Origin: Tunturibacter empetritectus
GTDB taxonomy: Bacteria > Acidobacteriota > Terriglobia > Terriglobales > Acidobacteriaceae
Direction of reading: 5' to 3'
DNA: 64,000 nucleotides
NCBI RefSeq assembly: GCF_040358985.1
Contig: NZ_CP132932.1
Location: 4,402,001-4,466,000 of the forward strand
Made by a program: the position numbers and the translations under genes. Positions within the stretch are counted from its first letter, which is position 1; each line of letters starts with the position of its first letter. The notes under the pieces were generated by a model that saw nothing but the letters and a program-made list of their open reading frames with translations, searched no databases and had not been told where the DNA came from. Shown here in pieces: positions 1 through 64,000 of this stretch.

Positions 1-55
1 TTTACCGATAAGTTCGCCGGGTGTAGCCGAACTGACGGCTGTTATCGTAGAGGCG

Positions 56-547
56 ATGACAAAGATGACAAAAAAGAAAGCAGCAACCGTGAACGCCATT
101 CAGCAGGCTGAACTGATTCTGAAACTGTATGAACTCCGGCGGGAGGCGGTCATGCGTGAAGCGCGCTCCTATGTAGGCGGCGATTTTCTACCCGCATCCG
201 CCAGCGAATTGATCCAGATCGTGAGTACAGGAGACAGGCGCAGTAGTTTTGTTCTTCAGGTGTATGGGTACTGGGAGATGGTCGCTGCTTTTGTAACTAG
301 CGGTGCCCTTGACGCCGAGTTGCTCTATAACACCTGCCCCGAGGTCTACTTCCAATACGCCAAAATTCAGACCTACCTGGCACAGTTCCGCGAAGAGATG
401 AACCTGCCCGAGTTCCTGATAAACGTCGAACAGCTTATCGAAGGATCACGCAAGGGCCGCAAGCGTCTCGAAGCCATGCAAAAGAACCTGGCAGCTATCG
501 CCGAAGCACGAAGCCGCCCTCCAATAAAGCCACGCGCAAAGAAATAA
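56..547 (+). CDS. conserved hypothetical protein (163 aa)
   Basis: The reading frame opens with ATG and is followed by a lysine-rich start (TKMTKKKAAT). The protein has no signal peptide and no membrane segment, so it is probably cytoplasmic. It is mostly helical in character and ends in a basic tail (RPPIKPRAKK). I do not recognise the family and assign no function. It stands alone: about 345 bases without a convincing gene separate it from the acyltransferase downstream. A second in-frame ATG three codons in is an alternative start. Base composition is somewhat less GC-rich than the housekeeping genes of the window. Confidence 0.65.
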   Translation: MTKMTKKKAATVNAIQQAELILKLYELRREAVMREARSYVGGDFLPASASELIQIVSTGDRRSSFVLQVYGYWEMVAAFVTSGALDAELLYNTCPEVYFQYAKIQTYLAQFREEMNLPEFLINVEQLIEGSRKGRKRLEAMQKNLAAIAEARSRPPIKPRAKK

Positions 548-892
548 CTCCCCACAAAAAACACTGCCCGCCAACGAAGAACCTTGTTGAAAACAACACC
601 CACAACGTTTATGCAAAGGCATTAGCACTTACCGGAAACAGCCCCTCTTGAAGTGTCCCGGAGAAACTTCCAAGCTGACGGTAGTAATGCTGAAGTGCCT
701 GACGAGTGACTCGCCGATTTGGCGTCAACGGAGAATGTCTATAGCTCAAATCCGAGAAATGCGTTCATCAGGACTATCGCGAGTGTCGAGACGTCGGCCT
801 GAGGCTCGGGCTTGTCGCACCTCAGCTGGATCTGGGCACAAATGCAGCGATGGCCGATGAGGCGGTGAGCGCACTATAGTAGAAGCAACATC
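548..892. other. intergenic stretch, no supported gene
   Basis: Short open frames occur on both strands (the longest about 70 codons at 648-860, plus strand), but none has a ribosome-binding site or recognisable protein features. No tRNA, strong hairpin or known repeat was found. The composition is more mixed than in neighbouring genes, which would fit decayed sequence. Confidence 0.5.
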
Positions 893-2092
893 ATGAATAG
901 CGTCTCAGATCTTTCCAGCGGTTCCCAGTCAAAAAATCATTACGAAGTCCTGGATGGCTTGCGCGGCGTCGCAGCACTCCTGGTCGTCGCCTTCCACATC
1001 CTGGAACCGAACGACCACGGCATCCGGTTCAACCAGATCATCAACCACGGTTATCTGGCCGTCGACTTCTTTTTCCTGCTCTCCGGCTTTGTAGTGGCCT
1101 ACGCCTACGACGACCGCTGGCCCCGCATGAGCCAATGGAACTTTTACAAGCGCCGCCTTATCCGTCTTCAGCCCATGATCGTTATGGGTAGCCTCATCGG
1201 CGCCGCGCTTTTCTACTTCCAACGAGGCTCTGCCTTTCCGCTCATTGCCACAACTCCATCGTGGAAGCTGCTCGCCGTCATGTTTTTCGGCTGCACGCTT
1301 CTTCCGCTGCCGACCCAATTCGATATCCGCGGCTGGGACGAGATGCATCCGCTCAATGGCCCCGCCTGGTCTCTCTTCTTCGAGTACATCGCCAATATCC
1401 TTTACGCTTGCTGGCTGCGCAAGCTCTCGACTCGTTGGTTAAGCCTGCTTACAGCACTTTCTGCCATTCTTCTCCTTCACATGCTGGTCACCGGGGAGGG
1501 CGACGCCATCGGAGGTTGGGCGCTCAACGGAGCGCAGCTTCACATAGGGTTTGCACGCTTGCTCTATCCCTTCCTTGCAGGCATGCTGCTCATGCGCTCG
1601 GGTAAGCGAATTCATGTACGCCATGGTTTCTATCTGTGCAGCCTGTTACTGGTCATTTGCTTTGCGCTGCCGCGCTTCGGTGGTCTTAACCATCTCTGGA
1701 TGAACGGCCTCTACGAAGCATTTTGCATTATCGCCGTCTTCCCGATTATCGTTGCCATTGGGGCCGGAAATCTGAAGGCCACCGTTGCTTCCAATCGGCT
1801 CTGCCGCACTCTGGGGGACATCTCCTACCCGCTTTACCTGACCCACTACCCCCTGATCTACCTCTACACCGCCTGGATTGGGCAAGGCGTGCACAGCCTG
1901 GGTCAGCGCGCTGCATGGGGCACTCTTCTCTGGTTTACAGCCGTGGCGATTGGGTATGCCTGCCTCAAACTTTACGACGAACCCGTCCGCGCATGGCTGA
2001 GCCGGCGTTTTCTTCAAAGTACTAGCCCTGGTGCAGCAGTCCACATTCCAGGTACCGACCCAGCATTCCCAGTTGATCCAGCACGCTTCTGA
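893..2092 (+). CDS. acyltransferase family 3 (OafA/YrhL-type) membrane protein
   Basis: A 399-residue integral membrane acyltransferase. Early in the protein YEVLDGLRGVAALLVVAFHI matches the family's LDGLRGxAALxVxxxH start, with the conserved histidine thought to be catalytic. DFFFLLSGFVVAY and FYKRRLIRLQP are the next two family hallmarks, and about ten hydrophobic segments follow to LGDISYPLYLTHYPLIYLY near residue 310-330. Such enzymes transfer acyl groups (often acetyl or succinyl) to sugars of exported polysaccharides or glycolipids. The acceptor cannot be told from sequence. The gene stands alone, so context does not narrow the substrate. Confidence 0.88.
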   Translation: MNSVSDLSSGSQSKNHYEVLDGLRGVAALLVVAFHILEPNDHGIRFNQIINHGYLAVDFFFLLSGFVVAYAYDDRWPRMSQWNFYKRRLIRLQPMIVMGSLIGAALFYFQRGSAFPLIATTPSWKLLAVMFFGCTLLPLPTQFDIRGWDEMHPLNGPAWSLFFEYIANILYACWLRKLSTRWLSLLTALSAILLLHMLVTGEGDAIGGWALNGAQLHIGFARLLYPFLAGMLLMRSGKRIHVRHGFYLCSLLLVICFALPRFGGLNHLWMNGLYEAFCIIAVFPIIVAIGAGNLKATVASNRLCRTLGDISYPLYLTHYPLIYLYTAWIGQGVHSLGQRAAWGTLLWFTAVAIGYACLKLYDEPVRAWLSRRFLQSTSPGAAVHIPGTDPAFPVDPARF

Positions 2093-2109
2093 ACTTGGAT
2101 GAGGCTTGA

Positions 2110-2236
2110 TGCAGCGCAAGCCTTGCATGCGCTGGGCCACTAGGATCATGCGATTGGGTCTTGGCAAGCCGCATTTGTTTGCTAAATCCAGGTGGGCACA
2201 GATCCTCGGTCGGCGATAACAAGACGAGTCACTCAT
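2110..2236 (-). pseudogene. possible remnant of an IS3-type transposase (OrfB N-terminal part)
   Basis: The minus-strand reading beginning MSDSSCYRRPRICAHL, then a KCGLPRPNRM stretch and VAQRMQGLRC, resembles the helix-turn-helix segment of IS3-family OrfB proteins (YGxPRI..L...G...xRV.RLM...GL). Only about 40 residues are similar. The frame then runs into the antisense of the acyltransferase gene, and no DDE catalytic region or terminal inverted repeats were found. The resemblance is by eye and could be chance. Confidence 0.3.
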
Positions 2237-2388
2237 CGAGGCGCGACATCAAACCTGTTTTGCAACTTCTGCTTTGACAGCAAATCGGATATTACCTAGC
2301 GATAGATTCGTCTACCCATAAAGTTTCGTACAGTCTCCAGCCGCACCCTCTCGACTCGTCTGTTACTCTTAAAACAGAGAAAGCTGTC

Positions 2389-2416
2389 GAAGCCCGGCCA
2401 TTCCAGGTCGGGCTTC
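2389..2416 (+). terminator. stem-loop, possible terminator
   Basis: GAAGCCCG pairs with CGGGCTTC (8 bp) around a 12-base loop, downstream of the acyltransferase and upstream of the TPR gene. No T-run follows, so Rho-independent termination is uncertain. Confidence 0.35.
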
Positions 2417-2502
2417 CGCACTTAAGAATCACAGAAGGTCCAGACCTAAAGTGTCGCGATCAAAGACTTTGCCTACTTACGGTAGGAGGGAAAATACCAC
2501 CG

Positions 2503-3891
2503 ATGCAGACCGCAAGCCACACCGGGTCGAAGCCGCTACGCCAGTCCCTCGGCCGTCCCTCCGTCATCCTGTCGCTGATACTTTCCACACTTCTCCTCGC
2601 GTCCATTCCGGCCCTTGCCCAACTCCCGGCAGGTGCCATCGACACCACCGCTCCCCCGAAAACCGCCGCACAAGACCCCGCCCGCGCTCAGGCCAACGAC
2701 GCCCTTGACAAGCGGGACTACCCCACCGCCCTCAAAATTCTCACCCCACTCGCTGACAAGAATCCTACCGACGCCCACCTCCTCTACGACCTGGCCTTCA
2801 CCCAGGACGCGCTCGCTGAAACTCCAGCCCAGACCACCGCCGCTGAGCAAACCTATCGGCGCGCCATCGCTGCCGACCCCGCCTACTTTGACCCCCATCT
2901 CGCCCTCGGCCTCCTCCTCGCTCGCGGCGGCCGGCTCACCGACGCCCACAACGAGCTTCAAAAAGCCATTACCCTCACCACCGATAACCCAGCCTTGAAA
3001 GGCCGCGCCTACCGCGCCCTCGCCCGCATCGATCAGTCCGTCAATCCCCCCGCCGCCAGCGATGAACTCCTCTCTGCCATCAAAATCACCCCCGAAACCC
3101 CAGGAGACATCCTCCTCTCCGGCGAGCTAGCCGAGGCCTCCGGCGACTCCACCGCCGCCGAACTAGCGTACCGTCGCCTCCTCGCCGTCGACCCGCAGAA
3201 TCACGACGCCACCGCCGCCCTCACCCATCTCCTCCTCCACCAGCAACAACCCGAAAAGGCCGAATCACTCCTGACTGCCGCCCTCGCCAAAGACCCCGAT
3301 AACCCCACCCTCAACGCCCAGCTCGCCAGCCTCTACGAGCAGCAGGGCAAGACCGCCCAGGCCATCCCCCTCGCCGCCAAACTCCACGCTGCACACCCCG
3401 AAGACTCCGCCATCACCCGCCTCCTCGCCCGTCTCTACAGCCGAAACCAGCAGTACGACCAGGCCGCGCCGCTCTACAACGGCCTCCTGACCCGATCCAC
3501 GCAGGATCCCACTCTCCTCGACGACAGCGCCGATGTTCAGATTCATCTCAAAAACTTCGCCGAGGCCGAAGCCCTCCTCAAACGTGCCCTCGCCCAGACC
3601 AGCGCCTTCCCCACCAAAGACGATCTTGCCCAGGCGGCCAGCCATCTCGCCTTCGCAGCGTCCGCAAACAACGACCCCACAACAACCTTGCAAGCTCTCG
3701 ATATTCGTGGTAAAGTGCAGCCACAGTCACCGTCGTCCCTGTTCCTCGCGGCAACTGCGCACGACAAGCTGCACCACACCAAACAGGCGACCGACCTGTA
3801 CAAACAGTTCCTCTCCGTGGCAAACGGCCAGTTTCCGGACGAGGAGTGGGAGGCCCGCCACCGCCTCCTCACCCTCGATCACATGAAGTAG
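2503..3891 (+). CDS. exported TPR-repeat protein (462 aa)
   Basis: The ATG at 2503 follows an AGGAGG-like site, though at a long spacing. Residues 1-40 form a signal peptide: a basic stretch, a long hydrophobic core (VILSLILSTLLLASIPALAQ) and an Ala-x-Ala-type cleavage site. After a short Pro/Ala linker the rest is a chain of tetratricopeptide repeats (about eight, rich in A, L and Y at repeat positions, e.g. ANDALDKRDYPTALKILTPL). TPR proteins act as protein-binding scaffolds, and this one should lie in the periplasm or outer-membrane space. Two exported proteins of unknown family follow closely (gaps of 22 and 19 bases), so the three probably form one operon. No enzymatic domain is visible. 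Confidence 0.85.
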   Translation: MQTASHTGSKPLRQSLGRPSVILSLILSTLLLASIPALAQLPAGAIDTTAPPKTAAQDPARAQANDALDKRDYPTALKILTPLADKNPTDAHLLYDLAFTQDALAETPAQTTAAEQTYRRAIAADPAYFDPHLALGLLLARGGRLTDAHNELQKAITLTTDNPALKGRAYRALARIDQSVNPPAASDELLSAIKITPETPGDILLSGELAEASGDSTAAELAYRRLLAVDPQNHDATAALTHLLLHQQQPEKAESLLTAALAKDPDNPTLNAQLASLYEQQGKTAQAIPLAAKLHAAHPEDSAITRLLARLYSRNQQYDQAAPLYNGLLTRSTQDPTLLDDSADVQIHLKNFAEAEALLKRALAQTSAFPTKDDLAQAASHLAFAASANNDPTTTLQALDIRGKVQPQSPSSLFLAATAHDKLHHTKQATDLYKQFLSVANGQFPDEEWEARHRLLTLDHMK

Positions 3892-3913
3892 GCAAGCGCT
3901 CCCTTCGAGGTGC

Positions 3914-4384
3914 GTGATGAAATCGATCCATCGTTTCGCTCTTCTTCTCTCCCTGCCGCTGCTTCTGTCCTCTCCAGCAACCGCCCGCGCCGCCTCCTTT
4001 GACGACAACCTTCCAACCGCCGAAGCTCTTGTCCAGCTCGAACTCCGCGCCCAGCAGGCCAACCCGCGCGACCAATGCTACCTCTACACCGAGCTCGTTC
4101 ACGTCATGACCGAGGTCGCAGGCAAGCAGATGCTCAACGGCGACGTCGATCAGGCCACCGCGACCCTCAAAAAGGTCAACGCCTACGCGAGGCTCATCCA
4201 CATGGACCTCGCCAGCAACTCCAAGCGCCTCAAGAACGCAGAAGAGTTGATGCATCACACCTCCTATCGCCTCGGCGAGTATCTCCATAAAGCCTCCAAT
4301 GAAGATCGCGACACCCTGCAGGCAACTCTCAAGCAGCTCGACCAGGTCCACGACGAACTTCTAGCTCAGGTCTTCAAACACTAG
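3914..4384 (+). CDS. exported helical hypothetical protein (156 aa)
   Basis: A signal peptide is clear: MMKSIHRF, then LLLSLPLLLSSPATARA. The mature part (about 130 residues) is predicted helical and charged, with heptad-like leucines and many Q, N, H and K residues, and no cysteine motif. I do not recognise the family. Its position between a TPR protein and another exported helical protein, all with short gaps, suggests a joint periplasmic role, possibly as a TPR client. This is inference. The start could be the second methionine. Confidence 0.7.
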   Translation: MMKSIHRFALLLSLPLLLSSPATARAASFDDNLPTAEALVQLELRAQQANPRDQCYLYTELVHVMTEVAGKQMLNGDVDQATATLKKVNAYARLIHMDLASNSKRLKNAEELMHHTSYRLGEYLHKASNEDRDTLQATLKQLDQVHDELLAQVFKH

Positions 4385-4403
4385 AATCAAACACCAGGAA
4401 CCG

Positions 4404-4940
4404 ATGCTCCGCAGACTCTCGCTCGTCCTTCTTCTGCTCTCGCTTGCTCCGTGCCTTCCCGCCCAGCGTACCGACGCCTCCCTCTCCGACGGCGAAGTCG
4501 AGCAACTCCGAGAGGTCGCTTACTATCCCAATGACCGCGTACTCCTCTTCATCAAGCTCCTCGACGCCCGCAATAAATCCATCCAGGATCTCTTCGCCAT
4601 TCCACGTAAACCCGGCCGCGCGCAGGACACCCACGATCTCCTCGAACAGTTCACCGCAATCGCAGACGAGCTGAACGACAACCTCGACGACTACGGCCCC
4701 CGTCACCGCGACATTCGCAAAGCCCTGCCTAAGCTGGTCGAAGCCACCGAGCGCTGGTCTTCCAACCTGAAGTCCCCACCCGACAACGAGACTTACAACG
4801 TCTCCCGCCGGCTCGCCCTTGAAGCTGTCCACGACCTCCACGATCAAGCCACCCAGCTTATCGACGAGCAGAAGGCCTGGTTCCTCGCCCACCCGCCCCC
4901 AAAAGAAAACAAGAACGCTCCTCTAGACCTTCCCCGATAG
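4404..4940 (+). CDS. exported helical hypothetical protein (178 aa)
   Basis: It begins MLRRLSLVLLLLSLAPCLPA, a signal peptide with a cysteine near the cleavage region (LAPC). That does not fit a standard lipobox well, so lipidation is possible but unproven. The mature part is helical and acidic, with a proline-rich C-terminus (AHPPPKENKNAPLDLPR). Like the preceding gene it has no recognised domain. The ORF lies 19 bases after its neighbour and is followed by copy 1 of the interspersed repeat, so it is probably the last gene of the three-gene exported-protein operon. Confidence 0.7.
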   Translation: MLRRLSLVLLLLSLAPCLPAQRTDASLSDGEVEQLREVAYYPNDRVLLFIKLLDARNKSIQDLFAIPRKPGRAQDTHDLLEQFTAIADELNDNLDDYGPRHRDIRKALPKLVEATERWSSNLKSPPDNETYNVSRRLALEAVHDLHDQATQLIDEQKAWFLAHPPPKENKNAPLDLPR

Positions 4941-4953
4941 CTTCGAAGAAGTT

Positions 4954-5130
4954 GTCCTGCCGGACGGGCCTCCTGCGCGGAGTGCGGGCGTTCGCACGCC
5001 TTTTTAAAGCTTCGCGTGATCCTCCCGTTGGTCGGAATCATCTTTATCGCGACCAACGGGAGCGCCAACCAAAGGGGTATACAAGTCACGAAGTGACCGC
5101 CCTCCGCGCAGGAGGCCCGTCCGGCAGGAC
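4954..5130. repeat. interspersed modular repeat, copy 1 (bounded by a 27-bp perfect inverted repeat)
   Basis: Positions 4954-4980 and 5104-5130 are perfect 27-bp inverted copies of each other. Inside lies a 13-bp hairpin (CTCCCGTTGGTCG at 5022 pairing with 5050-5062), then the conserved core GGTATACAAGTCACGAAGTG with CACCGCC-like continuation, then CCTCC-GCGCA-GGAGG (5101-5115), then CCCGTCCGGCAGGAC. The same blocks recur at 7041, 16763 and 36545. This is the only copy between genes in the same direction, and the only one with the full outer inverted repeat. Confidence 0.9.
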
Positions 5131-5204
5131 AGCCAAGCACGAACCATCCAACGCACCTCCTGCACAGCCTCACCTCTTATAAAATCGTCTTATAGCACCA
5201 AGAC

Positions 5205-5209
5205 AAGGA
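5205..5209 (+). promoter_or_regulatory. Shine-Dalgarno AAGGA that points to a CTG start
   Basis: AAGGA lies 7 bases before the CTG at 5217. The reading frame of the SprT-like protein has no ATG, GTG or TTG between its upstream stop (TAG, 5193-5195) and the TTG at 5763, so this site decides the start. Confidence 0.5.
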
Positions 5210-5216
5210 CGAAGCC

Positions 5217-6068
5217 CTGACCACCCCGAAGCATCCCGGCCCCTCCCCCCTGCGCCAATTCCTGCAGCTCTTCTCTTCGCCCTCGCCCACTCTCTTCGAC
5301 CACCTTCCAGCCCCACCACCCGCAGTCCCGATTCGTCCGCCCACCCTTCGCAAGCCCCGCGCCGCAAAATCCAAGTCCACCGCCTCCACCTCCCTCGTAG
5401 CCGTCTTCGAGGAGCAGTACCGCGAACTCCGTCCACGCGCCCCCATCCCCCCACTCGACATTCGCTTCCGCCGCTTCACCTCTCTCAACACCACCATCCG
5501 CCTGCGCGAAGGCCATCTCCACGTCCGTCTCTCCGACCTGCTCGAGTCCGCGCCCGACTCCATCCACCACGCCATCGCCCACATCCTCCTCGCCAAGCTC
5601 TACAAGAAGCCCATCGCGTCGGTTCACGCCGACCGCTACCGCCGCCACGTCTCCTCTGAGGCAATCTCCCGCCAGGCCGAGCACATCCGCCAGACCCGTG
5701 GCCGCAAACGCCTCTCCACCCCCTCCGGCCATCACTACGACCTCAACGAAGTCTTCGAATCTTTGAACATCCGTTTCTTCCACGGACTTCTCGGACGCCC
5801 CACCCTCACCTGGTCGGCTCACCACGCCCGCCGCATGCTGGGCCACTACGACGCCGCCCACAACACCATCGTCGTCAGCCGCGTCTTCGACCGTCCCGAC
5901 ACCCCGCGCTGCGCCATCGAGTACCTCCTCTATCACGAGATGCTCCATCTCAAACATCCCGTCCGCGTCAAGGCCGGCCGTCGCTGCGTCCACTCCCGCG
6001 AGTTCCAGGCAGAAGAGCGCCTCTTCCCCGAACTCGAAGCCGCCAAATCCTACCTCAAGCGCCTCTAA
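5217..6068 (+). CDS. SprT-like zinc metalloprotease, probable CTG start
   Basis: The C-terminal part contains IEYLLYHEMLHLKHP, an HExxH zinc site (HEMLH at about residues 240-244 when counted from 5217), in the setting typical of SprT-like proteins. The frame is open from 5196. The stretch before TTG 5763 reads as real protein (EEQYRELRPRAPIPPLDIRF, then TTIRLREGHLHVRLSDLLES, then IAHILLAKLYKKPI), so starting at TTG 5763 would cut off most of the protein. The only plausible start is CTG 5217, preceded by AAGGA, giving about 283 residues. Function is inferred from the fold: a cytoplasmic metalloprotease of unknown substrate. An alternative is an upstream frameshift hiding an ATG start. Confidence 0.75.
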   Translation: MTTPKHPGPSPLRQFLQLFSSPSPTLFDHLPAPPPAVPIRPPTLRKPRAAKSKSTASTSLVAVFEEQYRELRPRAPIPPLDIRFRRFTSLNTTIRLREGHLHVRLSDLLESAPDSIHHAIAHILLAKLYKKPIASVHADRYRRHVSSEAISRQAEHIRQTRGRKRLSTPSGHHYDLNEVFESLNIRFFHGLLGRPTLTWSAHHARRMLGHYDAAHNTIVVSRVFDRPDTPRCAIEYLLYHEMLHLKHPVRVKAGRRCVHSREFQAEERLFPELEAAKSYLKRL

Positions 6069-6295
6069 ACCCTTCCCCTGCAATCAGCGCAAACCAAAAT
6101 TTCATGCGCAGGCATAAAATCCCGTGCTACGATTCCGCAACGCAAATCCACCAGCGTTTCTTGCATCCAGAACTACGCATGAATCGTCGAACTTGGCCTT
6201 TACTGCCAATTCGACCAGTCGCACGGGCCTCGTCCTCCAGATATCTTTTCCGTCGGGCGAAAATCCAAATCACGAGAAAGAGCAGGTAGACCCCA

Positions 6296-7030
6296 ATGGA
6301 TCTCTCCAAACGAGCAGCAGCGGAGTTCTTCGGCACCTTCTGGCTTGTCTTCGGCGGCTGCGGCAGCGCCGTCCTCGCCGCGGCGTTCCCCAACCTGGGA
6401 ATCGGATTCGTCGGCGTATCCCTGGCCTTCGGTCTCACCGTCCTCACGATGGCCTTCGCCATCGGCCACGTCTCCGGCTGCCACCTGAACCCCGCCGTCT
6501 CCATCGGCCTGGTCGTCGGCAAACGCTTCGCACCCTCCGAACTGCTGCCCTACATCATTGCGCAAGTTCTCGGAGCCGTTGCCGGCTCCGGCGTCCTATA
6601 TCTCATCGCCAGCGGCAAACCTGGTTTCTCCCTCGCCGCCGGCTTCGCCTCCAACGGCTACGCCGACCACTCCCCCGGCGGCTACTCTCTCCTGGCCTGC
6701 TTCGTAGCCGAGGTCGTTCTCACCGCCTTCTTCCTTCTCGTCATCCTCGGCGCCACCGACGAGCGCGCCCCCAAAGGCTTCGCGCCAATCGCCATCGGCC
6801 TCTGCCTCACGCTGATCCACCTCATCAGCATTCCCGTCACCAACACCTCGGTGAACCCCGCCCGAAGCACCGGTCCCGCAATCTTCGTAGGAGGCTGGGC
6901 ACTCAGCCAGCTCTGGCTTTTCTGGGTAGCGCCAATCTTAGGTGCCGTCCTTGGCGGGCTTGTCTCCACAGCTTTCTTCGCCGCCCCGCAACCACCTATC
7001 CGCGAAGAGATGGCCCGCGACAAACCCTAG
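6296..7030 (+). CDS. aqpZ: aquaporin Z
   Basis: A 244-residue MIP-family channel. Both pore motifs are present: HLNPAVS (NPA at residues 65-67) and SVNPARS (NPA at 187-189, with the selectivity-filter arginine at 190). Six membrane segments fit around them. The selectivity region ([11 protein letters not shown]) and the length match AqpZ-type water channels rather than glycerol facilitators, which are usually longer and have NPARD. It lets water cross the inner membrane during osmotic change. It stands alone, facing lgt, with copy 2 of the interspersed repeat between the two 3' ends. Confidence 0.93.
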
Positions 7031-7040
7031 ACGCGTCGGC

Positions 7041-7150
7041 TCCCGTTGGTCGGAATCAACTTCTCTTCCGACCAACGGGAGGACCACGCAAAGCGGTATA
7101 CAAGTCACGAAGTGACCGCCTCGCGCGCAGCGAGCCCGTCCGGCAGGACA
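7041..7150. repeat. interspersed modular repeat, copy 2
   Basis: A hairpin of TCCCGTTGGTCGGA (7041-7054) with TCCGACCAACGGGA (7067-7080) is followed by the core GGTATACAAGTCACGAAGTG, then CTCGC-GCGCA-GCGAG (7120-7134), then CCCGTCCGGCAGGAC. It lies between the convergent aqpZ and lgt genes, a place for a bidirectional terminator. The left outer arm of copy 1 is missing. Confidence 0.9.
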
Positions 7151-7157
7151 AGATCTC

Positions 7158-8009
7158 TTACGAAGTAACCTCAACCACCGGCGCCACTGCAACACTCCCT
7201 CGCCGCGTCACCAGCAGCACAATCAGCCCCACCACCACCGACCCCAGCGCAGCCACCTGCGCATTGCTCATCCCCCAGTAAAGCCGCGGATTCACCCGCA
7301 CAAACTCCACCAGGAATCGCGCGATCCCACTCAGAAAAAGATAAAGCCCCGTCATCCATCCTAGTGGCCTCGCCTTCTTCCCGAGCTGCCAAAGCAGCCA
7401 ACCCAGCGCCATCGCAAACAGAAACTCATACACTGGCGTAGGCTGCACCAGCGCATCCGGCGGAGTCGGCAACACCAGCGCATCCTTCGCCATGTGCACG
7501 CCCCAAGGCAGCGTCGTATTGATGCCGTAGTCTCCATCACCTGACGTCAAACACCCAATCCGCCCCACGCCATATCCAATCGCCGCTGCAGGAGCCGCCA
7601 GATCCAGCATGCGCACGGCGGCCTTCCCCCCGGCCAGCCCATCCGGCTTCTCCATCCTGCCCTGCCACATCAGCATCGCAATCCCGGCGAGCATCCCGCC
7701 AAACCAAGCAAACCCAGCCTGAAACCAATGCAGAAAATCCATCGCCACCGCAAACGGCCGATGCCATCCCGGCGCAATAATCTGCCGGTACGCCGCATAA
7801 AGATCAGCCGGATTCTGCAGCTCATGCCACGCCTTCGCGCCCAGCACCCCCGCGATCACGACGAAAGCCACGACGTTCAGTGCATCCGCATCCACACCAT
7901 TCCGGACAAAGTTTTTATGCAGCACCACCGTCGCCGCCACCGCCGCCAGCCACAACAACAACCCAAACGTACCCAGGTGAATCGGGCCAATATCGATATA
8001 GGGAAACAT
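7158..8009 (-). CDS. lgt: prolipoprotein diacylglyceryl transferase
   Basis: Lgt moves the diacylglyceryl group of phosphatidylglycerol onto the lipobox cysteine of prolipoproteins in the inner membrane, the first step of lipoprotein maturation. The 283-residue protein has about seven membrane segments. The family signature appears as GVGRIGCLTSGDGDYG near residue 150, a variant of GRxGNFxNGE with the key arginine kept. PTPVYEF and the C-terminal RFLVEFVRVNPRL are also typical. It is divergent from hpt with a 66-base gap to the hpt ATG, which probably holds both promoters. The gene is a single copy in this window. Confidence 0.93.
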   Translation of the reverse strand: MFPYIDIGPIHLGTFGLLLWLAAVAATVVLHKNFVRNGVDADALNVVAFVVIAGVLGAKAWHELQNPADLYAAYRQIIAPGWHRPFAVAMDFLHWFQAGFAWFGGMLAGIAMLMWQGRMEKPDGLAGGKAAVRMLDLAAPAAAIGYGVGRIGCLTSGDGDYGINTTLPWGVHMAKDALVLPTPPDALVQPTPVYEFLFAMALGWLLWQLGKKARPLGWMTGLYLFLSGIARFLVEFVRVNPRLYWGMSNAQVAALGSVVVGLIVLLVTRRGSVAVAPVVEVTS

Positions 8010-8075
8010 AATCCTCGCTCTATAAAAGTATAGCGGCCTTTGCCTCAGCCCCCTACTCGCGATAGCCTATCCCTT

Positions 8076-8639
8076 ATGTCCACCAGCACGCCCGTCTTTC
8101 CCCCCGCAGCAGAGATGGAGATTCTCTTCTCCAAACAACAGATCGCCGACCGCACCCGCGAGATAGGAGCCCAGATCTCCGCCGACTACAAAGGTCAGTC
8201 CATCGTCCTCATCGGCGTCCTCAAAGGCGCAGCCATCTTCCTCGCCGACCTCGCCCGCGCCATCCAGGTCGACAACACCTTCGACTTCGTCGCCGTCTCC
8301 AGCTACGGCCGCGCCCGTGTCTCCTCCGGCGCCGTCAAGCTCATCAAGGACATCGACAACCCCATCGAAGGCAAGCACGTCATCATCGTCGAAGACATTC
8401 TCGACACCGGCCTCACCCTCAGCTATCTCCGCGGCCTCATGCTGCAGCACAAACCCGCCTCACTCAAGATTGCATCCTGCCTCGACAAGCCCGAGCGCCG
8501 CCTCGTCCCCATCGAAGCCGACTACGTAGCCTTCAAGATTCCCAACAAGTTCGTCATCGGCTACGGCATGGACTACGCCGAACGCTACCGCGGCGTCGAA
8601 GACATCCGCATCTTCCCCTCCGAGGTGGCGGGCCACTGA
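8076..8639 (+). CDS. hpt: hypoxanthine phosphoribosyltransferase
   Basis: The enzyme salvages hypoxanthine and guanine with PRPP to IMP and GMP. The PRPP loop is clear (VIIVEDILDTGLTLSYL), and GVLKGAAIF and the C-terminal KFVIGYGMDYAERYRG match the family. I chose ATG 8076, giving 187 residues, the usual length. A TTG 36 bases upstream would add MPQPPTRDSLSL, which is not family-like. The gene is divergent from lgt and convergent with an exported protein. Confidence 0.93.
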   Translation: MSTSTPVFPPAAEMEILFSKQQIADRTREIGAQISADYKGQSIVLIGVLKGAAIFLADLARAIQVDNTFDFVAVSSYGRARVSSGAVKLIKDIDNPIEGKHVIIVEDILDTGLTLSYLRGLMLQHKPASLKIASCLDKPERRLVPIEADYVAFKIPNKFVIGYGMDYAERYRGVEDIRIFPSEVAGH

Positions 8640-8671
8640 ACGGCGTGCGCCGCAACCCATCGCTGTCTCGT

Positions 8672-9487
8672 CTACTGGAAGGTGCAGTTGTCGAGAATCG
8701 GCGCCAGATTGGCCGTCCGGTTCTCATTGCGATCTTTCACCATGCCAGTGATGGTAATCGTCTGATCTTTTTTCAGGCTTCCAATCTTCGCCTTCTCGGA
8801 CGGTTGGACCATGCAGTTGATCCCATCGAGAGGAAACTTGCGCGGGCCGGCAAGGTAGTAGACGACAAAGTAGTTGGGATCGATCCTGCCGACGTAGCCG
8901 CCGGACAGTTGCACGACCTTGCCGGTGTACTTCTGCCCAAAGGCAACGCTGTTAGCGCTTGCTTCGTCCGAAAACTTGTCCAGAGTCGTAGTCACCTCCG
9001 GCGCTAAAGGACCGCTCACATCTGCGGTGCTCGCACCCTGCGGTTTCTTTCCTGAGGCCACATAACACGATCCGTCGAACGCAGGGGTTCGATCGTGCGG
9101 CGAGCCTGCCAGTCTGCCGATCATCACTACCGGATCGTTGGGCTTGAACGTAGCAGCCGTCGACATCGTGTCGTCAGAGATGAGGCAGCTGACGACATCG
9201 GTGGAGTACTGGCTGGAACGCAGAGAGATAAGGTACTTACCCCGTGCATTGCCAACCTCTGCGATGTTGAAGAATTGGCCGCCGTAAAGCCCCACGGTCT
9301 TACCCGCGAGTTGGCGCCACCCAAGCGGGTTTGCCGCAGCGTCGAACAAAGCCTTCATGCCGATCGGCTGGACATCCTGCTGATTCGCCGAAGACTGTGC
9401 TCCAACAAATTCAGGTGAGCAGGTAAAGAAAAAAGACAGAAGTACGGTAGCGATCCACAGGGAGCGTTGGACGGAGGTAATTGGCAC
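8672..9487 (-). CDS. exported protein with two similar OB-fold-like modules (271 aa)
   Basis: GTG start. A signal peptide covers about the first 30 residues (SLWIATVLLSFFFTCSPEFV...GAQ). The mature protein seems to be two copies of one module: each has a beta-rich stretch, then a cysteine (VVSCLISDD, INCMVQPSE), a GxL/GMxxD strand, and a second cysteine near the end (DGSCYV, LDNCTF). This layout suggests one disulfide per module and an OB-fold of the tRNA_anti-like type. Ligand and role are unknown. The gene is convergent with hpt. Confidence 0.72.
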   Translation of the reverse strand: MPITSVQRSLWIATVLLSFFFTCSPEFVGAQSSANQQDVQPIGMKALFDAAANPLGWRQLAGKTVGLYGGQFFNIAEVGNARGKYLISLRSSQYSTDVVSCLISDDTMSTAATFKPNDPVVMIGRLAGSPHDRTPAFDGSCYVASGKKPQGASTADVSGPLAPEVTTTLDKFSDEASANSVAFGQKYTGKVVQLSGGYVGRIDPNYFVVYYLAGPRKFPLDGINCMVQPSEKAKIGSLKKDQTITITGMVKDRNENRTANLAPILDNCTFQ

Positions 9488-9847
9488 GATGAGACAGCCT
9501 CACTTTGCGGATAATATGCCTGATCCCGGAACCAACCCAGTCTAAACACAACCCTCCGTTCGGCAAGTTAAAAACTCTGCCGAAAGAGCTGTTTTAACAA
9601 GCTTCAATTCGCAGTGTAAACAAACCGGACGACCCGTTTTTACTCCAGCACTCGCGGTCAAGCTCGGCACAAGTGGTCCCTGTTGTGATGCGCTTTGCTA
9701 AATCGTGAGGTCGACTGGAACCATAGACGCGCGTCCCGGCTTGTAATTGCAGTCTATCGTGACGATTTCTCAGGATCGCTCGCCAGATTTGAGGGATCTG
9801 CTGTTACAGAGAGGTTTCAAGCACGAAATGAATTCCGTAGAATTCGC
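9488..9847. other. intergenic stretch, nothing recognised
   Basis: About 360 bases between two minus-strand genes. No tRNA, repeat of the window's family, or convincing ORF was found. The composition is mixed. It presumably holds the promoter of the exported protein at 9487 and possibly the 3' end of the oxidoreductase transcript. Confidence 0.5.
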
Positions 9848-10927
9848 TTACCGGTAGAGTGGCGTTTCAGCTGACTGCCTCGCACCAGTCACCCCAACCG
9901 GTTCCACTTCAAACTCTCGCGCCAACAACTCATAACTCCGCAGCCGCTTCTTCTGTTCCCACACAATCGTATTCACGAGCAGCTCCCCGATCCCCAACTC
10001 CGCAGCCATCGCCTCCAGCCGCTCTCGCACCAGCGCAGGCGTTCCCACAAAGTACCGCGGCCACTCGCCCTCCTCTTGCGGCATATCGCCTAACAGGTAC
10101 AACTCCCGCGCCGCTTCCTCGGGCGAAGCCACCGGCCGCCGATCCCCCTGGCGAATTCGCCGCTGCAGCAGACGCACGCTCGAAAACAGAAACTCCGCCT
10201 CCTCCTGCGTCTCTGCGCAGATCACACCCACCGCCACCGTAGCCTCCGCCGTCTTCCGGTAGATGCTCTCAGTAAAACCACGCCGATAAGTCTCAATCGC
10301 CGCTCGCGTATTCACCGGGCTGAAGAAGTGCGCAAACGAGTAAGGCAGGCCAAACTCCACCGCCGCTGCCGCGCTCCACAGGCTCGACCCCAGCATCCAC
10401 ACATCCGGCGCTCCCGGCATCTCCGGTGAGACCCGAATCCCCGCGAACGGATGCCCCTCCGGAAACCGGTGCCCTAGAAACGCCAGCAGCTCGCTCACCT
10501 GGTCAGGAAAATCATCCAGCATCTTCGTCTTCCGATCACGCTTCAAAGCCAATGCCTCAATCGGCCCACCGCCCGGCGCGCGCCCAATCCCCAGATCCAC
10601 TCGCCCCGGATACAGCGCATGCAGCGTCCGAAAGCACTCCGCAACCTTCAGCGGCGTGTAGTGCGGCAGCATAATCCCACCCGATCCAATCCGGATCCGT
10701 TTGGTCTCTGCACCGATCCGGGCCAGCATCACCTCGGGCGCCGTACACGCCAGCGTATCCATCGCATGGTGTTCCGACATCCAGAACCGGCCATACCCCA
10801 ACTCATCGACCAGCTTCGCCAGTTCAATCGAGTTTTGCAACGCCTGCCCCGGCATGCTCCCCGCAGGCACCGGCGACTGATCCAGCACCGAAAGTCGAAG
10901 CTTTTTTTCTACCTTGTCTAAAGTCAC
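9848..10927 (-). CDS. LLM-class flavin-dependent oxidoreductase (luciferase-like)
   Basis: A 359-residue protein of the bacterial luciferase-like monooxygenase superfamily: LSVLDQSPV at the N-terminus, YGRFWMSEHH (the conserved SEHH), RIRIGSGGIMLPHY, and GRVDLGIGRAPGG. These are hallmarks of the single-component YhbW/MsnO8-like group. It should oxidise a substrate with FMNH2 and oxygen, or act as an F420-type oxidoreductase. The substrate is unknown. It starts at GTG 10927 and is divergent from the radical-SAM gene, sharing a short promoter region. There is no link to luciferase activity itself. Confidence 0.85.
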   Translation of the reverse strand: MTLDKVEKKLRLSVLDQSPVPAGSMPGQALQNSIELAKLVDELGYGRFWMSEHHAMDTLACTAPEVMLARIGAETKRIRIGSGGIMLPHYTPLKVAECFRTLHALYPGRVDLGIGRAPGGGPIEALALKRDRKTKMLDDFPDQVSELLAFLGHRFPEGHPFAGIRVSPEMPGAPDVWMLGSSLWSAAAAVEFGLPYSFAHFFSPVNTRAAIETYRRGFTESIYRKTAEATVAVGVICAETQEEAEFLFSSVRLLQRRIRQGDRRPVASPEEAARELYLLGDMPQEEGEWPRYFVGTPALVRERLEAMAAELGIGELLVNTIVWEQKKRLRSYELLAREFEVEPVGVTGARQSAETPLYR

Positions 10928-10993
10928 TTCTGTTTGATGTTGAACCGCTCAAATCGAATCAACCTCCAGGAACAATATTCGCCTTTTATTCGC

Positions 10994-10999
10994 TATAAT
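10994..10999 (+). promoter_or_regulatory. TATAAT-type -10 box for the radical-SAM/UdgX genes
   Basis: TATAAT lies 36 bases before the ATG at 11036, in an AT-rich patch unusual for this window. The -35 is weak (AACAAT at a 17-base spacing). A nearby GAACAATATTC is a poor fit to SOS-type GAAC-N4-GTTC boxes. Confidence 0.45.
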
Positions 11000-11035
11000 A
11001 AAGCATCAAATAGTCCAGAGTTGCACCCTGCCACT

Positions 11036-12268
11036 ATGAACGTTCAACAAAAACTCGAAATCCTCGCCGACGCTGCAAAGTATGACGCCTCGTGCGCGTC
11101 ATCAGGAGCCAAGCGCAGTGGCAACGGCAAGGGTGTCGGCCACTCCGACGGCATGGGGATCTGCCACAGCTACACCCCTGACGGTCGCTGCGTCTCTCTG
11201 CTTAAGATTCTGCTCACTAACTTCTGCACCTACGACTGCGTCTTCTGCGTCAATCGGATCTCCTCCAATATCCAACGCGCGCGCTTCACTCCCGACGAGG
11301 TTGTCAAACTCACGCTCGACTTTTACAAACGCAACTACATCGAAGGTCTCTTTCTCTCCTCCGGCATCATTCAATCCCCTGACTACACCATGGAGCAGCT
11401 CATCCAGGTCGCCAAGAGCCTACGCACCGTTCATCACTTCGGCGGTTACATCCACCTCAAAGCAATCCCCGGAGCCAGCGAGCGCCTCATCGAGCAAGCC
11501 GGACTCTTCGCCGACCGTCTCAGCGCCAACATTGAGCTTCCCACCCAGCAGGACCTCGTCCAACTCGCCCCCGAAAAGAAAACCGCAGTCATCGAATCCA
11601 CGATGAACAAGATCGCCCTGCACAAAGACGAGGCCGACGAGGATCGCCGCAAGCTCCCATCAACTCCAAAGTTCACCGCCGCAGGCCAGTCCACACAGAT
11701 GGTCGTAGGAGCCACGCCAGCCACCGACCGCGAGATCCTCAAGACCGCCACCCATCTCTACGGCCAGTACAAACTGCGCCGCATCTACTACACCGGCTTT
11801 AGCCCCTACCCCGATGCAGATGCTCGCCTCCCGCTGAAGCCGGCGCCTCTGATCCGGGAGCATCGCCTCTATCAATCCGACTGGCTCATGCGCTTCTACG
11901 GCTTCACCGCAGCCGAACTCACCTCCGAAGAAGAACCCTCGCTCTCCCTCACCGAAGATCCAAAGACCACCTGGGCAAAATCCCATCCTGAGTTCTTCCC
12001 TGTCGATGTCAACGCTGCGCCGCGCGAAGTACTTCTCCGCGTCCCCGGCATCGGCTACCGCAACGTCGAGCGCATCCTCAGCATCCGTAAGTACCATCGC
12101 CTCCTCATCGACGACCTGAAGAAACTTCACGTTCGCCTGAAGAACGCCTTACCCTATCTCATCGCTATCGACCACATTCCTCATCAGCAACCCGCCGCAG
12201 ATGAGGCGCAACCTTTCACACAGCTCGATCTATTCGCACCTCTCAGCGCACTCACCGGCTCTCTTTAA
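11036..12268 (+). CDS. radical-SAM protein of the putative DNA modification/repair family linked to UdgX
   Basis: A 410-residue radical-SAM protein. The [4Fe-4S]-SAM cysteines are in NFCTYDCVFCVNR (C64, C68, C71, as CxxxCxxC). The N-terminal region has further cysteines (residues 20, 43, 52) that could bind another cofactor. Near residues 322-355 a helix-hairpin-helix (VNAAPREVLLRVPGIGYRNV) suggests DNA binding. This is the family annotated as 'putative DNA modification/repair radical SAM protein', found next to UDG-domain partners. The reaction is not known. The ATG at 11036 is preferred over a TTG upstream because of the TATAAT box. The next gene starts 3 bases after the stop, so the two are an operon. 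Confidence 0.88.
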   Translation: MNVQQKLEILADAAKYDASCASSGAKRSGNGKGVGHSDGMGICHSYTPDGRCVSLLKILLTNFCTYDCVFCVNRISSNIQRARFTPDEVVKLTLDFYKRNYIEGLFLSSGIIQSPDYTMEQLIQVAKSLRTVHHFGGYIHLKAIPGASERLIEQAGLFADRLSANIELPTQQDLVQLAPEKKTAVIESTMNKIALHKDEADEDRRKLPSTPKFTAAGQSTQMVVGATPATDREILKTATHLYGQYKLRRIYYTGFSPYPDADARLPLKPAPLIREHRLYQSDWLMRFYGFTAAELTSEEEPSLSLTEDPKTTWAKSHPEFFPVDVNAAPREVLLRVPGIGYRNVERILSIRKYHRLLIDDLKKLHVRLKNALPYLIAIDHIPHQQPAADEAQPFTQLDLFAPLSALTGSL

Positions 12269-12271
12269 AAC

Positions 12272-13861
12272 ATGAAGCGAATTCTCCTTGAACCCGACTT
12301 CAACGCATGGCGTGAAGCAGCACGCGAAGCCCTGCACCTCGGCTATCTCCCCGAGGAACTCGAGCTGCAAGACTCGACTGTCCCCTCCACGCTGGACCTT
12401 ACCCTCGAATTGGCCGACGGTCCCACCGGCCCTCCAATTACGGCGCCGCATACCTCCAAATCCTTTCTCGAATCCGCAGAGTGCGCCGCCGTCCATCGCG
12501 ATCCCCTGCGCTGGAATCTCCTATATCGCATCCTCTATCGCCTGCAAGCCAATCGCAATCTCCTTAAAATCTCCGTCGACCCCGACGTCGCCGAACTCGA
12601 ACGTCTCGAATCGCAGGTCCGCCGCGACCTTCATAAGATGCACGCCTTCGTCCGCTTTCGCATGGTGCTCGAACCGGACGATCTCAACGGCCGCCCCATC
12701 GTCGTCGACGAATCCCTCCCCACTGACCCCAATCCGCACCACCTTGTACTCGCCGTGCCTACGCCCTTTGGCCTCAACCACACCGCACTTCCCCACTGCG
12801 AACCTGATCCTCACGCCACCCCAACGCCCTCACAGCCCGACACCTGCGAACACTTCATCGCCTGGTACCAGCCCGACCACCGCATCCTTCCACTCGCAGC
12901 GCCTTTCTTCGTCGAACGCTTCGGCATCATGCGCTGGACTATCCTTACGCCCGACGCCTCCGTCTCGTGGGATCCTACCGGCAAACAACTCGCCTTCGCC
13001 CCGGGCCTGCCTCGCGAGTCTGCCCCCGCCGAAGACGAGCTCGAAGATCTCTGGCGCTCGTACTACGCCAGCATCTACAACCCCGCGCGCATCAACCCGG
13101 AGATGATGCGCAGCGAGATGCCCGTCCGCTACTGGAAGAATCTTCCCGAGATCTCGCTTCTACCCGACCTCCTCATCAAATCTCAAAGCCGAGTCTCCGA
13201 CATGGTTACACGTCAACAGCAACAGCCCTCTGCGCAACCCTTCGTCCCGGAAGACCACTCGCTGCCCACCCTTCGCGCCGCACTCCCCGCATGTAAGGGC
13301 TGCGAACTGTACCAGCACGCCACCCAAGTGGTTCCCGGGGTCGGAGCAGCCCGTGCCAAACTCATCCTCGTCGGCGAACAACCCGGCGATCAGGAAGATC
13401 TCCAGGGTCAGCCCTTCGTCGGTCCTGCCGGCAACATACTTGACCGCGTCATGGCCGAACTCGACATCGACCGCAGCAAAGTCTACGTCACCAACGCTGT
13501 CAAACACTTCAAATTCATCCAGCGCGGCAAGTTCCGCCTTCACCAGAATCCTCGCATGTCGGAGATCAGCGCCTGCCGCCCCTGGCTCCTCGCCGAGATC
13601 GACTCTATCCAACCCAACGTCGTTCTATGTCTCGGCGCCTCTGCCTCCAAGTCCCTGCTGGGCGGCACCTTCGCCCTCATGCGCGACCACGGGAAGATCC
13701 TCAACACCCCCTATGCCAATCAAGTCATCGCCACCATCCACCCCAGCGCCGTCCTTCGCGCCCGCGACAAAGAGTCCGGCGAACAGCTCTTTCAAATCCT
13801 CCGCGACGACCTGGCCCTGGCCTGGCACACCGCGCAAAAGCCAGCCTTGACACCGGTATGA
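12272..13861 (+). CDS. DUF4130-UdgX fusion: uracil-DNA glycosylase superfamily protein
   Basis: A 529-residue protein. The N-terminal part (about 85-175, HRDPLRWNLLYRILYRL and further) matches the DUF4130/SAM-link domain of the radical-SAM partner system. The C-terminal part (about 335-520) is a family-4-like UDG: four-cysteine-type CKGCELYQ, GEQPGDQED (about residue 368), and the UdgX R-loop with RLHQ, His about 424. In Mycobacterium UdgX the equivalent histidine bonds covalently to uracil-derived DNA. Here it is present, so the same chemistry is likely, but that is inference. It ends in an ATGA overlap with a possible deoC start. No frameshift is seen. Confidence 0.9.
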   Translation: MKRILLEPDFNAWREAAREALHLGYLPEELELQDSTVPSTLDLTLELADGPTGPPITAPHTSKSFLESAECAAVHRDPLRWNLLYRILYRLQANRNLLKISVDPDVAELERLESQVRRDLHKMHAFVRFRMVLEPDDLNGRPIVVDESLPTDPNPHHLVLAVPTPFGLNHTALPHCEPDPHATPTPSQPDTCEHFIAWYQPDHRILPLAAPFFVERFGIMRWTILTPDASVSWDPTGKQLAFAPGLPRESAPAEDELEDLWRSYYASIYNPARINPEMMRSEMPVRYWKNLPEISLLPDLLIKSQSRVSDMVTRQQQQPSAQPFVPEDHSLPTLRAALPACKGCELYQHATQVVPGVGAARAKLILVGEQPGDQEDLQGQPFVGPAGNILDRVMAELDIDRSKVYVTNAVKHFKFIQRGKFRLHQNPRMSEISACRPWLLAEIDSIQPNVVLCLGASASKSLLGGTFALMRDHGKILNTPYANQVIATIHPSAVLRARDKESGEQLFQILRDDLALAWHTAQKPALTPV

Positions 13862-13896
13862 TAGAAGTAACCCGGCGCGAACACCTCCCCTCGCCG

Positions 13897-13902
13897 AAGG
13901 AG
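13897..13902 (+). promoter_or_regulatory. Shine-Dalgarno AAGGAG deciding a TTG start for deoC
   Basis: AAGGAG with a 6-base spacer precedes TTG 13909. The only upstream alternative, ATG 13858, overlaps the previous stop and has no site before it. Confidence 0.6.
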
Positions 13903-13908
13903 ACTTTT

Positions 13909-14700
13909 TTGAACACGCTGTCGATCACCGATCCTCTCCCCCACGGCCCAGAGCACTTTGACGCCGCAGCCTTCGCCGCCCACACTCTCTCCTCCCCGCA
14001 AAACCTCGCAGCCGTCCTCGACCACACCCTGCTCAAGCCCGACGCTACCCGCACCCAGGTCCTCCAGCTTTGCAACGAGGCCGCCGAGCATCGCTTCGCC
14101 TGCGCCATGATCAACCCCACCTGGGTCTCGCTCGCCGCAGCTGCCCTGAAGGGCACCGGGATCCCCGTCGGCGTCGTCATCGGCTTTCCCCTCGGCGCCA
14201 CCCTCGCCATCTCTAAGCGCGAAGAGACCGCGCACATGCTCAAACACGGCGCGCACGACATCGACATGGTCCTCAACGTCGGCCTGCTCAAATCCGCCCA
14301 GTCCGCCGACTACGAGGCCATCCGTCAGGACATCCACGGCGTCGTTGAGATCGCCCACGCCGCCGGAGCCATCGTCAAAGTCATCCTCGAAACCTGCCTC
14401 CTCCCCTTCGAAGAGAAGCTCCGCGCCTCTGAGCTCGCCTTGGCCGCCGGAGCCGACTTCCTCAAGACCAGTACCGGCTTCTCCACCGGTGGCGCCACCG
14501 CCGACGACATCAGCCTCCTCCGCGGCGTAGCCGGCACCCGCGCAGGCGTCAAAGCCTCCGGCGGCATCCGCTCCCTTGCCGACGCCACCACCATGCTGCG
14601 CGCCGGAGCCTCACGCATTGGAGCCAGCGCCAGCGTCAAAATCGTCAACGAGCTAGCGGGGCATGCAGTCGAAGGCACTTCTGCGGCCCCTGGGTACTAG
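13909..14700 (+). CDS. deoC: deoxyribose-phosphate aldolase
   Basis: DeoC splits 2-deoxyribose-5-phosphate into glyceraldehyde-3-phosphate and acetaldehyde, the end of deoxynucleoside catabolism. The family's LDHTLLKPDATRTQ (with the Asp and Lys), DIDMVLNVG, KVILETCLL and the Schiff-base lysine region FLKTSTGFSTGGAT are all present. GGIRS completes the phosphate site. Starting at TTG 13909 gives 263 residues, close to family length. An ATG at 13858 (overlapping the UDG stop as ATGA) would add 17 residues without support. The position behind two DNA-repair genes suggests co-transcription. The functional link (removal of a repair product) is speculative. Confidence 0.9.
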   Translation: MNTLSITDPLPHGPEHFDAAAFAAHTLSSPQNLAAVLDHTLLKPDATRTQVLQLCNEAAEHRFACAMINPTWVSLAAAALKGTGIPVGVVIGFPLGATLAISKREETAHMLKHGAHDIDMVLNVGLLKSAQSADYEAIRQDIHGVVEIAHAAGAIVKVILETCLLPFEEKLRASELALAAGADFLKTSTGFSTGGATADDISLLRGVAGTRAGVKASGGIRSLADATTMLRAGASRIGASASVKIVNELAGHAVEGTSAAPGY

Positions 14701-14705
14701 GATTT

Positions 14706-14732
14706 TCGCGCAATATCATTTGCGCGAGTTTT
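14706..14732 (+). terminator. Rho-independent terminator after deoC
   Basis: TCGCGCAA pairs with TTGCGCGA (8 bp, 6-base loop), followed by GTTTT. It separates deoC from the phosphatase gene. Confidence 0.6.
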
Positions 14733-14862
14733 GGCTCGAACCGAAGATCATTTCTGACTCATTCCCGCAGTTCAGATCGCGGGAATGGCGGGACTGGTTC
14801 GCCATGTCGTCTCTGGCACTCCCCAAACCCGACCTCACCCGGTAATATCAACGCAACGCAGA

Positions 14863-16749
14863 ATGCCTTCGCCCATCAAACCGAGCACGACCCCACCCAC
14901 AGGCCCAGAAGTGCCCGCGCCAGAGCACCCCTACGAGGGGGACTACCGCCCCCAGTCCCAGCAACTCTTCCACCCCCACGCCGCCGACCCCAAAATTCGC
15001 GTCGAGCCCCTCCAGGTCGAGTTCCTCCACAACCTCGCCGACGCCCTTAACACCACCCTAGACCTCAACACCCTCATGCACCGCGTCGCCGACCTCGTCC
15101 GCGCCGTCATCGACTACAAGATCTTCGCCATCCTCCTCCTCAACGAGCGCGCCTCCGACCTCCGCATGCGCTTCCAGATCGGCCACACCACCGAGATCGA
15201 ACGCATTCGAATAAAGCTCGGCCGCGGCGTCTCCGGTCAAGCCGCACTCCACCGCAAATCCCTCCTCGTCGAAGACGTCACCACGCAGGAGAACTACATC
15301 GACGCGAACCCTAACGTCCGCTCCGAGCTCGCCGTCCCGCTCGTAGTCAAGAACAAGGTCATCGGCGTCCTCGATCTGCAGTCCGAGACCATCGGCTACT
15401 TCACGATGGAGCACCAGCGACTCCTCGAGCTGGTCGCCTCTCGCATGGCCATTGCCATCGAGAACGCGCGCCTCTACACCCGCGTCTCCCGTCAGGCTCA
15501 AACCCTCGCCGTGCTCAACGACATCTCCCGCGAGATCACCAGCATTCTCGATCCCGACGATCTCCTAGAGCGCATCGGCCAGCTCCTCAAGCGCGTCATC
15601 GACTTCCACATGTTCACCATTCTCCTGTGGAATGACCGCACCCAGCTCTTCGAGCACCGTTTCTCCTCCCGCTTCGGCGAACGTGTCACCCGCGAGCGCA
15701 CCATCGCCCTCGGCGAGGGCCTCATCGGCACTTCCGCCCAGCTCCGCGAGCCCATCCTCGCCCCCGACGTCCGCAAGGACTCTCGCTACGTCGAAGCCAA
15801 CCCCGAGGTCCGCTCCGAACTTGCTATTCCCCTCGTCTACAAGGGCGAGGTCATCGGCGTCCTCGACCTCGAACACACCCGCGTCAACTATTACAACGAT
15901 GACCACCAGCGCACCCTCTCCACCCTCGCCTCGCAGGTCGCCATCAGCATCGCCAATGCCCGTCTCTACCAGCGCATCCACGAGGAGGAGCAGCGCATGG
16001 AGCGCGACCTCGACATGGCCCGTCAGGTCCAGCTTCGCCTCATGCCCTCGCACCCACCCAAGCTTGAGCGCGCCGAGATCGCCTCCCGCTTCGTCGCCGC
16101 CCGCTCCATCGGAGGCGACGTCTTTGACTACCTCGACTACGGCTCCGGCCGCATCGCCATCGCCGTGGGAGACGTTAGCGGCAAAGCGGCTCCCGCCGCG
16201 CTCTACGCCGCACTGGTCAGTGGAATCCTCCGCTCCCTCGCCCCCCAACATCTCTCTCCTGCCACTATGCTCGCCGCGCTCAACGACCAGCTCCAGGAGC
16301 GCAAGCTCGACTCGCAGTACGTCACCATGCTCATGGCCGTCTGGGACGACAGCAACCAGACCCTGCAAATCGCCAACGCCGGCTCCGTCCAACCTCTCTT
16401 CGTCGCTGCCAACTCAGACACCGCCAAACCTCCCAGCGTCCGCACCATTCAGGCCGAAGGCTTCCCGCTCGGCCTCTTCCCCAATGCGGAGTACGAAGAG
16501 TTCACCCTCTCCACCCGTCCCGGCGACCTCATCGTCTTCTTCTCCGACGGCATCGTCGACGCCATCAACGCCACCGGCGATATGTTTGGCGACGAACGAC
16601 TCACTCAGCTCCTCGAGTCCCAACACCAACCTACGGCCCAGTTCACGGTAGACGCCGTCCTGAAGGCGGTCACCGACTTCCAGGCCGGCACCGCTCACTT
16701 CGACGACGAGACCATCGTAGTGCTGCGTGCCACTGAGCAAAGCACCTGA
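14863..16749 (+). CDS. GAF-GAF-PP2C serine phosphatase (RsbU/SpoIIE-like)
   Basis: From the ATG at 14863 the protein has 628 residues: a proline-rich unstructured N-terminus, two GAF domains in series (each with the motif VRSELAVPLV or VRSELAIPLV and GVLDLxxx), a short coiled coil (EEEQRMERDLDMARQVQLRLMP), and a PP2C-type phosphatase domain (GGDVFDYL, VGDVSGKAAPAALY, FSDGIVDA, DDETIVVL) with the metal-binding aspartates. Such proteins sense a ligand and dephosphorylate anti-anti-sigma factors or similar partners. No partner gene lies nearby. An upstream in-frame ATG at 14785 is possible but no better supported. The gene ends against copy 3 of the repeat. Confidence 0.88.
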   Translation: MPSPIKPSTTPPTGPEVPAPEHPYEGDYRPQSQQLFHPHAADPKIRVEPLQVEFLHNLADALNTTLDLNTLMHRVADLVRAVIDYKIFAILLLNERASDLRMRFQIGHTTEIERIRIKLGRGVSGQAALHRKSLLVEDVTTQENYIDANPNVRSELAVPLVVKNKVIGVLDLQSETIGYFTMEHQRLLELVASRMAIAIENARLYTRVSRQAQTLAVLNDISREITSILDPDDLLERIGQLLKRVIDFHMFTILLWNDRTQLFEHRFSSRFGERVTRERTIALGEGLIGTSAQLREPILAPDVRKDSRYVEANPEVRSELAIPLVYKGEVIGVLDLEHTRVNYYNDDHQRTLSTLASQVAISIANARLYQRIHEEEQRMERDLDMARQVQLRLMPSHPPKLERAEIASRFVAARSIGGDVFDYLDYGSGRIAIAVGDVSGKAAPAALYAALVSGILRSLAPQHLSPATMLAALNDQLQERKLDSQYVTMLMAVWDDSNQTLQIANAGSVQPLFVAANSDTAKPPSVRTIQAEGFPLGLFPNAEYEEFTLSTRPGDLIVFFSDGIVDAINATGDMFGDERLTQLLESQHQPTAQFTVDAVLKAVTDFQAGTAHFDDETIVVLRATEQST

Positions 16750-16762
16750 GAAGTATCTTCAC

Positions 16763-16900
16763 CCGACCAACGGGATGACCCATCGTGCTCAATCTCCCCG
16801 GACAGGTATACCCATCACGAAGTGACCGCCCGAACCGGGCCCCCGCAAACAGGTCTTCGTTTGCGGGGTGGCCGAGCGCAGTGGGCCCGTCCGGCAGGAC
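16763..16900. repeat. interspersed modular repeat, copy 3 (with an inserted hairpin)
   Basis: It has CCGACCAACGGGA without its left arm, a diverged core (GGTATACCCATCACGAAGTG), and the end block GCGCAGTGGGCCCGTCCGGC. Between core and end block lies an added perfect 10-bp hairpin (CCCCGCAAAC at 16841-16850 with GTTTGCGGGG at 16859-16868). The GCGCA loop remains, but its 5-bp stem is not preserved as in the others. It lies between convergent genes. Confidence 0.85.
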
Positions 16901-16970
16901 AAGCAGCAACAAAAAAGAAAAGAGGCCCGCACAAGCAGACCTCTCCTCCTCGCGTCAATCACACTGTACT

Positions 16971-17867
16971 TCAGGCGAAACTACTATCGTCTCCGCCACC
17001 CGACCCATCATCCCCAAGGTCACCGCCATCATCGAACGAAGCATCATTACTCGAACTATCCGAGTCAAAGCTCGCATCATCGCCAGAGCCAGTGTCATCG
17101 GACCCATCAAGCGAGTCACGATCTTTTGAGGACGTATCCGAACCGCCACGCGATCCATAGTCCCGATCCTCTTGTTGCCCCAGCGACCTCTCATCTGCCG
17201 AGACATCGTGCCCTCCACGATCGTCGCCGTAGTAGTTATTGACGACCTCCTCGGTCGGACGCTGACCACCATCGAAGCCGCCCAATCCTTGGCCGCCGCC
17301 ATACCCAGCCTCATGCCCAAACCCATGCATCAGCGACTCCACGCCCTGAAATGCCAGCGCTCCTGCCGCAACCCCAGCAGCCGTCTGCAGTGCCCCGCGC
17401 ATGAACCCGCCTCCGCTCATCCCCTGCGGAGCGCCATACTGCGGCGGAGCACCATACTGTACCGGAGCCCCATACTGTGGAGGAGCGCCATAGCCACCAC
17501 CCACGGGTGCATATGGAGGGTAAGCCGGTCCCCCTTGTTGCGGATAGCCTTGCTGTGGCGGCGGTGGAGGCGGCGCAGGCTCTTCATTGCGCCCAAGTAA
17601 GCTCCCCAAAAAACTCGTCGCATGCTTCGGCTCCGGATGCTGTTGCATCTGCTCGATCTGCGCCTTCGCCTGTGTCAGTTGTGTCTGTGCCTGATCCAGC
17701 GCATACTTCTGCACCAGCACCGTCTGCGCCAGAATGTACAGAGCATCCGGATTCCGTCCCAATCCCTGCTGCAGCATCTGTTCCGCGTCCGTATCTTTCT
17801 CTGCAAGCTGCGTCTTCTGAATGCGGTCGATCAGACCGCCAATCATATCCTGTTCCTGAGGAGTCAT
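16971..17867 (-). CDS. DUF2076 domain protein with low-complexity C-terminus
   Basis: The start at ATG 17867 follows GGAAG at short spacing; the frame continues upstream to a TTG at 17897. Residues 1-75 (TPQEQDMIGGLIDRIQKTQL, then coiled-coil QTQLTQAKAQIEQM) match DUF2076. The middle is Pro/Gly/Tyr/Gln-rich with repeated YGAPPQYGAP units, then a hydrophobic patch (FMRGALQTAAGVAAGALAFQ) and an acidic Asp/Ser/Gly tail of about 70 residues. There is no signal peptide. Function is not established for the family. The tail is of a kind that often stays disordered. The gene faces the phosphatase gene across repeat copy 3. Confidence 0.75.
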   Translation of the reverse strand: MTPQEQDMIGGLIDRIQKTQLAEKDTDAEQMLQQGLGRNPDALYILAQTVLVQKYALDQAQTQLTQAKAQIEQMQQHPEPKHATSFLGSLLGRNEEPAPPPPPPQQGYPQQGGPAYPPYAPVGGGYGAPPQYGAPVQYGAPPQYGAPQGMSGGGFMRGALQTAAGVAAGALAFQGVESLMHGFGHEAGYGGGQGLGGFDGGQRPTEEVVNNYYGDDRGGHDVSADERSLGQQEDRDYGSRGGSDTSSKDRDSLDGSDDTGSGDDASFDSDSSSNDASFDDGGDLGDDGSGGGDDSSFA

Positions 17868-17901
17868 CTTCCATCCCTTTCCGTTATCCTGCACCAACTA
17901 C

Positions 17902-18099
17902 TCACAGCGCCCGCACAAACTCTGTGGCGCACTCCCAATGGACGTACACCACGCCATAACGTCGCACCAACCATCCAGACGACAGCAAATCACATCCCGT
18001 CTCAACGCTTATAGGATGCTTCGCGTCTCTCCCAGGACAACCTACGCAGGCCAGCCTACTTTCGTTCACTTCTCGAACTTCGCGCTTCGTCATCCACAC
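17902..18099 (-). CDS. possible small cysteine-containing protein (65 aa)
   Basis: The frame starts at GTG 18099 (or ATG 18093) and ends 34 bases before the DUF2076 start. It reads with plausible protein character: RLACVGCPGRDAKHPISV, then YGVVYVHWECATEFVRAL, with three cysteines and a histidine that could bind metal. I do not recognise a family and no strong ribosome-binding site precedes it. It could equally be a chance frame. Confidence 0.4.
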   Translation of the reverse strand: MWMTKREVREVNESRLACVGCPGRDAKHPISVETGCDLLSSGWLVRRYGVVYVHWECATEFVRAL

Positions 18100-18211
18100 T
18101 GACTTGTCTTAGCCCTTCTTCAGGTTTACTTCAGATTCACCAGTTCCTAACACAGTCAGCATAGAGTCCTCTCGGTAACGCAGCACGATAAATCAACAAC
18201 ACGGAGACACT

Positions 18212-19897
18212 ATGCAGCCACTCTTTCCAAAGTCAAAAAGTTCCTGGCAGCCGCTCCTCAAGGGAGCCGCAGCACTTTCCCTGGCCACCATCGCCGGTAT
18301 CCCCGCCAGCGCGCAGGACCGCGACCACGACGACCATATACGCTTCTTCCCTGGGAATCTTGTCGTCTCTCGCAGCGTCTACGACAACAACCCCAACAAC
18401 GTAAAGGTAGGCGCGCTCCTCCCGCCAAACTGCGCCAACACCACTACCCCCTGCGTCGCCGCGACCAACGACGGCACCTTCCCCTACGTCTTCAACAACG
18501 TCCTCGCCGATGGCAGCTTCGGCATCACCTCCAAGGTCTATCTCGACCAGATCACCCCCTTCGGCTTCCTCCTCGACAGCCTCGAGGTCCCCAACAGCAC
18601 CCAGCGCAACGTCCGTTCCGAGAGCAATCAGCTTGTCACCAGCTTCAGCTCGAAGTCTGAAGAGGCCCTCAACCTCTCCACCGACGGCAAGCTGCTTACC
18701 TTCATCGACTACGTCGCTCCCGTCAACGCCATCGACGTCTCCAACTCCAACACCCCCGGCGTCATCGATCCCACCAACCCCGTCGGCGTCGCCTACTATC
18801 GTGCCGTCGCCACCGTCAGCCGCTCCGGCAAGTTCTCGTTCACCGAGACCAACGCCTACAGCGGCAACAACGGCCGCGCCGCCATCTTCAACAACACCAA
18901 CGGCGCCGAATTCTTCTACACCTCCGGCAACGCAGGCAACGGCTCGAACCCCCAGCCCAACGGCGTCATCCTCGGCGCAGGCGCTCAGATCATCGATCCC
19001 GCCAACGCACCCGAGAGCTTCCAGAACCCCGGCACGCCCACCCCCGTCGCCAGCTTCTCCGTCACCCTGCTCGGCGATAAGGCCGACAAGATCGGCAAGG
19101 ACGACAACTTCCGCGGCCTCACCGTCTTCAACAACGTCCTCTACTACACCAAAGGCAGCGGCGGCAACGGCGTCAATACCGTCTACTTCGTCGACACCAC
19201 AGGCACCGCCTGCCCCAACGGCGTAGGCGTTCCCGCCGTCGGAGCAACCCTCCCCATCGCGCCTCTAGCCTACGATCCAACCAAGCTCCAAACCTCCGGC
19301 CTGCCCAGCAACATGTGCATCCTCGCTGGATTCCCCACCGCCCTGGCCAAAACCGCCAACCCCCTTGCCTTTCCCTTCGGCATCTGGTTCGCCAATGCTG
19401 ACACCCTCTACGTAGCCGACGAAGGCGACGGCTACACCGGTGGATTGGATCTCTACACCCACGCCGCCGCCCAAACCACCGCAGGCATCCAGAAGTGGAT
19501 CTTCAACGCCTCCACCAAGTCCTGGAACCGCGCCTACACCCTGCAGACCGGCCTCGAACTCGGCGTCCCCTACACGGTCAACCGATATCCCACCGGCAAC
19601 AACTCCGCCACCAGCCTTCCCTGGTCGCCAGCCACCGACGGCGTCCGTAATCTCACCGGCAGGGTCAGCGACGACGGGAAAGTCACCCTCTACGCCATCA
19701 CCTCCACCGTCAGCGGCAGCGGAGATCAGGGCGCCGATCCAAACCGCCTCGTAGCCGTCACCGACGATCTCTCCAACACCGACGCCATCAAAGCAGCTAA
19801 GGAGAAGTTCTTCACCGTCCGTAAGGCCGACTTCGCCGAGGTCCTCCGTGGCGTATCTTTCACCCCCGGCACACGACCGGATCACGATCGCTGGTAG
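18212..19897 (+). CDS. large exported protein, probably beta-propeller-like (561 aa)
   Basis: Start ATG 18212 follows a CGGAGAC site. The signal peptide is clear (LLKGAAALSLATIAGIPASAQ), then a His/Asp-rich stretch (DRDHDDHIRFFPG). The rest is a beta-rich, Asn/Gly/Thr-rich protein with repeats like YVADEGDGYTGG, GLTVFNNVLYYTKGSGGNG and WFANADTLYVAD, which suggests a beta-propeller, and two pairs of cysteines (NCANTTTPC, CPNG..MC) that may form disulfides. I do not recognise a family or a function. It stands alone and ends in a good terminator, so it is probably expressed independently. An upstream gap of about 110 bases probably holds the promoter. Confidence 0.8.
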   Translation: MQPLFPKSKSSWQPLLKGAAALSLATIAGIPASAQDRDHDDHIRFFPGNLVVSRSVYDNNPNNVKVGALLPPNCANTTTPCVAATNDGTFPYVFNNVLADGSFGITSKVYLDQITPFGFLLDSLEVPNSTQRNVRSESNQLVTSFSSKSEEALNLSTDGKLLTFIDYVAPVNAIDVSNSNTPGVIDPTNPVGVAYYRAVATVSRSGKFSFTETNAYSGNNGRAAIFNNTNGAEFFYTSGNAGNGSNPQPNGVILGAGAQIIDPANAPESFQNPGTPTPVASFSVTLLGDKADKIGKDDNFRGLTVFNNVLYYTKGSGGNGVNTVYFVDTTGTACPNGVGVPAVGATLPIAPLAYDPTKLQTSGLPSNMCILAGFPTALAKTANPLAFPFGIWFANADTLYVADEGDGYTGGLDLYTHAAAQTTAGIQKWIFNASTKSWNRAYTLQTGLELGVPYTVNRYPTGNNSATSLPWSPATDGVRNLTGRVSDDGKVTLYAITSTVSGSGDQGADPNRLVAVTDDLSNTDAIKAAKEKFFTVRKADFAEVLRGVSFTPGTRPDHDRW

Positions 19898-19936
19898 TCG
19901 CACTTCACCCCAAACAACAGTCCACCCTTATATCCC

Positions 19937-19974
19937 ATCACGGCGGAAGTCTATCTCCGCCGCGATGCGTTTTT
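19937..19974 (+). terminator. Rho-independent terminator
   Basis: ATCACGGCGGAAG pairs with CTCCGCCGCGAT (one mismatch and a wobble) and is followed by GCGTTTTT. It ends the exported-protein transcript 40 bases after its stop codon. Confidence 0.85.
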
Positions 19975-20154
19975 AATCAGTCCAGCTGCACAAAACGCCT
20001 CTAGTACATCTTCTGTTTGGAGGTATGTAAAGCAAGCGGAAGCGATATTCCACCGGCGCTCCCAGTCCCTTGAGGCTTCTACCACCCTCATCTCTACTCT
20101 GGCTTTGATCTGCAGCTCTCGCAATCACGCGAAAGGATTGTAAGCTAGAACCCA

Positions 20155-21492
20155 ATGTCTTCCTCTTCCAGCACGCAAACCATCCGCCCCGCGCGCAACT
20201 TCCAAGGCTCGCTCACACTTCCGGGCGATAAATCCATCTCCCACCGCTACGCCATGCTGGCCGGCCTCGCCGAAGGCACCACCCGCCTCTCCAACTTCTC
20301 TACCGGAGCCGATCCCCACTCCTCGCTCGCCTGTATGGAGGCTCTCGGCGCAACCATCGTCCACAAACAAGACAAGACCATCGAGATCACCGGTACCGCC
20401 GGGAAATTCCACCAACCCTCCGCCCCTCTTGACTGCGGCAACTCCGGCTCGACCATGCGGATGCTCGCCGGCCTCATCGCTCCTCATCCTCACACCTTCA
20501 CTCTCATCGGCGACCACTCCCTCACCCTCCGTCCGATGGAGCGCATTCGCAAACCACTCGGACAGATGGGCGCAATGATCGACCTCACCACGAACCCTGG
20601 CGATAAAGAAGGTCACGCCCCCATCACCGTCCACGGCGGCCCGCTCCACGCCATCGACTTCGACACTCCCATCCCCAGTGCCCAGGTCAAAACCGCAGTC
20701 CTCTTCGCCGGCCTCCAGGCCAACGGCACCACCAGCCTCACCGAATCCATTCGCACCCGCGACCACTCCGAACACGCACTGCAAGCCTTCGGCGCGACCC
20801 TCAACCGCACCAGCTCTCGGGGAGGAGAGGTAACCAAGCTAAGCATCCCCGGCAGCCAAACCCTGAAAGCAATCGACGCCACCATCCCCGGCGATATCTC
20901 CTCCGCAGCCTTCTTCCTCTGCGCCGCGCTCCTCTTCCCCGACTCCAACCTTATCCTCGACAGCGTCGGCATGAACCCGACCCGAGCCTCGCTGCTCGAC
21001 GTCATCACCGCCCTCGGCGGCAAGATCAAAGTCCTCAACGTCGAGGAGCATCACGGCGAACTCATCGGCACCATTCAGGTCAACGTCTCACCCAACGGCC
21101 TCCGCGGCATGCACATCGGCGGAGCCCTCGCCGCCCAGATCATCGACGAGCTCCCCGTCCTCGCCGCCATCGCCCCGTACACCCACGACGGCATCACCAT
21201 CCGCGACGCCAAAGAGCTCCGCGTCAAAGAGTCCGATCGCATCGCCCTGGTCGCAAAAAACCTTCGCGCCATGGGAGCCGAACTCACCGAGCACGAAGAC
21301 GGCCTGGTGATCCCCGGCAACCAGAGCCTTCACGGAGCGCAGATCGACTCCGGCACCGATCACCGCATCGCCATGGCCTTCTCCATCGCTGCCCTGCGTG
21401 CCACCGGAGACACTGAGATCCACGGAGCCGAAGCCGCAGCCATCAGCTTCCCAGAGTTCTTCGCCCATCTCGACAATCTCTGCCAACGCTGA
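20155..21492 (+). CDS. aroA: 3-phosphoshikimate 1-carboxyvinyltransferase (EPSP synthase)
   Basis: The enzyme adds the enolpyruvyl group of PEP to shikimate-3-phosphate, the sixth step of the shikimate pathway to aromatic amino acids. The 445-residue protein has LPGDKSISHRYAMLAGLAEG (substrate-binding Lys and Arg), LDCGNSGSTMRMLAGL, SAQVKTAVLFAGLQANG, and the conserved ELRVKESDR near the end. The GNSGST motif with GDKS is the usual form. It lies alone upstream of a glycosyltransferase with a 54-base gap. Start ATG 20155 has no clear ribosome-binding site close by, but no other start fits the family. Confidence 0.95.
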   Translation: MSSSSSTQTIRPARNFQGSLTLPGDKSISHRYAMLAGLAEGTTRLSNFSTGADPHSSLACMEALGATIVHKQDKTIEITGTAGKFHQPSAPLDCGNSGSTMRMLAGLIAPHPHTFTLIGDHSLTLRPMERIRKPLGQMGAMIDLTTNPGDKEGHAPITVHGGPLHAIDFDTPIPSAQVKTAVLFAGLQANGTTSLTESIRTRDHSEHALQAFGATLNRTSSRGGEVTKLSIPGSQTLKAIDATIPGDISSAAFFLCAALLFPDSNLILDSVGMNPTRASLLDVITALGGKIKVLNVEEHHGELIGTIQVNVSPNGLRGMHIGGALAAQIIDELPVLAAIAPYTHDGITIRDAKELRVKESDRIALVAKNLRAMGAELTEHEDGLVIPGNQSLHGAQIDSGTDHRIAMAFSIAALRATGDTEIHGAEAAAISFPEFFAHLDNLCQR

Positions 21493-21546
21493 GCCGACGA
21501 CTACAACGCTGCAATTTGCTAAGCTGGCTTCAATCTCAACAGGTTC

Positions 21547-22662
21547 ATGCAAACACCCCCCGGCGGCTCCCGCCCCATCCTCATCACCGAGATCGAACAG
21601 TTCGGCGGCTCCGAACGCAGCGTCCTCGCGCTCTCCCGCTGGCTGCATCAACGCAATCTGCCCAATCACGTCGTCACCTACTTCGATCGATGCAACCTCG
21701 CTCAATACGCCACCCACCGCTTGCAGGTCGTCGAACTCAACCCCACACCGGGAGCACGCAACAAGATCGCCTCCCTCCGCACTTACTTCAACCAGCAGCC
21801 CCCAAACTCACCCAAGCCGCTCGCTTCCGGCTATCAACCTTCCCTCCACGCAACCCTCGCCGGGCAGCGCGGATTCCACAGCCTCATGCACGACACGCCC
21901 TCTCTCTTCGGAGATCAGGACACCCGCCGCCTCCCCACCGATCTACGCATCGCCGTTTCAAATCGGATCATCGGCTACGGCCTGCGCTCCGGGGGCAACA
22001 CCATCGTCACCAGCGAGTACCTCCGCAGCGAATGCCGCAACGACTTCAACATCGACGCAAAGATTGCCCGTATGGGCGGCCTCGTCACTAGCACCTCAGC
22101 TTCTCTCGCTCACCCGGTAGACGACCAACTGCGAATGTTCTCCGTCTGCCGCATCGAGCCCAACAAGCGCATCGACTGGATCATCCGCGCTCTCGCTGAA
22201 CTGGAACGCGGCAACAAACCGCTGTCCTCGGTCATCGACTGGAGGCTCGACCTCGCAGGCAAAGGCTCTCTCATCCCCAGTCTTACCCAGATGGCACAAA
22301 CCCTTGGCATTGGCGATCGTATCCACTTTCACGGCTTCGTCCCAGACGGCGATCTTGAGCGACTCTTTTCACAGACCCACCTGTTCCTCATGCCTGCCGT
22401 TCAAGGCTACGGAATCCCCGCCATCGAATCGCTGCACCGCGGCATCCCCGTTCTGCTCCATCGCGAATCAGGCGTCAGCGACATTCTGCTCGACACCCCC
22501 TGGGCAACGGCCTTCACTGGAGGTGAAGAAAACATGACCCCGGCGCTCCAGTCTGCAATAGAAGGCATCCTACAGGGTAAGCATCACGCCGTCCAACAGC
22601 CCCATCTCCCCACCGAAGACGAGTGGGCCGAACGCGTCGCAACACTTTGCAATTGGCTGTAA
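21547..22662 (+). CDS. family 4-type glycosyltransferase
   Basis: A 371-residue GT-B protein. GGSERSVLALSRWLHQRNLP at the N-terminus is the usual donor-side start (FGGSE). The C-terminal half has FSVCRIEPNKRIDWIIRAL, GDRIHFHGFVPDGDLERLF and GYGIPAIESLHRGIPVLLHR, the GT4 nucleotide-sugar site (E-x7-E). There is no membrane segment, so it acts in the cytoplasm, probably on a lipid-linked or glycan acceptor. It follows aroA (54-base gap) but has no linked pathway genes. Donor and acceptor cannot be told. It is convergent with the DUF151 gene. Confidence 0.88.
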   Translation: MQTPPGGSRPILITEIEQFGGSERSVLALSRWLHQRNLPNHVVTYFDRCNLAQYATHRLQVVELNPTPGARNKIASLRTYFNQQPPNSPKPLASGYQPSLHATLAGQRGFHSLMHDTPSLFGDQDTRRLPTDLRIAVSNRIIGYGLRSGGNTIVTSEYLRSECRNDFNIDAKIARMGGLVTSTSASLAHPVDDQLRMFSVCRIEPNKRIDWIIRALAELERGNKPLSSVIDWRLDLAGKGSLIPSLTQMAQTLGIGDRIHFHGFVPDGDLERLFSQTHLFLMPAVQGYGIPAIESLHRGIPVLLHRESGVSDILLDTPWATAFTGGEENMTPALQSAIEGILQGKHHAVQQPHLPTEDEWAERVATLCNWL

Positions 22663-22668
22663 CCGAAA

Positions 22669-22687
22669 CCGTTACATTTTGTAACGG
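22669..22687. terminator. short hairpin between convergent genes
   Basis: CCGTTAC pairs with GTAACGG (7 bp, loop ATTTT), overlapping the stop codon of the minus-strand gene. It is short and has no long T-run, so a terminator role is only possible. Confidence 0.35.
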
Positions 22688-23196
22688 CCCATGTCATCGT
22701 CGTTCAGATTCTCAAGCCACCGCCGCATCTCCTCAGCATTCACATTCGGCGAGCCGCTGGCAGCCTGCTTCGAGTTCTCAAGTACTGTGCGATTGACATA
22801 GATCGGGCAGTCCCACCGCAGCGCCAGCGCAATCGCATCCGACGGCCTCGCATCCATCGTCACCGTCTCGCCCGCATGGTCCATCCAGATCACGGCAAAA
22901 AACGTATCGTCTCGCAGCTCCGACACAACTACCTTACGAACTTCAGCATTCAACCCACGAGCCATATTCTGCAACAGGTCGTGCGTCATCGGCCGCGGAG
23001 TAGCCGTCTTCTCCAGCTCCAGCGCAATTGCATTCGCCTCGAAGATCCCCACCCAGATCGGCAGCACCAGATCACTCCCAACATCCTTCAGCACAATGAT
23101 GGGCATATTCGTGACCGGGTCCATCATCAGTCCGCGAATCTGCATCTCCACTTCGTCAGGAGCCTGCACGACGGGTTGAACCGAAGAAGAATTCAT
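22672..23196 (-). CDS. DUF151 / bifunctional nuclease-domain protein
   Basis: A 174-residue protein with the DUF151 (BFN) hallmarks: MQIRGLMMDPVTNMPIIVLKD, LPIWVGIFEANAIALELEK, RPMTHDLLQN, and VTMDARPSDAIALALR. The domain is found in bacteria and plants and is named for nuclease activity in plant homologues. Biochemical evidence in bacteria is thin, so the activity is uncertain. Its start overlaps the miaB stop (TAATG), so the two are translated as one operon, with miaB first. The C-terminal 40 residues (NVNAEEMRRWLENLNDDDMG) are a helical tail. Confidence 0.88.
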   Translation of the reverse strand: MNSSSVQPVVQAPDEVEMQIRGLMMDPVTNMPIIVLKDVGSDLVLPIWVGIFEANAIALELEKTATPRPMTHDLLQNMARGLNAEVRKVVVSELRDDTFFAVIWMDHAGETVTMDARPSDAIALALRWDCPIYVNRTVLENSKQAASGSPNVNAEEMRRWLENLNDDDMGRYKM

Positions 23197-24575
23197 TAGT
23201 TGAGCACCACAAAATCCGCGGCCCGCTGCACCGCCACAAAAGGCAAAGGGTCCGCATCGGCGATAGCCTCACCCACCAGGCAGTTCGGCAGCGTCTGCGT
23301 AATCCGCACCGGCAGATAACTCCCAATCGGAGGTTGTGCCTGCGCAATCTGTGCTGTCGAAAAATTCACCGTCTTATTCTGCGAGCTGCGCCCCACCACC
23401 TGGTTGCGCGAAGGATTGTAGCTCTCCACCATCACCTCCTGCATCTCGCCCAGGTGTCGTCCGTAGTGTTCCCGCTGAATCTCTCGCTGCCGGTCCATCA
23501 AAATCCGCAGCCGCTCCGACTTCAGCTCATCGGGAATACTGTCCGCCATCGTCACCGCCGGCGTATTCGGTCTCGGCGAAAACTTGAACGCAAACACCGC
23601 GTCATACTTCACCTCGCCCACCAGCGTAATGGTCTCCTCAAAGTCCGCGTCCGTCTCACCCGGAAAACCCACAATCATGTCGCTCGTAATGCTGATGTCG
23701 CGTTTAGCGGCCTTGATCCAGCTCATCCGCTCCAGATACCACTCCCGCGTATACTCCCGCGACATCGCCTTCAGCACCGCGGTCGAACCCGACTGCACCG
23801 GAAGATGAATATGATCGCAGAGCGTTGGCGTAGCGTCGATCGCCTGCACAATGTCCCGCGTAAAGTCCCGCGGATGGGACGTCGTAAACCGCACGCGCCG
23901 AATCCCCGGCAGCTCTCCAACCGCAACCAGCAGCTCCGCAAACGACATCCGCCCCGAAGGATCGCGATACGAGTTCACGTTCTGTCCAAGAAACTGAATC
24001 TCCGTGAACCCAAGATCCACCATCTTCTTCGCCTCAACCAGCACCGAAGCCGCAGTCCGGCTGCGTTCCTTGCCCCGCGTGTAAGGCACAACACAATATG
24101 CGCAAAACTTGTCGCACCCCTCAATGATCGTGATGTACCCACGATGCGGATTCGACCGTGCCGTAAACTCCGTCTCAAACGTCAACTCTGTCTGCCGGTC
24201 ATCGAGCCCAGTGATCCGCTCCTCCCCAGCCTCCAGCCTCCGCAGCATCTCCGGCAGGTTCCGATACGAAGCCGACCCTGCCACCATCGACACATACGGA
24301 GCCTTCTCGAAGATCTTCTCGCCCTCCTGCTGGGCGACGCAGCCAAGCACAGCGAACTTCTTCCCCTCACCCTGCAGCTTCTTGTACTCATTCAGCCGAT
24401 GGAACACCTTCTGCTCCGCCTTATCGCGAATCGAACAGGTGTTATACAAGATCAACCCGGCCGCATCCTCATCCTGCACGCGGGCATAGCCCTGCTGCTC
24501 CAGCGTCCCGATGACCTTCTCAGAGTCATGGGCGTTCATCTGGCAGCCAAACGTCTCAATGTAAAAAGTCTTACT
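23196..24575 (-). CDS. miaB: tRNA-2-methylthio-N6-dimethylallyladenosine synthase
   Basis: MiaB adds a methylthio group to i6A37 of tRNAs reading codons that begin with U. The N-terminal MTTase part begins SKTFYIETFGCQMNAHDSEK with conserved cysteines (GCQMN, NTCSIRDKAEQ, GCVAQQ). The radical-SAM site is GCDKFCAYCVVPYTRG (CxxxCxxC), and a TRAM-like C-terminus follows. I chose GTG 24575, because family members start at MSKTFYIE. GTG 24608 would add 11 residues. No clear ribosome-binding site supports either. The stop overlaps the start of the DUF151 gene as TAATG. The length of about 459 residues is normal. Confidence 0.93.
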   Translation of the reverse strand, partial: SKTFYIETFGCQMNAHDSEKVIGTLEQQGYARVQDEDAAGLILYNTCSIRDKAEQKVFHRLNEYKKLQGEGKKFAVLGCVAQQEGEKIFEKAPYVSMVAGSASYRNLPEMLRRLEAGEERITGLDDRQTELTFETEFTARSNPHRGYITIIEGCDKFCAYCVVPYTRGKERSRTAASVLVEAKKMVDLGFTEIQFLGQNVNSYRDPSGRMSFAELLVAVGELPGIRRVRFTTSHPRDFTRDIVQAIDATPTLCDHIHLPVQSGSTAVLKAMSREYTREWYLERMSWIKAAKRDISITSDMIVGFPGETDADFEETITLVGEVKYDAVFAFKFSPRPNTPAVTMADSIPDELKSERLRILMDRQREIQREHYGRHLGEMQEVMVESYNPSRNQVVGRSSQNKTVNFSTAQIAQAQPPIGSYLPVRITQTLPNCLVGEAIADADPLPFVAVQRAADFVVLN

Positions 24576-24645
24576 CACAGCTACAGTATAGCCGTTCGCT
24601 GACGCCACTCATCGAGTGTCACAGAAGTTGATGACTCAGAGCCGT

Positions 24646-26334
24646 TCAGTGAACTTCTTGAATAAAGAGCATACGCTGATGTGGTGTAAACCAAGTGTGA
24701 TAGAGGACAGGCGAAAACTGCGACGGTTTAAAACAGGACGTCTGATCGAAGGTCAGTACATAACGAGGGTTCACCGCAGGAGTGTGTGCTGCAAACCATG
24801 AGTAACAATTCTCTGGAATATCTTCCGGACAGCTCCAAGGGTGATAGGCGCCGACCGGAATGCGCAGCCGATCATCGTTCACATACCCCGTGACTTCAAG
24901 TTGCGTCCATGCGTCATACTCAAAGGTTCCTTGAATCTCCGTTCTGGGCACGCCTGCTCTGAGGACCTCGTCTGCCGCAGCAAGCTGTGCTCGATAGAAG
25001 GCGAAGAGATCATGCATTCTCGTGACAGCGAAGGCGCCGAAGAGAAGAAGCAGAAACAGGCACACCGATGGCAACCGGCCGCCAATCTTCTTTTCATAAA
25101 GTCTTAGAAGTACCGCGACAGCCACAATCAGAAGAGGCAGCAGATAGCGATCATAGAGATGTAACCTCGTCAGCAGCAGGAGAAGATAGGTAACAGTGAA
25201 CGGACCTAAAAGAACGAGAAAGGATCTTGTTGAAGGCGCAGCCTTGTACGCCAGAGCATGGTCCGTCAGATAGGAAGCGTTTCGGTAAAAAAGCAGCAGG
25301 CCGCCGATGCCAGCCAAAGTCAGGACAGACAGAGCCAGTTGCAGAGTGTACGAAAGATCATCTACGACGACAATACTGCCCGCATAGGTCCCAAGCAGTA
25401 CAAGTAGGCTCTCCGGCTTATGTAAAAAGATAAGCAATGCCACAGCAACTAAGACGACGGCTGCCGCAGCGATAGCTTCATTGCGGGGTCGCCGCTCAGC
25501 GAAAGGAAACTTTGCGATAAATGCAACTAAGATCGGTAGCGCGAACAAAAAAAGTGCGAGACCGTTCCTTATCACCGAGTTCGCCCATTGAGCTTTTTCT
25601 GATCCGTGAGGCCTATGAAACATTGGCTCCGGAACCGAGTAAGGTTGATGACTGAACCAATGCATGCAAGCGCCAATAAAAATAACGCTAATCATCCATA
25701 ACGCGGCGCCTACTACTGGAACCCGTGACCTTTTCCTCATCTGCCATGCGGCGGACGGCACAATAATCAAAGCACCCAGCCATGCGATTTGGCGCACAGT
25801 GCCCCCCACATCATTTGAGAGCGCAGCAAACACGAGCCATCCTATGGCTGCCCGGTCCGTGTGTTCCTCAATTGCGCGTGTACAACTGTAGATACAGAGA
25901 ACAAGGCAGAAGATACCCGGAATGTCCGACATAAAGCTAAAAGCAAGCGGCAAAAACAGTGGCGAAAGTGCAATCGCAAGAGTCCCCATCGTTGCATTCC
26001 ACTCATTGATGCCGAAGCGCACAAAGAGACGCTGGATCAGCATGACCGTCGCCATCGCAACCATCAGGATAGAGACGCGAGCGAGCAGGAAAGAAAACCC
26101 AAAGAGCTTAAAGAAAAGTGCGCCTAGATAGAGTTGCCAACCGAGCATGGCGGTCGACCAACCGTTATAAACAATGTGTCCCGTCTCGGAAAGTACACGG
26201 GCACTCCATATGTACGACCAGTCGTCATAGATACCCATTTCGAGCATCGGACGGGCGAGTATAACTCCTATCAAAAGGGCGAGTGCACAAAATGAAGCAG
26301 GACTGCAAATCGTGGACCGAATTTTTGTAAACAA
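24646..26334 (-). CDS. membrane glycosyltransferase of the GT39/ArnT-PMT type
   Basis: TTG start 26334 follows GGGAG at good spacing. The 562-residue protein has about ten membrane segments. The first periplasmic loop has GIYDDWSYIWSARVLSETG, the D-D motif used by PMT/ArnT-like enzymes for acceptor and dolichol- or undecaprenyl-phosphate sugar, followed by GWQLYLGALFFKLFG. FSFMSDIPG is also family-like. It probably transfers a sugar from a polyprenyl-phosphate donor to a protein or lipid in the periplasm. It has no partner genes. The gene is clearly less GC-rich than its neighbours and uses more A/T-ending codons, a hint of transfer. Confidence 0.78.
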   Translation of the reverse strand: MFTKIRSTICSPASFCALALLIGVILARPMLEMGIYDDWSYIWSARVLSETGHIVYNGWSTAMLGWQLYLGALFFKLFGFSFLLARVSILMVAMATVMLIQRLFVRFGINEWNATMGTLAIALSPLFLPLAFSFMSDIPGIFCLVLCIYSCTRAIEEHTDRAAIGWLVFAALSNDVGGTVRQIAWLGALIIVPSAAWQMRKRSRVPVVGAALWMISVIFIGACMHWFSHQPYSVPEPMFHRPHGSEKAQWANSVIRNGLALFLFALPILVAFIAKFPFAERRPRNEAIAAAAVVLVAVALLIFLHKPESLLVLLGTYAGSIVVVDDLSYTLQLALSVLTLAGIGGLLLFYRNASYLTDHALAYKAAPSTRSFLVLLGPFTVTYLLLLLTRLHLYDRYLLPLLIVAVAVLLRLYEKKIGGRLPSVCLFLLLLFGAFAVTRMHDLFAFYRAQLAAADEVLRAGVPRTEIQGTFEYDAWTQLEVTGYVNDDRLRIPVGAYHPWSCPEDIPENCYSWFAAHTPAVNPRYVLTFDQTSCFKPSQFSPVLYHTWFTPHQRMLFIQEVH

Positions 26335-26616
26335 AGCTCTCCCTCAATTCGCAAATCGCTTACTTGTCTTTGTAAGATCAGCATAAGCTATCGACCAACC
26401 TGGAGTCGTCGAACTAATGGTATCTAGTTTCAACTCTCTCCAGTTAGAGGACGCTGAAGCTAACGCCTAGGGCGCAATATCAGTACTACAATCCGGAATA
26501 GGCCGTGTCGTAGTTATGAGAGGCGCATCAGCCTGGCCGCTGCTTACTGAGCATGTTAAAAACAGAATCGCCGCAAACCAATGCCATGCGCCGCTAAATT
26601 TGCTGATTGATAGGTT

Positions 26617-26693
26617 TGGTAGCGCCAACGGGGATCGAACCCGTACTCTCAGCCTTGAAAGGGCCGCGTGTTAACCAGTTACACCATGGCGCC
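26617..26693 (-). tRNA. tRNA-Glu (anticodon UUC)
   Basis: Read on the minus strand, all four arms fold: acceptor GGCGCCA with TGGCGCT, D arm GTGT-ACAC, anticodon stem CGGCC-GGCTG with loop CTTTCAA (anticodon TTC at positions 34-36), and T arm ACGGG-TTCGATC-CCCGT. CCA is encoded in the DNA. Length is 77 bases. It is followed by a second tRNA-Glu upstream in transcription order. Confidence 0.96.
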
Positions 26694-26721
26694 AAAACAC
26701 GAAGTTGCAGAAGGAAAGGAT

Positions 26722-26798
<77 letters not shown>

Positions 26799-26896
26799 AG
26801 AAACCAGACAGGAGAGGAACTGCTCCACTGCGATAAACAAATTATATCAGCTAACGACGCTGCTGAGCGACCCGTGCCCCTCTGAAAAAGAAGCCC

Positions 26897-27172
26897 TTAC
26901 AGCCCCAGCTTCTTCACCTCGTCGTTGTAGTACTTGCGGTACAGGATGTCCCACTCCTGCGACCCTTCCACGATGATCTTTCGCTGCGAAGCGATCTTCT
27001 GCCGCGCCGCCGCATCGATCTTTGTCTCTTCCATCAGCAGCTTCTCGAGAGCCTTCCGAGCCTCCTGCCGAATCGTGTTCCGATCCTCCAGAAAGTCGAC
27101 CTCCGGAATCTCCGCCAGAGTGTCGGCCACCGTATGGGCCAGCTTGTTGAGCTTGTCACGAGAGATTCTCAC
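26897..27172 (-). CDS. DUF507 family protein (second of a pair)
   Basis: A 91-residue protein of the DUF507 family: MRISRDKLNKLAHTVADTLA, then EARKALEKLLMEETKIDAAA, and the C-terminal SQEWDILYRKYYNDEVKKLG that is typical of it. No biochemical role is known to me. It starts at GTG 27172, which overlaps the stop of the other DUF507 gene by four bases (GTGA). Coupled translation suggests the two products work together, perhaps as a heterodimer. It is helical, with no membrane segment. Confidence 0.85.
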   Translation of the reverse strand: MRISRDKLNKLAHTVADTLAEIPEVDFLEDRNTIRQEARKALEKLLMEETKIDAAARQKIASQRKIIVEGSQEWDILYRKYYNDEVKKLGL

Positions 27173-27447
27173 AGCACCGCCTTGTACTTGCGGGCGAGCT
27201 CATTCTTCACCTTTTTGAACATCTCAGGATAACTCGCGCCGGTCTTGCGCATGTCGTCCTGAAAGGCTTCAAGGATCACGCGAACTTCATCGTTGATCCG
27301 GTCTTCCAGCGCCAGCTCATCCACCATTCCCGCAGTGACGCGTTCATTGACCACAGCCGGTTTGTCAGTGTGGATCATCTTTTCGGCGACTAAATGCTTA
27401 ACGGTCTGGCGCGCCAGGTATCCAACGTAATCTTTTGAAAAAATCAT
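27169..27447 (-). CDS. DUF507 family protein (first of a pair)
   Basis: A 92-residue protein from ATG 27447, preceded by AAGGAAAG. MIFSKDYVGYLARQTVKHLV, then ALEDRINDEVRVILEAFQDD and the basic C-terminus FKKVKNELARKYKAVL match DUF507. The frame continues 14 codons upstream to a TTG-type start, but that part is not family-like. It is paired with the next gene (GTGA overlap). A tandem arrangement of two short paralogues with different C-terminal ends suggests one ancient duplication. Function is unknown. Confidence 0.83.
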   Translation of the reverse strand: MIFSKDYVGYLARQTVKHLVAEKMIHTDKPAVVNERVTAGMVDELALEDRINDEVRVILEAFQDDMRKTGASYPEMFKKVKNELARKYKAVL

Positions 27448-27510
27448 TTGGCTTTCCTTCGAATATACCACGCGACTCGTCGCATCCACCGCCCACTCCT
27501 CAACGCCCCA

Positions 27511-27876
27511 TCACTTACGCTTCGGCATTGGCTTATGCGGACAACTCTCTGTATTCAGACACGTATCCGCCAGCCGTAGCCGCTCGACAGGACGCCCACG
27601 CAGCAGGTGTTCCGTCACTATCTCCTCCACATCTTTCATATGAACAAACCCATACCAGACCGCATCCGGATAGACCACGACCACTGGCCCATGCTCGCAC
27701 TGGTCAAGACAGCCAAGCTCATTCGCCCGAACTTGCCCCTTCAACCCGGCTTCCTTCACCGCATCCTTGAAGGCCGATTTCAGCTTCCCACTCCCTTCGC
27801 TGCTGCAACTGGGCCGCGATGCGCTCTCGTCCCGCTCATTCGTGCAGATAAAAACATGATGCTTGAACTTTGCCAA
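27511..27876 (-). CDS. (2Fe-2S) ferredoxin, thioredoxin-like fold
   Basis: From TTG 27876, after a GGAAGGG site, the protein has 121 residues. FKHHVFICTNERDESASRPS, then the second cysteine in SCSSEGS, and later ELGCLDQCEHGPVVVVYPDA give the C-x(n)-C ... CxxxC ligand set of thioredoxin-like 2Fe-2S ferredoxins. It should carry electrons in the cytoplasm. The C-terminus (NTESCPHKPMPKRK) holds another cysteine. The open frame extends far upstream in antisense to the next gene and recJ, but that part does not look like protein. Its partner is unknown. Confidence 0.85.
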   Translation of the reverse strand: MAKFKHHVFICTNERDESASRPSCSSEGSGKLKSAFKDAVKEAGLKGQVRANELGCLDQCEHGPVVVVYPDAVWYGFVHMKDVEEIVTEHLLRGRPVERLRLADTCLNTESCPHKPMPKRK

Positions 27877-27966
27877 TCCACAATCCCTTCCACAAGCCGT
27901 TGGCCGGGCGCGCAACGAAGTCTTTCCCGTGCGATGCACCGGCGTTTCTGAGACAATACTTATCGA

Positions 27967-28425
27967 ATGCAACCTGACAATCTTATCTCGCTCAAAGACG
28001 ACATGGTGGCCTTCATCGCCGGCCATGGCATGCGTCGCCTCAACGCCTACGTTACAGAAGACGTCCCCACCGTCATCTTCGAAGAAGAAAACCCCGACGG
28101 CTGGAAGGACTTCGTCGAGCACGCGAAAGCTGCCGGCTCCCCCTTCGTCACCATGAGCGAAGTCATCCTCGAAAAAGCAGACGTCGCCATCCTCCTCGAT
28201 CAGCTTCGCGACCAGACCTTCCCGGACGACAACTCCGAAGAGATCGACGACGCCGAGTACCTCGTCAATCACGTCGGCAAAGTCGGCTACCTCCAGCTCG
28301 GCTTCGCCCACCAGGGCGTCATGTTTATCTTCGAGGTCGCGACCGACTGGTACGACAGCTTCCAGAACCTCATGGAGACCGTCACCGACCTTGGCGGCAT
28401 CGTAGTCGACGACAGCGACGAGTAG
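27967..28425 (+). CDS. conserved hypothetical acidic protein (152 aa)
   Basis: ATG 27967 opens a soluble protein with a mixed alpha/beta pattern and many acidic residues (DDNSEEIDDAEYLVNHVG, ending VVDDSDE). It has no signal peptide and no cysteine motif. I do not recognise it. Ten bases separate it from recJ, so it probably belongs to the same transcript, and it is divergent from the ferredoxin gene with a 90-base gap that should hold both promoters. Confidence 0.7.
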   Translation: MQPDNLISLKDDMVAFIAGHGMRRLNAYVTEDVPTVIFEEENPDGWKDFVEHAKAAGSPFVTMSEVILEKADVAILLDQLRDQTFPDDNSEEIDDAEYLVNHVGKVGYLQLGFAHQGVMFIFEVATDWYDSFQNLMETVTDLGGIVVDDSDE

Positions 28426-28434
28426 CCTAAGCCA

Positions 28435-30282
28435 ATGTCCACCGCCCCCGTTGGACTCCCAGCTGGGCTGCCAGCTTGGACCACCCGCCCCGCAGACGAG
28501 ACTGCCGTTAAGACGCTCGTTGAAGCCCTCGGCTGCCCCCAGGCAGTCGCGCACATACTCGTCTCACGAGCTATCTCTAACCCAGAGGCAGCCAACACCT
28601 TCTTCACCCCGTCGCTCGATGATCTCCTTGACCCCATGCTCATGCTCGGCATGGAAATAGCCGTCGCCCGCATCCAGCACGCCGTCCGCTCGAACGAACC
28701 CATCCTCATCTACGGTGACTACGACGTCGACGGCACCACCGCCACCGTCCTACTCAAAACCGCCATCGAACGCATCGCTCCCAAAGAAACTCCAGCCATC
28801 GTCACCTATCACGTTCCCCATCGCATCCGCGAGGGCTACGGCATGCAGAACGGCGTCCTCGGTCAGGCCGCAGCCTCTGGCATCCGTCTCGTCATCAGCG
28901 TCGACACCGGCATCCGCGCCTTCGCTGCAGCCGAAGAAGCAAAGGCCCTCGGCATGGACCTCATCGTCACCGACCACCATCTCCCCGACGGGGTCATCGG
29001 CATTCCGGAGGCGGTTGCGGTGCTTAATCCTGCCCAGCAGAACTGCTCCTACCCCTTCAAACACCTCTGCGGCGCGGCGGTGGCCTTCAAACTAGCCCAC
29101 GCTCTCCTCCTCGCCGCAACCGAGACCGAAGAGCAACACACAAAGTTGAAACGCAGCCTCATTCCCTCGTTCCTCAAGCTGGTCGCCATCGCCACCATCG
29201 CCGACTCGGTCCCCCTCGAAGGAGAAAACCGCGTCATCGCGGCCCTCGGTCTCAAAGAGCTCCGCAACCCGGTCCAACCCGGCCTCCGCGCCCTCATGCA
29301 GGTGGCGCAGATCCCCATCAACCGCCCACCCACCGCGACGGAGGTCGGCTTTCGACTCGCCCCACGCATCAACGCCGCAGGCCGAATGGACATCGCCGGC
29401 GATGTCGTCGAGCTCTTCCTAACCAAGGACCCCGCCCGCGCCACCGACCTCGCAGAGAAGCTCAACCGCCTCAACGACGAGCGCCGCGCCACCGAAGCCA
29501 AAGCCCTCGAAGCCATCGAAGCCCAGCTAGCCACCCTGCGCAACAGCCTCGGAGATTACCTCGCCGAGTGCATCATCCTCGACGACCCCGAGTGGCACCG
29601 CGGCGTTCTCGGCATCCTCGCCTCTCGCGTCGTCGACCGCACCGGCAGACCCGCCATTGTCATGACCCACGAAGACGGCCACGCCCACGGATCCGGCCGC
29701 TCCATCGCCGGCTTCCACCTACTCGACGCCATCAGCGCGGTCCACGAGCCGCTCACCTCATCCGACACCCCGCTCTTCTCCCGATTCGGCGGCCACGCTC
29801 ACGCTGTCGGCTTCTCCATGCCCTTTGATCACATGCCCCTCCTTCGCGAACGCATGCAGCGCTACGGCGCCACCCGCCTCACCGGAGAGATCACCGCACC
29901 ACCGCTCGAGTGCGATGCCGAGCTCCTCCTCAGCGACCTCACGCAGAGTTTCTATGACTGGCTCATGCGCTGCGAGCCCTTCGGCATCGGCAACCGCGAA
30001 CCCGTCTTTCTCACCCGCAACCTCACCCTCTCCGAGCCAGTTCGATTCATCAAAGAGAAACACATCTGCCTTCAGCTTCAGAGCCCCAGTCTTCAGAGCT
30101 CCGGCACAACCAACCGCATCAGCGCGCTAGGGTGGAGCCGCACCATCGACTGGCCCGCCCGCTGTGCTGAAATAGGCCTCGATACAGGCTCGCAGCTCGA
30201 TGTCGTTTACCGGTTGAAAGCCAAAACCAATCCCCAGTTCCCCGGTCTCGAGCTCGAATTAGTCGCTCTCAGGCCCGCCTGA
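28435..30282 (+). CDS. recJ: single-stranded-DNA-specific exonuclease RecJ
   Basis: RecJ degrades single-stranded DNA 5' to 3' in recombination and mismatch or base-excision repair. The 615-residue protein has the DHH-family motifs in order: LIYGDYDVDGTTATVLL (motif I), ISVDTGIRAF (II), VTDHHLPDG (III, the DHH), and IADSVPLEGENR. The DHHA1 region is around GHAHAVGFSMP with SGRSIAGFHLLDA. The OB-fold and the C-terminal extension follow. The start at ATG 28435 gives a slightly longer N-terminus than E. coli RecJ. The stop is followed by a small GATCCG/CGGATC hairpin. Confidence 0.93.
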   Translation: MSTAPVGLPAGLPAWTTRPADETAVKTLVEALGCPQAVAHILVSRAISNPEAANTFFTPSLDDLLDPMLMLGMEIAVARIQHAVRSNEPILIYGDYDVDGTTATVLLKTAIERIAPKETPAIVTYHVPHRIREGYGMQNGVLGQAAASGIRLVISVDTGIRAFAAAEEAKALGMDLIVTDHHLPDGVIGIPEAVAVLNPAQQNCSYPFKHLCGAAVAFKLAHALLLAATETEEQHTKLKRSLIPSFLKLVAIATIADSVPLEGENRVIAALGLKELRNPVQPGLRALMQVAQIPINRPPTATEVGFRLAPRINAAGRMDIAGDVVELFLTKDPARATDLAEKLNRLNDERRATEAKALEAIEAQLATLRNSLGDYLAECIILDDPEWHRGVLGILASRVVDRTGRPAIVMTHEDGHAHGSGRSIAGFHLLDAISAVHEPLTSSDTPLFSRFGGHAHAVGFSMPFDHMPLLRERMQRYGATRLTGEITAPPLECDAELLLSDLTQSFYDWLMRCEPFGIGNREPVFLTRNLTLSEPVRFIKEKHICLQLQSPSLQSSGTTNRISALGWSRTIDWPARCAEIGLDTGSQLDVVYRLKAKTNPQFPGLELELVALRPA

Positions 30283-30375
30283 TCCGCTGCATCGGATCGG
30301 TTAACTACCTTATCCTCAAAACTTTCTGGTCCGATCAGACCACGTGCGGCGTCTTATATACTGAACCTTCGACTG

Positions 30376-31617
30376 ATGCCCACTACTGAGACAAGACGCC
30401 TGAATCCTGTAATGCTGTGGGGCATCTTCCTCGCCATCATTGTCATCGGCTTCATCATCGTGCGCTCCTCTACCCGCGATCTGGTTGGCGTTCGCGTCGC
30501 AGTCGTCGACCACCAGAACATTGTCAGCTCCGTCTCAACCAGCGGCAAGGTTGAACCCGTCGAACAGTTCCCTGCCGTTGCGTCCACTCCAGGCGTCGTC
30601 GAAAAGGTTTACGTCGATGTTGGCCAGAAGGTCAAGACAGGCCAGCTCCTCCTCAAGATGGATGACGCCGACGCCGTCGCCAAGATCGCCGCCGCAAACT
30701 CCGCCGTTCACAACGCCGAAGCGACCCTCCACGACATCGGCCAGGGAGGCTCGCAGGACGAGCGCATCGGATTCTCCGGCGATCTCAGCCGCGCCGAGCA
30801 GCAGCAGCAGCAGGCTGCAAAGGATCTCGCTGCGCTCAAGGCACTCCAGCAGAAGGGTGCCGCCTCCGCCAGCGAAGTAGCCTCCGCCGAGCAGCGCCTG
30901 CAGTCCGCCGACAGCTCCCTCAAAGGCCTTCAGACTCGCAGCACCCAGCGCTACGGCGCCACGGATCGGTCCCGTGCCGAAGCCCAGCTGGCGGATGCCC
31001 GCGCCTCCCTCGCCGCCGCTCAAGCAGCCTACGCCAATGCCAACATCCGCGCGCCATTCGCTGGAACCGTCTACTCCATCCCCGTCTCCAACTACGACTT
31101 CGTCCCCGCCGGCGAAAACCTCCTCGATGAAGCCGACCTCAACCGAATTCAGGTCCGCGCCTACTTCGACGAGCCCGAGATCGGAAAACTCGCAGTAGGT
31201 CAGGCCGTCAAGATCGTCTGGGATGCAAAGCCCACACAGGCCTGGCACGGCCACATCAGCCGCGCCCCCTCCACCGTCATCACCTACGGCACACGCAACG
31301 TCGGCGAGTGCATCATCACCGTCGACGACGCCCGCGGCGACCTCCTGCCCAACACCAACGTCACCGTGACTGCCACCACCTCGCAGCGCTTCAACGTCCT
31401 CAGCGTGCCCCGCGAAGCCCTCCACACTGAAGGCGGAGACTTCGTCTTCCGCGTCGTCAATAACAGGCTCGTCCGCACCCCGGTTCAGGTAGGAGTAGGG
31501 GTCAACCTCACCCGCGTCGAGATCGTCAGCGGCCTCTCCGAAAAGGACACCGTCGCCCTCAGCGCCGTCAACAATCGCGAACTCACCAATGGGCTCCCCG
31601 TCAAAATAGTCGAGTAG
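30376..31617 (+). CDS. HlyD/MFP-family efflux adaptor
   Basis: A 413-residue membrane-fusion protein. One transmembrane anchor (LWGIFLAIIVIGFIIV, residues 14-29), then a split lipoyl domain: AVASTPGVVEKVYVDVGQKV and the second half ANIRAPFAGTVYSIPV. The hairpin region is a long coiled coil with many Q and A residues (SRAEQQQQQAAKDLAALKAL). The beta-barrel and the membrane-proximal part follow (VPREALHTEGGDFVFRV). Adaptors of this kind bridge an inner-membrane pump and a TolC channel. Here a TPR protein and a TolC-type channel follow within 60 bases, but no pump gene is in the window. Confidence 0.9.
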   Translation: MPTTETRRLNPVMLWGIFLAIIVIGFIIVRSSTRDLVGVRVAVVDHQNIVSSVSTSGKVEPVEQFPAVASTPGVVEKVYVDVGQKVKTGQLLLKMDDADAVAKIAAANSAVHNAEATLHDIGQGGSQDERIGFSGDLSRAEQQQQQAAKDLAALKALQQKGAASASEVASAEQRLQSADSSLKGLQTRSTQRYGATDRSRAEAQLADARASLAAAQAAYANANIRAPFAGTVYSIPVSNYDFVPAGENLLDEADLNRIQVRAYFDEPEIGKLAVGQAVKIVWDAKPTQAWHGHISRAPSTVITYGTRNVGECIITVDDARGDLLPNTNVTVTATTSQRFNVLSVPREALHTEGGDFVFRVVNNRLVRTPVQVGVGVNLTRVEIVSGLSEKDTVALSAVNNRELTNGLPVKIVE

Positions 31618-31619
31618 CT

Positions 31620-32609
31620 ATGTCAACTTCGACCCGCCCGTTTCCGACACACCCCCTTCGTCTTGCCCACGCGTTCCTGCTCGCCCTACTGGTCACGACT
31701 CCCCTAATCGCTGCTGACGAAACCCAGGCCAACGCGCTGCTCCAGCAGGGTCGCGTCGACGAAGCCGCCGCCATGCTCCAGGACATCCTCGCCTCCCAGC
31801 CCAACAACGCCCTCGCCCATCAGCTCTTCTGCCGCGTCTACTACGCCCAGGAGAAAGCCGACCCCGCCATCCGCGAGTGCGAGCTGGCCGTAGCCAACGC
31901 GCCCGACAGCAGCGAGGATCACATGTGGCTCGCCCGCGCCTACGGATTCAAAGCCGCGCACGCCAGCCCGTTCTCTGCGCTAAGCCTCGCCATCAAAGTC
32001 CACAACGAGTTCGAGCGCGCCGTCCAACTCGACCCGGAAAACTTCCATGCCATGAGCGACCTCGGCGAATACTACGTCGCAGCCCCATCAATGATCGGCG
32101 GTGGCACCGATAAGGCCCAGGCTCTCGCCACCAGAATGCAACCCAGCTTCCCCGCTCAAGCACACCGGCTTCGCGCCCTCATCGCAGAGAAGAAAAAAAA
32201 CAGTGCAGCGGCGGAGGCCGAGTATCAGGCCGCCGTCGCCGCAGGCAGAACGCCCGAGGCCTACATCAACCTTGGCGACTTCTACCAACGTCAGAATCAA
32301 CCAGACAAGATGCTCGAAGCCCTCCATGCGGCAGTAGACCTCGATCACCGCAAAGGTCCTCCTCTGGTCGACGCCGCCAGCACGCTCTCGGAGGCTCACA
32401 GCTCACCCCAGCTCGCCATCAGTCTCCTCCGCACCTACCTCGCATCCTCAAATAAGACCGACGGAGCACCCGCCTTCAAAGTTCATCTCCAGCTCGGAGG
32501 TCTCCTCGCCCAAAACGGAGATGCCACAGCAGCCCATAACGAATACCTCGCAGCTCTCTCCCTCGCATCGAACTATGTACCCGCCCGCAAAGCATTACAG
32601 GGATCGTAG
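31620..32609 (+). CDS. exported TPR-repeat protein (329 aa)
   Basis: It starts two bases after the HlyD stop. LRLAHAFLLALLVTTPLIAA is a signal peptide, so the mature protein is periplasmic. Several TPR units follow: ANALLQQGRVDEAAAMLQDI, AIRECELAVANAPDSSEDHM, and others, with an unusual YVAAPSMIGGG segment in the middle. A TPR protein in a HlyD-TolC operon could bind the adaptor, the channel or the cargo; that is inference. The stop is 53 bases before the tolC-like ATG. Confidence 0.82.
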   Translation: MSTSTRPFPTHPLRLAHAFLLALLVTTPLIAADETQANALLQQGRVDEAAAMLQDILASQPNNALAHQLFCRVYYAQEKADPAIRECELAVANAPDSSEDHMWLARAYGFKAAHASPFSALSLAIKVHNEFERAVQLDPENFHAMSDLGEYYVAAPSMIGGGTDKAQALATRMQPSFPAQAHRLRALIAEKKKNSAAAEAEYQAAVAAGRTPEAYINLGDFYQRQNQPDKMLEALHAAVDLDHRKGPPLVDAASTLSEAHSSPQLAISLLRTYLASSNKTDGAPAFKVHLQLGGLLAQNGDATAAHNEYLAALSLASNYVPARKALQGS

Positions 32610-32662
32610 ACAAAAGGCGATACCATGATCTCTAACCGGTCCTAAGGAATCTCCCCGCAAGT

Positions 32663-34006
32663 ATGATTCGTCTTCTTCGCCAACTGATCGCGTGCTCTGC
32701 TCTGGCTTGTTTCGTGACGCCAGCCATCGCGCAGATATCGTTTACCAGCGCGGTAGGTCTGGCCCTGAAGAGCAGCCCCAAAGTCCTTACCGCACAGGCC
32801 GACGTCAACAAGGCGCAGGCCGCCCTCGATGAGCTCAGAGACGCCTACGTCCCGAATGTTGTTGGCGCATCCTCCATCGGCCCTCCCTCGTACGGATTCC
32901 CGCTCGGCCAGCCATCCATCTATAACCTCACGGCGCAGTCTCTCGTCTTCAGCTATCCCCAGCGCGACTACATTCGCGGCGCCAAAGCTTCGCTCGAAGC
33001 GGCCAGCCTCGCACTGAAGGACGTTCGCGAAGCCGTCGCCGAAGACACTGCCATCACCTATCTCGCACTCCATCGCGACCTTCAGCGGCAGGCCGTCCTC
33101 CAGCAGCAGCAAGGCTTCGCCGACCATCTTGTAACCATCGTGCAGGATCGTCTCGACTCTGGTCAGGACACCCCCATCGGTCTCACCACCGCCCGACTCA
33201 CCGCCGCGCAAATCCATCTCGCCCGTCTTCGCGTAGACGACGAAGCAGCGACAGACCAGGCTCATCTGGCCCGGCTCCTTGGCCTGCCCCCGCAAGGGAT
33301 CAGCACCTCAGCCAGCAGCATCCCCGCCCTCGCCGGCGACCTTACCGGCAAGTCAGACGACATCAATGCAACTCTGGTCGGTACCAGCCCCGCTGTCGAG
33401 TCTGCCTACGCCAACGCGCGTTCCAAGCGTCAGATCGCCGTCGGAGAGAGCCAATATCTCTGGCGGCCGCAGATCATTCTCGATGCCCAGTACAGCCGCT
33501 ACGCAAAGTTCAATAACCTGCAGGACTACTACTTCCGCTTCCAGCAGAACAACGCCGCCATCGGCGTTCAGATCACCATTCCCTTCTTCGACGTCGCCCA
33601 CAAAGCCAAAGCCCGCGAGGCAGACGCTGATGCCGCCCACGCCGAGCACGAAGCCGATTCAATCCGCGATCAGTTCTTCGACTCCAGGCTCAGAATCCAG
33701 CACGCCGTAACAGAGCTCGCCGTCCGCGCCGAGATCGCCACCCTTGATCAGCAGCTCGCTCAGCAGAACCTCGACGTCCTCATGGTTCAACTCAACACCG
33801 GCAACGGAAACCTGGCCGGCACCCAGATGACCCCAAAAGACGAGCAGACCTCCCGCATCGCCGAGCGTGAAAAGTTCCTCGCCGTCCTCAACGCCAACTT
33901 CGAGCTGCAACAGGCTCAGATCAATCTCATGCGGCAGAGCGGCGACCTCGAGAGCTGGATCTCCGCAGCCATGCAGGCCCAGCCCGTCACTCCCGCAAAA
34001 CCCTGA
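32663..34006 (+). CDS. TolC-family outer-membrane channel
   Basis: A 447-residue protein with a signal peptide (LLRQLIACSALACFVTPAIA). The mature part has the two repeated OEP halves with ISFTSAVGLALKSSPKVLTA and ALDELRDAYVPNVVGAS near the N-terminus and TAQSLVFSY-type beta-strands between long coiled coils. ISFTSAVGLAL at the start of each half is the family pattern. It should form a trimeric channel through the outer membrane with a periplasmic alpha-barrel. The C-terminus lacks a final Phe (ends VTPAKP), which is common in distant members. It is the last gene of the HlyD-TPR-TolC run. Confidence 0.88.
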   Translation: MIRLLRQLIACSALACFVTPAIAQISFTSAVGLALKSSPKVLTAQADVNKAQAALDELRDAYVPNVVGASSIGPPSYGFPLGQPSIYNLTAQSLVFSYPQRDYIRGAKASLEAASLALKDVREAVAEDTAITYLALHRDLQRQAVLQQQQGFADHLVTIVQDRLDSGQDTPIGLTTARLTAAQIHLARLRVDDEAATDQAHLARLLGLPPQGISTSASSIPALAGDLTGKSDDINATLVGTSPAVESAYANARSKRQIAVGESQYLWRPQIILDAQYSRYAKFNNLQDYYFRFQQNNAAIGVQITIPFFDVAHKAKAREADADAAHAEHEADSIRDQFFDSRLRIQHAVTELAVRAEIATLDQQLAQQNLDVLMVQLNTGNGNLAGTQMTPKDEQTSRIAEREKFLAVLNANFELQQAQINLMRQSGDLESWISAAMQAQPVTPAKP

Positions 34007-34134
34007 CCCAAATTTACGAATATCCGGTTTGAAATGAATCGTCTGGCGCACTCAGGCATCGCTGCAGATACCTGCTGAAAACGTCAGAAATACCCCTCAA
34101 GCCCTTAACTGAATGGTAAAATCGAGTTATTATT

Positions 34135-35622
34135 ATGCCCCTCAAGACACTGTTCCTGAACCCGCCCTCCTTTGAAAAGTTTGACGGTGGCGCCAGCTCC
34201 CGCTGGCCCGCAACCCGCGAGATCGAGTCCTACTGGTATCCCGTCTGGCTCACCTATCCGGCTGGCATGCTGGAAGGCTCCCGTCTCCTCGACGCTCCGC
34301 CCCACCACATCAAGTGGCAGGAGGTCGTCGAGATCCTCAAGGACTATGAGTTCCTCGTGCTCTTCACCAGCACCATGGGCTGGGACGGCGATCAGAAGAT
34401 GGCCGAGGTCATCAAGCAGACCTACCCCAACATCAAGATCTCCTTCGTTGGCCCCCCGGTGACCACCTCCCCCGACAAAGCCCTCACCGAGTGCCCCGCG
34501 ATCGACTTCATCTGCCGCCGCGAGTTTGACTTCTCCGTCGTCGAGTACGCCAACGGCAAGCCACTCAACGAGATTCTGGGCGTCAGCTACAAGGACAAAG
34601 CCACCGGCAAGATCCTCCACAATCCCGACCGCCCGCAGGTCACCCCGGAAGAGCTCGACGAGATGCCCTGGGCGACCGAGATCTACCACCGCGACCTCGA
34701 CGTCACCAAGTACAGCGTCCCGTTCCTCCTCCACCCCTACGTCTCCCTCTACTCCACCCGCGGCTGCCCCGCTCAGTGCACCTTCTGCCTCTGGCCCCAG
34801 ACCCTCTCCGGCCACGCCTGGCGCAAGCGCTCCACCGATGACGTAGCCGCCGAGATGAAGCAGGCCAAAGAACTCTTCCCCCACGTCAAGGAGTTCTTCT
34901 TCGACGACGACACCTTCAACATCCAGAAGGCCCGCACCGTCGAGCTCTGCGAAAAGCTGAAGCCCCTCGGCCTCACATGGTCCTGCACCTCGCGCGTCAC
35001 CACTGATTACGACACCCTCAAAGCCATGAAGGAAGCCGGCTGCCGGCTCCTCATCGTCGGCTACGAGTCCGGCGACCCTCAAATCCTCAAAAACATCAAA
35101 AAGGGTGCCACCGTTCAACGTGCCCTTGACTTCCAGCGCGACTGCCACAAGCTGGGCCTCGTCGTCCACGGCGACTTCATCCTCGGCCTCCCCGGAGAAA
35201 CCCGCGAGTCCATCCGCAACACCATCGACTTCGCCAAGCAGCTCGACTGCGAGACCATCCAGGTCTCCATCGCCCACGCCTTCCCCGGCACCGAGTTCTT
35301 CGACTACGCCAAGGAGAACGGCTTCATCACCAACGAAGCCATGAGCGATGAGGGTGGCCACCAGATGGCCCACATCGAGTACCCCGGCCTCCCCGTCGAG
35401 TACGTCATGGAGATGGTGCACAAGTTCTACGACGAATACTACTTCCGCCCCAAGGCTGCCTTCCGCGTAGTCTGGCAGGCCATCGTCAACCGCGACGTGC
35501 CCCGCCTCTACACCGAAGCCAAATCCTTCATGAGCCTCCGCTCCAAGCGCAACAAAGCGGTCCGTGCCGTCAAGGAAGCCAACGCCGCCAAGGCGCAGGA
35601 GTCCGTCAGCATGAACGCGTAA
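34135..35622 (+). CDS. hpnJ: hopanoid biosynthesis radical-SAM protein HpnJ
   Basis: The 495-residue protein has the family start LKTLFLNPPSFEKFDGG, a B12-binding-type N-terminal part, and the radical-SAM motif STRGCPAQCTFCLWPQ (C211, C215, C218). FFFDDDTFN, GYESGDPQILKNIKKG and FILGLPGETRESI are also characteristic. In hopanoid pathways HpnJ, with HpnI and HpnK, turns the glucosaminyl bacteriohopanetetrol intermediate into the cyclitol ether. The other genes of that branch are not in this window. A strong terminator follows at 35646. Two half-size EamA proteins lie just beyond, and the squalene genes face it from the other side. Confidence 0.9.
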   Translation: MPLKTLFLNPPSFEKFDGGASSRWPATREIESYWYPVWLTYPAGMLEGSRLLDAPPHHIKWQEVVEILKDYEFLVLFTSTMGWDGDQKMAEVIKQTYPNIKISFVGPPVTTSPDKALTECPAIDFICRREFDFSVVEYANGKPLNEILGVSYKDKATGKILHNPDRPQVTPEELDEMPWATEIYHRDLDVTKYSVPFLLHPYVSLYSTRGCPAQCTFCLWPQTLSGHAWRKRSTDDVAAEMKQAKELFPHVKEFFFDDDTFNIQKARTVELCEKLKPLGLTWSCTSRVTTDYDTLKAMKEAGCRLLIVGYESGDPQILKNIKKGATVQRALDFQRDCHKLGLVVHGDFILGLPGETRESIRNTIDFAKQLDCETIQVSIAHAFPGTEFFDYAKENGFITNEAMSDEGGHQMAHIEYPGLPVEYVMEMVHKFYDEYYFRPKAAFRVVWQAIVNRDVPRLYTEAKSFMSLRSKRNKAVRAVKEANAAKAQESVSMNA

Positions 35623-35645
35623 CTATCCAGTTCTTGAAGCATCTA

Positions 35646-35682
35646 AAAGCGGTCAGCATGCAGATGCTGGCCGCTTTCTCTT
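35646..35682 (+). terminator. Rho-independent terminator after hpnJ
   Basis: AAAGCGGTCAGCAT pairs with ATGCTGGCCGCTTT (14 bp with one G-U) around the loop GCAG, followed by CTCTT. It separates hpnJ from the two EamA-like genes. Confidence 0.8.
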
Positions 35683-35712
35683 AGCCTGTATCACCGGAAC
35701 GGATCGACACGA

Positions 35713-36132
35713 ATGCAACACACCCTCACTCCCCGCCGCTGGCTCGTCCTCATCGCCGTCATGCTCGGCGCATCCATTGGCGACGCGCTCCTCGGCATTG
35801 GCATGAAGCAAATCGGCCCCATCTCCCTCAATCACCTCAGCACGCTCTTCTTCGCTCTCAAGAGCCCCTGGATCATCTCCGGCATCCTCGTCCTGCTCGG
35901 CTTCATGTCCTGCTACATGACCGCCCTCAGCTGGGCCGACATCACCTTCGTCCTTCCCGCCACCGCCTTCGGCAACGTTATCGTCACCGTTCTCTCCCGC
36001 TTCTGGCTCCACGAGCATGTCTCCCGCTCCCGCTGGCTCGGCGTAGCCCTCATCGTCATCGGCGTAGGCTTCGTCGCCAACGGTCCCTCACGCACCGAAC
36101 ACGCCCCAGTAGAAGTCGAGGCCCTCCCATGA
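35713..36132 (+). CDS. half-size EamA/DMT membrane protein, subunit 1
   Basis: A 139-residue protein with four predicted membrane segments: LVLIAVMLGASIGDALLGIG, the SPWIISGILVLLGFMSCYMT region, FVLPATAFGNVIVTVLSRFW, and WLGVALIVIGVGFVA. The fold looks like one half of a 10-TM EamA transporter or a small-multidrug-resistance protein. The next gene overlaps by four bases (ATGA) and encodes a similar half, so the two probably form a heterodimer, like ArnE/ArnF. With hpnJ next to them, a role in flipping a hopanoid or polyprenyl intermediate is possible. That is inference. Confidence 0.8.
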   Translation: MQHTLTPRRWLVLIAVMLGASIGDALLGIGMKQIGPISLNHLSTLFFALKSPWIISGILVLLGFMSCYMTALSWADITFVLPATAFGNVIVTVLSRFWLHEHVSRSRWLGVALIVIGVGFVANGPSRTEHAPVEVEALP

Positions 36133-36512
36133 ACCCCACCCTCCACACCTGGGCCACCATCGCCGTCGTCGTCCTCACCGCTACCGCGGGCGACATCCTC
36201 ATCGCCGGCGGCATGCGCAAGCTAGGCGACCTCGACGACATCCGCGCCAAGTCCGGCCTCCTCGGCGCCATCAAAGCCGTCCTCTCCAGCGGCATGTTCC
36301 TTCTAGGAATCACCTGCATGGCCCTGAGCTTCTTCTCGCTCCTCTTCGCCCTCTCCGGAGCAGACCTGAGCCTCGTCGCCCCCGCAACGGCCTCTCTCAC
36401 CTTCATTACCACAGCTGCCGCCGCAAAGTTCTTCCTCAAGGAAAACGTAGACAGCCGCCGCTGGATCGCTGCCCTCTTCGTCTGCGCCGGCGTAGCCCTC
36501 CTGGCAAAATAG
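36129..36512 (+). CDS. half-size EamA/DMT membrane protein, subunit 2
   Basis: A 127-residue protein with four predicted membrane segments and the same layout as the preceding gene: IAVVVLTATAGDILIAGGMR, GMFLLGITCMALSFFSLLFA, LSLVAPATASLTFITTAAAA, and WIAALFVCAGVALLA. Its charge pattern differs (lysines and arginines after the second and third segments), as in heterodimers that insert in opposite orientations. The start ATG overlaps the stop of subunit 1 (ATGA), which supports coupled synthesis. The 3' end meets repeat copy 4, beyond which lies hpnE in the opposite direction. Confidence 0.8.
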   Translation: MNPTLHTWATIAVVVLTATAGDILIAGGMRKLGDLDDIRAKSGLLGAIKAVLSSGMFLLGITCMALSFFSLLFALSGADLSLVAPATASLTFITTAAAAKFFLKENVDSRRWIAALFVCAGVALLAK

Positions 36513-36544
36513 TTTTTCTAAAAGCGAGCAAGCAGTATGCCCCT

Positions 36545-36643
36545 TCCGACCAACGGGAGGTCCACTACAGATCATCTCCCCAACACAAGGTATACAAGTC
36601 ACGAAGTGACCGCCCCACGCGCAGTGGGCCCGTCCGGCAGGAC
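36545..36643. repeat. interspersed modular repeat, copy 4
   Basis: CCGACCAACGGGA without its left arm, the core GGTATACAAGTCACGAAGTG, then CCCAC-GCGCA-GTGGG (36614-36628), then CCCGTCCGGCAGGAC. It lies between the convergent EamA and hpnE genes. Confidence 0.9.
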
Positions 36644-36656
36644 ATCTCGTTCGTAG

Positions 36657-38105
36657 TTACCGGCTAAACCAGCGCATCAACCCACTAGGCGGAGTCTCCG
36701 CCGCCATAAATCGTTTCGCATCCCCCACCACAGCCCCCGCCGCCAGCCGTCCACTCCGAACTCCACCCTCCATCGTCGAAGGCCACTCCGTCGCAGTCCA
36801 ATCCCCCGCAAGAAAGAGCCCCGGCCACTCCGTCTCCTGCTTTGGCCGAAACTGATCCAGCCCCGTCGTCACAGAAAACGTAGCGCGCGCCTCCTTCAGC
36901 ACCCCACTCTTCACCAGCTTCGCCTGCTTCACCTCAGGAAAGAACATCTCCAGCTCCCGCAAAGCCGACGAGAGGATCTCCTCCCGCGTCATACTCAGCT
37001 GCGCCTTCGACCCTGCAATCACCAGCTCGACGTAGCTCCCCCGCTTCTTCGCATACCGTCTGATTCGCGACTTGTGAAAGAACCACTCAATCGTCGTATC
37101 CAATAACCACGCATGATCAAGATTTGTAATCTCGCGGTCGTACCAAAGCAGAATCGAAGTAAACGCCGAGTGCATCTGCCGAGCCATCTTTAACTCCAGA
37201 TCATCCTTAGTCTCGGCATATCGTCCCGCAAACTCCTCGTTCACCCGAACCGCCGCTAGCAGCCTCTGCGTCTGTTCAAACGGAAGCGCCAGAATCACTG
37301 CGTCCGCCGTATAACCCGCGTCAGCTGTATACACACGCCACCGTCCATCCGCCTCCTGCACCAGCCCTTCTACGCTCGCGCGAAGCCGCACCGCCCCCCC
37401 ATACGCCTCGATCATCCGCGCCTCAGCCGAATAAAACTCGCTCAGCGGAACCGTAGGTATCCCCAGCCGCCCCCCCGTAGACGACTTCACAAACAGCTCA
37501 TGAAATACCTTGCCCGCATACCGAGTCGAGCAGTGCGCCGGCCGATCATTCAGCGTAGCCATCACAATCGGGTTCCAGAAGTGCCGAATCGCAAGCTCCG
37601 TCTGCTTCGTGCGCTTCAGCCAGTGCTCGACGCTCTCCGTATCCTCCGCCGGATACCCGCGAAAGAACTCCATCAACCCACGCGCAACCCCAACCTTGTC
37701 CTTCAACCCCAGCATCGACATGCCCGCAAAGCTGGGCGCGAAGTGAAACGGTGCCGGAAGATCGCTCGTCACAATCGTGCTGGCACTTCCATTCGGCTCG
37801 AGAAAAGTCTGCTCGTCATACCAGCGAATCTTGCCCGCAGTCCCCGCCTGCTCGCAAAGCTCAATCAGGTTTGTGCAACATCCCAGCAGTACATGCTGCT
37901 GGTCCACCACCTCCCCCAGCGCAGGATGCTCATACGAGTAAGCTCTCCCACCCACATAAGGTTTACGTTCAAGAACAGTTACAGACTTCCCTGCCCTCGC
38001 CAGCGCACTCGCCGCAGCCAGCCCCGCCGCCCCGGCGCCGACAACAATCACATCGCAATGTTCCGCGCCATTCACAACCGCACTACTCATGACCCCGCCA
38101 CTCAC
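36657..38105 (-). CDS. hpnE: hydroxysqualene dehydroxylase
   Basis: HpnE is a FAD-dependent amine-oxidase-like protein that removes the hydroxyl group of hydroxysqualene to give squalene, the last of three steps from farnesyl diphosphate. The dinucleotide-binding motif is DVIVVGAGAAGLAAASALAR, then VLERKPYVGGRAYSYEHP, and the C-terminal GLFLAGDWTATEWPSTMEGG matches the family FAD-site. GTG 38105 overlaps the hpnD stop as GTGA. The 482 residues are near the usual length. It is the last gene of the four-gene squalene operon. Confidence 0.92.
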   Translation of the reverse strand: MSGGVMSSAVVNGAEHCDVIVVGAGAAGLAAASALARAGKSVTVLERKPYVGGRAYSYEHPALGEVVDQQHVLLGCCTNLIELCEQAGTAGKIRWYDEQTFLEPNGSASTIVTSDLPAPFHFAPSFAGMSMLGLKDKVGVARGLMEFFRGYPAEDTESVEHWLKRTKQTELAIRHFWNPIVMATLNDRPAHCSTRYAGKVFHELFVKSSTGGRLGIPTVPLSEFYSAEARMIEAYGGAVRLRASVEGLVQEADGRWRVYTADAGYTADAVILALPFEQTQRLLAAVRVNEEFAGRYAETKDDLELKMARQMHSAFTSILLWYDREITNLDHAWLLDTTIEWFFHKSRIRRYAKKRGSYVELVIAGSKAQLSMTREEILSSALRELEMFFPEVKQAKLVKSGVLKEARATFSVTTGLDQFRPKQETEWPGLFLAGDWTATEWPSTMEGGVRSGRLAAGAVVGDAKRFMAAETPPSGLMRWFSR

Positions 38106-39040
38106 GAAACCATCCGGTTGCGCACAGCCATCCCCATTCCCTGCGCCAGGATCAGCAGCTTCCGCGAGGTCGGCACACTTACGCGCTCGGAGAAGACGTC
38201 GTAGTTCTTAGCCATAATCCGCTCCAGCAACCCGCGGTAGATCGTCACCAGTACCCAAAGAGCCGCGCGACTGTCCCTATCGATCAGCGGCAGCAACTCC
38301 TCCGCCGCAGCATAATAAACCAGCGCCCGCGCCGCCTCCTGAGCCAGCAGACTCCGGACCACCTTCGTCTCAGCCTCCCGGCGAACCACCTGCAGCAGCT
38401 GTCCCACCTCAACCCTGCCCGCAGTCAAATCCTCCATCGGAAGATAGATCCGTCCACGCTCCGCATCCTCACTCACGTCCCGCAGAATATTGGTCAACTG
38501 GAACGCAACACCAGTCTTCTCCGCCAGCACCTCAGCCCGTGGATCGCTATATCCAAAGATGCGGATGCAAACCAACCCCACCACCGAAGCAACCAGGTAG
38601 CAGTAGCGATACAACCCTTCAAAATCCTCATACACCTGCAGCGTCTGCGTCTTATCTGCAACGATATCGGTTACAAGAACCACATCGGCCTGCGACTCTT
38701 CGAGGTCCATCGTCGTACCCCGCACCAGATCCTCCAGCAGCGCATCCGGAATCGCAAACTTCTTCTGTGTATCGTTCAACGCCACAAAGACCGGATCATC
38801 CGACACGCCACTGCGCCGCGCCTCACGCCAGGCACCCAGCCATTCGGTCATCACCACGCGCCGCTCCACCACCGGCATCGTCTCCTCATCAGAGATATCA
38901 TCGGCCCGCCGCATAAACGCATACACCGCGCACATCGCGTTTCTCTTCGGCTCCGGAAGCACGCGAAACGAGTAATAAAAGTTCTTCGCCTCCCGCTGCG
39001 CAATCCCGGCGCACACAGCATAAGCCTCAACAGTCGTCAC
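38102..39040 (-). CDS. hpnD: presqualene diphosphate synthase
   Basis: HpnD joins two farnesyl diphosphates to presqualene diphosphate. The 312-residue protein has both aspartate-rich motifs: YAFMRRADDISDEE and TNILRDVSEDAERGRIYLP, with the NFYYSFRVLP start typical of squalene/phytoene synthases. GTG 39040 overlaps the hpnC stop as GTGA, and its own stop overlaps hpnE's start in the same way. The two chained overlaps indicate strict coupling of the three squalene enzymes. Confidence 0.93.
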   Translation of the reverse strand: MTTVEAYAVCAGIAQREAKNFYYSFRVLPEPKRNAMCAVYAFMRRADDISDEETMPVVERRVVMTEWLGAWREARRSGVSDDPVFVALNDTQKKFAIPDALLEDLVRGTTMDLEESQADVVLVTDIVADKTQTLQVYEDFEGLYRYCYLVASVVGLVCIRIFGYSDPRAEVLAEKTGVAFQLTNILRDVSEDAERGRIYLPMEDLTAGRVEVGQLLQVVRREAETKVVRSLLAQEAARALVYYAAAEELLPLIDRDSRAALWVLVTIYRGLLERIMAKNYDVFSERVSVPTSRKLLILAQGMGMAVRNRMVS

Positions 39041-39978
39041 GAGGCCATCCCCGCGCTCAGCTTGCCTACAAGCGCCTCGATCAGCAGACCCGCCTTCCGC
39101 GTCTTCGACACCACCGGTCTTCCGCGCAACACATCGAAGTCCTGTCTTGTAATGCCGTTCAGAATCGCCTCTCCCCCCTTTCGAAACAGATCCAGCACCA
39201 CCTTCAACTCCTTATCCACATGCTGGCTGATCTCCCCACCCTCCAGCAGCATCACGCGCGTCCGTACCACCAGCTCCTGCATCATCCCGCGAAACTCCGG
39301 CGTAAACACCCGCCCCTCTATCTGTCCCTCGTCCACCCCGAACCGCACCATCGACTCCGCAGGAAGATACCGCCGACCCCGCTCCTTATCCTCCACCACA
39401 TCCTGCCAGAAGTTCGCCAGCTGCAGCGCCGTACAAACCTTGTCTGACATCAGCGCCCGCGCCTCATCGGTATACCCGCAAACCCAAAGCACCAGCCGCC
39501 CCACCGGATTCGCCGAGTAGTGCGAGTACTCCAGCAACTCCTCCCAGCTCTCATACTCCGTCTTGTACTGATCCATCCGAAACGCATGCAGCAGATCCAG
39601 AAAGAGCTGCCGTGGCGGATCGCACTCTCGGATCGTCTCCCGCAGCGCCACAAACACCGGGTGCATCGACCGCTCCGGCGCGTCGTAGCACTCCTCCAGC
39701 ATCGCGCCCCAGCTATTCAGCAGACGAGTCGCAACCTCGTGATCCTCCACCTCATCTCCCAGATCATCGGCCACCCGGCAGTACGCGTAGATACTCTCGA
39801 AGTGCGGCCTCACCTTCGCCGGAAGAAAAAAGGTCGCCACATGAAAGTTCTCATAGTGCGAAGTCGCCAGCTCCCTGCACCAGGCCCGCGCTTCAGCAAG
39901 AGTTGGCCTCTCCAGCGGCGTCAGGTACTCATGCGGAGCACCCAGCAGCGCATGCTGCATCGCAGTCGTATCGTTCAC
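39037..39978 (-). CDS. hpnC: hydroxysqualene synthase
   Basis: HpnC acts on presqualene diphosphate to form hydroxysqualene. The 313-residue protein has ASHYENF-like N-terminal HYENFHVATFFLPAKVR, the aspartate motifs YAYCRVADDLGDEVED and FWQDVVEDKERGRRYLP, and the C-terminal half of the squalene/phytoene synthase fold. I chose GTG 39978 because it overlaps the stop of the dehydrogenase gene (GTGA), like the next two junctions; ATG 39960 would be six codons later. Hydrophobic membrane segments are not evident. Confidence 0.9.
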   Translation of the reverse strand: MNDTTAMQHALLGAPHEYLTPLERPTLAEARAWCRELATSHYENFHVATFFLPAKVRPHFESIYAYCRVADDLGDEVEDHEVATRLLNSWGAMLEECYDAPERSMHPVFVALRETIRECDPPRQLFLDLLHAFRMDQYKTEYESWEELLEYSHYSANPVGRLVLWVCGYTDEARALMSDKVCTALQLANFWQDVVEDKERGRRYLPAESMVRFGVDEGQIEGRVFTPEFRGMMQELVVRTRVMLLEGGEISQHVDKELKVVLDLFRKGGEAILNGITRQDFDVLRGRPVVSKTRKAGLLIEALVGKLSAGMAS

Positions 39979-41042
39979 CGCGGCCCCCCAGCAGGAAAGA
40001 CCGCCGTCTTGATATCCCGCGCACTTCCATTGCGATGCATCATCCCCGCAAAGACCGCCGGCACCTCCTCCAGCCCAGCCCGTCCCGTGATGTACTCCGC
40101 GCACTTGAACCGCCCACTCGTCACCAGCTCAAACGCCGTCCTGCAGGTCGCCGGCGTGTGGTGAAAGCTCGCCTTCAACGTAATGTCTCCGTAGTGCAGC
40201 CGGTTGGTATCCAGCTTTACCTTCGTCCCGCTCGGCGGACCCCCAAAAAAGTTCACTACTCCGCCCTTCCGCACCATATCCACTCCCCACTCCCACGTGG
40301 CCGGAACCGCCACCGCCTCGATCACGATATCCGCGCCCCTTCCCGCAGGAGTCAGAGCACGCGTGGCCGCCACAACATCCGGCACGGAGCCCACGTGAAC
40401 CACCTCGCGAGCCCCAAACAACTTCGCCGCGCCGATCTGGTCCTCGCGCTTCACCACCGCAATCACCTCTACCCCCGCAATCTCCGCAGCATGCATAAAC
40501 ATCAACCCGATCGGCCCCGCTCCGATCACCACCATCGTGTCTCCGGCCTTCGCTACACTCTCCTCCAGCCCTCTCACCACGCACGCCAGCGGCTCGGTCA
40601 GCGCCGCAAACTCCAGCGGAACCCCATCCGGCACAATTAACGTATTCTTTTCCACGATCCGCGCCGGAATCCGAATAAACTCCGCATAAGCCCCGTTGTT
40701 AAACAAGAGATCTTCACACAGATTCTGCTGTCCATGCCTGCAAAAAAAACACACGTCGCACGGAGCCGAGTTCAAAGCCACCACCCGGTCCCCCACCTTG
40801 AACGCCGTCACCCCAGCGCCTACCTCCTCCACCACCCCAGCCAGCTCATGCCCAAACGGTATTGGCGGCTTCAGCATCTTGGCATGGTAGCCTCGCCGAT
40901 AGACCTTCAAATCCGTCCCACAGGTCAGCGCCGCCCCCACCCGAACCACCAACTCCCCGGCACCGGCCTGCGGTATCGCTACGCGTTCCAGCCGCAGATC
41001 TTCCTTGCCGTACAACACCGCCGCCGTCATCTCAGCTTTCAC
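39975..41042 (-). CDS. zinc-dependent alcohol dehydrogenase-type oxidoreductase (MDR)
   Basis: A 355-residue medium-chain dehydrogenase. The catalytic-zinc site is GAALTCGTDLKVY with PIPFGHELAGVVEEVG, and the structural-zinc site is CDVCFFCRHGQQNLC (four cysteines in a lobe). The NAD(P) motif is VVIGAGPIGLMFMHAAEIAG. It is first in the operon with hpnC-D-E, linked by GTGA overlap, so it probably has a role in the isoprenoid pathway, or in a step on the product. The substrate is not known. It is divergent from the mlaE-like gene, whose start lies 117 bases away. Confidence 0.88.
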   Translation of the reverse strand: MKAEMTAAVLYGKEDLRLERVAIPQAGAGELVVRVGAALTCGTDLKVYRRGYHAKMLKPPIPFGHELAGVVEEVGAGVTAFKVGDRVVALNSAPCDVCFFCRHGQQNLCEDLLFNNGAYAEFIRIPARIVEKNTLIVPDGVPLEFAALTEPLACVVRGLEESVAKAGDTMVVIGAGPIGLMFMHAAEIAGVEVIAVVKREDQIGAAKLFGAREVVHVGSVPDVVAATRALTPAGRGADIVIEAVAVPATWEWGVDMVRKGGVVNFFGGPPSGTKVKLDTNRLHYGDITLKASFHHTPATCRTAFELVTSGRFKCAEYITGRAGLEEVPAVFAGMMHRNGSARDIKTAVFPAGGPR

Positions 41043-41158
41043 TCTTCTATCTTCTCATTCCCGACCGGATTGGTGCACATTTCGCCATCCCTCAAATCCT
41101 TCAAGAACATGCAATCCTCGCCGCCGCCCCAGCATCTGATAATCTGAGCCACATAAAC

Positions 41159-41938
41159 ATGCCCTTTGTCTCCCCAGAGATCTTCGCCAAGGAAAGACTC
41201 GCCGCGATCCAGGACTACTCCATCCTGGCATGGCGAGCCGTCGTCAACCTCTTCAGCAAGCCGCGTTATCTGGCCGACATCTACACCCAGATGGACTACA
41301 TCGGCGTCGGCTCCATGCCCATCGTCGTCCTCACCGGCTTCTTCACCGGCTGCGTCCTCGCCCTCCAGTCCGCCACCTCGCTCGAGGCCTTCGGCTCCGT
41401 CAGCCTCACCGGCAACCTCGTCGCCCTCTCCATGGTCAAGGAGCTGGGCCCCGTCCTCACCGGCCTCATGGTCTCCGGCCGCAACGCCTCCGGCATGGCC
41501 TCCGAGATCGGCTCCATGAAGGTCACCGAGCAGATTGACGCCATGCGAGCCCTCGGCACCGACCCCGTCCGAAAACTCGTCACCCCGCGCCTCTACGCCA
41601 CCGTCTTCATGCTCTTCTTCCTCACCATCATGTCGGACGCCTGCGGCATCGCCGGAGGCGCTCTCATCAGCATCGCCCTGCTCGGACTCAACGGCTCATC
41701 CTATTTTCACAACTCCTACCGTGCTCTCCAATACGGAGACGTCGTACAGGGTCTCGCCAAGCCCCTCTTCTCCGGCTTCATCATCGCCACCGTCGGCTGC
41801 TACTTCGGCATGAACACCAAGGGGGGTACCCAGGGCGTCGGTAAAGCCACCACTCAGGCTGTCGTCGTCTCCTCCGTCTTCATCATCATCGTCGACCTCC
41901 TCGTCACACGCGCCATGATCGGCGTCTTCGGCAGGTAA
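41159..41938 (+). CDS. mlaE: MlaE-type ABC permease
   Basis: MlaE-type permeases move phospholipids between membranes. From the ATG at 41159 the 259-residue protein has FTGCVLALQSATSLEAFG, SMVKELGPVLTGLMVSGRNA (family signature), EIGSMKVTEQIDAMRALG and LATPRLYA-like KLVTPRLYATVFMLFFLTI, all in order. Six membrane segments fit. The nearest neighbour is the MlaF-like ATPase, 18 bases downstream. No mlaD gene with an MCE domain lies in this window. The open frame continues upstream to 40862, antisense to the dehydrogenase gene, but that part is not protein-like. Confidence 0.9.
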   Translation: MPFVSPEIFAKERLAAIQDYSILAWRAVVNLFSKPRYLADIYTQMDYIGVGSMPIVVLTGFFTGCVLALQSATSLEAFGSVSLTGNLVALSMVKELGPVLTGLMVSGRNASGMASEIGSMKVTEQIDAMRALGTDPVRKLVTPRLYATVFMLFFLTIMSDACGIAGGALISIALLGLNGSSYFHNSYRALQYGDVVQGLAKPLFSGFIIATVGCYFGMNTKGGTQGVGKATTQAVVVSSVFIIIVDLLVTRAMIGVFGR

Positions 41939-41956
41939 AGGCAGAATCACACTCCA

Positions 41957-42799
41957 ATGGCAGACCTCGCCCAATCCGGCTCCGCAACCCTCGAGAACAA
42001 ACCCGACTCGCAGGAGCCCATCGTTGTCGTCGAAGACGTCTCCATCACCTTCGATGTAAAGCCCATCCTCCAGAACGTCTCCTTCACCGTCCAGCGCGGC
42101 GAAACCCGCATCATCCTCGGCCCCGCAGGCGGCGGCAAATCCGTCCTCCTGAAGCTCATCAACGGCCTCCTCAAGCCCGACACCGGCTCCATTCAAGTCT
42201 TCGGCCACAACGTCTCCACCATGCGCGAGAAAGATCTCTTCAAACTCCGCAGCCGCATCGGCATGGTCTTTCAGGAGTCGGCCCTCTTCGACTCCATCTC
42301 CGTCGGCGACAACGTCTCCTACCGCCTCCACGAAGACAAACTCCCCGAAGAAGAAACTCACGCCCGCGTCATCGAGGCCCTCCGCTTCGTCGAGCTCGAA
42401 AACACCATCGAAAAATTTCCCTCTGAGCTCTCCGGAGGAATGCGCCGTCGCGTCTCCATCGCCCGCGCCATCATCACCAATCCCGACCTCATCCTCTACG
42501 ACTCCCCCACCGGCGGCCTCGACCCCATCACCTCCACCACCATCATCGACCTCGTCATCAAGCAGCGCGACGTCACCCAGACCACCTCGCTCGTCATTAC
42601 CCACCGCATCCAGGACGCCTACCTCCTCGCCCGCAGCCGTTTCAACAAAGAGACCGGCAAAGTCGAACAGATCCCCAACAACGGCATCGACGACAGCACA
42701 AAGTTCCTCGTCCTCAACGAGGGAAAAGTCGTCTTCGACGGCACCACCGAAGAGCTCGTCCACTCCACCGACCCCTGGCTCAGGGAATACCTCTCCTAG
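41957..42799 (+). CDS. mlaF: MlaF-type ABC ATPase with a changed Walker B
   Basis: A 280-residue ABC ATPase that pairs with MlaE. Walker A is GPAGGGKS (residues 55-62), the Q-loop is GMVFQESALFDSISV, the signature is LSGGMRRRVSIARAI, and the switch histidine is in VITHR. Walker B reads LILYDSPTGGLDP: the aspartate (D182) is followed by Ser183 instead of the usual catalytic glutamate. The serine is coded by TCC with clean flanking sequence, so it does not look like a sequencing slip. I cannot tell from one sequence whether this is common in relatives. The gene follows mlaE by 18 bases. Confidence 0.88.
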   Translation: MADLAQSGSATLENKPDSQEPIVVVEDVSITFDVKPILQNVSFTVQRGETRIILGPAGGGKSVLLKLINGLLKPDTGSIQVFGHNVSTMREKDLFKLRSRIGMVFQESALFDSISVGDNVSYRLHEDKLPEEETHARVIEALRFVELENTIEKFPSELSGGMRRRVSIARAIITNPDLILYDSPTGGLDPITSTTIIDLVIKQRDVTQTTSLVITHRIQDAYLLARSRFNKETGKVEQIPNNGIDDSTKFLVLNEGKVVFDGTTEELVHSTDPWLREYLS

Positions 42800-42911
42800 C
42801 CCCCATCGAACGCCGAAGCACCTCGACTCCACTCTACCCACAAAAATCGCCTAGCCAACCAATTCTCAAAGCGCAGGCCCTGAGCAGCTTTGGCAGATAG
42901 TGCCACTTGCG

Positions 42912-44474
42912 CTAAAGTTTGCCATCAGGTGTGTCCTTCATGGCTGCACCTACGAGCACTCTTGGCAAGTCGTTCCATGGCGTCAGACCGATATGCATCA
43001 TGAAAAACTGATTAACTACGAGGTGCTCGCGCGCAACGGCATCCATCAACTCCCCAACGGTCTGCGGATAGAAAAATGAGCCATCGTCATTCTGCTGGAA
43101 AGGGTCGCTGCCATAAAGCAGGTGATGCTCAGGAAAATAAACCATCATCTGCCGCTCGCTTGTCTCACCATGTATTGGGTAGATTTCCAGCCGATTCGGC
43201 CCCGCGCCAAGCACAGTTTTTCCGCTAACAACATGAAACTCGGGTTGTCGTGGCGAGCGCTCCAATGCATCGGGCTTGGTCGTGCGTTTTCCAGCAATTA
43301 CACGTTCAAGAATGGGCCGGTTTAAGTTAAGAGCGTAGATCGGAACACCTTCTGCCACGTATTCCCGAATTCCTGCCAAGTGCGGCCATGAATCGGAAGT
43401 TGTGATGACGGCCTTAACGGGTATACCGGGGAAGCGTTTTCTGGCTTCTGCGATCACCTTTACGGAATAGCCCGAAGAGATTGGCGCTTCCAGAATGACA
43501 ATGCCATCGTCTTGGCGGACAAAAGTCGTGTTCCAAATACCCGGTACGAAAACCACGCCAGGCTTTAGCTCCTTCGCTGGTTGACCGGGGATGCCGAGAG
43601 GACGAGCCTCAAGGTCAGCGGATTTCGAATCGGGGCTGTAGCGCTTACGCACTTCATCAGGGATGGTGAGTTCGGATTCGTCCAACGGTTCGTCGATCTT
43701 TAGTTCACTAATCACGAACATGCTGTCCGGCAACCCATTCTCCTCCACATTCCACTGGAGCGGCAGGTGAATGCCTCCTTTTGCCAACCACCAAAAGCTG
43801 AAGCTGGTGCGCATGGTTACATCACCTAGGTAGTTCCAGAAGTTGCTATGCGCCAGAGGGCCGGAATAATCAACCGCCGTAGGAAGATGTGTGTAGGGAT
43901 TGAGATAAATCGTAACTGGTGCGCCATCGAATGTGAATAAGACTACGTTTTGCGAAATTGATTGCAAAGTGGTATCAGGTGCCACGTGCAAATCGGGTGC
44001 ATCGAGCGCAGTGAGCAAGAGCCGTTCCGGACTCAACGCCATGCGTTCCTGAGCAGACTGTACCTGCTGCGGAGTTCCGGGTTGTGCAGTCTGCTGCGGC
44101 GGCGCTGCTGCCCCCTGGGATGAAACTAAGCGCATGGCAACGTAATTAGCCACAACTACGCTATTTGTGAACCTCGCTACAGGGTAGAGAGACGACACCT
44201 GCCGGTTTAGATACCGATGAGCAGCCAAGTCGTGAATTTCGGTTAGTTCATTCATCTGAACAATGTAGGGCCCTTCAGGACGTTCGGACTGTTCTAGTTC
44301 GTTTCGGTAACCGTTGGCTTCCCATTGCACGCTGCGCAGGGCTCGCAATTTGGCTTCACCGCCCTGTGCGGTGAGGCCGGCATGGATTAAGGTGAGAGCC
44401 GCAGAATCGGAGGCGTACAGCCGAACTGCGAAAAGAAGGAGAATCGCTGACGACACAAAGTTACGCTTCAGCAA
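42912..44474 (-). CDS. exported metallo-beta-lactamase-fold protein with degenerate metal site (520 aa)
   Basis: TTG start 44474 follows a GAGG-like site. A signal peptide (AILLLFAVRLYAS) leads to a large N-terminal region without a clear family (about 30-300), then a C-terminal MBL-like fold: FVPGIWNTTFVRQDDGIVI, then KAVITTSDSWPHLAGIREYV (357-372), where HxHxDH would be expected, and EHHLLYGSDPFQQ near the later metal region. Most of the histidines of HxHxDH are gone (SDSWPH), so zinc binding is doubtful. Function is unknown. The gene is less GC-rich than the neighbours and stands alone. Confidence 0.68.
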   Translation of the reverse strand: MLKRNFVSSAILLLFAVRLYASDSAALTLIHAGLTAQGGEAKLRALRSVQWEANGYRNELEQSERPEGPYIVQMNELTEIHDLAAHRYLNRQVSSLYPVARFTNSVVVANYVAMRLVSSQGAAAPPQQTAQPGTPQQVQSAQERMALSPERLLLTALDAPDLHVAPDTTLQSISQNVVLFTFDGAPVTIYLNPYTHLPTAVDYSGPLAHSNFWNYLGDVTMRTSFSFWWLAKGGIHLPLQWNVEENGLPDSMFVISELKIDEPLDESELTIPDEVRKRYSPDSKSADLEARPLGIPGQPAKELKPGVVFVPGIWNTTFVRQDDGIVILEAPISSGYSVKVIAEARKRFPGIPVKAVITTSDSWPHLAGIREYVAEGVPIYALNLNRPILERVIAGKRTTKPDALERSPRQPEFHVVSGKTVLGAGPNRLEIYPIHGETSERQMMVYFPEHHLLYGSDPFQQNDDGSFFYPQTVGELMDAVAREHLVVNQFFMMHIGLTPWNDLPRVLVGAAMKDTPDGKL

Positions 44475-44664
44475 GATTATGACCTCAAATCTACTTGATT
44501 AAAACTTCCGCTCTGACTGCTGCGACGCTCGACGACTTGGCCGTACAAATTATCAGCCTATCCGCGTGGGTTCAGCGGCCCGAATACTAATCAGAAACAA
44601 GAAATATCCTTCTATTGATCAATCATTCCACTCGTCACTCAGCGCTCGACTCTATTGCGTTCCG

Positions 44665-45303
44665 CTAACGCTTCCCTTTCTTCCACTCCTCATAAGGAAT
44701 CCGCGGAATATTCAAAAACGAATCCCGCGTCTTCACGTAAGCGCCCAGCCCATTCATGCGGCCAATCGCATGCAACTCCTCCGACAGCACATAAGGCCCC
44801 GCCGGATCGAGAAACTTATCCTCGATATAGATCGACACCACCCGACCCAGCACGATCCGCGACCGCCCAATCTCCATCGTTGTAAACTCCTTGCACTCGA
44901 GCGCCGCATGAGCCTGCGCGATCCGCGGCACCTTCACCACCTGCGAGGGCGCAGTCGTAAACCCGGCCATCTCCAACTCATCAAACTCCGCAGGAAAATC
45001 CGTCGCGCAGATGTTCATCTGCTGCGCGATATCCTCGGTCACCACGTTCACCACGAACTCCCCCGTCCGCCGGATATTCCGCGCCGTATCCTTCGGCACA
45101 AAATGCTCCGAAGGACGATTCATTACCCCCAGCCCGACGATCGGCGGATCGGTACAAAGGTAGTTGTACGAGCTGTAAGGCGCAGCATTCATCCTGCCCT
45201 CTTCATTCATGCTCGTCACCAGAGCAATCGGCCGAGGCGCAACCAAACCGATCAGCAGGTTATAGGTCTCACGCGCCTTAATCTTCTCAACATCAAAAAT
45301 CAT
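44665..45303 (-). CDS. flavin reductase-like FMN-binding protein
   Basis: A 212-residue protein with the flavin-reductase-like split-barrel: NLLIGLVAPRPIALVTSMNE, NAAPYSSYNYLCTDPPIVGL, and RNIRRTGEFVVNVVTED. These match the FMN-binding domain found in flavin reductases of two-component monooxygenases and in other FMN oxidoreductases. No partner monooxygenase lies nearby. The C-terminus (FLNIPRIPYEEWKKGKR) is basic. The product is probably cytoplasmic. Its substrate is unknown. Confidence 0.88.
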   Translation of the reverse strand: MIFDVEKIKARETYNLLIGLVAPRPIALVTSMNEEGRMNAAPYSSYNYLCTDPPIVGLGVMNRPSEHFVPKDTARNIRRTGEFVVNVVTEDIAQQMNICATDFPAEFDELEMAGFTTAPSQVVKVPRIAQAHAALECKEFTTMEIGRSRIVLGRVVSIYIEDKFLDPAGPYVLSEELHAIGRMNGLGAYVKTRDSFLNIPRIPYEEWKKGKR

Positions 45304-45436
45304 CTTTACTCCTGGTACCCTTCAGCAGCCTAGCATTCCCGCCACCCGTTGTACTCGCAATCGCCTCTTTGGGTAGTGTTGCAGTTTGAATTTCCACAGA
45401 ATTGCTTGGGTTTGAGGTGCGGCGTAGGCTCTTGAA

Positions 45437-45664
45437 ATGGCGAAGAAACCGGAACTCATCAAGATTAGCGAAACGGAGTACAGCTGCTCATGCGGTGCTT
45501 TCAAGATCCAACGAAACACTGCTCGCCCCAAACCTGCGACTGAAGCTGAGTGGCAGCGACTCCGGGATCAGCAATTTACTGAACATTTGGGACATCGCCA
45601 TTCTGTAGAAGAGACTAGTTCTGCGACCAAATCCCCCAAGCCGAAGACCCGTGAGGTGAACTAA
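45437..45664 (+). CDS. small hypothetical protein with a possible zinc site (75 aa)
   Basis: ATG 45437 opens MAKKPELIKISETEYSCSCG, then FKIQRNT and a C-terminal half with FTEHLGHRHS. The CxC-type pair and the histidine pair (H-x3-H) could form a small zinc site, as in MC-type C2H2 modules. The protein is basic with a charged tail. No family is recognised. The gene stands at the edge of the accessory segment and is convergent with the P63C gene. Confidence 0.5.
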   Translation: MAKKPELIKISETEYSCSCGAFKIQRNTARPKPATEAEWQRLRDQQFTEHLGHRHSVEETSSATKSPKPKTREVN

Positions 45665-45701
45665 GCCGCCGCGCGGATCATTAGGGAAGTCAGGCGAGAA
45701 A

Positions 45702-46733
45702 TTAGAGTTCCTCGTCAGGGAACGGCAATTCGAGCGTTGCGCCTTTTCTTGGATGCACACGGTCGACCATCTTGACAAAACGGTTCCATCCAAATCCGCT
45801 AGATATCGCTAGGCGCTGAAACATTACCAGCGAGTACAAGTGCTGAGCCAACATTGGATCGCCAATTTCGGCTGTTAGCCATTGATGGTTCTTGGCAGGA
45901 CGCCAGCCCTTTTCGTTCTTAGGGTTCTTCTCCTCAAGTGCCTTGCGAAGCCCCGGCGCGATCCGCTCGTAAACCAGCCCGTTTGTGTAGTGAGCTACCA
46001 CGCTGTATCTATTCTTAGACATTCCCGGCCACGGCCAATTCTTGAGCTTATAGATGTTTTCATAGAATTCATCGGGAAACTTTTTCGCCCAAGCAGCTAA
46101 CTCTTTAGCCACTATCTTTTCGAGGTATGCTTGCAGCGCATCCCTGGGACGCACCTCCTGATAACCAGTTGCCTCGTCAACCAAAGCGATGATTCCGATG
46201 TGTGCTAAGCCGCGCATGAGTATGTCGCAAGCGAGAACGATGTGCTCGTATCGCTTTGGGACCGCCTTCCCAATCGATAGGCAATTGTCCCGATACTTCA
46301 AATACACCTCGCACACCTGGGGAAGCAGCCGAGCATCATACCCGACCATGCGCGATGATCCTCCATCGTAAAAGATGGCTTTGGACGACTTTTTTAAATC
46401 GTCTGAAATGAATGGCCTAAGTGACTCTGCCTGCAAAAAGAAGGGGAGATCGTCGACGGTGGTCAAAACCCCTGTTCCCGACTTGGGAGAACGAGCGCGA
46501 CCAATCGCTCTGAGAAATCCAGCTTGATTAAGTACTCGCACTTCGCCATCAATCACGGCGCATGGAATTTCGGAACCAGCGATTTTCAGATTTCCTTGGC
46601 CAAGAGTTTTCGGCAGTGTAGTCGACCATCTAGCACTAGCTGCGTTGATTGCGATTTGTTTTCGCTTTTCTGGGCCAAGGATTTCTGCCCTTGCGAATCC
46701 GCCTTTAGCTTTTGCCGATATCTTTTCGCTCAT
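45702..46733 (-). CDS. P63C-domain protein
   Basis: From the ATG at 46733, preceded by AGGTG, the protein has 343 residues. The central part has ACDILMRGLAHIGIIALVDE, ATGYQEVRPRDALQAYLEKI, KELAAWAKKFPDEFYENIYK and NGLVYERIAPGLRKALEEKN, the P63C signature pattern. The N-terminal 60 residues are basic (GGFARAEILGPEKRKQIAIN). P63C domains occur in plasmid, phage and island genes, and no biochemical role is known to me. The gene is clearly less GC-rich than its neighbours. It has a repeat-rich promoter (see 46733-46800). Confidence 0.82.
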   Translation of the reverse strand: MSEKISAKAKGGFARAEILGPEKRKQIAINAASARWSTTLPKTLGQGNLKIAGSEIPCAVIDGEVRVLNQAGFLRAIGRARSPKSGTGVLTTVDDLPFFLQAESLRPFISDDLKKSSKAIFYDGGSSRMVGYDARLLPQVCEVYLKYRDNCLSIGKAVPKRYEHIVLACDILMRGLAHIGIIALVDEATGYQEVRPRDALQAYLEKIVAKELAAWAKKFPDEFYENIYKLKNWPWPGMSKNRYSVVAHYTNGLVYERIAPGLRKALEEKNPKNEKGWRPAKNHQWLTAEIGDPMLAQHLYSLVMFQRLAISSGFGWNRFVKMVDRVHPRKGATLELPFPDEEL

Positions 46734-46800
46734 GCTTGCACCTTTTTTATAAATACTGCTTGCATTATACGCGCAAGCAGTTGTTGTAAAGATGCTTGCA
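46733..46800 (-). promoter_or_regulatory. repeat-rich promoter/operator of the P63C gene
   Basis: The 8-mer TGCTTGCA occurs at 46733, 46757 and 46793 (plus-strand reading), and its half-palindromic partner GCAAGCA at 46773-46779. On the minus strand a TATAAT-like -10 lies between the second and third units. The first copy overlaps the start codon. Four copies in 68 bases suggest a binding site for a repressor, possibly the P63C protein. Confidence 0.6.
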
Positions 46801-47311
46801 GACGAAAGGATCGGTGAATCGTCTAAGCCAGCATCTTCTATCCGACCCCAAAAACCTGTCAAGCCCCAAAACAACGAAACCCCGCGCCAGACAAGGAGAA
46901 TCGCGTGGCGTATGAGTTCCACTCCAACAGCTATACTGATAACAAGATCCAAAACACATCAGCCCCGGAGGCCACCGGGGCTAACTTATTGATAATAGTA
47001 ATTTAGGCGCAACCCATTTGGAATGAATGCGTTACAGCCACAACCCACCTGTAAGCCCTTGAATATAAGCACCTTACTCCCAAAATACCCCAAGAGGGGG
47101 TCAGAGCCTCAGCCAAGGCATCGCAACGCCCAACCCAACCCGAAGCCAGCAAAAAGATAGCCACGAAAACACCACAGCCGCCACACTTCACACCATAAAC
47201 TCACCACAAGCTGTGGCAGTGCCGAGGCAGTGTCAGAAGTCCGCACCACTCGCACCCTCGCAAAAAACGCCCGCAACAGCCGAAGCTGCATCACGGGCGT
47301 ACAAAAATCTG
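46801..47311. other. intergenic stretch inside the accessory segment
   Basis: About 510 bases, with no convincing gene. It holds a hairpin at 46961-46982 (AGCCCCG with CGGGGCT, loop GAGGCCAC) and short frames without ribosome-binding sites. The composition is mixed, as in decayed mobile DNA. No att repeat was found. Confidence 0.45.
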
Positions 47312-47352
47312 AGACGAAAAAAGAAGGAGAGAGCCAAAAGCCGACTCTCTCC
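47312..47352 (-). terminator. Rho-independent terminator of the BON-domain gene
   Basis: On the minus strand GGAGAGAG pairs with CTCTCTCC (8 bp) and is followed by TTCTTTTTT. It lies about 10 bases beyond the stop codon of the BON-domain gene. Confidence 0.8.
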
Positions 47353-47362
47353 CAACGATAAC

Positions 47363-48712
47363 TTAGTAGGGCCGGTAGTAACCAGGTCCGTAGTAGCCAG
47401 GCGGCGGAGGTGGCGGATAGCGGCGGCGGAACTGTGGGTCCGCGCCCACCGGAACACCTGCCCCCAGCCGGTTCAACTCAGCTTGAGACACCGTCGTAAT
47501 GTCAGCCGGTTGTGTCAGATGGAAGACCAGGATCGCCTCAGGAGGCAGAGACGCCTCACCCCGGCCCTGAGCCGCCGACACGCCAAGACCGGCCACGCCA
47601 CCCACCCCGGCACCAACAGCCGCTCCGACGCCGCCGCCTGCAACCGCACCGATCAACGCGCCAACTGCGCCCAGCCCCACCGTATTCCCTACCGTGTTCC
47701 CCGTCTTATCCACCCCCTGGTGCCACCAGAAATCGGTAGCAATCGGGTAGACCCTGCCACCCAGCGAAACAGAGTTGAGCTGCAACTTCAACTCGCCCTT
47801 GCCCTTCAACTCGCCCGCAGTATGCACCGCCACCACAGTTCCCTGGATAGAAGCACCACGGGGAATCGCGATCGAATTACCAGCCACAACGTCATTCAGA
47901 ACCACTCCGTCGAACGTAGTCCCTACCGTGGTGCTCTTGCTGTTCATCCCCTGGTTGATACGAACCCGAAGGTTGGCTCCAATCGGCACCACAACAGCGT
48001 CTCCACCCCTCTGCGCCACATAAGGCCGCTGCGGAGGATACTGCGAAGGATAAGGCTGCCCATAAGCCGGATATTGTCCCGGCTGCTGTCCCGGATAAGG
48101 CGGTGGATACTGCCCCCCCTGCCCACCATACACAGGAGGATACTGACCACCCTGCTGCCCTTGGTAAGGCGGCGGATACTGCCCACCCTGCTGCTGCCCC
48201 TGATAAGGGGGTGGGTACGTACTGTTCTGCTGCGAACCCTGCGGCGCAGCAGATGCACTCGGACTGTTTGGAGCTGGAGGACTCTGCGCTTGCGGAGGAG
48301 CAACCGAGCCATCAGATTGCAGATTGGGATTTGTCCCCTGATGGGAGTCCTGCTGTTGCTGCGGAGAGTTGCTGCCTGTAACAGCTGGGAGCGCACCTAC
48401 GACCAGCTGGTCCACAACCTTTTGCACTCCTGCCGTGTTCGAAACCACGTGATCCGCAAGATCACGCGACGGCTCATCCCGCACCGTGCCACTCAGCGTC
48501 ACGACACCATAAACGGTAGTCGAAGTAATCGCCTGATCGGCCAACTCCGGGGCACCCGCTAAAGCCTTTAGAACACTTGCCTCAATCTGGGCATCGGGCA
48601 CAGTCGCTGGCTTGGCCTGCGCTAACCCTACGCCACCTGCCGACGCGACACTGGCCATCAAGAATGCCGTCATCGCTAACTTGAAAAACTTGCACTGAAA
48701 CCGTTCGCACAT
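47363..48712 (-). CDS. BON-domain exported protein with Pro/Gln/Tyr repeats
   Basis: Residues 1-33 are a signal peptide (AMTAFLMASVASAGGVGLAQA). A BON domain follows (VLKALAGAPELADQAITSTT, VYGVVTLSGTVRDEP), then a low-complexity Pro/Gln/Tyr segment with tandem QYPPPYQGQQ units. The C-terminal half starts VPIGANLRVRINQGMNSKST, and a glycine-zipper region (GALIGAVAGGGVGAAVGAGV) probably inserts into or lies on a membrane. It ends in proline and tyrosine (RRYPPPPPPGYYGPGYYRPY). BON domains attach proteins to membrane lipid, so a role in the envelope is likely. No partner is known. Confidence 0.82.
   Translation of the reverse strand: MCERFQCKFFKLAMTAFLMASVASAGGVGLAQAKPATVPDAQIEASVLKALAGAPELADQAITSTTVYGVVTLSGTVRDEPSRDLADHVVSNTAGVQKVVDQLVVGALPAVTGSNSPQQQQDSHQGTNPNLQSDGSVAPPQAQSPPAPNSPSASAAPQGSQQNSTYPPPYQGQQQGGQYPPPYQGQQGGQYPPVYGGQGGQYPPPYPGQQPGQYPAYGQPYPSQYPPQRPYVAQRGGDAVVVPIGANLRVRINQGMNSKSTTVGTTFDGVVLNDVVAGNSIAIPRGASIQGTVVAVHTAGELKGKGELKLQLNSVSLGGRVYPIATDFWWHQGVDKTGNTVGNTVGLGAVGALIGAVAGGGVGAAVGAGVGGVAGLGVSAAQGRGEASLPPEAILVFHLTQPADITTVSQAELNRLGAGVPVGADPQFRRRYPPPPPPGYYGPGYYRPY
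48061..48232. repeat. tandem repeat coding for YPPPYQGQQ-type units
   Basis: Degenerate units of about 27-33 bases, with GGCGGATACTGCCC recurring, encode the Pro/Gln/Tyr-rich linker of the BON-domain protein. The units vary in length (QQ or QQG), which is the expected result of slipped replication. Confidence 0.7.
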
Positions 48713-48884
48713 AAGCCCCTACGCCCTCCGGCGCGGCACGCTATCGCCACGCTAACATCCTATTAGTGCAGACTCGGTTTTCAGAAAAAAGTTACGCTCA
48801 ACTCGTCTCACACAGTCTAAAACGGCATTCTCGGCTCACATCAGGGTCGATTGACCTTAGCTGGAAGTAACGGTATATTCAAAG

Positions 48885-48961
<77 letters not shown>

Positions 48962-48976
48962 CTTAGCGAAACTTCC

Positions 48977-49027
48977 AACCCGGAATAACCCCGTGTAAGA
49001 GCAAGGGTATCTGCTCCGCCGGGTTTT
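48977..49027 (+). terminator. terminator-like nested hairpin after tRNA-fMet
   Basis: AACCCGG pairs with CCGGGTT, enclosing a second hairpin (GAGCA-TGCTC), and TTTT follows. It fits the end of the tRNA transcript. Confidence 0.6.
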
Positions 49028-49054
49028 CGCATGTTTGGACGCTCGCGTCATGGG

Positions 49055-49309
49055 TTATACACTCCCTAAGATCCTGCGAACGACAGCCGCATTGGCTTCC
49101 CGCTTTGCTTCCATCAGCGCGTTGCCGTACACGTTCATCGTGGTCGAGATTTGGGCGTGCCGCATGAGCTTCTGCTGCACCCCCATCGGTGCCCCCGTTT
49201 CATCCAGCCAAGAGCGGTAGGTATGCCGGAACATGTGCCACCCAATGCCGCCGTACTTACCCCATTCCGGGGTACTCTCTAGTCCGCCTCCGTACTCCCG
49301 ATCATGCAA
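49055..49309 (-). pseudogene. C-terminal remnant of a tyrosine recombinase (integrase)
   Basis: The 84-residue frame reads GIGWHMFRHTYRSWLDETGA, then MGVQQKLMRHAQISTTMNVY, which are the C-terminal boxes of phage-type integrases: HxxR, then the conserved histidine, and the tyrosine nucleophile (MNVYG). The N-terminal arm-binding domain and the first catalytic arginine are missing, so it is a broken gene. It lies 93 bases from the tRNA-fMet gene and reads towards it, as expected for an old integration. The C-terminal end (AVVRRILGSV) is complete. Confidence 0.85.
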
Positions 49310-49494
49310 GAAACCCTCGGATTTCTACACTCTAATGACGGGATCAAAATAGGCCTGGAAGTTGTCCCTCCGTAAGCAAGCCGAACGCCAAGAGACGATG
49401 CTCATGCGGCGAAAACTTACTCTTCTCCGTACCCTGAGTCGTGTAGCCGAGCAGAAAGGAGTGCCTAATAAGGATAAACGATCCGGGAGTCGAA

Positions 49495-49905
49495 TTACCG
49501 CCAGCTAACCGCCAGATGCCATCGCATCTTGCGATCCATGGTCTTTTCAAGCACGTGAGCATACTCCAACAGCTCAGAGAGCACCTGCTCCCCCTCGGTA
49601 CCCAGCTGTTGCGGATCAGCCTCCAGCGTTCTCAACAACGCACGTACTGTCTTCAGTCCATCCGCGGGCGAATACCACTGCGGTGGAGGTAGCCGGCGCA
49701 GAAGCTCCTGATTCCCCGCGCCCTCTTCGATCAGCAGTGACATGGAATTCTCATCCGCAGAAAAGAACTCGATCAGCGGTCGAACAGCAAGCCGAAGAGC
49801 AAGCCGCTCCAGCGCATCCTCATGCCGCGCCAGCGATCTCCCATTTACGAAGATATCGAACCCAGGGTCCTCGCCCTCGACCACAATGTACATGGAAGCA
49901 GCCAT
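49495..49905 (-). CDS. hypothetical acidic protein (136 aa)
   Basis: ATG 49905. The protein begins MAASMYIVVEGEDPGFDIFV, then NGRSLARHEDALERLALRLA and a C-terminal half rich in L, E and R (LSELLEYAHVLEKTMDRKMR). It is predicted to be soluble and helical, with a short beta part at the N-terminus. It does not match a family I recognise. The next minus-strand gene, a DMT transporter, lies 40 bases upstream, so the two could be one transcript. Confidence 0.6.
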   Translation of the reverse strand: MAASMYIVVEGEDPGFDIFVNGRSLARHEDALERLALRLAVRPLIEFFSADENSMSLLIEEGAGNQELLRRLPPPQWYSPADGLKTVRALLRTLEADPQQLGTEGEQVLSELLEYAHVLEKTMDRKMRWHLAVSWR

Positions 49906-49945
49906 TCTACAAAGTGTACAGCGCAGAAGTCGACACAGAAAAGTA

Positions 49946-50815
49946 TCAACGAAGAGACAGCATCGTCTCTTCCTCGCTCATCTCCAGAGCCAGAAGCACC
50001 CCCGCACCAGCCGCAAGCAGGATGACCCCACTGATGACCCTCACCGTCAGTTCAGGCCGCATCAGTGCATAACTCTCCAGTAGAGTCAGCAGCGGAATCA
50101 CCAGGTACCGCGCGGCAAAACGCACCGGAGCCATCTCCCGCAGCAGCCAGACCAGCAAGACCACCTCGGCAACATCCACCAGCGAAGCCAGTGACGCCAC
50201 AGAGGCCAATCCGCTCCACCGCCAGACCAACTCCTCCCGAACTGCACTACAGACCAGCAAGAACACCGCATTACCTATACATACAACCGCCAGCGCCTCT
50301 GCCAGAGCCATCCCCCGCAACATGCGATACAGCCAGACGCTCGACAACCCCACCGCAATTACTGCAAGACACAGCGCACCCTGCATCAAGCGCCCACGAA
50401 GCGAGTTCGAAAACTCCAGCGGCAGAAGTAACAGAAGCCCCGCGAGTCCCGCCAGAGCCGGAACCAGGGACCGTCGCGCCCCACGCTCCTCATCTCCAGA
50501 GGCAACCACGATCACCACGACTACGGGAACCATGGCAAACAGAGCGATTCTGCTGGTCTCTGCCACGCCAGCCCGCGCCCACTCCACCGCCAACATTGGA
50601 AGGCCAAAGAACCCCACCCCGGCGGCCGCCACCCGCAGCCCAACACTCCCAAACCGAACTCGGCGTGGCCCAGACAAAAGTGCAACCAGCCCGATCACCC
50701 CATAACGAAGCCCCTGCAACTCAAGCGCAGGCAACCCCTCCGTACGAGGAACAACCCACGAGGTAGCCGACAAGACACAAACTGCTGCAAACGCAATCCA
50801 CATCGCGCGTCTCAT
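49946..50815 (-). CDS. EamA/DMT-family transporter (289 aa)
   Basis: A full-length 10-TM drug/metabolite transporter: two similar halves with WIAFAAVCVLSATSWVVPRT, LFAMVPVVVVIVVASGDEE and VVLLVWLLREMAPVRFAARY. The charge pattern is of the usual EamA kind. The substrate is unknown; such proteins export amino acids, nucleotides or drugs. It stands downstream of pnp, behind a strong bidirectional hairpin. Confidence 0.82.
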   Translation of the reverse strand: MRRAMWIAFAAVCVLSATSWVVPRTEGLPALELQGLRYGVIGLVALLSGPRRVRFGSVGLRVAAAGVGFFGLPMLAVEWARAGVAETSRIALFAMVPVVVVIVVASGDEERGARRSLVPALAGLAGLLLLLPLEFSNSLRGRLMQGALCLAVIAVGLSSVWLYRMLRGMALAEALAVVCIGNAVFLLVCSAVREELVWRWSGLASVASLASLVDVAEVVLLVWLLREMAPVRFAARYLVIPLLTLLESYALMRPELTVRVISGVILLAAGAGVLLALEMSEEETMLSLR

Positions 50816-50872
50816 CTCGACTCACCCCGCAACTCACTCCTCCGCAGTTTGCTCCCTGCAATTCACTCCACA

Positions 50873-50909
50873 GACAGAAAGACCGCGCGAGATGCGCGGT
50901 CTTTCTGTC
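50873..50909. terminator. bidirectional terminator (16-bp perfect stem)
   Basis: GACAGAAAGACCGCGC (50873-50888) pairs perfectly with 50894-50909 around the loop GAGAT. T-runs are part of the stem in both directions (CTTTCTGTC). It ends the pnp transcript. Confidence 0.85.
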
Positions 50910-50921
50910 CATTATGGAGTC

Positions 50922-53357
50922 CTACCGATTGCCGCCGCCCGAAGGCGCGCCAGAGCCGGGGCCAGAACCTGAGCCTGGCCGACGACCGCTACGACGACGC
51001 CTTCCGCCACCCGGCCGCCTCTGTCCACCAGGGCCATTCGCGCCCGGTGCTCCGGCGCCCGCCGGGACCGGAACTGCGCCCTCCGCGCGGTTGAAGTTGG
51101 GCTCCTCCGTCGATTCGTCACCATCCTCGTCGAAGTCCTCACCGTCCTCGTCGCTCCCGTCGGCATCACCGGCAACAGCATCGTGATGACCCTGTCCCCC
51201 GGTTGCACCGGCCGCGACGCTGCCTCCATCGGTACCGATCTGACCAGGCTCCGGAAGACCAAGCTTAGCGCGCTGCTCTCGCAACACAGCCTTTCTCGAA
51301 AGCTTGATCCGGTTCCCTTCTATCGCAAGAACCTTCACCAAAATCTGATCGCCCTCGCGAAGTTCATCCTTCACCTCCTTCACGCGATGTTCCGCGATCT
51401 CGGAGACGTGAAGCAGCCCATCGGTTCCAGGGAAGATCTCGACAAATGCGCCGAACTCCGCAAGACGAACCACCTTCCCAAGATAGGTCTTCCCAATCTC
51501 AGGCACAGCAGTCAGATCGCTGATCATCTGGATCGCGCGTGCAAGGCCATCTGCATCGCTCGACGCCACATTCACGCGCCCTGTATCATCCACATCGATC
51601 TTTACGCCCGTAGCATCAATGATGCCGCGAATCACCTTGCCTCCCGGCCCGATCAGATCGCGGATCTTATCCGTAGGAATCTGCAGCGTGTGAATGCGCG
51701 GAGCGAACTGCGACTTCTCCTGGTTCGCACCCGAGATGACGCCATCCATCGTATCGAGCAGGAAGAGCCGACCCTTTCGCGCCTGCTCCAGAGCCTCGCG
51801 CATAATCTGCGGAGTGATCCCCATGATCTTGATGTCCATCTGCAGCGCGGTAATGCCGTTGCGCGTACCCGCAACCTTGAAGTCCATATCGCCGTAGTGA
51901 TCTTCCGCACCGGCAATATCCGTCAGAATGGCGTAGTTATCGCCTTCCTTCACGAGGCCCATCGCAACGCCTGCGACTGATCCCTTGATCGCAATACCTG
52001 CCTGCATCAATGCGAGGGACGCACCGCACACCGTAGCCATCGACGACGATCCATTCGACTCCAGGATGTCCGAAACAACGCGCAGCGTGTAAGGCGACTC
52101 ATCCTCGGCCGGCAGCACAGCTTCAATCGCACGAAAAGCCAACGCACCGTGACCGATCTCACGCCGACCCACGCCAGTCATACGACCGACCTCGCCAACC
52201 GAGAACGGCGGGAAGTTATAGTGCAGCATAAAGCGGCGCTTCTGCTCTCCCTCATAGCTCTCAAGCCGTTGCGCGTCGTCGGTAGTACCCAGAGTCGCAC
52301 TCACCAGCGCCTGCGTCTCACCGCGCGTGAAGAGTGCCGAACCGTGAACCCGCGGAAGTACACCAACCTCGATGCTGAGGTCGCGAATCTTGTCGAAAGC
52401 ACGATGATCCGGACGAATCCGATCGTGCAAAACCTGGTCGCGGAAGATCTTCTCGCGCAAGAGCTCGTAATACTTGCTGAGCTTCTTCGCAGCGGGTGCA
52501 TCGCCCTCAGGCAGATCTTTCTTCAGTTCATCCTTGATCGTCTTGACCAACGCATAGCTCTCGAACTTCGGATGCTTCTCGGTGTCGAGAGCATCTTTCA
52601 GCTTCTCCCCAACCTTTGCCGTCAGCTCGTTCAGATACGCGTGATCGACTTCCACCTCGTTGACGGTGCGCTTGGTCTTACCCGCGCGGGCAACGAGATC
52701 TTCAATCGCCGCACAGATCTTCTTGATCTGCTCATGAGCAAACTCAATCGCATCGACCACGCGGTTCTCTGCGACCTCCTTTGCGCCCGACTCGATCATC
52801 ACGATGCCGTCCTTCGTGCCGACGACCATGATGTTCAACTTGCTCTGCGCCCGCTCAGCGTAAGTAGGATTCACCACAAACTGATCGTCGATCAAACCGA
52901 TTCGCACCGCCCCAACCGGGCCGTGAAAAGGAATGTCGCTCAACGCCAACGCGCAGCTCGCTCCATTGATGCCAAGTACATCGGGATCATTCTCTTTATC
53001 CGCAGAGTAGACGAAGGCAACTACCTGGGTCTCATTGCGAAACGCCTCAGGAAAGAGCGGACGAATCGGGCGGTCGATCTGACGGCTCGTCAAAATCTCC
53101 TTCTCACTAGGACGGCCTTCGCGCTTGATGAACCCACCCGGGATGCGGCCGCCGGCATAGGTAAACTCGCGGTATTCCACGGTGAGCGGGAAGAAGTCGA
53201 TTCCTTCTTTCGGATCGGGGGAGGCGGTTGCCGTTGCCAGAACTACGTTATCGCCGCTTGAAGTAAGGGCCGCACCGGGGGCTTGCTTCGCCATGCGTCC
53301 GGTCTCGAATTTAATTTGCTTGCCGCCGGCAAGCTCAACTGTCACATCCTGTTTCAT
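50922..53357 (-). CDS. pnp: polyribonucleotide nucleotidyltransferase
   Basis: PNPase degrades RNA 3' to 5' with phosphate. The 811-residue protein has two RNase PH domains (GRPSEKEILTSRQIDRPIRP, RTRPDHRAFD-like DRIRPDHRAFDKIRDLSIEV), a KH domain near residue 560 (DKIRDLIGPGGKVIRGIIDA) and an S1 domain near 620-690 (GKVVRLAEFGAFVEIFPGTD). The C-terminal tail (about 705-811) is unusual: an acidic part (DEDGEDFDEDGDESTEEP), then an Arg/Gly-rich part (GGGRRRRSGRRPGSGSGPGS). rpsO lies upstream with a terminator between them. ATG 53357 follows AGAGAGG. Confidence 0.95.
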   Translation of the reverse strand: MKQDVTVELAGGKQIKFETGRMAKQAPGAALTSSGDNVVLATATASPDPKEGIDFFPLTVEYREFTYAGGRIPGGFIKREGRPSEKEILTSRQIDRPIRPLFPEAFRNETQVVAFVYSADKENDPDVLGINGASCALALSDIPFHGPVGAVRIGLIDDQFVVNPTYAERAQSKLNIMVVGTKDGIVMIESGAKEVAENRVVDAIEFAHEQIKKICAAIEDLVARAGKTKRTVNEVEVDHAYLNELTAKVGEKLKDALDTEKHPKFESYALVKTIKDELKKDLPEGDAPAAKKLSKYYELLREKIFRDQVLHDRIRPDHRAFDKIRDLSIEVGVLPRVHGSALFTRGETQALVSATLGTTDDAQRLESYEGEQKRRFMLHYNFPPFSVGEVGRMTGVGRREIGHGALAFRAIEAVLPAEDESPYTLRVVSDILESNGSSSMATVCGASLALMQAGIAIKGSVAGVAMGLVKEGDNYAILTDIAGAEDHYGDMDFKVAGTRNGITALQMDIKIMGITPQIMREALEQARKGRLFLLDTMDGVISGANQEKSQFAPRIHTLQIPTDKIRDLIGPGGKVIRGIIDATGVKIDVDDTGRVNVASSDADGLARAIQMISDLTAVPEIGKTYLGKVVRLAEFGAFVEIFPGTDGLLHVSEIAEHRVKEVKDELREGDQILVKVLAIEGNRIKLSRKAVLREQRAKLGLPEPGQIGTDGGSVAAGATGGQGHHDAVAGDADGSDEDGEDFDEDGDESTEEPNFNRAEGAVPVPAGAGAPGANGPGGQRRPGGGRRRRSGRRPGSGSGPGSGAPSGGGNR

Positions 53358-53424
53358 GTTGCCTCTCTTCTCTCGTGTTCTATCGAATAAATAAGCTTGA
53401 ATCGCGACATCCTTTGATCGGGCG

Positions 53425-53478
53425 CGAAAAAGCGCAGCTAGACGCTGGCGGTTTAGTAAGCCGCCAGCGAGCTGCGCT
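53425..53478 (-). terminator. hairpin between rpsO and pnp: terminator or processing site
   Basis: AGCGCAGCT (53431-53439) pairs with 53470-53478 and GCTGGCGG with CCGCCAGC, leaving a small internal loop. On the minus strand the stem is followed by a run of five T. In E. coli the same rpsO-pnp junction has a stem cut by RNase III. Confidence 0.75.
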
Positions 53479-53675
53479 GGAATAGATTGTTCCTGAGGTT
53501 GTTCATGGACCAGAGCCCGCGTGAGTCGAAGACTATGGATACGGCACCGTGGCGTCCCATCGTCAGCAACCCCGGCGACAAAGGTCTTACAGGACCTTGC
53601 ACGAAGTTGGCAGCCGAATAGGAACGGGCCGTGTATGCTCCCATAGTTTGAACGGTTTCTCCGGGGATAGTGCGG

Positions 53676-53942
53676 TTACTTGCGGATTCCGAGTTTGCCG
53701 ATGACCTCGCGATAACGGTCCGCGTCACACTTCTTCAGGTAGTCAAGCAAACGGCGACGCTTGCTCACAAGCATCAGAAGGCCGCGACGCGATCCGTGGT
53801 CCTTCTTGTGTGCCTTGAAGTGTTCCGTCAACTCGCCAATACGCTCGCTCAAAATAGCGATCTGAACCTCTGGACTCCCGGTATCTGAGTCGTGCGTGCG
53901 GAACTTCTCAATAATGTCTGTCTTTTTAGCGGATGCCAACAC
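53676..53942 (-). CDS. rpsO: 30S ribosomal protein S15
   Basis: S15 binds 16S rRNA early in small-subunit assembly. The 88-residue protein from GTG 53942 reads [20 protein letters not shown], then [40 protein letters not shown] and the C-terminal [12 protein letters not shown], all near-universal S15 features. An AGGAG lies 11 bases before the GTG. TTG 53939 is one codon later. The upstream codons ([14 protein letters not shown]) are not family-like. It is the first gene of the rpsO-pnp pair. Confidence 0.95.
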
Positions 53943-54060
53943 AGCTGTTTCTACTCCTAATCTTCTTTCTAATTCACTCTTAGTGTCCACATAAGGATAG
54001 CACCGCTGGCGAAACCGGGCAATCGAGCGCCGCCAACGATGCTAACGATTTTGGGAAATT

Positions 54061-54750
54061 TCAGGCGAGATGCGACTTCAAAAACTCGAGCGAGCGCTCT
54101 CGTGCCAGCTTGGCCGAGACAGCGTGATAGCTATTGGGATCGACATCACGGCTAAAGGCGTGTCCCGCCCCTTCGTAGACGAAGATCTCTACCTCCGGAT
54201 GAGCCGAACGAACCGCCTCTATCTGATCCTGCCCAATGTGGCTATCGTTCGCGCCGAAGTGCAACATCACCGGGCAGCTTGGACTTTCCTTTGCCACCGC
54301 CCCAATGCCGCCCGCATAGTAGCCGACGCAGGCGGAAGGTTGCATCTCGTAGTCTTTGCCGCGCGTAGCCACCAGCCAGCTAGTCAACCCGCCGTAACAA
54401 AAGCCGATAACACCAATCTTCTTGCCGGCCTTCTTCGCCCACGCATACGCCGCAGCCACATCCATCAGCGTCGTCTCGGGCTTCAACATGCCATAGAACT
54501 CATAAGCTCGCTTCATGTCACCGGGCTGGTAAGTCAACTGGACGCCAGGCTCAAACCGGTCAAAGATCGCAGGCGCAACCACGAGAAATCCATCTTTGGC
54601 ATACCCATCCGCCACGTTGCGGATATGGGCGTTGATGCCAAATATTTCCTGCACAAGAATCAAAACCCCATTTGCTTCCCCATTGGGCTTTGCAACGTAC
54701 GCTCCCAGTTCATGACCGTCTTTTGCTTTTAGCTTGATCCACTCACTCAT
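54061..54750 (-). CDS. dienelactone hydrolase-family protein
   Basis: From the ATG at 54750, preceded by GGAG, the 229-residue alpha/beta hydrolase has IGVIGFCYGGLTSWLVATRG with the cysteine nucleophile, HFGANDSHIG with the aspartate, and YEGAGHAFSRDVDPNSYH with the histidine: the Cys-His-Asp triad of dienelactone hydrolases. QEIFGINAHIRNVADGYAKD is also family-like. It should cleave dienelactone or a related lactone or ester; no ring-cleavage genes are nearby, so the real substrate is open. The open frame continues 52 codons upstream, but that part is not family-like. Confidence 0.9.
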   Translation of the reverse strand: MSEWIKLKAKDGHELGAYVAKPNGEANGVLILVQEIFGINAHIRNVADGYAKDGFLVVAPAIFDRFEPGVQLTYQPGDMKRAYEFYGMLKPETTLMDVAAAYAWAKKAGKKIGVIGFCYGGLTSWLVATRGKDYEMQPSACVGYYAGGIGAVAKESPSCPVMLHFGANDSHIGQDQIEAVRSAHPEVEIFVYEGAGHAFSRDVDPNSYHAVSAKLARERSLEFLKSHLA

Positions 54751-54868
54751 AACTCCATCATATCCAATCCATCGAGCTGCTTTGCCATCGTGGGTTGTCA
54801 AATAAAAGAAAAAGTCACTCTTCGAGACCACGCAGTCTTTCGACATTGATTCCGCTGGCTCGTGTTTT

Positions 54869-55096
54869 CTATTTCGTCTCGGATTCGGTGTAGCTTTTGA
54901 TCTCACGCGTCCAGCGAAGAAATCGAAACAGTTGCCTTTTTTCTTTCCAGAACAGATTCCAAAAATCGAGCGCCCGTACGGTATCCGCGTGTTGGCCCGA
55001 ATAGGTCTCCAGTCTCCATCGCAGATAGGGGCTTCGCCACGGCCTCAATCTGTTACCGCGCGTCGCGTTCCAAAGAAATCTCACCTCTTCACCCAT
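54869..55096 (-). CDS. small conserved hypothetical protein (75 aa)
   Basis: ATG 55096 opens a strongly basic protein with many W, R and F residues: MGEEVRFLWNATRGNRLRPW, RSPYLRWRLETYSGQHADTV and FWKEKRQLFRFLRWTREIKS. The pattern of tryptophan and arginine is not random, and the composition differs from shadow frames in the window. I do not recognise a function. It is followed by the dienelactone hydrolase gene in the same direction. Confidence 0.6.
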   Translation of the reverse strand: MGEEVRFLWNATRGNRLRPWRSPYLRWRLETYSGQHADTVRALDFWNLFWKEKRQLFRFLRWTREIKSYTESETK

Positions 55097-55546
55097 CAGT
55101 AGTCCTCAGATCAAAGTATAGGCACTCCCCCAAAGATGTTCGATTGTAGCCTGTTCTTTTGTTGTCATCCCCGAAGGGGATCTGCGGTTGCGGTTACGGT
55201 TTCCTGTTTCTTTTGTCTCCTCTATCGTCCCATCCAACTAGTTCTTTTAAACTCAGGCAAAAGCGATAGTTGCACAGTCCAAGAGCAATCGCAGTCGGAT
55301 CCTCAGTCCTGCGGTTCTGCCAACACCTAAAACATACGCCTCGCGCATTTGTAATACCCAATCAGCTGTACTTGAATTAGGACCCTGAAGCCCTGCACGA
55401 ATTGGCTATGTCCAACGCTTTAAGCCTGCAAGCGACCTGAATTGAATACTTTATCTTCAAGCCATTTGCAATAAGCACTTTGCACGCAAAACGAGCGGCA
55501 AAACTACTCCGCATCATGGTATGGCGGAACGGAATGCCGAGACCAC
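55097..55546. other. intergenic stretch with a small palindromic motif
   Basis: About 450 bases between the small hypothetical gene and the flgL stop. A short hairpin is at 55167-55181 (ATCCCC-GAA-GGGGAT). It looks like the short dispersed motifs seen in acidobacterial spacers, but only one copy is here, so that is not shown. No gene was recognised. Confidence 0.4.
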
Positions 55547-56449
55547 TTATCTCATCAGTTGAAAGAGGTCCTCTTGGTTCCCCAGGTTACTAATGACGCT
55601 GAGCAGCGCCTGATGTTGAGTTTCGGCAGACGAAAGTTGCGTAGCCACCTCCTCAGGATTCGCTGAAACCAGAGTGCCCTGCGTCACCACAAGCTGACTT
55701 TCACTGGTTTGCGCAAAGGTACTGGCGGAGTTGAGTCGGCTCAAAGAGCTGTCGAGTGTTTGCCGCTGATCGGATAGCTGACCAAGAGCGGTGGTGAGCG
55801 CAGCCGTATCGGTCGTGAGACTAGCGGTCGAGGCGCCACTCGAGATATCGCCGATCAACTGACTCAGTGCCCCCACAATCCCGGTGGTCCCCGAACCGAA
55901 GACAGAGGAACCAGGCAGATTGATTGGAAGTTTTTGTCCTCCTGGCACTTCGACGGTCTGCACATTAGTGTCGCCGGCGTAGGTAGCTGTCGGTGGAACG
56001 GCAGCGGTATTGAGCGTGAAAGGCTGGACGGACCCCTGGCTCCCGCTGAAGAGATACTGCCCTTGATAACTGGTATTCGCCAGCGAGACCACTTCAGTAA
56101 GAATCCCGCTGAGCGCTTGAGCGATGCTGGCATTGTTCGACGCGTTCTGTGTGCCGTTGTTGCCTTGCACCGCGAGCGAGAGCGCCTGATTGATCTGGGT
56201 CACCACGTCGCCCAAAGTCGAGTCGGCAACCTGCAGCCTCGATCCCACCCCGGCAGCAGATTGAACGAACGTGTCCGCCTGTTCGATCTGACTGGCCAAG
56301 AGGGTGCTCTGTGCGACAGCAACCGGATTGTCCTGAAGCGATTGGATACTCAATCCGCTAGATAGCTCGGAGGTCAGGTTATTGATCGCGGAACTGGACT
56401 GGTTGAGTGCCCCGGTCAGACTGCTGAGATAAGTCGGATCTACTCGCAA
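55547..56449 (-). CDS. flgL: flagellar hook-associated protein 3
   Basis: FlgL is the second junction protein between hook and filament. The 300-residue protein begins RVDPTYLSSLTGALNQSSSA, the flagellin-like coiled-coil start, and ends SSAETQQTLQA-type ATQLSSAETQHQALLSVISN, with QLSDQRQTLDSSLSRLNSAS before it. TTG 56449 follows AGGAG at good spacing. It is the last gene of the minus-strand flagellar operon and follows flgK by 49 bases. Confidence 0.88.
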   Translation of the reverse strand: MRVDPTYLSSLTGALNQSSSAINNLTSELSSGLSIQSLQDNPVAVAQSTLLASQIEQADTFVQSAAGVGSRLQVADSTLGDVVTQINQALSLAVQGNNGTQNASNNASIAQALSGILTEVVSLANTSYQGQYLFSGSQGSVQPFTLNTAAVPPTATYAGDTNVQTVEVPGGQKLPINLPGSSVFGSGTTGIVGALSQLIGDISSGASTASLTTDTAALTTALGQLSDQRQTLDSSLSRLNSASTFAQTSESQLVVTQGTLVSANPEEVATQLSSAETQHQALLSVISNLGNQEDLFQLMR

Positions 56450-56498
56450 GATGCGCTCCTGATTGGTAGTTGGTTAAGTCTAAGAGTGCCGCGTCTTC

Positions 56499-57911
56499 TT
56501 AGGTCACTGTAGTTTGTTCACCAAGATTGATTGCGCTCGCCATCAGGGTGTCAACGATCGAGAACACCTGAGACGCCGCCTGATAGGAGCGCTGATATTG
56601 CGTTAGATTCGATGCTTCTTCGTCAGAAGATACGCTCGAGAGCGAATTGCGCTGAGTCGAAAGCTGAGTGAGCGTGGCCTGTTGCGTTGCATTCTCCGTC
56701 GTCACGGCCGAAGCATCACTGCCAACCTGATCAAGGAACGAGGCGAGGAAACCTGTGGCCGTCTGGGTCCCGACCACATTGGTCGTGGAAAGATCGGCAA
56801 GAGTAGTAGCGTTGCTGTTGCCCGAAGACCCCTCTCCAGCAGAGGCAGCCGCTACGGCCCCAGGAGAGGTTGCAGAAACCGCGATCGTTGCAGCAGAACC
56901 AGTCGCACTGCCCGGCAGGCTGAAGATCGCCAGTCCTGGGTTCCCGCTACTGTCAACTCCTAGCTCGTTCTGCTGATTTACTGCAGTTCCAAGGGAAAAG
57001 GCTAACTTATCTAACGCCGCGGAATAAGTCGACAAGTACTGATCCCTCGCTTGCAACGCTCCACCCAGGTCTCCGCCGCTGAGGTTTGAAGTCACGTCCT
57101 GAGGAGGGTCCCCTGCCAGCACGTCTGTGTTGCCTGCCACCTGTGTCGTGCTAACCTGAATGGCCTGATCACCGCTAACCAAAACTGCTCCGCCGCTGGT
57201 TGTCAGAGAAATGCCGTTCTGTGAAGTTGAAATTTGGTCCAATCCAACGAGCTGAGACAGTTGATCGATATCCTCTTGCCGCTGATCTTCAAGACTGCCG
57301 GCATCCCCATTCGGGCTGGTACTGGCGATCTTGGAATTAAGTGAAGCTATCGAAGAGGTGAGCGAGTTTATTTGGCCGACGTCACCGCTGACTTGCTGAT
57401 TAAGATTGACGGAGATCTGCGAAAGCTGACTTGATGCACTGTTGAATGCGCCGGCTAAAGCGGTCGCAGCAGTTAGTACTTTCTGTCGCGTTGCTGCATC
57501 AGACGGATTAGCTTCCAAGGAAGATAAAGAGCTAAAGAATCCGTTGATCGCGGTGCCAAGTTGAGACGAAGCTACGGCTCCCGACCCCGTCGAAGCCGAG
57601 GTCAATCCGAATATGTTTTCAACCTGCTGCAAAGCAGTTTGAAGCGCTGCGCTCTGCGATGTGGTCTGTGTTTGCTGCTGTACTCGTTGTTCGAGAACGC
57701 GATCCCTCTGTGACGAAACGGTAGCAGTGACGCCGGTGCTCTGGGCCTGCCCGCTAAGGGAGACGGAATCCCCCGACTGGAAGCTAACGACCTCACGCGT
57801 GTAGCCAGGAGTAAGTTGATTCGCAACGTTGTTAGCGGTCGCGTTCAGGGCAGCCTGATCAGCCAGTAAGGCCTCGCTGGCTATATTCAATAATGAGGTT
57901 AGTGTGCCCAT
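56499..57911 (-). CDS. flgK: flagellar hook-associated protein 1
   Basis: FlgK is the first junction protein of hook and filament. The 470-residue protein starts LTSLLNIASEALLADQAALN with the axial ANNVANQLTPGYTREVV (NVAN/NxxT) motif, and ends LTQYQRSYQAASQVFSIVDT, the C-terminal coiled coil common to flagellar rod, hook and HAP proteins. The long middle part is Ser/Thr/Asn-rich. The start ATG lies within the 3' end of the preceding flgN-like gene (13-base overlap). Confidence 0.92.
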   Translation of the reverse strand: MGTLTSLLNIASEALLADQAALNATANNVANQLTPGYTREVVSFQSGDSVSLSGQAQSTGVTATVSSQRDRVLEQRVQQQTQTTSQSAALQTALQQVENIFGLTSASTGSGAVASSQLGTAINGFFSSLSSLEANPSDAATRQKVLTAATALAGAFNSASSQLSQISVNLNQQVSGDVGQINSLTSSIASLNSKIASTSPNGDAGSLEDQRQEDIDQLSQLVGLDQISTSQNGISLTTSGGAVLVSGDQAIQVSTTQVAGNTDVLAGDPPQDVTSNLSGGDLGGALQARDQYLSTYSAALDKLAFSLGTAVNQQNELGVDSSGNPGLAIFSLPGSATGSAATIAVSATSPGAVAAASAGEGSSGNSNATTLADLSTTNVVGTQTATGFLASFLDQVGSDASAVTTENATQQATLTQLSTQRNSLSSVSSDEEASNLTQYQRSYQAASQVFSIVDTLMASAINLGEQTTVT

Positions 57912-58159
57912 TGGTCTCTCATGTCTCTCCCGTGCAGGCGGTGAAGTGTAGCTAGATTCGACTCAAGATTTCGAAGAATGAGTTCAAGTAGATGCCTCTT
58001 TGCCAAAATCGAACTAAGACTGCCTTTGCTGCATACGATGCTGTACTTCGCAAGCGCTGCAATTCGCTCTTCCAGGGTTTGCAGTTTATTCAGATCCAGA
58101 ATAGTGAGAGCCTTAATCGTCTCATCGAATACGTCAGCCACTGTTTGATCAATTGTCAT
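57899..58159 (-). CDS. flgN: FlgN-like flagellar export chaperone (short)
   Basis: An 86-residue, helical protein (IKALTILDLNKLQTLEERIA, then HLLELILRNLESNLATLHRL) lies between flgM and flgK, where FlgN, the export chaperone for FlgK and FlgL, usually is. The sequence itself does not clearly show the family, and it is shorter than E. coli FlgN (138 residues), so the call rests on position and helical shape. It is two bases after the flgM stop and overlaps flgK. Confidence 0.5.
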   Translation of the reverse strand: MTIDQTVADVFDETIKALTILDLNKLQTLEERIAALAKYSIVCSKGSLSSILAKRHLLELILRNLESNLATLHRLHGRDMRDQWAH

Positions 58160-58161
58160 TG

Positions 58162-58470
58162 TTATTCCAGTAAGGACTGTATGATTTTGTCTGCCATATC
58201 TGACGACGACACTGTGTACGTTCCAGCTGCGATCGCTTCCTGCAAAGATGAAACCTTCACAGTTCGCGTATCGGAAGCCCCTAGAGACTGAAATACGAGG
58301 CCCCCTGTTGAACTCAAAGCCGTCTCGTCGGCATGTACTACAGTTGCGCTAAGTGCTTCAGATTTGCCGGCTACAGTCCCTGACGTATTAACAATTACAG
58401 CCGGCTGCGTCTCAGATGGAGTGATCGCGTTGGTTGTCTGTTGACTGCCGATTCCACTTGTATAGCTCAT
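58162..58470 (-). CDS. flgM: anti-sigma-28 factor FlgM
   Basis: FlgM binds sigma-28 (FliA) until the hook is complete. The C-terminal part has SDTRTVKVSSLQEAIAAGTY, then TVSSSDMADKIIQSLLE, the conserved sigma-binding helices. The N-terminal 50 residues are low-complexity and probably disordered, as in other FlgM proteins. The gene is directly preceded by a consensus sigma-28 promoter (58494-58520), as expected for an autoregulated flgM. The 102 residues match the family length. Confidence 0.85.
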   Translation of the reverse strand: MSYTSGIGSQQTTNAITPSETQPAVIVNTSGTVAGKSEALSATVVHADETALSSTGGLVFQSLGASDTRTVKVSSLQEAIAAGTYTVSSSDMADKIIQSLLE

Positions 58471-58493
58471 GATGAGCCTCCGTCTACTTGACT

Positions 58494-58520
58494 ATATCGG
58501 CCTTCAATCCGCAAACTTTA
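58494..58520 (-). promoter_or_regulatory. sigma-28 (FliA) promoter for flgM-flgN-flgK-flgL
   Basis: On the minus strand the order is TAAAGTTT (58520-58513), an 11-base spacer, and GCCGATAT (58501-58494). The consensus is TAAAGTTT-N11-GCCGATAA, so 15 of 16 positions match. It lies in the gap between flgJ and flgM, 24 bases before the flgM ATG. Confidence 0.9.
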
Positions 58521-58528
58521 GTACTCAA

Positions 58529-58834
58529 TCATTTTTCTTTTTCCGCATGCGGCTGATGCGCTTTAGCGACCTGCTCGACAACCCACTGAGCAATCCCAAA
58601 GCCGCCTCCCTTCGATATGGCTTTTGCAACAGATTCCGTTCCGTAGCTGCTCATCGTGTCAGAAGCCGAGTCATCGCTCTTCTCTTCCTCTCCCCAACTA
58701 CTCTGACCATGCTGCATTGGCTTTAGCAGTTCTTGTAGCATCATTGCCTCGAATTGTTGAGCAGCATCGACTAGTTTGGCTTGCTTCTGAAGTTGGATAA
58801 CAGGCGAACTTGAGACATCCGGGTTAATCTTCAT
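58529..58834 (-). CDS. flgJ: flagellar rod-binding protein FlgJ (N-terminal domain only)
   Basis: A 101-residue protein with the rod-binding part of FlgJ: KQAKLVDAAQQFEAMMLQEL, LKPMQHG, then a helical C-terminus with SYGTESVAKAISKGGGFGIA. The muramidase domain of E. coli FlgJ is absent, as in many phyla, so a separate enzyme must open the cell wall. It is not in this window. The start overlaps the flgI stop by four bases (ATGA). Confidence 0.82.
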   Translation of the reverse strand: MKINPDVSSSPVIQLQKQAKLVDAAQQFEAMMLQELLKPMQHGQSSWGEEEKSDDSASDTMSSYGTESVAKAISKGGGFGIAQWVVEQVAKAHQPHAEKEK

Positions 58835-60000
58835 AGGACTTCGATCTCTGCCTCTAGCGCGCCCGCAGACTTCATTGCCTGAAGGATCGAGATCACATCA
58901 CGTGCTGAAGCTCCAATTGTCTGTAGGCTTCGAACCAGATCATCTACCGTAGCTCCCTGTTTTAACTCGATTCGGTTGACCGGCTTATCTTGAGCGTCGA
59001 TTCTCGTCTGCTGCACGACCTGCGTCGTGCCACCTGAGGACAATGCGTTAGGTTGCGACACCTGAAACTCGCTCACCACATTTACTGCTAATCCACCATG
59101 AAGGATAGACACCGGCTGCAGGACGACCGTTCCGCCAATAACTACCGTTCCTGTACGCTCGTTGACAACTACTTTCGCTCGAGGAAAGACAGGTACTTCT
59201 ATTGACTCGACCTGAGCCAATAACGCTGGAATCTCTTCATCGGCGGCAACCAGCAAATCAATCCTTCGGCTATCGAGAACGTGCGCAGCAGGCCGTCCTA
59301 ATGATTGATTGATTGCTAGTGCCATGGCTTCCGCGGTACGAAAGTCAGCTTCGTTCAACAGGAGCGAGAATTGCTTTTTTCCTTCAAGATCCAACGGAAC
59401 CCCACGTTCTACCATCGCCCCAAAAGGTACTCTCGCAGTGTTGGGGTGATTGTATTGCTTTGAGTTCCCGTTCACATTGATCGAATAGCCACCTACTACT
59501 AACGGTCCTTGTGCCTGGGCATATATCTTTCCATCCGATCCATAGAGAGGAGTCATTAGAAGTAGCCCCCCCTCGAGACTCCTTGCATCGCCTGCAGAAG
59601 AAACAGTTATGTCCAGCTTGGTGCCCGGCCGAGCAAAGGGGGGTAAGGTGGCCGCCACAAAAACTGCGGCAAGGTTTTGTACTCGAATCGCCGATGCTGG
59701 TACGCTTACTCCCATCCGCAGCAAAGTTGACGCTAATGTTTGTGCTGGAAAGGTTGTTTGCTGGCTGTCGCCGGTGCCTTGCAGCCCGACAACTATACCG
59801 TATCCAACTAATTGATTGTCACGAATACCTTCAATTGAAGAGATATCTTTAACGCGGGCCTGCCTTAATGCAGATGTAATTGAGTCTGAAGAAAGAGCAC
59901 ACGCAGACGAGATAACAAATAGCAAACATGAAAGAAAGGCCGAAAGTCCTCTGATCAGTTTCTTTGATTCTAATTTTTGGCGTTTCTTAACAATGTACAT
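58831..60000 (-). CDS. flgI: flagellar P-ring protein FlgI
   Basis: FlgI forms the P-ring in the peptidoglycan layer. From ATG 60000 (preceded by GAGGA) a signal peptide (GLSAFLSCLLFVISSACALS) leads to a 389-residue protein with DISSIEGIRDNQLVGYGIVV, GLQGTGDSQQTTFPAQTLAS, and RPAAHVLDSRRIDLLVAADE. The C-terminal part has NERTGTVVIGGTVVLQPVSI, typical of FlgI. A GTG four codons earlier (60012) overlaps the flgH stop and is an alternative start. It is in operon order between flgH and flgJ. Confidence 0.93.
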   Translation of the reverse strand: MYIVKKRQKLESKKLIRGLSAFLSCLLFVISSACALSSDSITSALRQARVKDISSIEGIRDNQLVGYGIVVGLQGTGDSQQTTFPAQTLASTLLRMGVSVPASAIRVQNLAAVFVAATLPPFARPGTKLDITVSSAGDARSLEGGLLLMTPLYGSDGKIYAQAQGPLVVGGYSINVNGNSKQYNHPNTARVPFGAMVERGVPLDLEGKKQFSLLLNEADFRTAEAMALAINQSLGRPAAHVLDSRRIDLLVAADEEIPALLAQVESIEVPVFPRAKVVVNERTGTVVIGGTVVLQPVSILHGGLAVNVVSEFQVSQPNALSSGGTTQVVQQTRIDAQDKPVNRIELKQGATVDDLVRSLQTIGASARDVISILQAMKSAGALEAEIEVL

Positions 60001-60011
60001 ACAATTCCTCA

Positions 60012-60851
60012 CTAAAAAATCAAAACCTTTTGTAGAAGACGAACTACGGGATTCTGACGGTGGGTGTAGTCATTGATAATTCCCTTCCCACGTACTTCAA
60101 GCTCCAAACTAGAGATAGCTGTCGATAAAACTTGATTCTGTTGAGAAATATCCTCAGGACGGACAAGGCCCCGCAAAACAATTGTCTGTGTCTGCTGGCT
60201 GAACTCAACTTGCCGAGCTGCCTCAATAACAAGCATCCCATTTGAGAGCACCTCTATCACTTGTCCGCCAAATGTAGTGCTTAGACTCGAATTCGTTGCA
60301 CTTGTCCCGGCCGCGTTAAGTCCAGACGAGGATGTTTGATTGATCAAATTCTGCAATGCGTTACTTGCATGAAGTGTACCGATGAGACCTGATATGGCGG
60401 AACTTGCATTCGATGCCCGTGAGTTCTTGACGGTGCCATCCGTCGAGGCCGCGAGGCTTTCAGAGACTACAACCGAAATCAGATCATGTGGTCGCATGGC
60501 CCGCACATCCGTATTGATGCGGGTCAGTCTTCCGCTATCTGTCCAGATGGATCCTGGCGCAGGCTGAATGTTGGAATTTTCCGCCCGAACCCTCTCCAGA
60601 TAGGAGGATAACGATGAGGCTGCCACATTCGGTTTGGGCTCAATCAGTTTATGGATCATTTCAGTCTGTGCATGCAACGAGGGGAGCACCAGAAGCAACG
60701 GCAATATTGCTGCGATCGTCGACGCGAAGCGACTGCAACTTTTGTTTTCGAACAAAGTCCAAAACGATTGGCTTGTAAAGAGCGGGTCTCTACGGGATTC
60801 TGATTCGCGGATGAAGCTAAAAACCGAGCTGATCCTTAAAATTCGTCTCAT
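60012..60851 (-). CDS. flgH: flagellar L-ring protein FlgH without a lipobox
   Basis: FlgH forms the L-ring in the outer membrane. Family features are present: GSIWTDSGRLTRINTDVRAM, the DLISVVVSESLAASTDGTVK motif, FGGQVIEVLSNGMLVIEAAR and FSQQTQTIVLRGLVRPEDIS. The signal peptide (FASTIAAILPLLLVLPSLHA) has no lipobox cysteine, while E. coli FlgH is a lipoprotein. The protein may be held in the ring by contacts instead. An overlap of four bases (ATGA) links it to flgA. Confidence 0.88.
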   Translation of the reverse strand: MRRILRISSVFSFIRESESRRDPLFTSQSFWTLFENKSCSRFASTIAAILPLLLVLPSLHAQTEMIHKLIEPKPNVAASSLSSYLERVRAENSNIQPAPGSIWTDSGRLTRINTDVRAMRPHDLISVVVSESLAASTDGTVKNSRASNASSAISGLIGTLHASNALQNLINQTSSSGLNAAGTSATNSSLSTTFGGQVIEVLSNGMLVIEAARQVEFSQQTQTIVLRGLVRPEDISQQNQVLSTAISSLELEVRGKGIINDYTHRQNPVVRLLQKVLIF

Positions 60852-61387
60852 GGCTTCATCTCCACATTGGACGGCCCTCGAACAATACCGGAGTATTGTT
60901 CTGATACAGACTGATCGTCCGTGTTTTCGCGTAATAATCGAACTTTTATAACTTCTCCCAACCTGCCGTTCTCTTCCGAGATTCCGGTAACTTCAAGCCT
61001 CGAAAATAGATCTTGCCTACAAACCCGAACGACATCACCAGCATGAATTACTACGGATCCTAGAGTATTTTTGGCATTCTCATGCCCTCTGAATTGTGCC
61101 GACAAAATCAAATTTTGCAATGGAAAAGCAAGGGCTGGCCAGTCTGGATGATCACAATGTATAACCATCGCCCAGGTCTGTCCTAGTATCAGGTCCGACT
61201 GAGTTCTCGCTATACGATAACCACCGCTTTCCAATATCGGAAATGAGAAACTTGTGGTGCCCGCAGCAATTGCAACTGATGGCGTTTCATAACAGATTGC
61301 GGGAACTGTATTGGCAACGCTTATTCCGTGTAGCAAAAAGAAGAGGCTTTTGCCGGCTGTCTTGAATTCTGAAAAAATGCTAATCAT
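60848..61387 (-). CDS. flgA: flagellar basal-body P-ring formation protein FlgA
   Basis: FlgA is the periplasmic chaperone for P-ring assembly. The 179-residue protein has the SAF-like C-terminal part: VIHAGDVVRVCRQDLFSRLE, then GRLGEVIKVRLLRENTDD and YSGIVRGPSNVEMKP, where homologues have the same closing strands. The N-terminal part (about 40 residues) has a hydrophobic stretch (SLFFLLHGISVANTVPA) as a signal. Identity is lower than for the other flagellar genes, but gene order (flgG-flgA-flgH-flgI) is the standard one. Composition is clearly less GC-rich. Confidence 0.8.
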   Translation of the reverse strand: MISIFSEFKTAGKSLFFLLHGISVANTVPAICYETPSVAIAAGTTSFSFPILESGGYRIARTQSDLILGQTWAMVIHCDHPDWPALAFPLQNLILSAQFRGHENAKNTLGSVVIHAGDVVRVCRQDLFSRLEVTGISEENGRLGEVIKVRLLRENTDDQSVSEQYSGIVRGPSNVEMKP

Positions 61388-61393
61388 GTCAAC

Positions 61394-62182
61394 CTACCGA
61401 ACAAGACCGTTGATCTGCGAGTACATGTCGTCAGCGACATGTATTACTTTGGAGTTACTTTCGTAGGCGCGTTGTGCCAAGATCATTTGCACGAACTCCG
61501 CGACGACGTCAACGTTTGAGTTTTCTAGATACCCTTGCTGTAGTGTTCCTATTCCGCTGGTACCACCTGGGCTGTCAGTAATGGGATTTCCCGAAGCGGC
61601 CGTCTGCTGCAGCAAGTTGCTTCCGATAGAACTAAGCCCTCCAGGATTAGGAAAAGTTGCTAGTTGAATCGTGCCAAGTTGGGCGGCATTTGTCTGCCCG
61701 GGAAGCATCGCAGTTACGACTCCGTATTGAGAGATCGTTACCGCGCCGGCATTGGAAGGAATGGTGATTGCAGGTAAAACTGTGTCCCCATTCGAGGTTA
61801 TGATTGTCCCCTGACTGCTCAAATGAAAGTTACCAGCGCGAGTGTAAGCAATAGTTCCATCAGGGAGAGAGATCTGGAAAAATCCCGCGCCTTGAATCTC
61901 AAGGTCGTATTGATTACCGGTATTATTGGGATCACCTTGCGTCATAATTACTTCACTTGCCGCCGTCTTCGTACCTAGACCGACCTGCAAGCCAGCGGAA
62001 AGAGTCTGCTGTGTCTCGGCAGATCCGGGAGTGATCAGGTTTTGGTAGATCATGTCTTCAAATTGCACTTGACGTTGTCTGAAACCCGCAGTTCCAGAAT
62101 TCGCGAGATTGTTTGCGATAGTGTCCAGATTTGTTTGCTGGGCGCTCATTCCGCTTGCTGCTGTGTATAGTGCACGAATCAT
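61394..62182 (-). CDS. flgG: flagellar distal rod protein FlgG
   Basis: FlgG forms the distal rod. From the ATG at 62182, preceded by AGGAG, the 262-residue protein begins MIRALYTAASGMSAQQTNLD with TIANNLANSGTAGFRQRQVQ, and ends VDVVAEFVQMILAQRAYESN with SKVIHVADDMYSQINGLVR, the axial-protein ends. DLEIQGAGFFQISLPDGTIA with YTRAGNFHL is the usual central motif. The frame continues 34 codons upstream, overlapping the flgF 3' end, but the ribosome-binding site decides for 62182. Confidence 0.95.
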   Translation of the reverse strand: MIRALYTAASGMSAQQTNLDTIANNLANSGTAGFRQRQVQFEDMIYQNLITPGSAETQQTLSAGLQVGLGTKTAASEVIMTQGDPNNTGNQYDLEIQGAGFFQISLPDGTIAYTRAGNFHLSSQGTIITSNGDTVLPAITIPSNAGAVTISQYGVVTAMLPGQTNAAQLGTIQLATFPNPGGLSSIGSNLLQQTAASGNPITDSPGGTSGIGTLQQGYLENSNVDVVAEFVQMILAQRAYESNSKVIHVADDMYSQINGLVR

Positions 62183-62228
62183 TTCAAGCTCCTTGTTCTG
62201 TAGATGACTCAGAAATATGGGTCTCTCG

Positions 62229-62984
62229 TCAAACTCGGGGAAGATCCTCTGAGGCCGTTTTATCGAAATCGTTATTGAAGACACTCAACGCTTTTTGCAT
62301 CATCTCCGCTTGCCGTTGCATCAACACGAGTTGCATCGTGCCGTGAACGGCGTCTTCATTGGCTCCCTCTACCGAGCCTTGTTCTACCGAGACGTTTGCA
62401 GCACTGGGCTTTGCCCCATTAGCGGAAAAGCGGTTGGAACCCTCAGCAGAGAGAACTGATCTATCTGCAAAATCGAAGGTTCCGACCTTACCTACAATTA
62501 CGCTGCCGTCTGCTGTCGAAACCGAGATGCTGCCGTCGGGGGATACGTAGATGTTGCCCGTGGGGATGATGATGGGCTTGAGATTGGCGTCGAGCACTGG
62601 CTCTGCCTGGCTTGTCTGGAGCATTCCCTTGGGGGAGCGGGAGAAAGCTCCATCTCGTGTGTACCGGATGCCGTTGGAGGTCTGGATGGCGAAGAAGCCC
62701 TGCCCTTCGAGCGCCAGGTCGAGCGGATTGCCGGTGGCTTTCAGCTCTCCCTGTCCGAGATCGAGTCGGTTGCCACCTAAGACTCCGAAGCCGTTAACGG
62801 ACTGGCCGACCTGCGATGCTGTCTCGGGATCCTGGTCGATGCCGCCTGCAAGAACTCCACTGAAGTAATCGCGTTGGGCACGAAAGCCGGAGGTTCCGGC
62901 GTTGGCCAGATTGTTGGCCGCGGTGTCGAGTGCCTGCGTGCGTGCCAAGAGCCCTGTATATGCTGCGTAGAGTCCGCTGTCCAT
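62229..62984 (-). CDS. flgF: flagellar proximal rod protein FlgF
   Basis: FlgF is a proximal rod protein. The 251-residue protein begins MDSGLYAAYTGLLARTQALD with TAANNLANAGTSGFRAQRDY and has LDLALEGQGFFAIQTSNGIR with YTRDGAFSRSP. It ends in a helix (LMQRQAEMMQKALSVFNNDF) as in other axial proteins. It is the first gene of the flagellar operon in this window. The divergent cheY-like gene lies about 130 bases away. The start ATG 62984 has no strong ribosome-binding site, so control may be by the promoter region. Confidence 0.92.
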   Translation of the reverse strand: MDSGLYAAYTGLLARTQALDTAANNLANAGTSGFRAQRDYFSGVLAGGIDQDPETASQVGQSVNGFGVLGGNRLDLGQGELKATGNPLDLALEGQGFFAIQTSNGIRYTRDGAFSRSPKGMLQTSQAEPVLDANLKPIIIPTGNIYVSPDGSISVSTADGSVIVGKVGTFDFADRSVLSAEGSNRFSANGAKPSAANVSVEQGSVEGANEDAVHGTMQLVLMQRQAEMMQKALSVFNNDFDKTASEDLPRV

Positions 62985-63054
62985 GCCACGAGCTTATGCA
63001 GTTCGGTGGCCGAAGTTGGAGAGGAGATAGTTAGAAAACGCTAACGGCGTTCAT

Positions 63055-63081
63055 TCAAGGTTGCTGTTGATCTGCCGATAC
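63055..63081 (+). promoter_or_regulatory. sigma-28-like promoter before the cheY-like gene
   Basis: TCAA (63055-63058), a 15-base spacer, and GCCGATAC (63074-63081) match TAAA-N15-GCCGATAA at 10 of 12 positions. The predicted RNA start is about 63088, 28 bases before GTG 63116. Confidence 0.6.
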
Positions 63082-63115
63082 AGTAGTTAGACCAGAAGAT
63101 GTGTTGGGAGGGTCG

Positions 63116-63502
63116 GTGCGAGCTCTAATTATTGATGATTCGGCAGTGATGAGGAAGGTTATCGAGCGAGCGTTGCGGCAGGCAGGCCTCGAACTGAGCG
63201 AGGTATTGCAGGCTTCGAATGGGGAGGAGGCGTTGCAGACTCTTCGTGACAATCAAGGTTCGGGTGGGCTGTCGTTGATCCTGAGTGACATCAATATGCC
63301 GGTGATGGATGGGCTGCAGTTTCTGGAGGCTCGGAAGCAGGAGAATCTCGCGCACGGCGTTCCGGTGGTGATGATTACGACGGAGGGCAATGAGAGCTTC
63401 GTGCTGAGGGCGATCGCTGCGGGGGCGCAAGGCTATATCTGCAAGCCGTTCACTGCCGAGCAGGTCAAGGCGCGGGTTCTTCCTCTGTTGCGTGTGGCGT
63501 GA
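63116..63502 (+). CDS. CheY-like response regulator (receiver domain only)
   Basis: A 128-residue receiver domain: VRALIIDDSAVMRKVIERAL has the acidic pair, LSLILSDINMPVMDGLQFLE has the phosphorylated aspartate, and VVMITTEGNES with ICKPFTAEQV holds the conserved Thr and Lys. There is no output domain, so it should act as CheY does, at the flagellar motor or as a phosphate sink. GTG 63116 is preferred because the family starts here; GTG 63101 is five codons upstream. The gene uses G-ending codons, unlike most plus-strand genes of the window. Confidence 0.9.
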   Translation: MRALIIDDSAVMRKVIERALRQAGLELSEVLQASNGEEALQTLRDNQGSGGLSLILSDINMPVMDGLQFLEARKQENLAHGVPVVMITTEGNESFVLRAIAAGAQGYICKPFTAEQVKARVLPLLRVA

Positions 63503-63676
63503 GCGATTCTGTTGCTGCTCGTGCGGGTTGAGCCTTTCGGTTGGAACCTGGTTCGTTGAGATGAGTTGGAGCTTTGCTGATTGCATCGCTTCGATCTTGA
63601 TTTGTTGGTTGGTCGGTTGGTTGAGAGTTGCTTGAGTGATTGCGGAACATAAACCTGGAGCGGGAAGAGGACGATT

Positions 63677-64000
63677 GTGTCAAATACGCAGGATGAGGCA
63701 GTGACTCGGCTGGATTCGGCTGTCGCAGAGGTTTTTGAGACGATGCTGGAGCGCAGTTGCGATCCCTTGGAGGGTGAGGTCGACACGGTGGAGGGGCGGA
63801 TCGTGGCGAGGATTCAGTTTACTGGTGCGGTGGACGGGGAGTGCCTGTTGTATGCGAGTCAGGCTACGGCGTCGGTGACTGCGGAGGCTCTGCTGGGGAC
63901 GCCGTCCGAGCCGCACGATCCGATGGTGGACGATGCGATCGGGGAGCTTTGCAATATGATCGCCGGCGGATGGAAGAGCAAGCTTGCCTCTCCGGACTCC
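63677..64000 (+). CDS. cheX: CheX/CheC-type chemotaxis phosphatase (3' end beyond window)
   Basis: GTG 63677 follows AGAGG. The 108 codons visible read VTRLDSAVAEVFETMLERSC, then ARIQFTGAVDGECLLYASQA and MVDDAIGELCNMIAGGWKSK. The motif E-x-x-D-x-IGE-x-xNMIAG is the CheX/CheC active site that removes phosphate from CheY-P. The last residues (SKLASPDS) end at the window edge, so the C-terminus is missing. It follows the cheY-like gene by 174 bases in the same direction; the two form an adaptation module for flagellar rotation. Confidence 0.88.
   Translation, partial: MSNTQDEAVTRLDSAVAEVFETMLERSCDPLEGEVDTVEGRIVARIQFTGAVDGECLLYASQATASVTAEALLGTPSEPHDPMVDDAIGELCNMIAGGWKSKLASPDS

Follow-up and report, generated by a model that had tools for sequence, protein, structure and literature searches.

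In Salmonella, the flgMN genes lie inside a flagellar gene cluster and are preceded by a class 3 sigma-28 promoter, which places FlgM synthesis under the very factor that FlgM inhibits. Transcripts started farther upstream also read through into these genes, and the sigma-28 site contributes a late transcript. In Bacillus subtilis, sigma-D promoters take the form TAAA-N14-16-CCGATAT. Acidobacteriota are a phylum with little genetics, and no paper on their sigma-28 promoters could be recognized by title among the literature matches listed, in a search whose scope left most subscription papers outside. For comparison with E. coli we used the FliA (sigma-28) consensus as given in Table 1 of PMC2859248, TAAAGTTT-n11-GCCGATAA.

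The locus described here belongs to a soil acidobacterium and lies in a stretch of 64,000 nucleotides, referred to here as the window. A sigma-28 (FliA) type promoter of flgM is predicted on its minus strand at 58494-58520, from consensus match and conservation. The full minus-strand sequence at 58520-58494 is TAAAGTTTGCGGATTGAAGGCCGATAT, in which N11 separates the -35 box TAAAGTTT (58520-58513) from the -10 box GCCGATAT (58501-58494). The site shares with E. coli FliA promoters both boxes, the 11-nt spacer and 15 of the 16 fixed positions, which bears out the near-perfect match first claimed in a sequence-only reading of this DNA; FliA and FlgM are likewise both encoded. The sole mismatch is the last base, T here for A in the E. 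coli consensus, and the -10 box ends like the B. subtilis sigma-D form. The flgJ stop (58529) and the flgM ATG (58470) are separated by a gap of 58 nt, inside which the site falls; the 23 nt from the end of the site to the ATG include GGAGG. The predicted transcription start, at 58486-58489 on the minus strand, is based on spacing and on the A at 58489, a base of moderate conservation (an A occupies the equivalent position in 54 of 89 sites in a profile of Terriglobales flgM sites); it fits the start at 58487 proposed earlier. As in Salmonella, the promoter precedes flgM within a flagellar cluster; unlike at Salmonella flgMN, the genes behind it on this strand include flgK and flgL, and the open reading frame (ORF) in the flgN position lacks a supporting family match in Pfam and NCBIfam. 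We consider it highly probable (roughly 0.94) that the site is the FliA promoter of flgM, the flgN-position ORF, flgK and flgL, acting within a FlgM/FliA late-gene checkpoint. The promoter is real and conserved, and its mechanism is an ordinary one, expected for a bacterium with flagellar genes.

The genome does encode fliA, on whose presence the sequence-only reading had staked its claim: one FliA scores above the family cut-off (TIGR02479, 249.8 bits; cut-off 189.6). An alignment of this protein (residues 70-297) to E. coli FliA (6PMI, E 3.6e-52) keeps the RIRGA and DW-x-PR segments, including both arginines, which we take to be R74 and R91 of E. coli FliA. The predicted anti-sigma-28 factor FlgM (102 aa; 58162-58470, minus) passes its Pfam cut-off (PF04316, 36.4 bits; cut-off 25), falls below that of the NCBIfam equivalog TIGR03824 (35.9 bits; cut-off 40.75) and has a single weak match in the PDB, a FlgM chain (9wsf_B, E 0.11). 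Further along the same strand lie the 86-aa ORF called flgN by position alone (57899-58159), flgK for hook-associated protein 1 (56499-57911; PF22638; TIGR02492, 270.1 bits; cut-off 170.75) and flgL for hook-associated protein 3 (55547-56449; TIGR02550, 139 bits; cut-off 127.2). Upstream of flgM, also on the minus strand, is a gene for a flgJ-like rod-binding protein of 101 aa (58529-58834), too short for a hydrolase domain to fit; its matches are weak (PF10135, 21.9 bits; cut-off 25.1) or partial (TIGR02541, 36.1 bits; cut-off 193). Before it come flgI for the P-ring protein (58831-60012; PF02119, 419.2 bits), flgH for the L-ring protein (60012-60851; PF02107, 136.7 bits) and a flgA-like P-ring chaperone gene with weak matches (60848-61387; PF13144, 18.8 bits, cut-off 23.8; TIGR03170, 18.8 bits, cut-off 54.65). 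Two rod proteins of the flgE/F/G family, named by position, complete the series: flgG (61394-62284; PF22692, PF06429, PF00460) and flgF (62229-62984; PF22692, PF00460). Of the gene names given to this operon in the sequence-only reading, FlgJ and FlgA remain below their Pfam cut-offs and flgN is without family support.

Elsewhere the genome encodes FliF, FliI, FliM, FliR, FlhB, FlgD, FlgE, FliL and FlhA, among which FliF, FliI, FliR, FlhB and FlhA are the flagellar type III export genes that the search covered. FlgF is 100% identical to that of Edaphobacter lichenicola M8UP22, the nearest named record. A table in PMC11354219 apparently lists the E. lichenicola type strain as non-motile, so that the flagellar system is possibly not expressed in culture.

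The presence of FliA, FlgM and export genes, together with the known biology, makes it likely that the FliA-FlgM checkpoint is conserved here. FliA (sigma-28) RNA polymerase would start transcription at the site and produce flgM, the flgN-position ORF, flgK and flgL late. FlgM would hold FliA idle during hook-basal body assembly; upon the substrate switch of the export apparatus, FlgM would exit the cell, and the freed FliA would transcribe flgM, flgK-flgL, the flagellin gene at 3.71 Mb and a cheY-like gene at 63101. We infer FliA binding, initiation at this position, a joint transcript of these genes and the coupling of the checkpoint to export; for FlgM, both the interaction with FliA and its export once the hook is complete are predicted from family membership. 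On the strength of conservation, this analysis carries the sigma-28 promoter code over to Acidobacteriota, and it offers a concrete candidate regulon of flgM-flgK-flgL, flagellin and the cheY-like gene.

To describe conservation within the order, we assembled 111 flgM upstream regions from 107 genomes of Terriglobales, consisting of the window, 30 loci and 80 regions chosen among the matches listed that cover this genus and other genera; the set may include a few paralogues outside the flagellar cluster. The pattern TMAAG-N14-GCCGATA occurs exactly in 43 of these upstreams and with one mismatch in 31, for a total of 74/111 against 0 in reversed sequences, 2 on the other strand and 1/555 in shuffles. 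When N15 is allowed as well, 93/111 carry a site with at most one mismatch (reversed 0, other strand 2, dinucleotide shuffles 0/555), and 18/111 do not. A bit profile was built from the 89 sites that, at N14, deviate from the pattern at no more than two positions. Core -35 and -10 positions hold 1.3-2.0 bits, with 0.7 at the last -10 base; the 11-nt spacer is variable, with at most 0.3 bits at any position. Since these sites were selected by the pattern, the fair evidence lies in the controls and in the conserved bases outside the pattern: a C precedes the -35 box in 76/89 sites and a T follows TAAAG in 77/89, neither of which the pattern demanded. In contrast to the E. coli consensus, the -35 box at flgM in Terriglobales reaches out to C-TAAAGT, and the spacing is N15 in some sites.

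Named relatives were represented by 80 FlgF loci; flgI and flgK occur in order in 59 of them, and the other 21 lack one or both matches. The scan for sites admitted just six four-base starts of the -10 box. In the interval from flgI to flgK, the best site has no mismatch in 20 of the 59 loci, one in 24, two in 12 and more in three, so that 56/59 reach two mismatches or fewer. In these 59 loci, sites with at most one mismatch number 44 inside the flgI-flgK interval, which totals 62.9 kb, compared with 37 elsewhere on the same strand and 24 on the other strand, in 877.6 kb altogether; the commonest recurrent place outside the interval is the cheY-like gene. Together, the contrast of 93/111 with 0/555, the conserved boxes around a variable spacer and the recurrence among relatives point to a sigma-28 promoter of the flgM-flgK-flgL unit, and selection on the flgM promoter motif in Terriglobales is well supported by these comparisons. 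With fliA present, they also uphold the earlier claim of a sigma-28 promoter before flgM. It is extremely improbable that the site is a chance resemblance in intergenic DNA, with the flgF operon supplying all flgM, flgK and flgL transcript by read-through. Such a reading could point to the gap between flgJ and flgM, where no terminator-like site was found, and to loose matches that are not commoner than in the control, but it leaves unexplained why the boxes are conserved and the spacer variable at flgM in Terriglobales and named relatives alike, while controls seldom or never get to one mismatch.

A second predicted promoter of the sigma-28 type, TCAAGGTT-N11-GCCGATAC, is located at 63055-63081 on the plus strand, divergent from flgF. 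It precedes a gene for a cheY-like single-domain response regulator (133 aa; 63101-63502, plus; PF00072, 89.3 bits; cut-off 30.2). A peptide motif near flgF served to recognize this gene in 65/80 named loci, and 58 of the 65 upstreams have a site with at most one mismatch to TMAAG-N14-GCCGATA (0/65 in both controls). Whereas E. coli promoters carry the consensus -35 box, the cheY-like gene of Terriglobales mostly uses TCAAG or TCATG. The site is kept in 47/53 cases in which the gene lies on the flgF strand and in 11/12 in which it is divergent. The promoter accompanies the cheY-like gene in both genomic arrangements, and its retention across the two amounts to a natural test of function.

Sigma-28 type sites were found at the late genes flgM, flagellin and cheY-like; among upstreams on the strand of flgF, the early gene examined, 2/80 reach two mismatches or fewer. 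The sequence-only reading had proposed that the flgM promoter splits the operon functionally. The placement of the promoter agrees with this proposal, but because the flgJ-flgM gap showed no terminator-like site, the split is one of promoter placement and not a proven transcriptional break, and early read-through may also supply FlgM. A scan of 55300-63400 for sigma-70-like sites identified no promoter before flgF and none at flgM; its only hit in the interval was at 59977-60005 on the other strand, against 5.5 hits expected from shuffles. The sole terminator-like site on the minus strand in the same interval, at 55348-55334 behind flgL, is no evidence, since the region has five such sites against 7.6 in shuffles. 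It is possible, although we lean against it, that the promoter is real and adds a late transcript while much of the flgM-flgL transcript arises by read-through from upstream, an arrangement compatible with the main explanation. The 58-nt gap without a terminator-like site and the tight or overlapping upstream genes would favor such a contribution, while the scan that found no sigma-70-like promoter before flgF speaks against it.

The two-box search of the genome that had been suggested along with the original observation returned the flgM site as the only one in 5.03 Mb with at most one mismatch to the 16-base consensus. Within the window, two sites have three mismatches or fewer, compared with 0.12 expected from shuffles. 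Across the genome, the same threshold yields 24 sites against 30 in a backward-read control; weaker matches alone therefore carry no signal and cannot identify the regulon here, and loose-pattern scanning was rejected as a regulon finder. Narrower patterns gave 7 sites against 3 in the control (TMAAG-N13-15-GCCGATA) and 20 against 7 (TMAWG-N14-GCCGATR). Sixteen of the latter 20 were inspected: 12 lie inside an ORF of more than 150 aa, one is that of flagellin and one precedes a 118-aa ORF. A site at 4207931 falls inside flhB and was taken as chance. As a separate observation, TAATG-N14-GCCGATAG stands about 25 nt upstream of the 118-aa ORF (L337:1501-1909; G000:C1, 4297448 onward), which makes this ORF a candidate further sigma-28 target.

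About 136 nt upstream of its start, the flagellin gene at 3.71 Mb carries TAAAG-N14-GCCGATGA. Among 71 flagellin upstreams of Terriglobales (56 from genomes counted with FliA and 15 from genomes without), 49 carry a site no more than one mismatch away from the pattern; the controls gave 0 in reversed sequences, 8 on the other strand and 1/355 in shuffles. These sites mostly end in GCCGATG (48/62), a difference from the E. coli consensus. A leader of about 130 nt follows the GCCGATGA promoter (L033:1357-1488; G000:C1:3706355-3706486), with TGAACGC conserved right behind the predicted start. A structured leader was considered and is at most a lead: Rfam gave no leader match at eight flagellin loci, its one sub-threshold match being distant from the leader and on the opposite strand of one locus. 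Covariation is weak, since among the 10 pairs in a consensus fold of 23 leaders from the same genus, one shows compensating changes.

Flagellin without a FliA match (E 1e-40) was seen in 23 genomes and the reverse in 34, discrepancies that incomplete assemblies may explain to some extent. In the 15 genomes counted as FliA-less, a site persists in every flagellin upstream, with no more than one mismatch in 11 and two mismatches in 4. A search with the FliA protein found no full-length FliA in 10 of the 15; the other five were called FliA-less solely by the family search at E 1e-40. Nine of the ten genomes have no FlhA match (G036, G049, G065, G072, G078, G089, G096, G097 and G101), the tenth (G203) has an FlhA fragment only, and the FlgI match is absent in seven of the nine, G049 and G101 having kept it. 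In G049, FliA is reduced to a piece matching residues 274-314 at 78% identity (L318, G049:C5:336017-336139), while flgM, flgI and flagellin are still there; this genome appears to have lost its flagellar switch recently.

If another sigma factor also read the motif in Terriglobales, its persistence before flagellin in genomes without FliA would be explained, both in the 15 upstreams that keep the site and in the 10 genomes without full-length FliA. We judge this very unlikely, as recent loss of the flagellum, to which the G049 FliA piece and the nine genomes without an FlhA match point, explains the same pattern, and as five calls depend on the family search and some assemblies are incomplete. 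The simplest reading of flagellin promoters in FliA-less genomes is that they are relics of recent loss. A bolder reading, in which several lineages of Terriglobales lost the flagellum, FliA and FlgM but kept flagellin with its sigma-28-type promoter, the flagellin then taking on another role and its promoter passing to another sigma factor, seems unlikely. No title on flagellin in species that lost flagella concerned Acidobacteriota among the literature matches listed. According to a 2025 survey (PMC12199754), FliC is a good predictor of motility, and FliA occurs in 41% of non-motile genomes. Among the FliA-less genomes above, G036, G065, G078 and G097 (L271-L274) keep flagellin with a promoter-like site and have no match for FliA, FlgM, FlgI or FlhA; two of the four flagellin frames are complete and two run off the fetched stretch without a stop. 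The dN/dS ratio was tried as a test of such orphan flagellins and set aside: its values (0.03-0.19, nine pairs) fail to separate genomes with and without FliA because shared ancestry dominates.

A sample of 297 genomes from across Acidobacteriota yielded FlgM in 104. Outside Terriglobales we collected 50 flgM upstreams from 19 families (30 loci and 20 chosen among the matches listed). A site with N14 or N15 and at most one mismatch is present in 30/50 (reversed 2, other strand 1, shuffles 3/250) and missing in 20/50; N14 alone accounts for 17/50. In a different set of 298 genomes, FlgM and FliA are both present in 183 and both absent in 80, with FlgM alone in 13 and FliA alone in 22, co-occurrence counts suggesting that the checkpoint is likely conserved. 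Four genomes (G119, G202, G278 and G296) have FlgM and FliA with no flagellin, FlgI or FlhA match; some of the assemblies are incomplete, and the FliA-FlgM pair has possibly been retained or reused in them. The FliA of G119 is 49% identical to that of the genome described here.
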